From: Bacteroidota bacterium
Lineage (GTDB): Bacteria; Bacteroidota; Ignavibacteria; Ignavibacteriales; Melioribacteraceae
NCBI GenBank assembly: GCA_018818165.1
Contig: JAHISP010000047.1
Span: 1 to 37,963, forward strand
Length of the DNA stretch: 37,963 nt
Direction of reading: 5' to 3'
Every line of letters starts with the position of its first letter. The stretch's first letter is position 1. A model generated the notes under the pieces. The model had not been told where the DNA came from. It saw only the letters and a list, made by a program, of their open reading frames with translations, and did not search any database. Positions 1 to 37,963 of this stretch are shown piece after piece. Both the position numbers and the translations under genes were made by a program.

Positions 1-681
1 GATGATTATGTTTTTGCTCTTTCCCAAGCAGTTGAGGCTTATGAGTTTTATTTGCAAAAATCTGTTGATTGCGATAAAAAAATTGAACAACTATTAAAAG
101 TAGTAACAAAGGATAAAGAAGAACCACTTAAAATTATAAAACCAAAAACTATAAGACATAATGCACCGCAAATAGATAATCTTCATCTGCTTCTTATGAA
201 ATTAACCAATGGCAAAGATCCTTCTCAAGTAACTGGATTAACCGATAAAACACTCTTGGAGCTTATTGCAGAAACTGGAACTGATTTATCTCGCTGGCCA
301 ACAGAAAAACATTTTACTTCTTGGCTTTGTCTTGCTCCAGGTAAACATCAATCCGGCAAGAAAAACAAGAGCAGAAACAAAAAGGGACATACTAAAGCGG
401 GACAAATATTTAGAAATGCTGCGTTCTCTTTGGCAAAAAGTAAATATACTTCTATTGGGGCTTTCTACCACAGACTCAAAGCTAAAAAGGGGCCGTTAAT
501 TGCAATTAAAGCTACAGCAAGAAAAATTGCAGTACTTTATTATAATGTTTTTACTAAAGGTATAGCTTTTGTGGAAAAAGGCATTAATGATTATCAACAA
601 AAAGTCAAAGAACAAAGATTAAAGTACTTAACTAAACAAGCTAAACAACTAGGCTTCAATTTAGAGCCAATGATTATTTAA
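1..681 (+). CDS. IS110-family transposase, C-terminal part (5' end outside window)
   Basis: The frame is open from base 1, so the start lies upstream; a TTG at 52 is not a real start. The visible 226 codons correspond to the C-terminal Transposase_20 domain of IS110-family recombinases. The stretch TSWLCLAPG-HQSG followed by a basic segment, then GHTKAGQIFRNAA, matches the family pattern in which a serine in the QSG region (codon 352-354 here) joins the N-terminal DEDD site in catalysis. The DEDD domain is outside the window. The stop at 679-681 is followed almost at once by another gene fragment on the opposite strand. The right end of the element is therefore very short, as in the IS110 group proper, whose guide (bridge) RNA is encoded upstream of the transposase. 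Family assignment is confident; intactness cannot be judged. Confidence 0.88.
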   Translation, partial: DDYVFALSQAVEAYEFYLQKSVDCDKKIEQLLKVVTKDKEEPLKIIKPKTIRHNAPQIDNLHLLLMKLTNGKDPSQVTGLTDKTLLELIAETGTDLSRWPTEKHFTSWLCLAPGKHQSGKKNKSRNKKGHTKAGQIFRNAAFSLAKSKYTSIGAFYHRLKAKKGPLIAIKATARKIAVLYYNVFTKGIAFVEKGINDYQQKVKEQRLKYLTKQAKQLGFNLEPMII

Positions 682-690
682 TGGTCATTG
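1..690 (+). mobile_element. Right part of an IS110-family insertion sequence
   Basis: The element holds the transposase and ends within a few bases of its stop codon. The exact right boundary is estimated from where DUF2971-like coding sequence resumes on the minus strand (about 682-695). No terminal inverted repeat is visible, as expected for IS110. Confidence 0.65.
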
Positions 691-938
691 GCAGAACGTG
701 TGTCAAAATGCATTGTTGAATCATATAAATCATTAAATTCTGTAGGGATTGTTGCTGTTAGACTATTTTCTTTAAGATTTTTAACTGTATATTTATCAAC
801 GCTTGAATATTTACATAATAGCTTTGGAATATCAAAGTTATTCAATTTCAACAGTGAATTTTTAATCCCTTTTTCGTTAAGTAAATTTAAGATATCTACT
901 CTAGTTTTTTTGTTCTTAATATATTCAAAAGTGTACAT
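678..938 (-). pseudogene. DUF2971-like protein, N-terminal fragment cut by IS110
   Basis: The 86-residue frame contains LLCKYSSVDKYTVKNLKEN followed by TEFNDLYDS. This resembles the N-terminal signature of DUF2971 proteins, of the form LYKYR..N..(T/S)..NL..N.(L/I).....FNDP(F/Y)D. Such proteins usually run to about 250-350 residues, so only the first third is present. The frame ends (ANDH then stop) exactly where the IS110 element begins, so the last few residues are probably element sequence and the gene was disrupted by insertion. The ATG at 938 has only a weak GGAT upstream. DUF2971 genes have no firm biochemical role but are common in accessory and defence regions. The family call rests on the short motif only. 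Confidence 0.55.
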
Positions 939-975
939 GAATTATCCAAATTGCATCAATTTTTCGTTTTTTGCT

Positions 976-2076
976 TTACTCAACTCCAACCTCATCAATC
1001 TCTTTCATCAATCTATCTGTTTCAAACAACGAAACTATAATTTTCTGGTAGTGTAAAATGTCTTCAAAATTTAGTTCTCTACCTCTGCGGTCTTTTAACC
1101 ATTTTTGAGCTGGTTGGTATCCACCGATATAAAACTCCCAAGCTATTAGAGGAATTTTATCAAAGTATTGCTCATCATTTATCCAGATTCTTCCTAGTTG
1201 GTTTTCAATATCGGTTATTTCCCAATCATTTTTATCGAGTTTACGAGTTATTTTGTTGTCTCCACCAATTGGATAACTTGTAATCGGTTCATTCACTTTT
1301 GGGGATTCCAGCAAATGCAATTCTCTAATTTCTCCACCTAATTTAACAAGCTTCCAGAATGTTTCTTTATCCTTTGGATATGGCACTCGAGGAAAATCGA
1401 TTTTTAGAAATTCTTTATACTTTTCTCTATACGTTGGTGAATGCAGAACTGCGTATATGTAATCCAAAATATCAATTGGAGCAAAAACCTCAAAAGGCTC
1501 CCCTCCTTGAAAGGAGGGGTTAGGGGTGGTTTTACTCCACCCAAAAGCACTCCTAATTTCAGATAAAACAAAATCAGTTTCATCAAAAACTAATTTGTTC
1601 TCAAATCTTAAAACCTTTATGCCATAATTGTTAAGAAACAAATCCCTTTTTTTGTCATATTCTTGGGCTTCTTCTGTGTTGTGAACCGCTCCGTCTAGTT
1701 CAATTGCTAACTTTTCGCTTGGTGAGTAAAAATCCAGAATATAGTTGTTAAAGCTGTGCTGTCTTCTAAATTTTATACCACCTAATTGTGAGTTTTTTAA
1801 CAACGTCCACAGTTTGGCTTCTGCTGGCGTGAGATTGTTCCTAAGGTTTTTTCTAAATGTTTTTAGGTGCGGTAGGTTGTTTAGTGAGCTATCTGCAACT
1901 TTTACCACCACCTCCCCCTTCGGGTACTCCTCCTCTAAAGGAGGAGAGCTTTTATTAATGAGTTCACGTATTAAACGCTCTGAATCACCACGATATGAGT
2001 GTTCTCCCGACATACCAGATTTGTATCTGGTGTTTACTGTTTCAATGTATTGTTGTGTTGTCATGTTGTGATTCAA
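976..2076 (-). CDS. Chimera: type ISP/IIG restriction-modification ends flanking a DUF559 endonuclease domain
   Basis: Residues 1-42 (YIETVNTRYKSG..GEHSYRGD) resemble the extreme N-terminus of type ISP/IIG single-chain restriction-modification enzymes. Residues about 197-360 (IDILDYIYAVLHSPTYREKYKEFLKIDFPR, then GGYQPAQKWLKDRRGR) resemble their C-terminal target-recognition/specificity region. The nuclease, helicase and methyltransferase core normally lying between is absent; those enzymes are about 900-1600 residues, this one 366. In its place residues about 74-178 form a DUF559 (Vsr/MTES-type, PD-(D/E)xK-like) domain with putative catalytic residues D115, E126, D128 and H132 (DFY...AIELDG..H). 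Low-complexity linkers, residues 43-58 and 183-193, are encoded by GC-rich palindromic ends. The frame is open throughout. It may be a decayed remnant or a functional nuclease with a recognition domain. No host methyltransferase is visible. Confidence 0.75.
   Translation of the reverse strand: MNHNMTTQQYIETVNTRYKSGMSGEHSYRGDSERLIRELINKSSPPLEEEYPKGEVVVKVADSSLNNLPHLKTFRKNLRNNLTPAEAKLWTLLKNSQLGGIKFRRQHSFNNYILDFYSPSEKLAIELDGAVHNTEEAQEYDKKRDLFLNNYGIKVLRFENKLVFDETDFVLSEIRSAFGWSKTTPNPSFQGGEPFEVFAPIDILDYIYAVLHSPTYREKYKEFLKIDFPRVPYPKDKETFWKLVKLGGEIRELHLLESPKVNEPITSYPIGGDNKITRKLDKNDWEITDIENQLGRIWINDEQYFDKIPLIAWEFYIGGYQPAQKWLKDRRGRELNFEDILHYQKIIVSLFETDRLMKEIDEVGVE
1500..1519. repeat. 20-bp palindrome, downstream border of DUF559 cassette
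   Basis: Nine-base arms CCCCTCCTT and AAGGAGGGG surround a 2-base centre. It encodes part of the PNPSFQGG linker on the minus strand. Confidence 0.9.
1927..1946. repeat. 20-bp palindrome, upstream border of DUF559 cassette
   Basis: Eight-base arms CTCCTCCT and AGGAGGAG surround a 4-base centre. It encodes the PPLEEE linker on the minus strand. Its sequence class and GC content match the other cassette border. Confidence 0.9.
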
Positions 2077-2266
2077 ATAATATTTAAAATGGAAACAAAA
2101 TAATTCAGAATTTTTTAAATTACCCCAGCTTCAACCAATCTTCAATTTGGAGTTTTCAACTTAATTAAAACGACCCATAAATCAAAAAAGAAAGACAATT
2201 TTTGCAGGTCATCTTTCCCTCAATAGCCACTTGTAAATGTAAAATATATAAAATTGCTCTTTTTTG

Positions 2267-2290
2267 AACACCTCAATTTAATGAGGTGTT
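2267..2290. repeat. Hairpin in the 2077-2347 intergenic region
   Basis: Perfect 9-bp arms AACACCTCA and TGAGGTGTT surround a 6-base loop, extendable by T:A pairs. It lies between the stop of the hybrid kinase operon and the next minus-strand gene, so it could end or protect the operon transcript. Neither strand shows a U-run after the stem, so it is not a classical intrinsic terminator. Nothing else is recognisable in 2077-2347. Confidence 0.45.
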
Positions 2291-2347
2291 TAAAATGCAA
2301 TAAACTTGATAAGAACCCAAAAACACATTCATTTATTAAATATAACA

Positions 2348-5185
2348 CTAAACTACTTTATGAATTAATTCAATCAATTCTTTCTTATTGAATGGTTTGG
2401 ACAAATAATGTGTACAACCACCTTCTAAAATTTCTTCTTTATCTTTAGCCATAGCATATGCGGTTAATGCAACAAAAGGTGTATTTACATATTGAGGCAT
2501 CTTTTTAATTTCCTTTGTCACATCAATTCCATCCATTCCTCTGCCTAGATTTATATCCATTAAAAAACCATCAAATATTACTTCTTGAGCCATTTTTATT
2601 GCCTGTTGCCCATTTTCAGCTAATTCAAGCCTACAAACATCTTTTAATAAAATTTTTACAAGATTTATAGTTAGTATATCATTTTCAACATATAAAAACA
2701 AAGGTAAATCTTTATTGTCGAGTACAACATTTTCCTTTGATATTGATTTTTCGTGATGAGAGTTTTTTTCATCAAAAATATTTTCTGCAGATGGAAACTT
2801 AACTGTAAAAACAGATCCAACTCCTTTTTTACTTTCAACATCAATATTTCCACCCATTGAAGTAACACATTTTTTTGCGATAGCTAAGCCAAGTCCAGCT
2901 CCATCAAAATTTCGTGAAAATCCCTCGCTACCTTGCCGGAATGCATCGTAAATTAAATCAATACTGCTTTCATCAATACCAATTCCAGTATCTTTAACTT
3001 TTATAGAAATCCATGGTTTATTTGAAATAATCTCTTTATTAATTTCAACCGTAACACTGCCAGAAGGTGTAAATTTAATGGCATTATCAATAAGTCGTTG
3101 CAAAATTCCGATGAATATGTGCTCATCAAGTGAGGCAAAAGCATTTTCGGTATTTGCAATTAGGTCTAACTTTATGTTTTTGTTGTCTGCCATTGGCAAA
3201 AACTCTTTGATACATTTATTTACCATTACAACGGTATCAACATTTGTCAGAATTAGGTTTTTTGAATCGAGATCAGAAAAGTCGAGAATTAAGTTCAAAG
3301 TATCACTAAGTCGTTTTCCACCGGAATAGATATCTTTAGCCATTTTAATATGTTCCGGATTAACCAATTCCTCTTTAAGAAATTCAGCAAAACCCAAAAT
3401 GCTTACTAGTGGAGTTCTAAGTTCATGACTCATATTATTTAAAAAATTGGATTTTAATCTATTCATTTCTTCAGCGTTTTCTTTTGCTTTAATAAATTCT
3501 TCATTTGCTAATTCACGTTCGGTTATATCGCTTAAAACACCTATACTTCCAACCAGCAAACCATCGTCATCATAAGAAGGGAACGAATGATCAGAAATCC
3601 ATTTTAATTCACCATTTTTCGTTTTAATTAGATAATCAGCCTTCCATTCTTCAGTTTCACCTTCCATTCTTTTTCTTTCGGATAAATAAATAGAAATGTC
3701 TTCGGAAGATAAGTCTTTCATTTTAACAACAATATTTCTAAATCCTATTGTATTTATTTCATCGGTTGAGTAGCCAGTAAGTTTTTCAATTGCAGGATTT
3801 ATGTAATCATATTTCATTGTACTATAGCTTAATCGATAAAGAGCATCATTTGTGGCTTCAACAATTACACGAAATTTTTCTTCACTATCGCGCAATGCTT
3901 TTTCGGCTTGTTTTCGATCGGTAATATCCACAGCAACACCAATTAGTGCAATTATATTATCATTTTCATCTTTTATTACAGAAGTAGAAAGAGAAATTGG
4001 AAAAATGGTTCCGTCTTTTTTTTGATTGAGCAATTCACCTTGCCAACTACCGTTAAGGGTTTTTGATAAAATTTTATTGTCAATTTTGTTATTTATTTCT
4101 TGTGGACGCAATAAAGTAATATTTTTACCAATTAATTCTTCTTTTGCATATCCGTAAGTAATTAAAAAAGCTTTATTTACATAAATAATATTATTGTCTT
4201 TATCTGTTATTGAAACACATTCATTTATACTGTCGATAGAATGAGCAAGAAGTCTAATTTCTTTTTCAGATTGTTTGCGACTTGTAATATCTCTAATAAT
4301 CATACAATTTCTTATTTTGCCACTACTATCCGTATAAAAGAAACTTGAAATATCCGCAGGGAATTTGGAATTGTCTTTTCTTACAAGCATCATTTCCCCC
4401 CTAGCATTTCCCAAACCATCTTGTGCATCTAATAATTTAGGAAGAGTTCTATCTTTTAAATCAACAATTTCATTGCTTTTCAAATGGTATATTTCACCTT
4501 CAGTCATTTGAAACATTTTACAAGCTGCCTCGTTTGCTGAAAAAATTGAACCATCAGGAGAAGTAAGCAAAATTGCATCAATACTATTTTTAAAAATTAA
4601 ACGATACCGTTCCTCACTTTCGTACAAAGCTTCTTCCGTTTTTTTCTGTTGTTCTATACTATTTTCAAGCTCTTTAACATAATTTTTAAGCTTATTTTCA
4701 TTTTCTTCAGTCTGTCTCATTTTGTCTTCGAGCTTACGTATAAGAACGGAATTATACTCCGATAGTATTGTATTTTCGGCTAAATCAGAAGGAATATTTA
4801 ATAAGGGTTTGTCCTTTTTTGATTCGGAAAGGACATCTTTAATAATTTCCAGAAAAACATCAGGATCTTGTGGTTTAAGAATAAATCTATCAGCACCCAA
4901 ACTAAGTGAAAACACCTCGTCTTTGGGGTCGGTATAAGTTGCAGTATAAAAAACGAAAGGAATATTTCTTAAATCTAAATCTTTTTTGCATTCAAGACAA
5001 AATGCGTAGCCATCCATTATAGGCATAAGAATATCGCTAATGATTATATTTGGCTTCAATTTTTTAGCTAATCCAAAAGCTTCTGCGCCATTTCTTGCAG
5101 AAATAGTTTCATAACCGCTTGCCTTTAAGAGAGATTCAAGTAAATACAAATTTTCTGATTTATCATCTACAATTAATATTTTCAT
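2348..5185 (-). CDS. Hybrid sensor histidine kinase with N- and C-terminal receiver domains
   Basis: The 945-residue soluble protein has no membrane segment. Order: receiver domain (1-120; acidic pocket D7/D8, phospho-acceptor D51, K104), coiled coil (about 145-185), three PAS domains (about 185-305, 310-425, 430-558), HisKA with phospho-histidine H587 in MSHELRTP, HATPase (N-box NAIKFTP around 700, G1 DTGIGI at 732, G2 GAGLGLA at 762), and a second receiver (about 827-945; D877 in FLMDINLG). It probably takes phosphate from, or passes it to, the partner kinase and response regulator encoded just upstream. Its start is 2 nt past the stop of the response regulator, so it is the last gene of a four-gene operon. 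The signals sensed by the PAS domains cannot be told from sequence. Confidence 0.93.
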   Translation of the reverse strand: MKILIVDDKSENLYLLESLLKASGYETISARNGAEAFGLAKKLKPNIIISDILMPIMDGYAFCLECKKDLDLRNIPFVFYTATYTDPKDEVFSLSLGADRFILKPQDPDVFLEIIKDVLSESKKDKPLLNIPSDLAENTILSEYNSVLIRKLEDKMRQTEENENKLKNYVKELENSIEQQKKTEEALYESEERYRLIFKNSIDAILLTSPDGSIFSANEAACKMFQMTEGEIYHLKSNEIVDLKDRTLPKLLDAQDGLGNARGEMMLVRKDNSKFPADISSFFYTDSSGKIRNCMIIRDITSRKQSEKEIRLLAHSIDSINECVSITDKDNNIIYVNKAFLITYGYAKEELIGKNITLLRPQEINNKIDNKILSKTLNGSWQGELLNQKKDGTIFPISLSTSVIKDENDNIIALIGVAVDITDRKQAEKALRDSEEKFRVIVEATNDALYRLSYSTMKYDYINPAIEKLTGYSTDEINTIGFRNIVVKMKDLSSEDISIYLSERKRMEGETEEWKADYLIKTKNGELKWISDHSFPSYDDDGLLVGSIGVLSDITERELANEEFIKAKENAEEMNRLKSNFLNNMSHELRTPLVSILGFAEFLKEELVNPEHIKMAKDIYSGGKRLSDTLNLILDFSDLDSKNLILTNVDTVVMVNKCIKEFLPMADNKNIKLDLIANTENAFASLDEHIFIGILQRLIDNAIKFTPSGSVTVEINKEIISNKPWISIKVKDTGIGIDESSIDLIYDAFRQGSEGFSRNFDGAGLGLAIAKKCVTSMGGNIDVESKKGVGSVFTVKFPSAENIFDEKNSHHEKSISKENVVLDNKDLPLFLYVENDILTINLVKILLKDVCRLELAENGQQAIKMAQEVIFDGFLMDINLGRGMDGIDVTKEIKKMPQYVNTPFVALTAYAMAKDKEEILEGGCTHYLSKPFNKKELIELIHKVV

Positions 5186-5187
5186 TT

Positions 5188-5580
5188 CTAATTACCAATT
5201 TTTAATAAAAGCTCATGAGGTAAAAATGATTTCATTTGTAAAATAAATGTGTCTGGATTTATAGGTTTTTCAATATAACCAGTTGCTCCAGATTCAAACG
5301 CTTTTTCTTTATCTCCAGGCATGGCGTAAGATGTAACTACTACTATAGGCGTTTTTTTTAATTTTTCATTCTCTCTTATTTTTATGGCAACTGTGTAACC
5401 GTTCATTTCGGGCAATTGAATATCAAGAAGAATAATATCAGGTTCATTATTTATTGCAGCATTAATTCCTTCTATTCCACTAAATGCTTCTATAACTTCG
5501 TAATTTTCACTTCTTAAAAGAAATGAGAGCATATACATGTTTTTTTCGTTATCCTCAATAATTAAAACTTTTGTTTTCAT
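5188..5580 (-). CDS. Single-domain response regulator (CheY/DivK-like)
   Basis: The 130 residues comprise only a receiver domain. The acidic pair is E9/D10, the phospho-acceptor is D53 in ILLDIQLPEMNG, the switch Thr is in VVTSYA, and the conserved Lys is in YIEKPI. With no output domain, it probably works as a phosphate carrier or by protein contact. The ATG has a good AGAGG ribosome site. It lies 24 nt after the YfiR-domain kinase gene and 2 nt before the hybrid kinase gene, so the three probably form one phosphorelay. Confidence 0.93.
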   Translation of the reverse strand: MKTKVLIIEDNEKNMYMLSFLLRSENYEVIEAFSGIEGINAAINNEPDIILLDIQLPEMNGYTVAIKIRENEKLKKTPIVVVTSYAMPGDKEKAFESGATGYIEKPINPDTFILQMKSFLPHELLLKIGN

Positions 5581-5604
5581 TTTATCCTCTTTTTATTATA
5601 GAAT

Positions 5605-7938
5605 TTATTTTGGTAGAATAACGGTAAATATACTACCAACATTTACTTCACTTTCAACACTAATTGTACCATTTAGTTTTTCGGTTAATTTTTTGCTGAT
5701 TGATAATCCAAGTCCTGTGCCTTCATGATTTCTTGTAAGACCAATATCAACTTGACTAAAAGGTTTAAAAAGTTTATCCATATCCTTACAACTTATTCCA
5801 ATTCCAGAATCAATTATTTTTGTAATTATATTTTTATCAGTTACTTGGCAATCAACTTTAATAGACCCCTTATCTGTAAATTTAACAGCGTTATTTATTA
5901 GATTTAAAAAAATCTGTGAAACTCGTCTTTCGTCGCTAGAAATCTCAATATCTTCATCAGAAATTATAAGTTCAAGGTTTATGTTTTTATTCTTAGCAAT
6001 AGGTTGAAATGTTAAAAACACTTTTTGGAGCATTTTATTAAAATTAAATTTTGTAAACGTAACCACTAATTGGTCTGCTTCAATTTTAGAAATATCAAGA
6101 ACATCATTTATTAGATCAAGTAAATGGTGAGCACTACCTTTTGCCATTCCTAATTGTTTTAATTGTTCATCATTTAAAGGGCCTGCAACACCTTTCATCA
6201 ATATTCCAGTAAAGCCAATAATTGAATTTAATGGAGTTCGTAACTCGTGCGACATAGTTGCAAGAAAAGCCGATTTTAATCTGTCTGCAGATTCGGCTCG
6301 TTCTTTAGCTTCTAACAAAATTTGTTCAGATACTTTTCTATCTGTAATATCTAACGACCAACCACAAGTAGCATAAATTTCATTGTTGGAATCTAAAAGA
6401 GGAAATAAAATGTCAACAAAATAGCGAGTTCCTCCTTTTTTTTGTGAAGCATTTTCAAAAATTTGAGGCTGTTTTGTTGAAATTACTTTTTGATTTTGCG
6501 CAATATTCCTTTCAGCTCTTTCCTTTGAAAATAATTCTAAATCGGTTTTATTTACAACCTCTTCAAAAGTTACTTCCATCAATTTTTCAAATTCTTTATT
6601 AACAAAAATATATTGCCCAGCAATATTGTTTATATAAACCAAAATAGGAGCAAAACTTAGAATGCTTTCAAGTTGTTTTTCACTTGTCGTAAGTTTTTCT
6701 TCAATTATTTTACGAGTTTCAATTTCTTTTACTAATTCTAAATTTGTTTCTTTTATTGATTTTGTAGTAATGTTCAATTCTTCGATGCTCTTTTGTAGTT
6801 CCAATGTCCTTTCTTTAACCCGCTCTTCAAGTTCTTCATTTAACTTTTTCAGCTCCCTTGTGCGTTCCTTTACTTTTTGTACCAATATTTTGGATAAACC
6901 TTGCTTGTTTTTGTATCCTCTGTAAATGACAAATACCAATAAAATTACTAGAATTATGATAATAACTAACAAATACATATAATCCTGCTGTCGGCTAATT
7001 GTCTTTCCTTGCTCAGCTAATACTTTTGTCTGTTTTTCTATTTGAGAATTTTGTTTGTTTATATTAGCATTTAACTCAGATAATAATTCCTTTCCTCTTT
7101 CCAGAGCCTCTTTTTGATCTTCTAATTCTTGAGATTTAATATCAAAAATTTTCTGTTGTTCTTCAATCTTCTCAATTTGTTTAGAAAGGTTATTTTCGCT
7201 GTTTTTAAGCAAATTAGATTGCTTATCAAGAATAATTTGTTGCTCACTAATTTTACTATTATGCTTTGCTAGGTTATCTTTTTGTTGTTGAATTTGCTTA
7301 GTTTTTAAGTCTATTGTGCTTTCAAGTTGTAGCAATTTATTTTCAAGAACTTCTGCTTGTTTTTGAAGTTTTCGCAGACTTTGCTGACCTTGTTTATATA
7401 AATAAGCAACATCAACCTCTGTTCCACCCCAAAAAATTATATCTTCCATTATTCGTAGATGTTGGTTAATAATATTTGCTCTGTTTATTTCAAATTGAAC
7501 AGTTTCGTTGGCCATTTCCTTAAAATTAATCATTATCAATTGTTTATCTTTATAACCATCGCTTACAAGAAGTATGTTTTCCCCTTCAATTTTGTCAAAA
7601 ATTTCAACAAGTTTGTTTTCTGAATCTTTAGTAACAAAAATTAACTGCACATTTGTAACATTATTTAACGATTCGGAGGCGGAAACTATTATGGGCTTAT
7701 TTCTAAGAGTGTAAGTTTTTGATAAAGATTGCAGTGATTTTATTAAACTCTCATCTCTACCAATAACCAAAAAGTGGAATTCTTTTATTAAATCCTCATT
7801 TTGCCATTGAATATTTTTAGCAAAATTATAGAGATATGCAGAAATTATTTCATTGCGTTGTAACTGCTGAGTGTTAGTATTTGTTAAAAACAGTAAATAA
7901 AAAACGAAAACACAGAAAAATTTAATTAAAAATTTCAT
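5605..7938 (-). CDS. Membrane histidine kinase with N-terminal YfiR (DUF4154) domain
   Basis: An N-terminal hydrophobic signal (first about 25 residues) precedes a periplasmic YfiR/DUF4154 domain (about 33-184 in the GTG-start numbering; AYLYNFAKNIQW, LIFVTKD, FEINRANI). A long coiled coil (about 185-320), one membrane segment (325-344), another coiled coil, a PAS domain (about 420-540), HisKA (H568 in MSHELRTPLNS) and a HATPase with GLGLSIS follow. In YfiR-family proteins this domain acts in envelope or redox signalling, for example on a partner cyclase; here it is fused to a kinase, which suggests direct periplasmic sensing. The ATG at 7938 is preferred to a GTG at 7950; neither has a clear ribosome site. 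The gene follows the TonB receptor by about 40 nt, an arrangement I recall for other YfiR/receptor pairs. Confidence 0.9.
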   Translation of the reverse strand: MKFLIKFFCVFVFYLLFLTNTNTQQLQRNEIISAYLYNFAKNIQWQNEDLIKEFHFLVIGRDESLIKSLQSLSKTYTLRNKPIIVSASESLNNVTNVQLIFVTKDSENKLVEIFDKIEGENILLVSDGYKDKQLIMINFKEMANETVQFEINRANIINQHLRIMEDIIFWGGTEVDVAYLYKQGQQSLRKLQKQAEVLENKLLQLESTIDLKTKQIQQQKDNLAKHNSKISEQQIILDKQSNLLKNSENNLSKQIEKIEEQQKIFDIKSQELEDQKEALERGKELLSELNANINKQNSQIEKQTKVLAEQGKTISRQQDYMYLLVIIIILVILLVFVIYRGYKNKQGLSKILVQKVKERTRELKKLNEELEERVKERTLELQKSIEELNITTKSIKETNLELVKEIETRKIIEEKLTTSEKQLESILSFAPILVYINNIAGQYIFVNKEFEKLMEVTFEEVVNKTDLELFSKERAERNIAQNQKVISTKQPQIFENASQKKGGTRYFVDILFPLLDSNNEIYATCGWSLDITDRKVSEQILLEAKERAESADRLKSAFLATMSHELRTPLNSIIGFTGILMKGVAGPLNDEQLKQLGMAKGSAHHLLDLINDVLDISKIEADQLVVTFTKFNFNKMLQKVFLTFQPIAKNKNINLELIISDEDIEISSDERRVSQIFLNLINNAVKFTDKGSIKVDCQVTDKNIITKIIDSGIGISCKDMDKLFKPFSQVDIGLTRNHEGTGLGLSISKKLTEKLNGTISVESEVNVGSIFTVILPK

Positions 7939-7976
7939 AATAGTATTCACAATTAATTCTTAAATTTTATATTCCT

Positions 7977-9944
7977 TTAGTAATTCAAAGAATAATTAAC
8001 AGATAACATTATTGTTCTTTGAGACTGCCGATATCTATTTGGATCTCTATTGGACGTATGATAATACTCTGCGTCTAAAATGTTTTTAATAAGCAATTGA
8101 ATATCAAAACTATGATAATTCAACAATGAAAATGCTCCGTGAAAGATACAACTCGGGTCAATAAATTTACTTTTAGTTGTTTCAATTAATGTTGGATTTT
8201 CTCTCTTTCCAATATAATTGGCTCTTACATTTATAGAAAAATTCTTGCTTAACAAATATGTTAAACTCAAATTTCCAGTATGTTTGCTTATTTCTGGAAC
8301 AAAATTTTGAAATAAATCATAGCTTTGAGTAAAAGTATAATTTAACGATGCTTTACAATTTTTTGAAGCAAATCTCAAATAGACTTCAACTCCTTCCGTT
8401 TTAATTGCGCCACTATTTATCCATTTATAGCCCAAAACGTTCTCTTCTTTAACAATTGCACTCTCAAGACTATTTTTATAGAACATAAAATCAATTTTTA
8501 AGTTATTAAATAATGACGAAGAAATAGAAGCTTCATACGAACGCATTTTTTCTGGAACAAGAGAAGAATTTCCTAAACCGTCTGTATAATCCCATGGTTT
8601 TGGGGCTCTAAATGCTTCGGCGTAGGAAAAACGAATAATATTATTTTTATAATTATAACTAAAACCAGCTTGAGGTGTAAAAACCTGATCATAAATACTA
8701 CTTTGGTCAAAACGAACACCTGCAGAAAGAAAAAAGTTTTCTGATAAAGCAAAGCGTGGTTCAACAAAAAGGCTAGCAAGATAATTGCTTAGCATATTAG
8801 GCTTTTCGGGGGTTGGGGGATTTTGTTCGGCAGAATTACTATAAGTTATTGAAAAATTTTCAGCAAGTTTTTCATATTCAAATGTAAAACCGCCAGTTAC
8901 CGAAAAATAATTATTTACTTCATAATTCAAAACATTTTCAATTCCAGTTAAGTTATTTGGTCGGTAATACCCAATTTGAGCTGTATCTACAACAGAGTAA
9001 ATTGTATTATCTAGGACAGTGGCATTACGGTTATAAATGATTGAAGAAAGTGAAAATTTTTCAGAAATGTTGTAGTTGTATTTTAGATAGTTATTTATAA
9101 ACCGAATATTCCAAAAAGTGCCAAAATCTTTATAAATTGTTCCAACGGTTTTTGTAAGTGTTGTAGTTGTTGTTTGCTTTTGAATATAATTTGTTCCAAA
9201 AGTGAAATTGCCTTTTTTAATTTTCAAGTCGAACGAATAATCATCTTCAAAATTCTCCATTTTATTTGTCCAATTATTATCACCTTCTAAACCGCTTAAA
9301 TTGGCTTTATTAGTTGTTTTAAACATTCCAGAAAAAAGTATTCCAAAAGTTTTATCATCATTTGCATAACAGTAATTAACGTTGCCTTTCAAAGTATTAA
9401 ACGAACCCACTGTAATATTAATGCTTGATTGCTTTTGAACAGCACTTTTTGTGATGATGTTTATAACACCAGAAATAGCGTTTGTGCCATAAGCAACAGA
9501 GGCTGGTCCATAAACCACTTCAATTTGTTCAACATTTGAAAGATTGTACTGCCCGCCACCATAAAACCCACCAGAATTTAGTTCATTAATCTGAACTCCA
9601 TCAATTAAAACCAATGTTAAATTATTTTGGTTCGGAATACCACGCTGAAATACGTAACTATTAAATCCTTGAATATTTCTAAACTGAAATCCAGGCAAAG
9701 ATGATAAAGCTTCTTCAAGTGTAAAATAGCCGTTTTCTTTAATTTGGGTTTCAGTAATTACAAATGCCGTTGAAGAAATTTCGCTAATGTTTTGAGTAGT
9801 TTTTGAAGCAGAAACAATTTTTATTTTAGACAGTTGTGAAAAATCTAAATCATAAACAGTAACGCTATCTATTTGAGCAAAGTTATTTTGACACCAAAAA
9901 AAATGGAGAAAAAGAAAAATGAAATATAAGTAGTGCTTTTTCAT
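7977..9944 (-). CDS. TonB-dependent outer-membrane receptor
   Basis: A signal peptide (first about 23 residues, ending near NFAQ) is followed by LDFSQLSKIKIVSASKTTQ, the conserved segment before the plug in this receptor subfamily. The plug domain comes next (about 60-170; FQRGIPNQNNLTLVLIDGV, then VEVVYGPASVAYGTNAISGVINI-like sequence). The beta-barrel then runs to a C-terminal YSLNY ending, with the aromatic last residue typical of outer-membrane barrels. The length, about 655, is normal. It would import or sense a ligand with TonB/ExbBD energy; the substrate is unknown. As first gene of an operon with a YfiR-domain kinase and two receiver proteins, it probably supplies the signal that the pathway reads. 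The ATG at 9944 is preferred to a TTG at 9953. Confidence 0.93.
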   Translation of the reverse strand: MKKHYLYFIFLFLHFFWCQNNFAQIDSVTVYDLDFSQLSKIKIVSASKTTQNISEISSTAFVITETQIKENGYFTLEEALSSLPGFQFRNIQGFNSYVFQRGIPNQNNLTLVLIDGVQINELNSGGFYGGGQYNLSNVEQIEVVYGPASVAYGTNAISGVINIITKSAVQKQSSINITVGSFNTLKGNVNYCYANDDKTFGILFSGMFKTTNKANLSGLEGDNNWTNKMENFEDDYSFDLKIKKGNFTFGTNYIQKQTTTTTLTKTVGTIYKDFGTFWNIRFINNYLKYNYNISEKFSLSSIIYNRNATVLDNTIYSVVDTAQIGYYRPNNLTGIENVLNYEVNNYFSVTGGFTFEYEKLAENFSITYSNSAEQNPPTPEKPNMLSNYLASLFVEPRFALSENFFLSAGVRFDQSSIYDQVFTPQAGFSYNYKNNIIRFSYAEAFRAPKPWDYTDGLGNSSLVPEKMRSYEASISSSLFNNLKIDFMFYKNSLESAIVKEENVLGYKWINSGAIKTEGVEVYLRFASKNCKASLNYTFTQSYDLFQNFVPEISKHTGNLSLTYLLSKNFSINVRANYIGKRENPTLIETTKSKFIDPSCIFHGAFSLLNYHSFDIQLLIKNILDAEYYHTSNRDPNRYRQSQRTIMLSVNYSLNY

Positions 9945-10187
9945 AATGAACAAATCATAAGTGATATTATATCTCTTGATTGTCGAATTTTAGATAGAAA
10001 CTAAAGACTGAAAAAACAAATTTTTAGTTGAAAATTGTCCGTTGATAATCTATCAAATAGTAAATTAAAATTCAAATTAATAAAAAAAAGTATAAGAACA
10101 ATAATTTTATGATATATTTGGTTTGATATTTGCTTTTCAATAAATTTACTCGCAATTTTTTAATAATTATTTTTGCAAGAAGATAAA
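9945..10187. promoter_or_regulatory. Divergent promoter region between receptor operon and SulP operon
   Basis: About 240 bp of very AT-rich sequence separate two divergently transcribed operons, so both promoters should lie here. TATATTTG at 10113-10120 fits the Bacteroidetes -7 element TAnnTTTG for the plus-strand operon, about 67 nt before the ATG, but no convincing -33 TTG partner was seen. The promoter assignment is tentative. Confidence 0.35.
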
Positions 10188-11900
10188 ATGCCCATCCTAA
10201 AACCAAAGTTATTTACCACTTTAAAAGGTTATACTAAAAAACAATTTATTGCAGATGCAACGGCAGGTGTAATTGTTGGAATTGTTGCTCTTCCATTAGC
10301 TATCGCTTTTGGAATTGCAAGCGGAGTCACACCAGAAAAAGGAATTATCACAGCTATTATTGCTGGATTTATTATTTCTTTCTTTGGTGGAAGTCGTGTT
10401 CAAATTGGCGGTCCAACAGGCGCTTTCATTATAATTGTATATGGAATTATTCAACAATATGGAACAACTGGTTTAGCAATTGCTACAATAATGGCTGGAA
10501 TAATATTAGTAATTATGGGTTTTGCTCGGCTTGGCTCGTTAATAAAATTTATTCCATATCCAGTAGTTGTTGGTTTTACAAGTGGGATTGCTCTGCTTAT
10601 TTTTTCAACCCAAATAAAAGATTTTTTTGGGCTTAAAATGGAATCTGTTCCAAGTGAGTTTCACGAAAAATGGATTGCTTATTTTGAGGTTTTTTCAACA
10701 GTCAATTTTTATGTGCTTGGAATTGCATTGTTAGCGCTTGTAATTATGATTTTTTGGCCTAAAGTAACTCATCGTGTTCCTGGTTCTTTAATAGCAATAA
10801 TAGTAACTACAATTTTGGTTTTAGTGTTTGATCTTCCAGTGGATACAATTGGAAGTAAATTTGGTGAAATACAATCCAACATTCCAATGCCAAGTTCTTT
10901 TGAAATAAATTTAACTGTTATTAGAAACTTAATTGGACCTGCCACAGTTATTGCTTTGCTAGCCGCAATTGAATCACTTCTCTCAGCAGTTGTTGCCGAT
11001 GGTATGATTGGTGGAAAACACAGAAGCAATATGGAATTAGTTGCTATGGGACTTGCAAACATTGTTACTCCTATTTTTGGTGGAATTCCAGCTACGGGAG
11101 CAATTGCAAGAACAGCAACAAATGTTAAAAATGGTGGTAGAACTCCAGTTGCTGGTATTATTCATGCAATTACGTTATTACTTATAATGCTATTTTTTGG
11201 AAGCTATGCTAAACTAATTCCTATGGCAACACTTGCCGCAATTCTAATTATTGTTTCTTATAACATGAGCGAGTGGCATTCATTCAAGTCTGTTTTAAAA
11301 AGCCCCAAAAGTGATGTAATTGTTTTATTAACAACATTCTTTTTAACAGTTATATTCGATTTAACAATTGCAATTGAAATTGGAATGGTTTTAGCTGTTC
11401 TACTTTTTATGAAGAGAATGTCAGAAGTAACAAATGTAAGTGTTATAACAAGAGAGCTTTTTGATGAAGAAGATAGAGAAGATCCTAACGCAATAAGTAA
11501 AAGACAGATTCCTGACGAAGTTGAAGTATTTGAAATAAATGGACCATTTTTCTTTGGTGCTGCAAAGAAATTTAAAGATCAAATGCTAAAAATTGAAGAA
11601 CCTCCAAAGGTTAGGATTATCCGTATGCGTAACGTTCCAGCTATTGATGCAACTGGTTTGCAAACTCTTAGAGAGTTTTATAGTGATGCAAAAAAATATA
11701 ATACTCATTTAATTTTATCTGGTGTACATACTCAACCAATGTTAGCAATGATGAAAGCAGGAGTATTGGAGCTTTATGGTGAACAAAACATTTTAGGAAA
11801 TATTGATGACGCACTTGATTATGCAAGAACAATCTTGGGCTTACCCAAAATTGGAAGACCAAAAGATTTTGTTCCAACAGTTAAGCGAGATTTAGAGTAA
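10188..11900 (+). CDS. SulP family anion transporter with C-terminal STAS domain
   Basis: The 570-residue inner-membrane protein carries the SulP (SLC26-like) core: [20 protein letters not shown] near the N-terminus, GGPTGAF, and [15 protein letters not shown] in the second half, with 10-14 membrane segments. A cytoplasmic STAS domain (about 445-550) contains the AIDATGL loop, with T where Ser is common. SulP members carry sulfate, bicarbonate, C4-dicarboxylates or other anions; sequence alone does not decide. The ATG at 10188 follows AAGAAG and is preferred to an in-frame TTG at 10173. Placement at the head of an operon with a PTS-EIIA-like protein and an ion-pumping complex hints at coupled or regulated anion uptake, for example bicarbonate; that is inference. 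Confidence 0.92.
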
Positions 11901-11980
11901 ACAAATTTAATTGGCTTTTTTGTAATGTAATAATGTAATTTGGTTGTTAATTAAAAGATTATAAAAATTATTTATATAAA

Positions 11981-12652
11981 ATGGAATTAAACAAAAAAGA
12001 TATTTCATATTTGCTGATGAAATCGGAAAAAGAAGTTCAGCAATTAATAAACAAAAAGGATATTCCATTCCAATACCTTCACGATAAAATTGTGTTTAAT
12101 AAACAACAAATAATTGAGTGGGCATTAGAGCGGAGTTTGCCAATAAACGTTTCTGGAAATGATAAATTAATAGAATACCATATTGAGTCAATTAGCACTT
12201 TGCTTAATAGTGAATCATTTTTTTATAATTGCAAGTTGGATGAAACTTCCTACATTGAACAAATGGTTGCTCAAATTAATCTTGAGAAAAACGTTGATCG
12301 AGATATTATTGTTCAGCTATTAAAAAGCAGAGAATTAATGATGAGTACTGCAATTGGCAACGGCATTAGCCTGCCTCATCCTCATGTGCCACTTATGGTT
12401 GGTAAAAACAAACCTATAATAAATTTTTTCTTCCCTAATGCTCCACTAAACTTAAAATCAATTGACGGCAAACCAGTTCACACAATAATTCTTTTAATAT
12501 CACAAACAATTAAACAACATCTAAGTTTAATTGCTCATCTTAGCTTTTTATTGTCCAACGAAACCTTTAGATTTGTTCTTGAAAATAGGCTTGGATGTAA
12601 TGAAATTCTGGACATTATTAAAAAGATTGAGGAGAACAGAAATAGAATTTAA
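11981..12652 (+). CDS. HTH plus PTS EIIA (PtsN-like) domain protein
   Basis: The 223 residues have two parts. Residues 1-60 resemble an excisionase/MerR-type helix-turn-helix (KKDISYLLMKSEKEVQQLIN...QQIIEWA). Residues about 70-215 resemble a type-2 PTS EIIA domain of the PtsN/EIIA-Ntr kind. The phospho-acceptor His is expected in GISLPHPHVP, where PtsN has GIAIPHGR, making H133 the candidate with H135 nearby. No other PTS genes are in the window, so a regulatory rather than sugar-transport role is likely. Its stop overlaps the next start by one base (TAATG), so it is translationally coupled to the Ehr-like complex and may control it or the SulP protein. Confidence 0.75.
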   Translation: MELNKKDISYLLMKSEKEVQQLINKKDIPFQYLHDKIVFNKQQIIEWALERSLPINVSGNDKLIEYHIESISTLLNSESFFYNCKLDETSYIEQMVAQINLEKNVDRDIIVQLLKSRELMMSTAIGNGISLPHPHVPLMVGKNKPIINFFFPNAPLNLKSIDGKPVHTIILLISQTIKQHLSLIAHLSFLLSNETFRFVLENRLGCNEILDIIKKIEENRNRI

Positions 12653-14634
12653 TGAGCATCTTAATTGATTTATGCAATAATTTACTTGTTGCATCATTTG
12701 TAATACAGCTATTAGCAATTATTTTTGTTTTCAATAAGAATAATCGCACAGCAATGTATTCAGCAAACATTGTTCTTCTTGTTGGCTTAACGCTTGGCTT
12801 AGCATCAACATTATCTTCTGCCCTTTTTTCATCAGCCGAAATATCTACAGAGAGCATTTTTTTAGGTTATATTCGTCTTGATGCACTCAGTCTTTATTTT
12901 TTATTTATTGTCCAGCTTGTAGCAATTCCCACAACCATTTACAACTTTTCATATCTTCAGCATTATGTCGAAAAAAAAAGACCAATAAAAAGCTTTGTCG
13001 TTTTTTATATAATTTTAATAATTTCAACTCAACTTATAGTTATTACAAATCATGCAATATTCTTTTTAGTAAGTTGGGAAGTAATGAGCCTTTCCAGTTA
13101 TCTTGGAATGATTTTAGAAAGGGAAAAAGAAGAAGTTCAGCGAGGTAGTTTTTACTATTTTGCGGCATCACATGTTTTAATTTTTATCCTTTATATAATG
13201 TTCTTCTTTCTTCACAATCAAACAGGAAGTTGGTTATTTAGCGATTATCATCTTTCTTTTTCAACTGGAATAGTTGTTCCAACAATTTTTATTCTGTCAA
13301 TAATTGGTTTTGGAATTAAAGCTGGATTTATGCCATTTCATTTTTGGTTGCCACAAGCTCACCCTGTTGCCCCAACAGTGTTAAGTGCATTTCTTTCTGG
13401 AGTACTAATAAAAATGGGCATTTATGGAATTCTTAGAACTTTTCTTTTTATTAAACCAGTTCCAGAATGGTGCGGTTGGCTTGTGTTGATAATAAGCATT
13501 ATAAGTGCAATTTTAGGAGTTTGGTATGCACTTGCGCAGCACGACATAAAGCGATTGCTTGCGTATCATTCAGTTGAAAATATTGGAATTATTGGAATTG
13601 GAATTGGAATTGGATTTATCGGTTCCGCAAATAATCTTCCAGCTATTCAAGTTTTAGGATTTGGAGGCGCTCTTCTTCACACATTGAATCACGCAATATT
13701 TAAAAGTCTTTTGTTCATCGGAAGTGGTGTTGTATATCAAAATTTAGGAACAAGAAACATTGAGTTGATGGGAGGACTTGTTCACCGTGCAAAATATATT
13801 GCTTTGCTTTTTCTAATAGGCTCGGTCGCAATTAGCGGAATTCCTCCTTTCAACGGATTTATTTCTGAGTTTATTATTTACATGGGTTTTTTCAATACTG
13901 CCGATGAACTGAAAAACTATTATCCAATATTAATGCTGCTGTTTGCAGTTGGCTTAGCTTTTGTGGGCGGATTAGCCGTTGCGTGTTTCACAAAAGTAAA
14001 TTCAATTATGTTTTTAGGATCCGAACGCAAAGAAGTAAAACACTTTAAAACATCTATTTACGATAACATTTCACTCGGAATTTTGGCGGCGCTTTGTGTT
14101 GTAATTGGGTTTTATCCACAGCCTTTTGTGGGAGTTGTAAACAAAGTTATTTCTAGTAGTTTTATTTTAGGTAATTCTTCTTCTGCTTTAATTGATATTG
14201 ATTGGTTATACTTCACTATAATTTTTACTTCCATTGCATTTGGTATATTCATTTTAGCTTTAATAAAAATAAGAATAGAAAAAAAATATGGAAGAAGAAC
14301 ATCAGATGCATGGGGCTGCGGATACAATAACCTAAACCCAAGAATGCAATACACAGCTTCCTCATTTGCTGATGAATTAAACACAATTCCACAATCGGTT
14401 TTAGTTTACCACAAAAAATTTGAAGTTTCTGAAACAGCATTTCCTTTGCCTTCTAAGTTTGAAAGCCATTCAAAAGATTTTGTTGATAGCAATATTGCAA
14501 TGCCTTTGTTTAACTGGCTTAAATCAATGGTTGCAAAACTAAAATACTTGCAACAAACAGATATTCGTTATTATATAGCATTTATCTTAATTATTATATC
14601 AATTTACAGTTTAATAGCGTTTTTATGGGTATAG
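12652..14634 (+). CDS. HyfB-like proton/ion-pumping subunit (NuoL/MrpA family)
   Basis: This 660-residue polytopic membrane protein belongs to the proton-conducting transporter family (PF00361). Channel residues are present: Glu in SWEVMSLSSYLGM (as in NuoL GWEG...SYLL), Lys in GFGIKAGFMPFHFWLPQAHPV, and Lys in LNHAIFKSLLFIGSG. The ion path therefore looks intact. The best match by layout is HyfB/HycC of group 4 hydrogenases and related complexes. Its stop lies 10 nt inside the next gene, indicating tight coupling. It should form one of two antiporter-like modules of the membrane arm. Confidence 0.9.
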   Translation: MSILIDLCNNLLVASFVIQLLAIIFVFNKNNRTAMYSANIVLLVGLTLGLASTLSSALFSSAEISTESIFLGYIRLDALSLYFLFIVQLVAIPTTIYNFSYLQHYVEKKRPIKSFVVFYIILIISTQLIVITNHAIFFLVSWEVMSLSSYLGMILEREKEEVQRGSFYYFAASHVLIFILYIMFFFLHNQTGSWLFSDYHLSFSTGIVVPTIFILSIIGFGIKAGFMPFHFWLPQAHPVAPTVLSAFLSGVLIKMGIYGILRTFLFIKPVPEWCGWLVLIISIISAILGVWYALAQHDIKRLLAYHSVENIGIIGIGIGIGFIGSANNLPAIQVLGFGGALLHTLNHAIFKSLLFIGSGVVYQNLGTRNIELMGGLVHRAKYIALLFLIGSVAISGIPPFNGFISEFIIYMGFFNTADELKNYYPILMLLFAVGLAFVGGLAVACFTKVNSIMFLGSERKEVKHFKTSIYDNISLGILAALCVVIGFYPQPFVGVVNKVISSSFILGNSSSALIDIDWLYFTIIFTSIAFGIFILALIKIRIEKKYGRRTSDAWGCGYNNLNPRMQYTASSFADELNTIPQSVLVYHKKFEVSETAFPLPSKFESHSKDFVDSNIAMPLFNWLKSMVAKLKYLQQTDIRYYIAFILIIISIYSLIAFLWV

Positions 14635-15548
14635 ATATTTTACAAGGAATTATTTCGATAATCATAATTTTAGGTTTATCGCCTTTGTTCGCGGGATTGG
14701 TGAACAAACAAAAAGCGATTTTAACCGGAAGAATTGGCGCGCCAATATTGCAACCGTATTATGATTTACAAAAAATATTCAAAAAGGAAACAATCAATGC
14801 TACATCGTCTTCATTTATTAGCCGTATATCGCCGTTAATAAACCTTGTTACTCTGGTAATAGCAGCAGCAATGTTGCCCGTGGGTTTTTGGAAACCGCTC
14901 ATTAGTTTTAGTGGCGATATTATTTTATTTGCTTACATTTTAGGACTTGCAAGATTTTTTCAAATATTAGCGGCAATGGATATTGGTAGTTCATTTGAAG
15001 GAATGGGGGCAGCTCGCGAGGCAACATTTGCATTGTTTGCGGAACCAATTTTCTTTTTTACAATAGGAAGCATTTCGTTCATTAGTGGATTTACATCACT
15101 CTTTGATATTTATCATTCAATTGAGCTTACTAATATTTCTTATGGAGTATTTATTATTATTTGTTCAATTTCTGTATTTATGCTTGCGGTTTCAGAATGT
15201 TCCAGAATGCCTGTGGATGACCCAAATACACATCTTGAGTTAACAATGATTCACGAAGTTATGATACTTGATAATTCTGGAATTGATTTGTTCCTATATC
15301 AATATTCCAGCTATATAAAATTATTTATTTATGCTATTCTTGAAATTTCGTTTTTCTATCCCTTTAGTCAGCAAAGCTATCTACTTGGCATTTTAATTTT
15401 TATTACAGGCAGCGCAGCACTTACTTTTGTTTTAGGAGTAGTGGAGACGATAATATCAAGAAGTAAAATGAAAAATATTCCTCAGTATTTACTATTTGCT
15501 ACTGCAATAGGAATATTAAATTTACTGATTTACACTTTTACTAAATGA
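14625..15548 (+). CDS. HyfC/NuoH-like membrane subunit
   Basis: The 307-residue protein has about 8 hydrophobic segments and the NuoH/HycD hallmark GLVNKQKAILTGRIGAPILQPYYDL, which lies at the interface with the peripheral arm. A second conserved patch, ECSRMPVDDPNTHLELTMIHEVM, is rich in charged residues at the putative quinone or ion junction. In complex I and group 4 hydrogenases this subunit anchors the small subunit. The gene overlaps the preceding one by 10 nt and the following gene starts 7 nt after its stop. Confidence 0.9.
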   Translation: MGIDILQGIISIIIILGLSPLFAGLVNKQKAILTGRIGAPILQPYYDLQKIFKKETINATSSSFISRISPLINLVTLVIAAAMLPVGFWKPLISFSGDIILFAYILGLARFFQILAAMDIGSSFEGMGAAREATFALFAEPIFFFTIGSISFISGFTSLFDIYHSIELTNISYGVFIIICSISVFMLAVSECSRMPVDDPNTHLELTMIHEVMILDNSGIDLFLYQYSSYIKLFIYAILEISFFYPFSQQSYLLGILIFITGSAALTFVLGVVETIISRSKMKNIPQYLLFATAIGILNLLIYTFTK

Positions 15549-15555
15549 GTTTTTA

Positions 15556-16188
15556 ATGGAAAATGTTTTAAGCATACTATTTTGTCTTTCGCTGTTCTAT
15601 GTTATAGTAACATCGCGAGTAAAAGCATATGTTACAGTTTTACAAATTCAAGGAGTATTACTGTCTGTTTTACTGATAATTCAAGTTATTCACAATTTTT
15701 CAGTTTACGGAATAATTTTGCCTATAACACTTTTGCTAGTTAAAGTAATTTTAATTCCTCGTTATATTAATAAAGTAATAAGCGAACTTGAAATTAAAAG
15801 ACGAATTGAACCTACAATTCAGCAAATGATTTTATTGCCTATAGTTATTGTAACTATGATAACCATTTTTATTGTTTCAAGTATTCTTTCAAAAAATACA
15901 GCGATGGATGTAATTCCTTTTGCATCAGGGTTCTCATCAATTGTAGTAGGAATATATATAATAATGTTTAGGAAGAAATTGATTGTTCACGTTTGCGGTT
16001 TTTTAATTTTGGAAAATGGAATATTTTTATTTGGCACAGCAGTAGCGTCCGAATTGCCAATGTTAATTGAGCTGGGAGTATTGCTAGACGTATTTGTGGT
16101 CGTTTTTTTAATGGGAATTACTTTAAATAGAATAAGCAGCACATTTAAAGGTTTTGAGGTTTCTCATCTTGGGAGGTTGAAAGACTAA
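15556..16188 (+). CDS. HyfE-like membrane subunit
   Basis: The 210-residue protein has about six membrane segments, a size and position matching HyfE. That protein is related to NuoK, as in GFLILENGIFLFGTAV here (NuoK-like glutamate in a membrane helix), with an extra N-terminal part. It ends with a short basic tail. The stop overlaps the next ATG by one base (TAATG). Identification rests on gene order and the NuoK-like helix. Confidence 0.8.
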   Translation: MENVLSILFCLSLFYVIVTSRVKAYVTVLQIQGVLLSVLLIIQVIHNFSVYGIILPITLLLVKVILIPRYINKVISELEIKRRIEPTIQQMILLPIVIVTMITIFIVSSILSKNTAMDVIPFASGFSSIVVGIYIIMFRKKLIVHVCGFLILENGIFLFGTAVASELPMLIELGVLLDVFVVVFLMGITLNRISSTFKGFEVSHLGRLKD

Positions 16189-17642
16189 TGCTCGATTTTT
16201 TTATTTTCATATTACTACCTGTGTTATCGGCTGCATTTTGTTTTTTTGTTAAAGACCTAAAAACACAATACAGTATTTCCCTAATTGTTGCTCTATTACA
16301 TCTTGGCTTATCACTATTGGTTTTTCTTGGATTATATAACACGGATTTGCCAACTTTTTTTAGTACTGACTCACTTAGTAAACTTTTTCTCCTAATCCTT
16401 TCTAATGTGTATTTCTGGATTGTGCTTGTTTCGTATTCGTATTTGAAAAGACCAATAATTCCCAAAGCCGAGGAAGCAAAAAAATATTATTTTCTACTTC
16501 TTAATTTTTACTTAGCCTCAAATTCTGCCGCAATACTAAGCAATCATTTTGGAATGTATTGGGTTGCCGCCGAAGCTACAACGTTAAGTGTATCTCCACT
16601 TATCTATTTTTATCGAAACGAAGAAGCACTTGAAGCAATGTGGAAATATTTATTTTTAGTTTCAGTTGGAATTGCTTTCGCATTCATTGGAATTCTATTA
16701 TTAACACTTTCGGCTAAAGGAACACCGCTAGAAGGTGAACAATTATTTTACACCACTTTTATAAAAAACGCATCTCAACTAAATCCAATTTGGTTAAAAG
16801 CTAGCTTTATTTTTATCTTTGTTGGTCTAAGCACAAAAATAGGAATTGCACCAATGCATTCTGGCGATGTAGATGCAACAAGCAATGCTCCAAGTCCTAT
16901 TGCAGCTTTAATGTCGGGCTCTTTACGATTAACGGCACTTATTGGCGTTATGAGAATATATCAAATTATTCGTCCCACTTCCTCATCAGAGTTTGCCAGA
17001 ACCATTCTTATTATTGGTGGATTGCTTTCGCTTTTCTTTGTGTTCGTTTATATGTTTAAGGTAAAAAACTTTAAACGAATGCTTGCTTATTCAAGTGTAG
17101 AACATCTGGGACTTATAACTTTGGGTTTAGGAATTGGAGGATTGGCTTTCGTTGGAGCTTTATATCATTCAATTTTTAATTCTATAACTAAAATTATTCT
17201 CTTTTTAATGGCAGGAAATATTCGTCACAATTATAACACACGAGAAGTCCTTAAAGTTAGGTCAGTTCTAAATTTTATGCCTAAAACTGGATGGCTTTTT
17301 ATGATTGCATTTTTGGCTATTTCGGGCATTCCACCATTGGGATTATTCTTTAGTGAAATTAAAATCTTCGAAGGAATTCTTTTTTCAGATAAACCTTACA
17401 TTCTTGCATTAGTTATGTTTTTCCTTCTATTTATTTTTATAAACATGGGTAAAGCAATTTTTAACATGCTTTATAAAAATGGAGATGGCGAGCAACAATC
17501 ATATAAATCAGAAAAATTTGAGTTTAGTCATTTTATTGCAATTGCCTTATTAATTTTGCTAACCTGTATAGCTGTATTTTCACCCAACATATTGTTTGAG
17601 AATATTATTAATATCGCAAAAGATTTTGGAATAATTTTATGA
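16188..17642 (+). CDS. HyfF-like second ion-pumping subunit (NuoN/NuoL family)
   Basis: The 484-residue polytopic protein of family PF00361 has Glu in MYWVAAEATTLSVSPLIYFY, Lys in STKIGIAPMHSGDVDATSNAPSP, and Lys in FNSITKIILFLMAGN, the positions of channel residues in NuoL/M/N. HyfF in Hyf and Ehr complexes has this length. With the HyfB-like protein it gives the complex two antiporter-like modules. The stop and the next start overlap as ATGA. Confidence 0.88.
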   Translation: MLDFFIFILLPVLSAAFCFFVKDLKTQYSISLIVALLHLGLSLLVFLGLYNTDLPTFFSTDSLSKLFLLILSNVYFWIVLVSYSYLKRPIIPKAEEAKKYYFLLLNFYLASNSAAILSNHFGMYWVAAEATTLSVSPLIYFYRNEEALEAMWKYLFLVSVGIAFAFIGILLLTLSAKGTPLEGEQLFYTTFIKNASQLNPIWLKASFIFIFVGLSTKIGIAPMHSGDVDATSNAPSPIAALMSGSLRLTALIGVMRIYQIIRPTSSSEFARTILIIGGLLSLFFVFVYMFKVKNFKRMLAYSSVEHLGLITLGLGIGGLAFVGALYHSIFNSITKIILFLMAGNIRHNYNTREVLKVRSVLNFMPKTGWLFMIAFLAISGIPPLGLFFSEIKIFEGILFSDKPYILALVMFFLLFIFINMGKAIFNMLYKNGDGEQQSYKSEKFEFSHFIAIALLILLTCIAVFSPNILFENIINIAKDFGIIL

Positions 17643-19117
17643 AATGGATAGACGTTCAAAATAATCAATCGTTCGATATAGAATCAATTGTCTATTTAAG
17701 AAAAGATGATTTTAGCAACACGGTTTCTGAGTTGCTTCAAACTGGAAGCAGAATGATTGCACTCACACCAATAGATAAAAATATTCCACAAAAAATAATT
17801 GCAGTTCTTTCTGATTCTGCTTCATCTACAATTCATATTGTTGGTGGCGATTTTAGCGATGGCAAATTTGAATTTGAAAGCTGGGCAAATAAATTTCCAC
17901 AAACTAATTATTTTGAGTGCGAGCTTTCCGAAAATTATAGTTATTTACCGGTCAATCATCCTTGGCTAAGACCAGTAAGAAAACAATCTGTAATATTAAA
18001 AAATAAACCATATCAGTTTTTTAAATTGGAAGGCGAAGAAGTTCACGAAGTTGCTGTTGGTCCCATTCATGCTGGAGTTATAGAGCCTGGGCATTTCAGA
18101 TTTCAATGCCACGGCGAGCTTATTTATAATCTTGAAATTATTTTAGGCTATCAACATAGGGCTGTGGAAAAGCTTTTTCTGAATGCCAATCAAAATCAAC
18201 GAATAATTTTAGCCGAATCAATTGCTGGCGACACAACAATTGGGCATACATTTGCTCACTGTAGTGCATTAGAAAGTTTAGCACAGACACAAATAAGTTT
18301 GCGTGCAGATGTAATTAGAACAATTGCGGCTGAAATTGAAAGAGTTGCAATGCACCTCTCCGGATTAGGTGGTTTGTCAAATGACATTGGTTTTGCTTTA
18401 CCATCGGCATCTTATGGAAGATTGCGTACTCTTGCAATAAATAGTTTAGCAGCAATTTGTGGATCAAGATTTGGACGAGGTTTATTTGCCTATGGTGGTG
18501 TGCAGTTTGATTTTACTGACGAAATTATCAAAATGGTGATAAATAATCTTAAGACAGTTCAGAATGATGTTCAAAAGATTAATGAATATTTATTTTCTTC
18601 TGTTGGAGCTTTATCAAGATTTGAGGAAACCGGCATTATAAATAATGAGCTTGCTAATAGTATTGGATTGGTAGGACTTGCAGCACGTTCTTCAGGAATT
18701 GAAGATGATATTAGAATTAATTTCCCGTACAGCGCATATCGATATAACCCCATTTCAATGATAAACTTATCAACGGGAGATGTTTTTGCGAGAGCCCGTG
18801 CTCGTGCAATGGAAATCGATGAAGCATTTCGATTTGTTTTTGAACAGATTGAAAATCTGCCTCAAGGAAAAATAAAAACTGAAATGGGAAATTTAAATGC
18901 AAATTCTGGTGTAATTTCAATTGTTGAAGGCTGGCGTGGTGAAATTGTTCATATTGCATCCACAGATAATAGTGGAAATTTAACGCAGTATAAAATTAAA
19001 GACCCTTCTTTTAACAACTGGTATGGTCTAAGTTTAACAATGCGAAACACAGCAATCTCTGATTTTCCATTATGCAACAAAAGTTTCGATTTATCATATT
19101 CAGGTCATGATTTATGA
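17639..19117 (+). CDS. HyfG-like (NuoCD-fused) large subunit lacking nickel ligands
   Basis: The 492 residues fuse a NuoC-like domain (about 1-115, ending NHPWLRPVRK) to a NuoD/hydrogenase large-subunit domain (about 135-492; VGPIHAGVIEPGHFRF). In true group 4 [NiFe] hydrogenases two motifs, RxCGICxxxH and DPCxxCxxR/H, bind the Ni-Fe centre. Here the first position reads ESIAGDTTIGHTFAHC (193-208) with no CxxC. The second (474-490) reads SDFPLCNKSFDLSYSGH, with one Cys and no CxxC. A NiFe site is therefore not possible, and the protein fits the Ehr class, between hydrogenases and complex I. The reaction is unknown; a quinone or other small redox partner is plausible. The gene overlaps its neighbour by ATGA at 17639. 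Confidence 0.9.
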   Translation: MKWIDVQNNQSFDIESIVYLRKDDFSNTVSELLQTGSRMIALTPIDKNIPQKIIAVLSDSASSTIHIVGGDFSDGKFEFESWANKFPQTNYFECELSENYSYLPVNHPWLRPVRKQSVILKNKPYQFFKLEGEEVHEVAVGPIHAGVIEPGHFRFQCHGELIYNLEIILGYQHRAVEKLFLNANQNQRIILAESIAGDTTIGHTFAHCSALESLAQTQISLRADVIRTIAAEIERVAMHLSGLGGLSNDIGFALPSASYGRLRTLAINSLAAICGSRFGRGLFAYGGVQFDFTDEIIKMVINNLKTVQNDVQKINEYLFSSVGALSRFEETGIINNELANSIGLVGLAARSSGIEDDIRINFPYSAYRYNPISMINLSTGDVFARARARAMEIDEAFRFVFEQIENLPQGKIKTEMGNLNANSGVISIVEGWRGEIVHIASTDNSGNLTQYKIKDPSFNNWYGLSLTMRNTAISDFPLCNKSFDLSYSGHDL

Positions 19118-19290
19118 AGATACTCCCAAAACAATATTTTTATGACTGTCTTTGCGATCCCGATTTATCGGGAGAAGCAAACTTTAAAATTTGGCTTGTA
19201 ATCGAAAGATTGCTTCGCCAAAAAACAGCTCGCAATGACAAGATTGGAGTCGACTTATTTGTAATTATGAACCAAAAGAAGATTTTTTAA
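19114..19290 (+). other. 58-codon frame after the large subunit, mostly repeat sequence
   Basis: An ATG overlapping the large-subunit stop (ATGA) opens a 58-residue frame beginning MKILPKQYFYD. Most of it (19144-19240) is an interspersed inverted repeat, so the product is probably meaningless. The start and overlap look like the natural, coupled start of the next subunit gene, now separated from its body by the repeat. It may still be translated and help ribosomes reach the next start. Confidence 0.4.
19144..19240. repeat. MITE-like interspersed inverted repeat (copy 1)
   Basis: The left part has CTTTGCGATCCCGATTTATC then GGGAGAAGCAA. The right part has AGATTGCTTCGCC then CTCGCAATGACA. Read in opposite directions these share TTGCGA...GAAGCAA, so the ends form an inverted repeat, and CCCGATTTATCGGG is itself a small hairpin. 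The core AGATTGCTTC...CGCAATGAC recurs in the repeat at 29804-29932. Sequences of this type are, from memory, common between genes in Bacteroidetes-group genomes. Confidence 0.7.
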
Positions 19291-19327
19291 ATGAAATTAT
19301 TTAAAATTTATAAGCCAAAAGACGATA

Positions 19328-20077
19328 ATGAATGATGCAATAAAAATAAGAATTCTTCAAGGTGATCCAATAATTCACGATGTTAAAACCGCAGTTGGGT
19401 TACCGCTTTTTAGAGGTCTGCCAACAATCAATGATAAACCATGCCTTGATGGTTGCAATAAATGCACGGAAGTATGCCCAACTAATGCAATTAAATTAAA
19501 TCCAGTTAAAATTGATATGGGAATGTGTGTGTTTTGTCCAGAATGTGAAGCTGCTTGTCCAGAAAAGATAATTCACTTTACAAATAACTTTCATACTGTA
19601 ACAGATAGTAAAGAAAAGTTGGTTGTTACAAAAGAAACCCAAAATGTCACTCCAGAAATAGCCTCTAAAAAAATTAGAAAATATTTTGGAAAATCACTAA
19701 AGCTGCGACAAATATCCGCTGGTGGCTGCAACGGTTGCGAGCTTGAACTAAATGCGTTAAGTAATGTAAATTTTGATTTGGGCAGATATGGAATTGAATT
19801 TGTTGCATCACCTCGCCATGCGGATGGAGTTGTTGTTACTGGACCAATTACGCAAAATATGGCTAAAGCTTTGGAGATTGCATATGAAGCAGTTCCAAAT
19901 CCCAAAATAATTATCTTGTTTGGAGCTTGTGCAATTTCTGGTGGAATTTTTCAAAATTCAGATAAAATTGAAAGAAAGTTTATTGAAGAAAACAAAATTG
20001 ACCTCTTTATTCCAGGCTGCCCTCCGCATCCACTTACATTTATGAATGGATTGTTAGATTGGCTGGATAAGAATTAA
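19328..20077 (+). CDS. Ferredoxin–NuoB/HyfI-like small subunit fusion
   Basis: The 249 residues begin with two 4Fe-4S motifs (C39, C43, C46, C50 and C67, C70, C73, C77), equivalent to HyfH/HycF/NuoI. A NuoB/HyfI small-subunit domain follows with four cluster ligands: GGCNGCELE (C134, C137), GAC (C201) and GCPPHP (C231). Electrons can thus pass to an N2-like cluster next to the large subunit. In Hyf and complex I these are separate proteins. The start is uncertain: the ATG at 19328 has no clear ribosome site, while ATG 19291, with AAGAAG upstream, opens a 14-codon frame ending at 19335 whose product resembles a natural leader. A one-base frameshift or repeat insertion may have altered the original start. 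It ends 10 nt from the convergent gene. Confidence 0.88.
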   Translation: MNDAIKIRILQGDPIIHDVKTAVGLPLFRGLPTINDKPCLDGCNKCTEVCPTNAIKLNPVKIDMGMCVFCPECEAACPEKIIHFTNNFHTVTDSKEKLVVTKETQNVTPEIASKKIRKYFGKSLKLRQISAGGCNGCELELNALSNVNFDLGRYGIEFVASPRHADGVVVTGPITQNMAKALEIAYEAVPNPKIIILFGACAISGGIFQNSDKIERKFIEENKIDLFIPGCPPHPLTFMNGLLDWLDKN

Positions 20078-20087
20078 AATCTACAAT

Positions 20088-20792
20088 TTATTTCATCATC
20101 ATTTTTTCATGGGGTACTAACATTTTTTCTGGTGGACTAATAAACGGAATTCCGAGACTTAATCCACGAAGAATAAAAATTAGCGCCAATATAATTGCAA
20201 AAACTGGAATTAGCTTGTTGATACCTTGTTTAAGTTTAGCACTAAAAAATTTACCAACTAATGAAGTAGCAAACATAATTGGAGTTGTGCCTAATCCAAA
20301 AAGTGCCATATAAAGAGCACCAGAAACTGCTCCACCAGTTGTAATTGCTCCAGCGAGAGCAACATAAACAAATCCACAAGGAAGTAATCCGTTAATCATT
20401 CCAAAAACAAATAACGACAAAGGTGAACCAGATTTTGTGAGCTTTGTAAAACCATTTTTTACAAAATTATTAGCAATTATATAAGGTTTAGTATAGGTCA
20501 ATTTTCCATGAAATTTAGAGGGGGTTAAATAATACAAAAGTATTGAAACACCCAAAAGAATTGAAGCCCATTTTTGCATTCCAGCAAGATGAATTCCTTT
20601 ACCAAATAGTCCAAAAATTGCTCCAAAAACAGCATAAGTAATACTTCTTCCTATGTTATAAAGCAGCCGACCAACTACAATTTGAAAGTTTGAGGCATTT
20701 CCAAAAGGAAGTGCGAGTGCAATAGGTCCGCACATTCCAACACAATGAAAACTGCCTAAAAACCCGATAATAAATCCTGTCCAAATTTCCAT
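20088..20792 (-). CDS. TauE/DsbD_2-like membrane protein of the cbb3 cluster
   Basis: The 234-residue protein has about six membrane segments and Cys motifs GSFHCVGMCGP near the N-terminus and GLLPCGFVY in the middle, as in the sulfite exporter TauE/UreH-like (PF13386) relatives of DsbD and CcdA. Proteins of this family are regularly encoded with ccoG-ccoH-ccoI in cbb3 loci and are thought to serve copper handling or thiol redox during oxidase assembly. It overlaps the FixH gene by one base (TAATG), which supports co-translation. The exact substrate is unknown. Confidence 0.82.
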   Translation of the reverse strand: MEIWTGFIIGFLGSFHCVGMCGPIALALPFGNASNFQIVVGRLLYNIGRSITYAVFGAIFGLFGKGIHLAGMQKWASILLGVSILLYYLTPSKFHGKLTYTKPYIIANNFVKNGFTKLTKSGSPLSLFVFGMINGLLPCGFVYVALAGAITTGGAVSGALYMALFGLGTTPIMFATSLVGKFFSAKLKQGINKLIPVFAIILALIFILRGLSLGIPFISPPEKMLVPHEKMMMK

Positions 20793-21241
20793 TAAGGCAC
20801 CATAATTAATTTTTCGTTATAATATTCAATTCCCTCAACTTGCCAATTTACTTTAGCTTTCCACAAACCAGATGACAATTGGCTCGTTACAAAAAGCATT
20901 TTATTTTCATTATTTAACATTATTGGTTGGTTTTTGTCAAGTAAATCATCCGAAGGTTTATAAAAAGTTATAATTCCACTAATTTTATCCGATTGGAATA
21001 TAGTGGGAAAATCAAATTCTATAAAATCCTTGTCAATTATAATGTTAAGAGATTGGCTGAGTTCGTTTGTCCTATTAACTTTTTCAATCTGTGACTGATA
21101 TTTTATTTCAGCACTATAATAATCTTGTTCCACCAAATCGTAGTCAACATAAAAATGAATTATTAAAACCTGCACAATTGTAAATATTAAAAAAAATACA
21201 ATTACAATTGTGATTCCAGTTCCCCAACTAATTTTTTTCAT
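20792..21241 (-). CDS. ccoH: FixH/CcoH cbb3 oxidase assembly protein
   Basis: The 149-residue protein has one N-terminal membrane helix (about 8-30) followed by DYDLVEQDYYSAEIKYQSQIEK, a FixH family signature, and a periplasmic beta-rich domain ending in a WKAKVNW...GIEYYNEK stretch. FixH/CcoH is needed for stable assembly of cbb3 oxidase. It lies between ccoG and the TauE-like gene, the common cluster order. Confidence 0.88.
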   Translation of the reverse strand: MKKISWGTGITIVIVFFLIFTIVQVLIIHFYVDYDLVEQDYYSAEIKYQSQIEKVNRTNELSQSLNIIIDKDFIEFDFPTIFQSDKISGIITFYKPSDDLLDKNQPIMLNNENKMLFVTSQLSSGLWKAKVNWQVEGIEYYNEKLIMVP

Positions 21242-21284
21242 ATATAATTTAAACCAATTCTATTATTGAAAAATGTTAATGTTT

Positions 21285-22754
21285 TTAGTGTTCTTCTTTT
21301 TCTTCATGTTTTTCTTTTTCTTCGTGTTCTTCTTTGTTGTGCTTATTTTTTCTAAATGTTTCAATCTTTCCTAAAAAACTGCTTTTAATTCTATCAATTA
21401 CTTTATTGTCAGATTTAACAACTATTGTAATTGGTGTATTTAATTGTGTAATTTCTGATTCTTTTATTACAACTAAAAATTTAGCTTCAATAATTCCTTG
21501 CGGTTTAGCAATCATATCGCTTCCAACTATTTTAATACTTCCATGGCTGTCTTCCAATTCAAGCACGGCTGGAATTTCTTTAAATGTTTTATTAGTAAGA
21601 ACAAAATCGTATAAATTGCTAATATGTAAACTATCGTATTGTTGATACATCATTCCAGGAGTTCTAAGTATTGATAATTCAAAATCATCTCTTGCAGAAA
21701 GCATAAATCCAAGAATAGTAAATAATATAACCAAAACAACAGTATAACCAATTGACCGAGGAGTTAATAAAGATCTAATTCCTTTTTCAATTTCGTTTAG
21801 TGAGGCATATCTAATTAATCCGCGTGGTTTATTTACTTTATCCATTACAGAATCGCAAGCGTCAATACATGCTGTGCAGTTTACACATTCTAATTGGGTT
21901 CCGTTGCGGATATCAATTCCTGTTGGACAAACATTAACGCATGCTTTACAATCAACACAATCGCCAAGATTTGCGGTTTTATCTTTTGAAACTCCGCGAG
22001 GTTCACCACGAACATGGTCATAAGAAATTACAACTGAGTTTTCATCAAGCATAACGCCTTGCAAACGTCCATAAGGACAAACCATTAAACAAGCTTGTTC
22101 ACGGAAAAAAGCAAATACAAAGTAGAACACTCCAGAAAAAATTATCATTGCAATAAAACCAGTTAAATGGTCAGAAACTGGGCTTTGCATTATATGAAAC
22201 AGTTGCTCAGTGCCAATAATATAGGATAAAAAAGTATTTGCGGTAATAACTGAAATAACAAAAAAGATAGCATGTTTTAAACCTTTCTTGAAAACTTTTT
22301 CACCATTCCACTCCATTTTCGCAAGTGCTTTTTGTTTGTTGTTATCGCCTTCAATCCAATATTCAATTCTACGATAAACCATTTCCATAAAAACAGTTTG
22401 CGGACAAATCCACCCACAAAATATTCTTCCATAAACCACTGTAAAAAGAAATATTGAGATTATGATAAGAATCATTGTGATAACAAATAAATGAAAATCG
22501 TGCGGTCCAAAAGGAACACCAAAAAGAATTAACTTTCTTTCTAAAATGTTCAAAAGAATTAAAGGGTTTCCGTTTACCCTTACAAACGGAAGTCCGTATA
22601 AAAGAACTAAAAGAACAACCGAAAGGATAGTTCTTGCATTATAAAATTTTCCACTTGGCTTTTTAGGAAATATCCAAATACGGTCACCCTTTTGAGTGAC
22701 TGTTGCAATAGAATCTCGAAAAGATTCTTTGTCGCTATTTTCATCGTTATTCAA
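21285..22754 (-). CDS. ccoG: CcoG/FixG (RdxA) iron-sulfur membrane protein
   Basis: The 489-residue protein has about five membrane segments, the membrane motif GRIFCGWICPQTVFMEMVYR, and two 4Fe-4S ferredoxin motifs (CVDCKACVNVCP and CVNCTACIDAC). A C-terminal periplasmic Ig-like domain (FixG_C) follows. CcoG acts in cbb3 oxidase maturation, probably in copper reduction. The start is a TTG at 22754: it has AGGAG six bases upstream, and no in-frame ATG precedes the conserved region. The last 21 residues or so consist almost only of His, Glu and Lys, which is not part of the family core and could bind metal. Confidence 0.92.
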   Translation of the reverse strand: MNNDENSDKESFRDSIATVTQKGDRIWIFPKKPSGKFYNARTILSVVLLVLLYGLPFVRVNGNPLILLNILERKLILFGVPFGPHDFHLFVITMILIIISIFLFTVVYGRIFCGWICPQTVFMEMVYRRIEYWIEGDNNKQKALAKMEWNGEKVFKKGLKHAIFFVISVITANTFLSYIIGTEQLFHIMQSPVSDHLTGFIAMIIFSGVFYFVFAFFREQACLMVCPYGRLQGVMLDENSVVISYDHVRGEPRGVSKDKTANLGDCVDCKACVNVCPTGIDIRNGTQLECVNCTACIDACDSVMDKVNKPRGLIRYASLNEIEKGIRSLLTPRSIGYTVVLVILFTILGFMLSARDDFELSILRTPGMMYQQYDSLHISNLYDFVLTNKTFKEIPAVLELEDSHGSIKIVGSDMIAKPQGIIEAKFLVVIKESEITQLNTPITIVVKSDNKVIDRIKSSFLGKIETFRKNKHNKEEHEEKEKHEEKEEH

Positions 22755-22907
22755 GCATCGCTCCTAACTAAAATAAGATTCATTACTCAATATTGGGTCT
22801 TAAATTAAACTATTTATTTAATAAGGACAATATAACCATTTTAAATTTATTTTTATTTTCAAAAATAATATTGAATTGGGAATGGTAAGAATTAATTGTT
22901 TTTTTAA

Positions 22908-22946
22908 TAAACAGTAATAATTAAAGCAAATAATTATTACTGTTTA
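22908..22946. terminator. Strong hairpin between NiSOD gene and ccoG
   Basis: Sixteen perfect base pairs (arm AAACAGTAATAATTA and its complement) surround a 7-base loop, about 75 bp after the stop of the superoxide dismutase gene. The stem is AT-rich and no U-run follows on the minus strand, so it could be a weak terminator or a 3'-end protecting structure. It may separate the dismutase transcript from ccoGH. Confidence 0.5.
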
Positions 22947-23018
22947 ATCCTATCAAAGATACTTTTTTAGTATAGCCGCATTTAATGACTTTTGTTTGCA
23001 ATTGAAGCAGCATAGAAA

Positions 23019-23582
23019 TTAATGCTTATGTTCGCCAAAATAGATAAGAACAAATTCAGCAACACTTTTTTTCAAATTTTCAATAACCGAAAGATCTGTA
23101 CTCTGTTTTGCCTTCATTGAATAAACTGCAATTGCATGAAGCGAGGATAGTTGTTTAATATACTTGCTGTATTTTCCCTTGTCAGAGGAGTCGGTTATTT
23201 GAACTCTTTGGTGTAAAAAATATTGGCTAACAATTTCTTGAATTTTATTGGCATGTTCTTCCTTATTTGTAACCCATCTAACAATTTGGTTATAGTTTGG
23301 ATTGGTTTGTTTTGATAATTCATTTATCATATTCATTGATTTTTCAATTGTAGTAATATGCTCGTTTATTAATGAAATCCTCAATGAATCTTCATAAATT
23401 CCACAAGGAATTTCGCAATGAGCATAACTGTTTTGATAAATAAACAAAATGCTTACAAAGAAAGCCAATGCTATATATGAAATTTTGTGTCTAATCTGTT
23501 TAAGATTGTTTGTTTTTATGGGTTGCAACTCACAATTATAATCATTCTCTCGAGAATGAGTGTTTATGAATGCTCGTTTCAT
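23019..23582 (-). CDS. sodN: Nickel superoxide dismutase with N-terminal export signal
   Basis: The 187-residue protein contains the nickel-hook motif H55-C56-E-I-P-C60-G-I-Y63 (NiSOD HCxxPCGxY) and then a helical domain (HITTIEKSM..., NKEEHANKIQEIVSQYF) as in NiSOD, which converts superoxide to oxygen and peroxide. The mature enzyme must begin at that His, because its free amino group binds Ni. Here His55 follows a hydrophobic segment (about 35-51) ending NSYA, a good signal-peptidase site, so cleavage during export would create the active N-terminus. Many NiSODs instead have a short propeptide removed by SodX; no sodX is in the window. The ATG at 23582 has AAAGG at good spacing. The mature part would be 133 residues (typical about 117). 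It lies inside the cbb3 region, suggesting envelope protection of respiration. Confidence 0.85.
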   Translation of the reverse strand: MKRAFINTHSRENDYNCELQPIKTNNLKQIRHKISYIALAFFVSILFIYQNSYAHCEIPCGIYEDSLRISLINEHITTIEKSMNMINELSKQTNPNYNQIVRWVTNKEEHANKIQEIVSQYFLHQRVQITDSSDKGKYSKYIKQLSSLHAIAVYSMKAKQSTDLSVIENLKKSVAEFVLIYFGEHKH

Positions 23583-23800
23583 AATATTACCTTTCGTTTT
23601 ATTTATAATAAGTCTGTTTAGCTTATTATTTTATTTAGTTAGTTGTAAAAATTAAAATTTTTAGAATACGAGTTATATAGAATATAGATGCAGATTTCTT
23701 TTTTAGAATATTACAATATTTTACTTAATTTTATACATCTCCTAAAAATCACCAAAACCGTATTTGAGTTTATTTGACAACTATAAGAGAAGGTTTTTCA

Positions 23801-23835
23801 AAAAAAGATGCGGATAAGTATTTTACTTATCCGCA
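23801..23835 (-). terminator. Intrinsic terminator of the ccoI-S-NO-Q-P operon
   Basis: On the minus strand TGCGGATAAGTA and its exact 12-bp complement form a stem with a 3-base loop, followed by TCTTTTTTT. It lies about 130 bp after the ccoP stop. The rest of the 23583-23966 gap is AT-rich and should also hold the dismutase promoter; no other element was recognised there. Confidence 0.88.
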
Positions 23836-23966
23836 ACTAATTTATCCTTTATTAGAAATTGCTCTGCAAATGAGCAAAATTAGTCATGAGTTAAGTTTTG
23901 GCTAACCATTGGCACAATGCGCTTTGCCAACTATTTGTCTATTTGCGCTAAATAGAAATCTACTCC

Positions 23967-24851
23967 TTATAATTTTGCTTGTGAAACTTTTCCACCACCA
24001 TTATCGCTAGTTGCGGTATTAGTATTTTCTTGAGAAGAATCCCATTTTTCACCTTCTGGAGCTTTTGGATTTGGTGGATTTGTTCCATAAAGGCTAATGA
24101 TAAAACTACCAACTTCTTGAATTTGGTTAGGACTTAATTGTGATTTCCAGCTAATCATTCCTTTGGCAGTAACACCATCAGAAATAGTGCGGAATATGTT
24201 TTTAATTCCACCTCCGTTAATCCAATAATCATCAGTTAAGTTTGGTCCAACTATTCCTTCGCCACCAGCTCCATGACAAGCCACGCAGTTTTTGGTAAAG
24301 ATATCTTTTCCTGAAACAAGTGAAATAGCGTCGGTTAAAACGGTTACGGTTTCTTCCGAAATTAAAGCACCACTTTTAGATAAAAGTTCTGCTTGCAATT
24401 GGGCAGCCTGAACTTCTTGTTGGTACTCGTTATATTGAACATTTCCATCACCAATTATGTGATAGTTTATCATGTAAAGAACACCAAAAACAATTGCCCC
24501 ATAAAAAAGTGCAGTCCACCATGGTGGAATTTTATTATCAAGTTCTCTAATACCATCAAAATCGTGATCAAGCATAATATCTTCTTCTTCTTGAATTGAA
24601 ACAGATTGTGTTAGAGAATGAATAAATTTGCTAAATGGTGTTATAATCTTTTCGCCTTTAACATCGTTACTTTCGGCATAGACAAGTACTAACCAAAAAA
24701 CAAACGCAATTAAAAAAGCAGTAATGGCAATTACAATTTTCAACACAGAACCGTAGCTTTCATTAGCGCCGGTTGCAGCAAAATTTGTTGTGCTGAAAAC
24801 AAGAAAAAACCATAAAATTGAGATAAAACTAAATTTCCTTTCATTTTTCAT
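23967..24851 (-). CDS. ccoP: cbb3 oxidase subunit III, CcoP (mono-haem)
   Basis: The roughly 294-residue protein has a signal-like N-terminus, a membrane helix, the CcoP/FixP N-terminal motif HDFDGIRELDNKIPPWW leading into a second helix, and then one cytochrome c domain. The single CVACH haem motif is at 189-193, with GPNL downstream and a Met in KGMISW as the likely sixth ligand. Classical proteobacterial CcoP has two haems; only one CxxCH is present here, as in several Bacteroidetes-group oxidases. The ATG at 24851 overlaps the end of ccoQ by 11 nt and is preferred to a TTG at 24866. It is the last gene before the terminator at 23801-23835. Confidence 0.9.
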   Translation of the reverse strand: MKNERKFSFISILWFFLVFSTTNFAATGANESYGSVLKIVIAITAFLIAFVFWLVLVYAESNDVKGEKIITPFSKFIHSLTQSVSIQEEEDIMLDHDFDGIRELDNKIPPWWTALFYGAIVFGVLYMINYHIIGDGNVQYNEYQQEVQAAQLQAELLSKSGALISEETVTVLTDAISLVSGKDIFTKNCVACHGAGGEGIVGPNLTDDYWINGGGIKNIFRTISDGVTAKGMISWKSQLSPNQIQEVGSFIISLYGTNPPNPKAPEGEKWDSSQENTNTATSDNGGGKVSQAKL

Positions 24852-25041
24852 TTTTACTCTCTTCAATTATTTTAACTTTATTATCATTTTCTAAAGGAAT
24901 GTTTGCATAGCTTTCCATGTATGATTTGTCTTTTTTTAATACCCAGATAATAACTCCAGCAAATATTAAAAAGAATAGAACCAAACTAATAACTGGAAAA
25001 ATCCAAACATTATCAATTGAGGCTAAATTTTGTGAAAACAT
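24841..25041 (-). CDS. ccoQ: cbb3 oxidase small subunit, CcoQ-like
   Basis: The 66-residue protein has one membrane helix (FPVISLVLFFLIFAGVIIWVL) followed by a short charged tail, the CcoQ/FixQ layout. It lies between ccoNO and ccoP. The ATG at 25041 has GTGAGG seven bases upstream and is only 7 nt after the ccoNO stop; a longer frame from 25116 overlaps ccoNO and is rejected. CcoQ is thought to stabilise the oxidase. Confidence 0.85.
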   Translation of the reverse strand: MFSQNLASIDNVWIFPVISLVLFFLIFAGVIIWVLKKDKSYMESYANIPLENDNKVKIIEESKNEK

Positions 25042-25048
25042 ATTAACC

Positions 25049-27169
25049 TCACTTATTTTCAGCTGGTTTAACTTTAATATCGGTACCAAGTCGTTGCAAA
25101 TATGCAATAAGTGCAACTATCTCTTTGTCCGATTCCACAACAATTCCACTATTCAACAAATCATCTGCAATTCCTTCAGCTTGAACTTGTAAATCAGCAA
25201 CAGCTTTATTTTCATATCCGTCTGCATAAGGAACGCCCAGCATTTTCATAACATTTATTTTATTTAATGTTAATTCAGTATTCAACGTTTGTTCTAACAA
25301 CCAAGGATAACTTGGCATAATTGAGCCTGGTGACATTTGTCGAGGATTTTGCATGTGCAAATAGTGCCACATATTTGAAAATTTACCTCCAACGCGGTGC
25401 AAATCAGGACCAGTTCTTTTTGAACCCCATAAATGCGGATGGTCGTAAACAAATTCACCAGCTTTTGAGTACTCACCATATCTTTCTGTTTCAGAGCGGA
25501 ATGGTCTTACCATTTGAGAGTGACAAGAGTTACAAGATTCGCGAATATAAATATCCCTACCTTCCAATTCTAAAGGAGTATATGGTTTTACACTTTCAAT
25601 TGTTGGAATATTTGACTTAATTAAAAATGTTGGTATAAATTCGACAATGCCTCCAATTAAAATTGCTACTGTAGCAAGCAATGCAAACTGAATTGGTCGT
25701 TTTTCTAACCAACGATGAGAATTAAATTTATCATTATTTTCTTTAATTAATGCGGGTGCTTCTGCGGCTTCGTTTGCAACAAAACTACCTTGCTGCGCGG
25801 TTTTAAATAAATTATAAACCATTACAATTGCACCAACTAAATATAAAGAGCCGCCAATAGAACGTATTACATACATTGGAACAATTTGTAAAACGGTTTC
25901 TAAAAAGTTTGGATATTGTAAAATTCCTAATGGAGTAAATTCTTTCCACATTAGTGATTGTGTTAAACCTGCCCAATACATAGGTACAACCCAAACAACT
26001 AAACCTAAAGTTGCAATCCAAAAATGCGCAGTTGCTAATTTTTTAGAAAAAAGATTTGTGTTCCATATTTTTGGAACTAGCCAATAAAGCATTCCAAAAG
26101 TTAATAATCCATTCCAGCCAAGAGTTCCAACATGAACGTGTGCAGGAATCCAATCGGTAAAATGAGCTAATGCATTAACGTTTTTAAGCGATAACATTGG
26201 TCCTTCAAAAGTTGCCATACCATAAGCTGTAACTGCAACTACATAAAACTTCAGAACTGGATTATCACGAACTCTATCCCAAGCACCACGAATTGTTAGT
26301 AATCCGTTAAGCATTCCACCCCACGAAGGAGCAATTAACATAAGAGAAAAAACGGTTCCAAGTGATTGAGCCCAATCTGGCAAAGAGGAGTATAATAAAT
26401 GATGAGGACCTGCCCAGATATATATAAATATTAATGACCAGAAATGAAGAATGGATAAACGATACGAATAAATAGGTCGGTTAACAGCTTTTGGTAAATA
26501 ATAATACATTAACCCGAGATAAGGCGTGGTTAAGAAAAACGCAACGGCATTATGACCATACCACCACTGAACCAAAGCATCTTGAACACCAGCATAAATT
26601 GGATAACTTTTAGTTAAAGAAACTGGTATTTCAATTGAATTAACAATATGCAAAACGGCTACGGTAATAAACGTTGCAATATAAAACCAAATAGCAACAT
26701 ACATGTGTTTTTCGCGGCGTTTTAATATTGTACCAATCATATTAATGCCAAAAGCAACCCAAATAACAGCAATCATAATATCAATTGGCCATTCAGCTTC
26801 GGCATATTCTTTTGAAGTTGTAATACCCAAAACATAGGTAACTGCAACAGTAACTATCATTAGCTGCCAACCCCAGAAATTAATTTTGCTTAGCAAGTCA
26901 CTAAACATTCTTGATTTAGTTAAACGCTGTAATGAATAGTAAACACCAGCAAAAATACCATTTCCAACAAATGCAAAAATAACTACGTTTGTATGTAGAG
27001 GTCGTATTCTACCAAATGTTGTGTACTGCAAATCAAAGTTTAGCCAGGGAAGATAAATTTGGAAAGCTATTAATACTCCTACTGTCATACCAACAATTCC
27101 CCAAATAACTGTGGCAATTGTAAAAAGTTTAACAATTTGATTATCATAACTGAACTTTTCTACATTCAT
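25049..27169 (-). CDS. ccoNO: Fused cbb3 oxidase subunits I and II (CcoN-CcoO)
   Basis: The 706-residue protein contains a CcoN part (about 1-475, 12 or more membrane helices) and a CcoO part (about 500-706). CcoN shows the haem and copper histidines: RPLHTNVVIF, WWYGHNAV (CuB), GPHHLLYSSLPDW (CuB pair) and PAHVHVGTLGWNG. CcoO shows a membrane anchor, then RESCNSCHSQMVRPF with its single c-type haem site and MSPGSIMPSYPWL containing the Met ligand region. In proteobacteria these are two genes; the fusion is typical of Bacteroidetes and relatives. It reduces oxygen to water with high affinity and pumps protons. The ATG has AGGAG at good spacing and lies 22 nt after ccoS. Confidence 0.95.
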   Translation of the reverse strand: MNVEKFSYDNQIVKLFTIATVIWGIVGMTVGVLIAFQIYLPWLNFDLQYTTFGRIRPLHTNVVIFAFVGNGIFAGVYYSLQRLTKSRMFSDLLSKINFWGWQLMIVTVAVTYVLGITTSKEYAEAEWPIDIMIAVIWVAFGINMIGTILKRREKHMYVAIWFYIATFITVAVLHIVNSIEIPVSLTKSYPIYAGVQDALVQWWYGHNAVAFFLTTPYLGLMYYYLPKAVNRPIYSYRLSILHFWSLIFIYIWAGPHHLLYSSLPDWAQSLGTVFSLMLIAPSWGGMLNGLLTIRGAWDRVRDNPVLKFYVVAVTAYGMATFEGPMLSLKNVNALAHFTDWIPAHVHVGTLGWNGLLTFGMLYWLVPKIWNTNLFSKKLATAHFWIATLGLVVWVVPMYWAGLTQSLMWKEFTPLGILQYPNFLETVLQIVPMYVIRSIGGSLYLVGAIVMVYNLFKTAQQGSFVANEAAEAPALIKENNDKFNSHRWLEKRPIQFALLATVAILIGGIVEFIPTFLIKSNIPTIESVKPYTPLELEGRDIYIRESCNSCHSQMVRPFRSETERYGEYSKAGEFVYDHPHLWGSKRTGPDLHRVGGKFSNMWHYLHMQNPRQMSPGSIMPSYPWLLEQTLNTELTLNKINVMKMLGVPYADGYENKAVADLQVQAEGIADDLLNSGIVVESDKEIVALIAYLQRLGTDIKVKPAENK

Positions 27170-27191
27170 TAATGTACTCCTGTTATGTTAT

Positions 27192-27368
27192 TTATGTGTT
27201 TTTATGTTTATCTTTTTCACTTTCCTTTTTATTATCATCAAACAACATTCTTACCGAAGGAGTGTATTTGTCATCATACTGTCCGCTTTTAACTGCCCAG
27301 ATATAGGCACCTAAAAAAATTAAGGCAACAAATAACGAAAAGCCAATTAAAACTATTATTGCTGACAT
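27192..27368 (-). CDS. ccoS: CcoS cbb3 oxidase maturation protein
   Basis: The 58-residue protein MSAIIVLIGFSLFVALIFLG... has one membrane helix followed by YIWAVKSGQYDD, the conserved CcoS/FixS motif, and a charged tail ending KDKHKNT. CcoS helps cofactor insertion into cbb3 oxidase. Its ATG overlaps the ccoI stop by one base (TAATG), and ccoNO starts 22 nt after its own stop. Length, motif and position agree with the family. Confidence 0.93.
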   Translation of the reverse strand: MSAIIVLIGFSLFVALIFLGAYIWAVKSGQYDDKYTPSVRMLFDDNKKESEKDKHKNT

Positions 27369-29758
27369 TACAAAAGTCCTCGCTTTTTAGCCATAAAATT
27401 AGTAGCAATAGTAGTAAAAACCACTATGCTAATTGAGCTAATTGGCATTAAAATAGCCGATATTACAGGTGAAAGTGTTCCTTGAACCGCAAAGCTAATT
27501 CCAATTATATTGTACATAAAAGAGATAATAAAACTGATTATAATAATTTTTTTACTCGTGATAGAGAATCTAATAAATTCTTTTATATTTTTAAAGGACT
27601 TTGCGTCTATTATTCCATCACAAGCAGGAGAAAAATTATTAATATCCTCAGAAATCGAAATTCCAACGTCACTTTTTACAAGAGCACCTGCATCATTTAA
27701 GCCATCACCAATCATTAGTACTTTTTCATTTTTGTTTTGAAGGTCATTAATAAAATTCAATTTATCATGCGGAGATTGATTAAAAAACAATGATTTTTCC
27801 TTTTCAAAGTAATTTAAGAGATTTTCCCTTTCACCTTCGTTATCTCCAGAAAGAACAAAAAGTTTATACTTTTTAGCTAATGAAGAAGCAATTTCTTTTA
27901 ATCCATTTCTATAAACATTTGTAATTCGGAAATAACCAATTTCTTTCTCGTTAATAGAAACAAAAACATTTGTGGAAACATCTTTTTTGTCGTAATTATT
28001 TTTAGAAACAAAATTACGGGAGCCAAGTAAAACTTTTTTATTATCAATTGTAGCCGAAATTCCTTTTCCACTTTCTTCGGAGTAATTTTCAATATTTAGT
28101 TTCTTGGTGAAACTTAGTAATGATGCAATTTTTAAACTTAACGGATGTGAGGAATTTAGAACTAAAGCTTTAATCAAATTTTGTTCATCTTTGGATAATT
28201 TTTCACCAATAAATTCAATTTTTGAGCCAAGTGTTTCTGTAATTGTACCTGTTTTATCAAATACAATTGATGTGATTTCAGCTAATTTTTCAACTACACT
28301 TGTATTTTTTACATAAAACTTATTTCGTCCAAAAATTCGCTGCGAATTTCCTAAAGTAAATGGTGTTGATAGCGCCAAGGCACAAGGGCAAGCTATAATT
28401 AATACTGCCGTAAAAGCATTAAAAGCTAAGTTAATATCAGAATTTACCCAATAAATAAAAGCACTTATTGCAATTGCTAAAATGATAAATGTAAAATATT
28501 TGCTTACAAATGTAACAGTAGTTTCAATTTTACTTTCGTGTTTTTTGTTAAAAGCGCTGCTATTCCATAATTGTGTTAAATAGCTTTGAGAAACCTCTTT
28601 TACCGTTTCAACTTCAATTGCTTGTCCAATTTGTTTGCCGCCGGCAAAAATCATTTCGCCATTAATTACTTCAACGGGTTGCGATTCACCAGTTACAAAA
28701 CTATAGTCGATATTTGCTTTTTCACTAATTAAAATTGCATCTGCTGGAATTAGCTCGTTATTTTTTACAACTATTCTTTGTCCAACTTCTAATTTATCAA
28801 CTGGAATTGTGGTCTCTTTTCCATCCTTTTTTATTGTAACTGCAATTGGAAAATACGATTTATAGTTTCGTTCAAAATTCATTGCATCATACGTTTTATT
28901 TTGGAAAACCTTTCCAGTAAGAAGTAAAAATACAAGTGCTGTCATTGAATCTAAATAACCAACACCGCCACCGATAAACATTTCATAAAGCGAGCGGAAG
29001 AAAAGAACAAAAATTCCTAACGTAATTGGAACATCAATGTTTACTATTTTTTTCTTTAATCCTTTGAATGCCGAAATGTAATACTCACTTGCCGAATACA
29101 AAAAAACTGGTAGCGACAAGGCTAAACTTATCCAATTAAAAATATTTTGAAACTCGGATGTAACTAAATCAGTGTACGAGAGATATTCTGGAAAGCTTAA
29201 TAACATAACATTTCCAAAACTAAAACCAGCAATTCCAATTTTATAATAAAGTCGTTTAAATTCGTTTTTTAATTTATCGTCCCTATTTGTATCCAAACTC
29301 AAATTTGGTAAGTAACCTAAAGAATCAAGTTGTTCAACAATTTTTTTTATAGTTGTTTCTTTTTCGCGAAATTTAATGGAAAGAGTTTTGTTTAAAAAAT
29401 TTACTTCGGAATGTATAACACCAGGGTCAAATTTATATAAATTTTCTAAAATCCAAACGCAAGAACTACAATGCATTTGGGGAATATCGAAAGTTATGTT
29501 TGTAATATTTCCATCGGAAAATTCAATTAATTTTTGAATTAATTCTGGATCTTCTAAAAAATCAAAATTTCTAATTATTGAATCTCTTTTTGATATTCCT
29601 GGAGTTTCGTCAATTGCATAATAATTGCAAAGGTTGTTTGCTTCCAGCATTTCATAGACAGTTTTGCAGCCATTACAGCAAAAATATTTTTCATTTGTTT
29701 TTATCTGGTCATTTGGGCACTCAAGTCCACAATGATAACAGATTATTTTTTCGTTCAC
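27368..29758 (-). CDS. ccoI: CcoI/FixI copper-type P1B ATPase
   Basis: The 796-residue protein starts with a Cys-rich zinc-ribbon-like segment (C7, C10, C14, C27, C28, C31; FCCNGCKTVYEML) seen in CcoI proteins. A heavy-metal domain with MHCSSC (C97, C100) follows, then eight membrane segments with the CPC ion-binding motif (IIACPCALALSTP), DKTGTITE (phosphorylated Asp), an HP motif (SSHPLSLK) and GDGLNDAGAL. It supplies copper for the cbb3 active site. The start is a GTG at 29758; no ATG precedes the Cys-rich segment and no clear ribosome site is visible. It is the first gene of the ccoI-S-NO-Q-P operon. Confidence 0.95.
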   Translation of the reverse strand: MNEKIICYHCGLECPNDQIKTNEKYFCCNGCKTVYEMLEANNLCNYYAIDETPGISKRDSIIRNFDFLEDPELIQKLIEFSDGNITNITFDIPQMHCSSCVWILENLYKFDPGVIHSEVNFLNKTLSIKFREKETTIKKIVEQLDSLGYLPNLSLDTNRDDKLKNEFKRLYYKIGIAGFSFGNVMLLSFPEYLSYTDLVTSEFQNIFNWISLALSLPVFLYSASEYYISAFKGLKKKIVNIDVPITLGIFVLFFRSLYEMFIGGGVGYLDSMTALVFLLLTGKVFQNKTYDAMNFERNYKSYFPIAVTIKKDGKETTIPVDKLEVGQRIVVKNNELIPADAILISEKANIDYSFVTGESQPVEVINGEMIFAGGKQIGQAIEVETVKEVSQSYLTQLWNSSAFNKKHESKIETTVTFVSKYFTFIILAIAISAFIYWVNSDINLAFNAFTAVLIIACPCALALSTPFTLGNSQRIFGRNKFYVKNTSVVEKLAEITSIVFDKTGTITETLGSKIEFIGEKLSKDEQNLIKALVLNSSHPLSLKIASLLSFTKKLNIENYSEESGKGISATIDNKKVLLGSRNFVSKNNYDKKDVSTNVFVSINEKEIGYFRITNVYRNGLKEIASSLAKKYKLFVLSGDNEGERENLLNYFEKEKSLFFNQSPHDKLNFINDLQNKNEKVLMIGDGLNDAGALVKSDVGISISEDINNFSPACDGIIDAKSFKNIKEFIRFSITSKKIIIISFIISFMYNIIGISFAVQGTLSPVISAILMPISSISIVVFTTIATNFMAKKRGLL

Positions 29759-29803
29759 GTTAAATATAAATTAGTTAATGAGGTTTTTAATTTACTAAAA
29801 TAA

Positions 29804-29932
29804 AGGTTGTCTCAAAAGTTGCTTTAATAGTCATTGCCAAAAGTTCTATTCCTAAATCAATCCGTTAAAGATTGCTTCACCCAACAAAAAGCGTTGGATT
29901 CGCAATGACCCTTGCTAGTTTTGAGGCATCCT
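29804..29932. repeat. MITE-like interspersed repeat (copy 2)
   Basis: The ends form an imperfect inverted repeat: GGTTGTCTCAAAAGTTGC at the left, and at the right, on the opposite strand, GGATGCCTCAAAACTAGC. Inside lies AAAGATTGCTTC...TTCGCAATGAC, the core shared with the repeat at 19144-19240, plus a small hairpin (CCAAC...GTTGG). It occupies the space between the SQR unit and ccoI. No coding frame is present. Confidence 0.7.
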
Positions 29933-29954
29933 CATAAATGATAAAATTAAATAT

Positions 29955-30071
29955 TTAAGCGCGTTTACTTACATCAACAGCTTTTAAAATTTTTAAGTTG
30001 AGCACAATAAATCTATAAAATTGAATGAACTTATTATTCATCCTCTTTGCTTCTTTTTCCGAAATTTCCAT
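29955..30071 (-). CDS. 38-aa small protein downstream of SQR
   Basis: The frame starts MEISEKEAKRMNNKFIQFYRF and ends VDVSKRA. It has a perfect AAAGGAG ribosome site six bases before the ATG, better than most genes nearby, and begins 12 nt after the SQR stop. It is basic, with a hydrophobic or amphipathic middle (FIQFYRFIVLNLKIL), so it may associate with the membrane or with SQR. I do not recognise a family. The strong ribosome site and spacing argue that it is translated. Confidence 0.6.
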   Translation of the reverse strand: MEISEKEAKRMNNKFIQFYRFIVLNLKILKAVDVSKRA

Positions 30072-30083
30072 AGTTAACTCCTT

Positions 30084-31514
30084 TTATTCAGGTATAATTT
30101 TCCAGCCAATTCTTGCTCTAAGCTTATGCATAAATGTTGTGTGAATCATTCTTTTCATCCAAGCGCCAGCCAATCCCATTTCCATGTGAGTGACAAAAAG
30201 ATCGCGACCGTGTTCATTTGGATATTTTCTTTCATCCGGCACAACAGGATACATCATAATTGTTGCAGCAGAACCATCCCACAACGAATCGCCCATTGAA
30301 GCGATACATGCGGCAGCCATTTCTGACATACGTTCGTGATGAGTCATTCTTCCTTTTTTGATAAGGTCAATAATGTTTTTTGCAATAATTCTACCAATTA
30401 TTCCAGAAACCATTCCAGTTCTTGGAGGTGCGGCGGCAATAACAGTTCCATTTGGCGTTTTATGAGGTTTCGAAATTGGTCCTGGAGGTGCAAAAGCAAT
30501 TCCACCAGCAAAAATATTTGGATAATTTTTGTTTTGGTAAACAGCAGGCCAAGCATCGGGATTAGCGGCAAGTGCTGACCAATCCAATCCATAAATTCCA
30601 TCAACTAAAATAAACCCAGCTGGATTTGCAATTTTGCTTGTAATATCTTCGCCATCATTGCCAATATATTTCATTGGTTGACCTAAAAATTGAGGAACCA
30701 ACATTGCAAAATCATATTCTGTTTCGCCATTGTTTCCTTCAAAATCTTCCCAATATATTTTCTTTTCGTCAACTTTTTTTACGCCCTTTTGAATTTCAAC
30801 CTTAAAATTATTCTGTTTGAAAATTGCAGTCATAAACTCATCGCTCGAAATTACTTTTCCATTATGTTTTGCATAGATGCCTCTAACACCAAAATCACCA
30901 AGAGCGCGTTCGTTAGAAAGATAAATCATTTCGGCATTATCTCTAACGCCTTTCTTAATTAAATCCTTATGGATATTGGTAATGTATTCGAAAGCAGCCC
31001 CTTGACAAGTTGCACCAGGATGACCGGTTCCAATCACAATTTTCTGTTTTTCGCCTTTTTTAAGCTTTTCGACAATTTCAAGGTATTTATCGCGCGAAGC
31101 AATTGCGTGGTCAAGCGTGCAAATAGAATAAGTGAAACCAGTTGGTCCAAGTCCTGGAGTTCCTTCAAAATTAAGTTTTGGTCCAGTAGCAATTACTAAA
31201 TAATCATATTCCAATTTTACAATTTCATTTGTGGAATCTCTTTCTGCAATAACAAATTGATTATCAGCATGAATTTCGGTTGCTTTTCCGTGAATTAACT
31301 TTACATTTAATTTTGAATAAACTGGTTTGAGGGGAAAAATAGTTTTTCCTGGAGCCATGTGCCCAACTCCAACCCAAACCCATGATGGGATGTAAGAAAA
31401 ATAATCTTGCCGATTAATTACAGTAATTTCATGATCTTTTCCCAGAGCATCGCCAAGGTAAAGTGCCGCTGTATGTCCTGCAAATCCAGCACCAATTATT
31501 ACAATTTTTGCCAT
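30084..31514 (-). CDS. Sulfide:quinone oxidoreductase family flavoprotein
   Basis: The 476-residue protein has the N-terminal FAD fold (IVIIGAGFAGHTAALYL), a second GxGxxG-like region (IVIGTGHPGATCQGAAFEY), and three cysteines at the positions of the SQR redox and sulfide-binding residues: C132 (SICTLDHA), C170 (GATCQGAAFEY) and C403 (AACIASMGDSLWDG). A C-terminal amphipathic region fits monotopic membrane binding. SQR oxidises sulfide to polysulfide and feeds electrons to quinone. The three Cys separate it from NDH-2, which has the same fold but lacks them. It has a GAGG ribosome site and its own upstream region, and is followed by the 38-aa gene. Confidence 0.85.
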   Translation of the reverse strand: MAKIVIIGAGFAGHTAALYLGDALGKDHEITVINRQDYFSYIPSWVWVGVGHMAPGKTIFPLKPVYSKLNVKLIHGKATEIHADNQFVIAERDSTNEIVKLEYDYLVIATGPKLNFEGTPGLGPTGFTYSICTLDHAIASRDKYLEIVEKLKKGEKQKIVIGTGHPGATCQGAAFEYITNIHKDLIKKGVRDNAEMIYLSNERALGDFGVRGIYAKHNGKVISSDEFMTAIFKQNNFKVEIQKGVKKVDEKKIYWEDFEGNNGETEYDFAMLVPQFLGQPMKYIGNDGEDITSKIANPAGFILVDGIYGLDWSALAANPDAWPAVYQNKNYPNIFAGGIAFAPPGPISKPHKTPNGTVIAAAPPRTGMVSGIIGRIIAKNIIDLIKKGRMTHHERMSEMAAACIASMGDSLWDGSAATIMMYPVVPDERKYPNEHGRDLFVTHMEMGLAGAWMKRMIHTTFMHKLRARIGWKIIPE

Positions 31515-31750
31515 ACTATTACCTCACTTTAATTTTGGAATAACTATATTATTTATTTGAACCTCAATTCGTATTAACAAGACAAAACATATTATTTATT
31601 TTATTATGATCACTTGATTAAAATATGGAATATATTTACTAAATAAAAGTGCTGTTACAGATAAATTTTAAAAAGAAAACAACTTTAGAAATGGTGGTTT
31701 CTTTAGAATAAAAAAGAAAGGAAAAATGCTGATAGCAAGAAATTGGATGG
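31515..31750. promoter_or_regulatory. Upstream region of the SQR gene
   Basis: With the adjoining terminator this forms a gap of about 300 bp. It is AT-rich and, by position, should contain the SQR promoter on the minus strand, but I see no clear -33/-7 pair, operator repeat or small gene. Confidence 0.3.
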
Positions 31751-31754
31751 TGAA

Positions 31755-31788
31755 AAATTAAAATCCCTCTCTTTTTCGAGAGGGATTT
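31755..31788 (-). terminator. Intrinsic terminator after the type IX-secreted protein gene
   Basis: On the minus strand AAATCCCTCTC and its exact 11-bp complement (31761-31771 and 31778-31788) form a stem with a 6-base loop. It is followed by TTTTAATTTTT-like sequence, about 30 bp after the stop at 31817. Confidence 0.8.
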
Positions 31789-31816
31789 AAGAAAGGGTGA
31801 ATTGTTTTTCACCAAC

Positions 31817-33382
31817 TTATTTTGTTAGTAGCATCTTTTTTACATCACTAAAATTATCTGTTTGTAATTTATATATGTAAACGCCACTTGGTAAATTGCT
31901 TGCATCAAATTTAACTGTGTATTGACCTACAGATTGATGCTGGTTTACCAACTCTGCTACTTTTTGTCCTAGTGAATTATAAACAACCAAATTTACAAAG
32001 CTATTTTCTGGAAGTTGATAACTAATTTGTGTAGTTGGGTTAAATGGATTTGGGTAATTAGAATTAAGAGCATATTCATTTATTGCTGGTAATTCTGTTA
32101 AAGTACTATCAGTATTAGCTATTTTTTGTGCTTCCGTAGAAATGCCATATACTTGTATTGCCTCATTATTAGAGTAGGTCTGGTCTGGGGAATAATAAGC
32201 AAGCACATCATAATCTACTCTTGAACCAGTAGCGCTAGAAGCTATGAGAAAATCAGAATCTGTATATGAAGTTGTGCTGCCACTAACGGTGGCAATAATA
32301 CCCCATGTTGTAGTTCCGTTAATATTTGCACCACGTCTAATTCTATATGAAGTTACATTTGAGCTTTCATGTTGATACCAATATAGAGTTATAGGTTGAT
32401 TTGGAAAGCGTGGATTATATGTGTTGGTATGTAAGTTTCTATTATTATCATAATAGTTTGTAAATATTGGTGTTCCAATAAATACTGCCGAAATACTTGC
32501 ATGTGAATTTGCAGTTATTGTTCTTGGGTTTGTAGTACTATTATCATCACTCCAATGTGAAAATGTGTATTTTATGTTGTTATAAGTTTGTTGTATTGCT
32601 TCTACTTGGATTGTGTTTTGGTCAATTACTTGATATTGCGCCGTTGGTGCAGAAACTGTTGTTCCATTTACTTTTATTGAACCAGTTGTGCTTATGCCGT
32701 TAAAGCTATTTGTGAATGTTAGGTTACAAACTTTACGTAAACCTGCTTGTATTGAAGCCCCATTATCATCACTTTGCACAGAATAGTTGTAATTTCTAGT
32801 ATTTGAGCCATCTAGCTCAACAAAACTAGGACCATTTTCAGATTTTCTACTCCATTTGCTATCATTAGTACCACTTGAATTCCAAACATAATTGTATCCA
32901 TCACTAAATGGTTGGTCTATTGCACCAACAGCAATACTAGCGCCGACAGACTTAAAGAGAGTAAATCCATTTGATCTTTCATTTCCATCAACATTGATAA
33001 TTCCACTATTAATGTTGTTGCTTATTTCTATTTTGTCTTTAAAAACATAGAAAGTTATTGTTTTTGTAGCAGAATGCCAATCACCCTGCCCTGGAATATA
33101 CTCATATAAATCAAGTGTCCAAGTATATGTACCAGCAGGTAAATACCACCATTCTGGAATTCCATCATCACTATTTGAATAGTATATGTTATTATTATGA
33201 TCTGTCATTTTGACCTTATAAACAGAGTAAATAGTAGTTTTGTTATACTGCAGATTTATAGTACCCCCAATATCTGTTGAACCATTCGTTGGGCTATTAA
33301 ACCAGACAGAAGATGCAAATGCTATGTTTGTAAATAGAAAAAAGGCTATTGTTAATAAAAATATCTTGTTTCTCTTTTTCAT
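31817..33382 (-). CDS. Secreted protein with type IX sorting domain
   Basis: The 521-residue protein has a signal peptide (KRNKIFLLTIAFFLFTNIAFA), a beta-rich body and a C-terminal type IX sorting domain (last about 80 residues; NYPNPFNPTTQISYQLPE, VYNSLGQKVAELV, SGVYIYKL, KKMLLTK). The body includes a segment resembling fibronectin/Ig-like folds near 330-420 (SYRIRRGANINGTTTW). The sorting domain directs export across the outer membrane and attachment or release at the surface. No catalytic motif is recognised. The ATG at 33382 has GGAG at good spacing and is preferred to a TTG at 33394. A monocistronic unit is suggested by flanking hairpins. Confidence 0.88.
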   Translation of the reverse strand: MKKRNKIFLLTIAFFLFTNIAFASSVWFNSPTNGSTDIGGTINLQYNKTTIYSVYKVKMTDHNNNIYYSNSDDGIPEWWYLPAGTYTWTLDLYEYIPGQGDWHSATKTITFYVFKDKIEISNNINSGIINVDGNERSNGFTLFKSVGASIAVGAIDQPFSDGYNYVWNSSGTNDSKWSRKSENGPSFVELDGSNTRNYNYSVQSDDNGASIQAGLRKVCNLTFTNSFNGISTTGSIKVNGTTVSAPTAQYQVIDQNTIQVEAIQQTYNNIKYTFSHWSDDNSTTNPRTITANSHASISAVFIGTPIFTNYYDNNRNLHTNTYNPRFPNQPITLYWYQHESSNVTSYRIRRGANINGTTTWGIIATVSGSTTSYTDSDFLIASSATGSRVDYDVLAYYSPDQTYSNNEAIQVYGISTEAQKIANTDSTLTELPAINEYALNSNYPNPFNPTTQISYQLPENSFVNLVVYNSLGQKVAELVNQHQSVGQYTVKFDASNLPSGVYIYKLQTDNFSDVKKMLLTK

Positions 33383-33491
33383 TGTTTTCTCCAATGTTTT
33401 TTATAAAAATTATTGGTATAATACTTTTGCAAATAAAAATGGTATATAGTTATACCTTAGGTGAGTAGCCTTCAATTTATTTGCATATTGG

Positions 33492-33524
33492 GGGGGAAGT
33501 AGTACCAGTACTTCCCCCTTTTTT
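33492..33524 (+). terminator. Intrinsic terminator oriented for plus-strand transcription
   Basis: GGGGGAAGTA and its exact 10-bp complement surround a 7-base loop and are followed by TTTTTT on the plus strand. Genes on both sides are on the minus strand, so no annotated plus-strand gene uses it in the classical sense. On the minus strand the stem follows the lipoprotein gene at 33558 by about 35 bp but lacks a U-run. It may be bidirectional or end an antisense transcript. Confidence 0.7.
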
Positions 33525-33557
33525 GTATAACGTTTCTTTAACTCAAAACCTCAATGT

Positions 33558-34583
33558 TTATTCTTTTAATTTGCCATGAATTATTATGTATTTGTGATTC
33601 TTATAGTCCTCACTGCAAATAAAGATATCTTTCTCAAAAATGGTCATTCCATATAATTCTAGATGTGTTTTATAAATAGTTTCATAATTAAGACCATTAT
33701 AGTGTCCTATTCCCTCATAAGAATGATTAAAAAAGTCAGATTCGCTTCTTCCAAAAATTACTGTCTTAAAACTTGTTCCAGTGAAATCTTTCCATAATTT
33801 CATCTCCTTATTAATGTATTTGTATACTTTTTGATTTAAACTGAAATAAGCAATATCTCCAACTTTACTAAGAATTAAAGACCCGTATGGTGAAATTATT
33901 TCTTTCAACAATACACCATCAAATTCGAAAATTTGATATGTGATTATTGAATTTTCAGTACTTACAGAATAAATGAAATAAGTATTAATGTTTTTTTGAT
34001 AAACTATTTCAACAAAACCAGACGTTAAATATGGAATATCAACAAAATTCCAATTTGCACCATCGTAATGTAAAATTATCCCTTTATAAGTGTCTTCAGA
34101 ATAACTAGTTGCCCAGCCAACAGCATATATATTATCTTTAGTCTGGCCAGCCATACTATAAATTGCTACTTTGTCATAGCCTTTTAATTCAATTTTAAAA
34201 GATTCCGTCCATTGCCCGTTTTCTCTTTTCCAAATGTAATCTTGTCCTGTTCCAGCCCAAAGTGTATTATCTTCAAAAAGCAAAAGTGCTGTTGGAATTA
34301 TTCCTGGAAACGGTAGTGATTTCCACTCAACTCCATTATAATGCCAGAATTCAGTATTTGAGGTTGCATCTAAAGTGCCAAGCCAAATATCATCTGGAGA
34401 GTTTCCTACTACATCTCTAAACGTCATATAGTCGCTTCTTGCAACATCAAGTGTATCTTCTGTCCAAACATAATCTCTTCTGCCAGGTTTAAGTTGTTCC
34501 GGTTCTGTTCCTTTTTCGCAAGAGAAAAAGACAAGTGCCATTGTAAAAGATAGAATAAAGAAAATTGCTTTAGTGTATTTCAT
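33558..34583 (-). CDS. Lipoprotein with propeller-like repeats, paralogue 1
   Basis: The 341-residue protein has a signal peptide ending LVFFSC (Cys22 as lipid anchor), then EKGTEPEQLKPGRRDYVWT, and a body with repeated H-Y-(D/N)-G-x-x-W motifs (FWHYNGVEW, ILHYDGANW, IGHYNGLNY) and S-x-D-(I/F/D)-(W/F) turns (SPDDIWLG, SESDFF). This pattern suggests beta-propeller blades. It is closest to the next paralogue at 34614. The function is unknown; the location should be the outer membrane or cell surface. GAGG lies before the ATG. It is last in a tandem array of three. Confidence 0.8.
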   Translation of the reverse strand: MKYTKAIFFILSFTMALVFFSCEKGTEPEQLKPGRRDYVWTEDTLDVARSDYMTFRDVVGNSPDDIWLGTLDATSNTEFWHYNGVEWKSLPFPGIIPTALLLFEDNTLWAGTGQDYIWKRENGQWTESFKIELKGYDKVAIYSMAGQTKDNIYAVGWATSYSEDTYKGIILHYDGANWNFVDIPYLTSGFVEIVYQKNINTYFIYSVSTENSIITYQIFEFDGVLLKEIISPYGSLILSKVGDIAYFSLNQKVYKYINKEMKLWKDFTGTSFKTVIFGRSESDFFNHSYEGIGHYNGLNYETIYKTHLELYGMTIFEKDIFICSEDYKNHKYIIIHGKLKE

Positions 34584-34613
34584 ATAAAAACCTCAAATTG
34601 TACTTGTCTATTA

Positions 34614-35636
34614 TTATTTTAATTTTCCGTGTAAAATTATGAATTTGTGATTTTTGCGATCGTCTGCTGTTACAAAAAGATCATTATCAAAAACTACTTT
34701 CGCTTGAAGATCGAGATGTGTTTTGTAAATGGTTTTAAAATCTTCACCATTGTAATGTCCAAGGCCATCATATGCGGTATCAAAAAAATCAGATTCACTT
34801 CTCCCATTGAAACTAGAATGAAAACTGGTCCCAGAAAAATCCCTCCATAATACCATATTGTTATTCTTGTACTTATATACTTTCTGGGATGAATTAAAAT
34901 AAACAATGTCTTTAACTTTACTCAAGGCGGCAGAACTATAAGGTGATATAATTTTTTTTACAATTTGGCCATCAAATGTAAAAATTTGGTCATCTATAAT
35001 TCCATTTTCATTATTTGAACCAAAAATGAAATAAGTTTTTATGTTTTTTTGATAAACTATTTGGTGAAATACAAATCCTAAATCTTGGATGTCAACAAAA
35101 CTCCAGTTCGTTCCATCGTAATGCAAAATTATACCTTTATCACTATTTTCACCATTAATAGACGCCCTACCAACAGCATATATATTATCTTTTGTCTCTC
35201 CAGACATGCCATAAATTGCTAATTGGTCATAACCTTCTAATTTGATTTTAAATGATTCTGTCCATTGTCCATTTTCACTTTTCCAAATGTAGTCTTGTCT
35301 TGTACCAGCCCAAAGAGTATTATCTTCAAAAAGTAAAAGAGCTGTTGGGTTTAATCCAGGAAACGGCATTGATTTCCATTCTTTACCATCATAATGCCAA
35401 AACTCAGCAGCAGAACTTGCATCTAATGTCCCCAACCAAATATCATCTGGCGAGTTTCCTACAATATCTCTAAATATCATATAGTCATAGTTTGCAACGT
35501 CAAGAGTATCTTCCGTCCAAACATAATCTCTTCTGCCAGGTTTAAGTTGTTCTGGTTCTGTTCCTTTTTTACATGAAAAAAAGACAAATGCCATTGTAAA
35601 AGATAGAATAAATAGAATTGCTTTAATGTATTTCAT
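34614..35636 (-). CDS. Lipoprotein with propeller-like repeats, paralogue 2
   Basis: The 340-residue protein shares a nearly identical 41-residue leader with its neighbours (here FFSCKKGTEPEQ, with K for E after the Cys) and most of its body with the 33558 paralogue (SPDDIWLGTLDA, TALLLFEDNTLWAG, HYDGKEW). It has good AGGA before the ATG. The 30-nt spacers after this gene and after the next contain the same TTGTCTATTATTATTTTAAT run, so the duplication unit included the spacer. Confidence 0.8.
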   Translation of the reverse strand: MKYIKAILFILSFTMAFVFFSCKKGTEPEQLKPGRRDYVWTEDTLDVANYDYMIFRDIVGNSPDDIWLGTLDASSAAEFWHYDGKEWKSMPFPGLNPTALLLFEDNTLWAGTRQDYIWKSENGQWTESFKIKLEGYDQLAIYGMSGETKDNIYAVGRASINGENSDKGIILHYDGTNWSFVDIQDLGFVFHQIVYQKNIKTYFIFGSNNENGIIDDQIFTFDGQIVKKIISPYSSAALSKVKDIVYFNSSQKVYKYKNNNMVLWRDFSGTSFHSSFNGRSESDFFDTAYDGLGHYNGEDFKTIYKTHLDLQAKVVFDNDLFVTADDRKNHKFIILHGKLK

Positions 35637-35665
35637 TGTTTTCCTAAAATTGTATTTGTCTATTA

Positions 35666-36700
35666 TTATTTTAATTTACCGTGTATTACTATATCCATTA
35701 AATTATTGTATTCCTTTCCATGTATAAATATGTCTTTTTCAAAGACCATTGCTGTATTAAGATTTATATTTGGAAAATTTTGAATATTTATTAAATCAGC
35801 ACCATTATAGTGACCCAACTCTGAATCATAATTAACTGTAAAAAAATCTGTTTTACTTCTACCCCAAGCTCTATTCTTAAAATTAGTTGCTTGCAAATCA
35901 ATCATAGGAACTAGCTTATCATTTTTATATTGATAGATTATTTTGTCAACAATTGGGAATATTTCTCCATCTATATCTCCAAATGTTATAAATTTATCGG
36001 AAGAAGTTATTTCATTTAGTGTGTCATTTTCAACTTTATATAAGTGGTAATAATCATCTGGGGAGTTTCTTCTATTTGAGATAATAAACACGTCGTTATT
36101 TACTTTGTTTACTCTTATTCTCTCAAAATATTCTTTGTATTCAGAGATGTCTATGAAATTCCAATTTGTTCCATCATATTTAATTAGAACTCTTGTAATA
36201 CTCTCATCATCACCATTCATTGTGGCAAAGCCAGCACCATAAACCTCATCTGATTTTACTCCATGCATACTACTTATAAAAACTCTATCATAATTTTTAT
36301 ATTTAATTTCACAGAATTTGCTCCAAGATATTCCATCATAGTGCCACATTGAATTGTTACTTGTTCCCATCCAAATGTCATTACTAGCAAAACCACATAT
36401 GCCTGCCCCAGAAATAAACTCATCTAAAATTACATTGCTCCATTCTTTTCCATCATAATGCCAAATTGGATGCCGTTTAGTATCGGCACCACCTATCATC
36501 CAAATATCATTGGGTGCTGCACCCCATAAATTCATTCCATAGGTTCTGTACTCGGGGCCTGGGTTAATTGTGTCTATTGTCCAAACATAGTCTCTTCTGC
36601 CTGGTTTAAGCTGTTCTGGCTCTGTTCCTTTTTCACAAGAAAAAAAGATAAGTGCCATTGTAAAAGACAGAATAAAGAGAATTGCTTTAATGTATTTCAT
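35666..36700 (-). CDS. Lipoprotein with propeller-like repeats, paralogue 3
   Basis: The 344-residue protein has the same leader (FFSCEKGTEPEQLKPGRRDYVWT) but diverges sharply after about residue 42. It keeps the HYDG-x-x-W motifs (IWHYDGKEWS, MWHYDGISWS) and the SxxDIW turns (APNDIWMIG, ASNDIWMG). It is the first gene of the array and so sits next to the promoter region that holds the 7-bp tandem repeat. An AGAGG ribosome site is present. Function unknown. Confidence 0.8.
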   Translation of the reverse strand: MKYIKAILFILSFTMALIFFSCEKGTEPEQLKPGRRDYVWTIDTINPGPEYRTYGMNLWGAAPNDIWMIGGADTKRHPIWHYDGKEWSNVILDEFISGAGICGFASNDIWMGTSNNSMWHYDGISWSKFCEIKYKNYDRVFISSMHGVKSDEVYGAGFATMNGDDESITRVLIKYDGTNWNFIDISEYKEYFERIRVNKVNNDVFIISNRRNSPDDYYHLYKVENDTLNEITSSDKFITFGDIDGEIFPIVDKIIYQYKNDKLVPMIDLQATNFKNRAWGRSKTDFFTVNYDSELGHYNGADLINIQNFPNINLNTAMVFEKDIFIHGKEYNNLMDIVIHGKLK

Positions 36701-36809
36701 TGAAAAACCTCTTTTTGTAAATATGTGTTAATGTTGTTGTTTGTTTTATTTGTAATGTGGGGCAAATTTTGTTTTGCGTTTGCATTAATTGAAGATTTAG
36801 ATACAATAA

Positions 36810-36886
36810 GTTGAAAGTTGAAAGTTGAAAGTTGAAAGTTGAAAGTTGAAAGTTGAAAGTTGAAAGTTGAAAGTTGAAAGTTGAAA
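36810..36886. repeat. 7-bp tandem repeat, 11 perfect copies of GTTGAAA
   Basis: Eleven uninterrupted GTTGAAA units (77 bp) lie about 110 bp upstream of the first lipoprotein gene. The unit length is not a multiple of three, and an open frame across it is an artefact of the repeat. Slippage would change promoter spacing by 7 bp per unit. Confidence 0.95.
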
Positions 36887-37116
36887 AATATTACTTTCAT
36901 TTCCAAAGTCAAGTAAAATTTTACTTTGTTGGGTTTGTTTCTTATTTAAATTGCCTACTTTCAAATTGCCTCAATAAATTTAAGTTACCATCTTGTTTTG
37001 TGAGTGGCAAAATATAATTTTATTTTGTTAAGTTCAAGGGTAAAAACGGTGGTTATTTACTTACAATTTACTTCTGTCCAAAATAAAATTTTTCAAAATA
37101 AACTCTCGTAATTTCA
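36887..37116. other. AT-rich intergenic stretch, nothing recognised
   Basis: AT-rich sequence lies between the tandem repeat and the pseudogene. No gene, terminator or clear promoter was seen. It forms part of an almost 800-bp gap from 36701 to 37493. Confidence 0.4.
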
Positions 37117-37301
37117 TTAGCCCAAAGTACTAGTTGCTGCAAGTTTAACCGAGTTGTAATAAGCTAACGCTGAAACATATGCCTCACCACCAGATAACAT
37201 TTTGAATCTTCTAAATTGGAAGTTACACCAAGTAGTGGATTTAGCATTGCAGATAAATCTTTTACTGCTGTAAAATCACCGTTTAATTCTGCAACATTCA
37301 T
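37117..37301 (-). pseudogene. Frameshifted remnant of a small helical protein
   Basis: From an ATG at 37301 the frame reads MNVAELNGDFTAVKDLSAML then NPLLGVTSNLEDSK. The following frame reads RFKMLSGGEAYVSALAYYNSV then KLAATSTLG and a stop at 37117. Joined with one shift near the SNLED/RFK boundary, the two parts resemble a family of short helical proteins containing (L)xGSEAYxxALxFYxSVKxAA, seen from memory in this bacterial group. The length (185 bp) is not a multiple of three. The family has no known function to me. Confidence 0.5.
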
Positions 37302-37493
37302 ATAAAAATAATGAGTTTGGGGTTTGGTTATTTATTTTTGATATTTGTTTGAAATTTATCTTTTGATGTTTGATATTTATTGTGACTTTTTTTAGAAGCT
37401 AACGCGCGATACAATAAAGCGGATAGTTGTTCCTTCCTATGAGACAAATCGGCTATTTAATAATGATAAAACTTTGGAAGTTTATTTTCTGAT
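37302..37493. other. Spacer with no recognised feature
   Basis: The sequence is T-rich, with a short GC-richer stretch (GCTAACGCGCG around 37399) that may be a gene or repeat remnant. No gene is supported. Confidence 0.3.
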
Positions 37494-37871
37494 TTAATTT
37501 TGAGTTAATGCATAAAGCTGTGTGTTTTTAAGTTTGCTTTTTAGTTTAAATCCATATTTCTTCAAAAGTGCAACTGATTTAGCATTATCTGGAGCAACTT
37601 CGCCAATAATTTCTACTAATTTTAGATTGTTAAAACCAAATTCAATTACTTTTGGAATTACTTCCTGCATAATTCCCAAACCTTGATTTTCAGGCAATAG
37701 TTCAAATCCTATTTCTGCTGTTTTATCAACTTCCGAAATTTGCCAAAGCGTGATTGTTCCAACAATTTTGCTGGCTGTTTTCCTGTTTTCGACATAATTT
37801 CGCCAGAAAAAAGTTAAGTTAGTATAAAACAACAAGTTAAGTAAAAATAGTATAAGAAATGGGTGTCCCAT
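37494..37871 (-). pseudogene. GNAT (RimJ/RimL-like) acetyltransferase, N-terminally truncated
   Basis: Residues about 22-125 match the C-terminal two-thirds of RimJ/RimL-type GNAT enzymes: KIVGTITLWQI, AEIGFELLPENQGLGIMQEV (acetyl-CoA loop, Q-x-L-G-I/x) and VAPDNAKSVALLKKYGFKL. The first about 21 residues (MGHPFLILFLLNLL...) do not look like a GNAT and probably come from the adjacent insertion sequence. The usual length is about 170-180, so about 60 residues of the N-terminus are missing. The gene was probably broken by the element starting to its right and is unlikely to be active. Confidence 0.7.
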
Positions 37872-37894
37872 AGCACGATTTTGTATATTAGCGA

Positions 37895-37963
37895 ATGTTT
37901 GTCAGGAAAAAAAATAATAAAAGTGGTTTAGTAAGCATTCAAATTATAGATAAAAGTTCTGGC
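37895..37963 (+). CDS. N-terminus of a probable IS1634-like transposase (runs off the window)
   Basis: The ATG at 37895 opens a frame to the window end: MFVRKKNNKSGLVSIQIIDK then SSG. The form MF(I/V)RKKKNKSG..S(V/I)QVI.K.SG is the start of many IS1634-type (IS4-superfamily) transposases as I remember them. Only 23 residues are visible, so the family call is tentative. Its position beside a truncated GNAT gene agrees with an inserted element. Confidence 0.55.
   Translation, partial: MFVRKKNNKSGLVSIQIIDKSSG

Follow-up and report, generated by a model that had tools for sequence, protein, structure and literature searches.

A palindrome-ended DUF559 nuclease cassette in the remnant of a type ISP restriction gene, with in-frame counterparts in unrelated host genes of Bacteroidota

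A DUF559 domain within a type ISP restriction gene

An open frame of 366 codons lies on the minus strand at positions 976 to 2076 of the window, by which we mean the whole stretch of 37,963 nucleotides that was analyzed. The frame runs without a stop from a TTG start at position 2076; an ATG at 2064 is more likely to be the start, judging from its better fit to the start of an intact relative. Pfam placed DUF559 (PF04480) at residues 72 to 176 (E 1.2e-31) and Type_ISP_C (PF18135) at residues 196 to 358 (E 1.4e-49). The DUF559 score of 109.3 bits, against a curated cut-off of 20.6, satisfied family membership. PADLOC called the protein a type IIG restriction-methylase, via its C-terminal part. 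The features of the locus are as follows.

976 to 2076, minus strand: open frame of 366 amino acids comprising an ISP N-terminal remnant, a DUF559 cassette, and an ISP specificity domain (open reading frame list, Pfam, and comparison with an intact relative).
1951 to 2076, minus strand: N-terminal ISP remnant of approximately 42 residues (comparison with the protein of locus L022, an intact ISP enzyme).
1905 to 1950, minus strand: left cassette end, in the coding frame, with a hairpin at 1927 to 1946 followed inward by a G-rich motif (palindrome and fold tests; the end of the same lineage in locus L194).
1549 to 1863, minus strand: DUF559 nuclease domain (PF04480) with putative catalytic residues D115, E126, D128, H132, and D141 (Pfam, alignment, and structure model).
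1496 to 1529, minus strand: right cassette end, the motif CCACCCCTAA and then a hairpin at 1500 to 1519, inverted relative to the left end (palindrome and fold tests).
976 to 1485, minus strand: type ISP C-terminal specificity domain, from FAPID onward, with 92.4% identity to the intact enzyme of genome G002 (Pfam and comparison).
1 to 681, plus strand: 3' part of a neighboring IS110-type transposase, outside the cassette and given for context only (open reading frame list and Pfam).

An earlier note on this DNA, made from its letters alone, had read the frame as the two ends of a type ISP enzyme joined to a complete DUF559 domain. This composite architecture was borne out by the frame, by the Pfam matches, and by alignment with G002, a genome of the same genus in which the intact host gene, whose recovery from relatives the note had proposed, was found. 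G002 encodes a full ISP enzyme of 1230 amino acids with methyltransferase and specificity domains, and this enzyme carries an in-frame DUF559 domain at the window's site, directly before FAPID(I/L)LDYIYAVLH. The N-terminal residues of the window frame aligned to the N terminus of the G002 enzyme with 79.8% DNA identity over 114 nt, and the stretch from approximately residue 42 to the left edge of the cassette was missing. When the window copy was tested as a type ISP enzyme, which calls for a methyltransferase core plus a specificity domain, it failed, retaining just its initial ~42 residues and the latter domain. The note was also correct that the methyltransferase core had been lost, as the window copy lacks the core that is present both in G002 and in L194, a locus from another family of the same class. 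The specificity domains of the window and G002 are 92.4% identical, whereas their DUF559 domains are only 30.3% identical. L194 carries the window's own DUF559 lineage at the ISP site, with identities of 74.8% for DUF559 and 75.5% for the host. Unrelated cassettes are therefore observed at one and the same site.

The nuclease domain is flanked on either side by a hairpin, CTCCTCCTTTAGAGGAGGAG at 1927 to 1946 and CCCCTCCTTTCAAGGAGGGG at 1500 to 1519. There are 11 perfect palindromes with arms of at least 8 nt in the whole window, and by eye these two are the GC-rich ones. Both folded better than shuffled sequence (z scores of -3.2 and -2.7). The GC-rich palindromic junctions described in the note, and their inverted relation to each other, were thus recovered, although in the window copy the relation is imperfect. 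The match is near perfect in G002, where the cassette ends are inverted copies with two hairpins each, and in L194, where the ends are likewise inverted hairpins. The absence of stop codons through the palindromes also held: between positions 1490 and 1960 the coding frame alone is open, and the other two frames of the same strand contain 19 and 12 stops. A group I or group II intron was rejected on the open frame through the insert alone.

The site was then compared in 30 ISP loci, the best matches in 296 genomes. The site was uninterrupted in 26 loci, was occupied by a cassette in 2 (the window and L194), held a palindrome alone in 1 (L348), and could not be matched by the site pattern in 1 (L328). 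The L348 palindrome sits exactly at the window's site, with no cassette. This survey, together with G002 and L194, reveals four states at one site: empty, palindrome only, and occupied by either of two cassette types. The possibility that the ends of the frame belong to a distinct family of about 366 residues was ruled out, since intact ISP enzymes cross the site without interruption in 26 of the 30 loci. At the ISP site, as in MetH, the cassette replaces a few linker residues and is not a pure addition. Relatives of the ISP enzyme were also present on 194 plasmid records.

It is possible, at somewhat less than even chances, that the window copy is a pseudogene in decay, or a false join made in assembly, and yields no meaningful protein, with its deletion in frame by chance. 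This would concern the window copy only and would be compatible with the other readings discussed below. The core is missing relative to G002 and L194, the gene lies no more than 2.1 kb from a contig end beside a transposase piece, and the assembly consists of 105 contigs, all of which fit such an origin. However, 366 codons remain open, the catalytic set is intact, and the specificity domain retains its 92.4% identity to that of the intact relative. There is also a second case, the type III Mod-like gene L085, in which the core is deleted and DUF559 is kept in frame (compared with L048 by eye).

Nuclease domain, host genes, and hairpins

The putative catalytic residues of the window domain, four of which (D115, E126, D128, and H132) had been named in the earlier note, correspond to D, E, D, H, and D columns that are invariant among 29 aligned DUF559 domains. 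All five residues were kept in 58 of 59 in-frame domains, 75 of 77 stand-alone domains, and 9 of 9 other long-frame domains. The window domain was modeled with a pLDDT of 89.5 and a pTM of 0.81. Its closest solved fold by Foldseek was 3hrl (E 8e-8), which was also its best solved sequence relative (E 1.6e-19), followed by I-Bth0305I (3r3p), with TM scores of 0.67/0.76 and a sequence profile match at E 1.3e-6. Vsr appeared at fold ranks 10 and 11 (E 0.04 to 0.05), behind PvuRts1I, AbaSI, and mitochondrial ribosome chains. Together, the alignment and the 3r3p match met the test for an EDxHD core, a PD-(D/E)xK-like core with E-D-x-H-D residues. DNA cleavage by this domain remains an inference.

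DUF559 was matched in 98 of 146 genomes of the order and in 222 of 395 genomes of the phylum, and many of the matches listed sit in open frames of at least 800 codons. Host Pfam domains were found on both sides of DUF559 in MetH, LeuRS (two different sites), RecG, IcmF-type methylmalonyl-CoA mutase, UvrD-like helicases, HsdR (two sites), ISP, a type IIG enzyme, adenine deaminase, CinA, MiaB, and urocanase. In a CoA-transferase protein, two matched stretches surround the domain. In HsdM and type III Mod-like genes, a Pfam match was present on one side only, and DUF559 was also found in a GH2 protein. Fusions at the ends of the HemF, HisF, RNase HI, PurL-type, HutG, and HemD frames are weaker evidence than domains flanked on both sides. 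Some of these short gene names are presumed, in part, from the Pfam names. The test proposed in the earlier note, whether many copies lie in frame within unrelated genes, was therefore positive (MetH, LeuRS, RecG, and others), and some of these hosts are essential genes. A search of the fetched loci for GIY-YIG inserts returned only L052.

Many of the genomes compared are metagenome-assembled genomes (MAGs), and some named loci duplicate others (L240 is L060, L297 is L149, and L250 is L036). The carriers nevertheless include the cultured strains Flavobacterium hercynium DSM 18292 and Salegentibacter holothuriorum DSM 23405. From a scan of genome contigs, 80 loci were retained among the 573 confirmed stretches listed. 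Among the matches listed, 81 domains were assigned: 52 to MetH, 13 to LeuRS (by similarity to the host set), and 16 to other contexts, seven of these by Pfam, seven by junction peptides, and two as short frames. One MetH gene, in a Flavobacterium MAG (L306), contains two DUF559 domains. The named relatives of the cassette, among the matches listed, are from Bacteroidota except for one record labeled Saccharibacteria. DUF559 relatives were present on 39 plasmid records, all at less than 60% identity. A phage search returned four weak matches, two of them annotated as homing endonucleases.

Hairpins were then scored around DUF559 copies in general, leaving out domains shorter than about 95 profile positions, flanks shorter than 250 nt, and duplicates. 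Within 150 nt of 92 DUF559 domains of the order, the window included, 74 had a GC-rich hairpin upstream, 78 had one downstream, and 64 were flanked on both sides. Among control pieces drawn from these loci, 80 of 1374 had such a hairpin. Hairpins flanked both sides in 108 of 151 domains of the whole set. Stand-alone copies (n = 82) had hairpins upstream in 61, downstream in 70, and on both sides in 54; the corresponding counts for long-frame copies (n = 69) were 58, 63, and 54. The controls, other genes taken from the stand-alone loci (n = 43), gave 7, 13, and 4. The note had staked its reading on an association of the palindromes with other DUF559 copies, and these counts (both sides in 54/82 and 54/69, against 4/43) uphold it. 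Ordinary terminator hairpins were rejected on the same control counts of 7/43 upstream, 13/43 downstream, and 4/43 on both sides. Among named relatives, the same criterion gave 41 upstream, 46 downstream, and 31 on both sides of 77 testable domains (control pieces, 254 of 2846); with both sides marked in only 31/77, the association is weaker here, and flavobacterial ends have shorter arms. The window palindromes are thus not private to this locus; they are the ends of a DUF559 cassette that is widespread.

The two ends of one copy resembled each other in inverted orientation with a median score of 14, versus 9.5 between ends of different copies, and the similarity exceeded the cross-locus 99th percentile in 22 of 92 copies. 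Similarity in direct orientation was also raised (median, 11.5), as expected of palindromes, so the inverted similarity can be credited to terminal inverted repeats only in part. No target-site duplication came to light, though without a systematic search. No empty site was found in same-genus genomes for the stand-alone copy L024, whose neighboring DNA was too diverged. Palindromes are found by themselves as well: the window's own genome contains 20 sites of one hairpin family, and a reversed control pattern gave 0.

Occupied, empty, and scarred sites in MetH and LeuRS

At the MetH, ISP, and LeuRS sites, the majority of the alleles compared have no interruption, and scars and decayed copies occur. 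For the linker between the cap and B12 domains of MetH, 54 distinct sequences were compared: 33 linkers had 24 to 26 amino acids, 19 had 155 to 210 amino acids and contained DUF559, and two had 30 or 38 amino acids. A further 16 MetH loci missed by the anchor pattern were all empty, with 21 to 25 amino acids. The 38-residue linker (L221) still encodes peptides like those of cassette ends and is read as the scar of a lost cassette; the 30-residue linker (L226) is less clear. On the tree of MetH host proteins, from which the 16 pattern-missed loci are absent and in which L036, at a contig edge, was not placed, at least 11 changes of the inserted state are required, or 13 if inserted or scarred is set against empty. 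A single genus contains inserted, empty, and scarred MetH genes. In one close pair, the 60 nt to the left of the site are 82% identical, compared with 92 to 95% in the next four windows leftward, and no such dip was seen on the right side. Because the loci for MetH, ISP, and DUF559 came from the highest-scoring matches, their proportions of inserted and empty sites do not measure prevalence; the LeuRS survey of 120 genomes comes closer.

At LeuRS site A in one family, 118 of 120 genomes were matched, 102 of them in one piece across the site; one of these (G558) has a frame break elsewhere. Gaps of 384 to 615 nt were present in nine genomes and gaps of 42 to 126 nt in seven. Of these 16 gapped loci, 15 were fetched, along with three empty loci for comparison; the sixteenth, from G172, is L198. 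All eight long inserts fetched contain DUF559, and five are intact. The decayed inserts comprise L357 and L358, which lack the ExDGxxH motif, and L359, in which the frame is broken. In seven of seven genomes with an interrupted LeuRS, no other gene fully matched the LeuRS editing domain. Each of these genomes has one further partial match, presumably ValRS, in a frame of 878 to 910 codons.

The inserts themselves gave only DUF559-type Pfam matches (PF04480 and PF18741), the remainder being short palindrome-coded linker. No extended DNA-binding region beyond the catalytic domain, such as has been described for phage EDxHD enzymes, was apparent among the Pfam matches of the inserts, and the linker was disordered in an AF2 model of a MetH fragment (pLDDT, 83.5; pTM, 0.46). 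In this model, a confident DUF559 domain lies between confident host domains and the palindrome-coded junctions fall below a pLDDT of 50; the pTM is low. These contents bear on the idea of an intein-like element that is removed from the protein after translation, which we regard as highly improbable. Such an element would account for a nuclease inserted in frame into conserved genes whose empty alleles are clean. However, no intein or Hint Pfam match (E up to 1e-5) was detected in 38 proteins scanned, and MetH inserts amount to 155 to 210 amino acids in all, with little besides DUF559 but short palindrome-coded stretches. Such stretches are too short for known splicing domains. The junction residues also vary in MetH.

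The short LeuRS inserts were judged by eye. L365, L367, and L368 contain other palindromic repeats, in frame; L369 encodes a peptide like that of L367, L371 resembles tandem repeats, and L366 and L370 have no clear palindrome. These inserts raise the possibility that the palindromes are the mobile units, similar to Rickettsia palindromic elements or REPs, moved in frame into linkers by unknown host or replication processes, and that DUF559 is a passenger or settled between two copies at a later stage. The other palindromic families in LeuRS, the palindrome-only inserts at the same sites as cassettes (ISP L348 and MetH L221), and the dispersed hairpin family of the window's genome would all be explained. 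A passenger, however, would not need the strong conservation of the nuclease seen in in-frame copies, and some solo palindromes, as in L221, look like scars of a lost cassette. We therefore give this explanation little weight.

In a tree of 145 DUF559 domains, the copies group by host gene and site, with 29 label changes compared with 66 after shuffling. The 19 MetH copies, from four families, require two changes, and the MetH, LeuRS, RecG, mutase, and UvrD copies fall in a common group of 35 rows with a support of 94. The tree rests on 111 columns and has many weak forks. Site grouping is the pattern that site-bound homing lineages with rare jumps would leave, and an old vertical insertion followed by many losses would also give it. 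On the latter account, DUF559 was recruited about once per host gene, has been inherited mainly vertically and often lost, and serves the host, for example in repair or defense, and the palindromes are passive repeats. The grouping across families and classes, the kept catalytic residues, the correlation of cassette and host identities in MetH (Spearman, 0.58), and their equality between the window and L194 are consistent with this account; to judge from these identities, the pattern is vertical in part. It fits poorly with the alternation of insert, empty, and scar within one genus, with unrelated cassettes at one ISP site in enzymes whose specificity domains are 92% identical, and with the two DUF559 domains in one MetH (L306); these three observations favor mobility. 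It also fits poorly with the hairpins that flank stand-alone copies and with hosts that have no common function. Vertical insertion is accordingly an unlikely explanation, though one that retains some credibility.

A proposed cycle and its relation to known systems

The reading that we favor, with reasonable but far from complete confidence, is that the cassette is a selfish, homing-type, non-splicing, palindrome-ended element with an EDxHD/Vsr-like fold that is kept as a translated loop domain. This upholds the earlier note's suggestion of a selfish or domesticated cassette that enters coding sequence in frame, with mobility and nuclease activity still inferred. The element would consist of a nuclease of ~110 residues between inverted, hairpin-forming ends, with one frame open throughout. 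On entering the linker of a host gene, it would neither stop translation nor require splicing and would be produced as a loop domain of a host protein that still works. Translation within the host protein would give the cassette expression without a promoter of its own. That the host protein works with the cassette is indicated for LeuRS, because the interrupted copy has no other full match beside it; for the remaining hosts it is inferred.

When an uninterrupted allele arrives, the nuclease probably cuts that allele at the same linker, or cuts the palindromes themselves, and repair would then copy the cassette across. Repair copying at the same linker would bind each lineage to one gene and site, and occasional off-target events would found new sites. 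Loss of the cassette would leave in-frame palindrome scars or catalytically dead domains. The role of the palindromes is likewise inferred: they may be recognized ends or landing pads, and solo copies fit either. The signs of homing are indirect only, namely, patchy states and site-bound lineages, and both cleavage and copying are inferred from them, as expression is inferred from sequence. Directly documented by sequence are the architecture, the range of hosts, the empty, scarred, and decayed states, the kept catalytic residues, the unrelated cassettes at one site, and the lack of a second full LeuRS match in seven genomes. For the window, the order of events would be an insertion into the type ISP restriction gene and, later, an in-frame deletion of the methyltransferase core up to approximately the left end of the cassette. 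The remnant, a nuclease with a recognition domain, probably no longer restricts.

Whether these cassettes form a separate class of selfish DNA is, in our judgment, evenly balanced. The members of such a class would be non-splicing, palindrome-ended cassettes that enter the linkers of housekeeping genes by homing and persist as translated parts of proteins, LeuRS and MetH among them. Their full cycle would run from invasion through displacement by an unrelated cassette to decay and scarring, with palindromes dispersed in the same genomes as scars and landing pads. Self-splicing introns and inteins are well known to let a nuclease gene reside in an important gene without harm. If the proposal is true, a common phylum has arrived at a third way, in which the cassette keeps the frame, occupies a linker, and stays part of the protein. 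The proposal would address the unexplained nuclease domain in some LeuRS, MetH, RecG, and restriction enzymes of these bacteria, and it makes testable the role of palindromic repeats in these genomes and the way in which proteins gain new domains. It also carries a warning that phylogenies and domain annotation of cassette-bearing genes are open to distortion.

In a published account, a DUF559 gene is assigned to the EDxHD family (PMC9403480). The cassette resembles EDxHD homing endonucleases in its fold and profile match to I-Bth0305I (3r3p) and in its patchy, site-bound distribution. I-Bth0305I is described as a multidomain enzyme with a target of nearly 60 bp (PMC3943268). Unlike these homing endonucleases, the cassette is a bare domain of ~110 amino acids with palindromic ends, in frame inside a host gene. 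Rickettsia palindromic elements are described as palindromic inserts of ~150 bp that lie in frame in unrelated genes and encode a conserved peptide (PMC10969869). The cassette meets the test of a palindromic insert in frame in unrelated genes; in contrast to those elements, it has a conserved nuclease between two inverted palindromic ends, and it does not meet the description of a short insert of ~150 bp without an enzyme gene, as the inserted MetH linkers encode 155 to 210 amino acids with DUF559. The same domain is found in the Vsr-like DUF559 proteins Caulobacter VsrA and 3hrl from N. gonorrhoeae. The available portion of the VsrA account, in which the gene is studied for SOS induction upon loss of a cytosine methylase, describes no palindrome-ended cassette within a gene (PMC12907096).

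We found no description of palindrome-ended DUF559 cassettes in frame inside host genes in the open-license literature, which is weak evidence of absence. The REP/RAYT system pairs dispersed palindromes with a DNA-cutting protein, and RAYTs are HUH Y1 enzymes. The cassette likewise associates dispersed palindromes with a nuclease; the DUF559 fold, however, is PD-(D/E)xK/Vsr-like and not HUH Y1, and no HUH Y1 transposase was matched by Pfam in the cassettes scanned. With inteins that carry a homing endonuclease, the cassette shares a nuclease, an in-frame position in conserved host genes with empty alleles (an intein criterion that it meets), and decayed copies. It differs from them in that it has no detected splicing domain and, as far as can be told from sequence, stays in the protein.

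Further insertions in MetH, LeuRS, HsdR and urocanase

A single MetH frame in a Flavobacterium sp. MAG (L306, 1277-4792) carries two DUF559 domains, one in the usual linker between the cap and B12 domains and the other within the activation domain. Short palindromic sequence is visible in the printed flanks of both domains; the hairpin criterion, a GC-rich hairpin no more than 150 nt upstream or downstream of the domain, was satisfied by only one of the four flanks.

The LeuRS genes of loci L357 and L358 (family f30) encode an in-frame DUF559-like domain without the ExDGxxH catalytic motif. Judged from sequence, this domain is a remnant within LeuRS, either dead or domesticated. Loci L365, L367 and L368 instead contain, at this position in the LeuRS linker, in-frame palindromic repeats that by eye belong to other families and come without a nuclease, with the sequences GTCATTCC...GGAATC and GATGCTGAA...TTCAGCATGAC.

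The HsdR protein of locus L052 contains an in-frame GIY-YIG domain (aa 251 to 317), which replaces a short loop, and DUF559 is also present further along the protein. Inspection of the surroundings of the GIY-YIG domain revealed no obvious hairpins. The DUF559 cassette was also observed within urocanase in a record labelled Candidatus Saccharibacteria (L247), a label that may be a binning error.

Repeats and duplications at DUF559 genes

On contig C59 of the window's own genome, a unit of approximately 40 nt containing CCCCTCTTGAGAGGAATTGTGAATGCCGAAC is present in tandem copies (locus L002, approximately 1165-1400), and these units immediately precede a stand-alone DUF559 gene. In genome G069 (locus L087), two DUF559 genes with identical domains are separated by 936 bases, apparently a recent tandem duplication.

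The window gene and Mod-like genes

One further element adjoins the window's ISP/DUF559 frame:

1-681: IS110-type transposase, 3' part, at the contig edge

No connection between this transposase piece and the DUF559 cassette was found. A fold search with the window DUF559 returned weak matches to several Toxoplasma and Tetrahymena mitochondrial ribosome chains (E values of 0.002 to 0.4).

At the downstream junction of the cassette in a Mod-like gene (L048), several tandem repeats encoding TPSPFQ or SPSPFQ, all in frame, are followed by its right palindrome. A type III Mod-like gene (L085, 1824-2951, reverse strand) lacks the methyltransferase core in frame and retains the DUF559 cassette; as inferred from the gene sequences, this core loss is of the same kind as that in the window gene.
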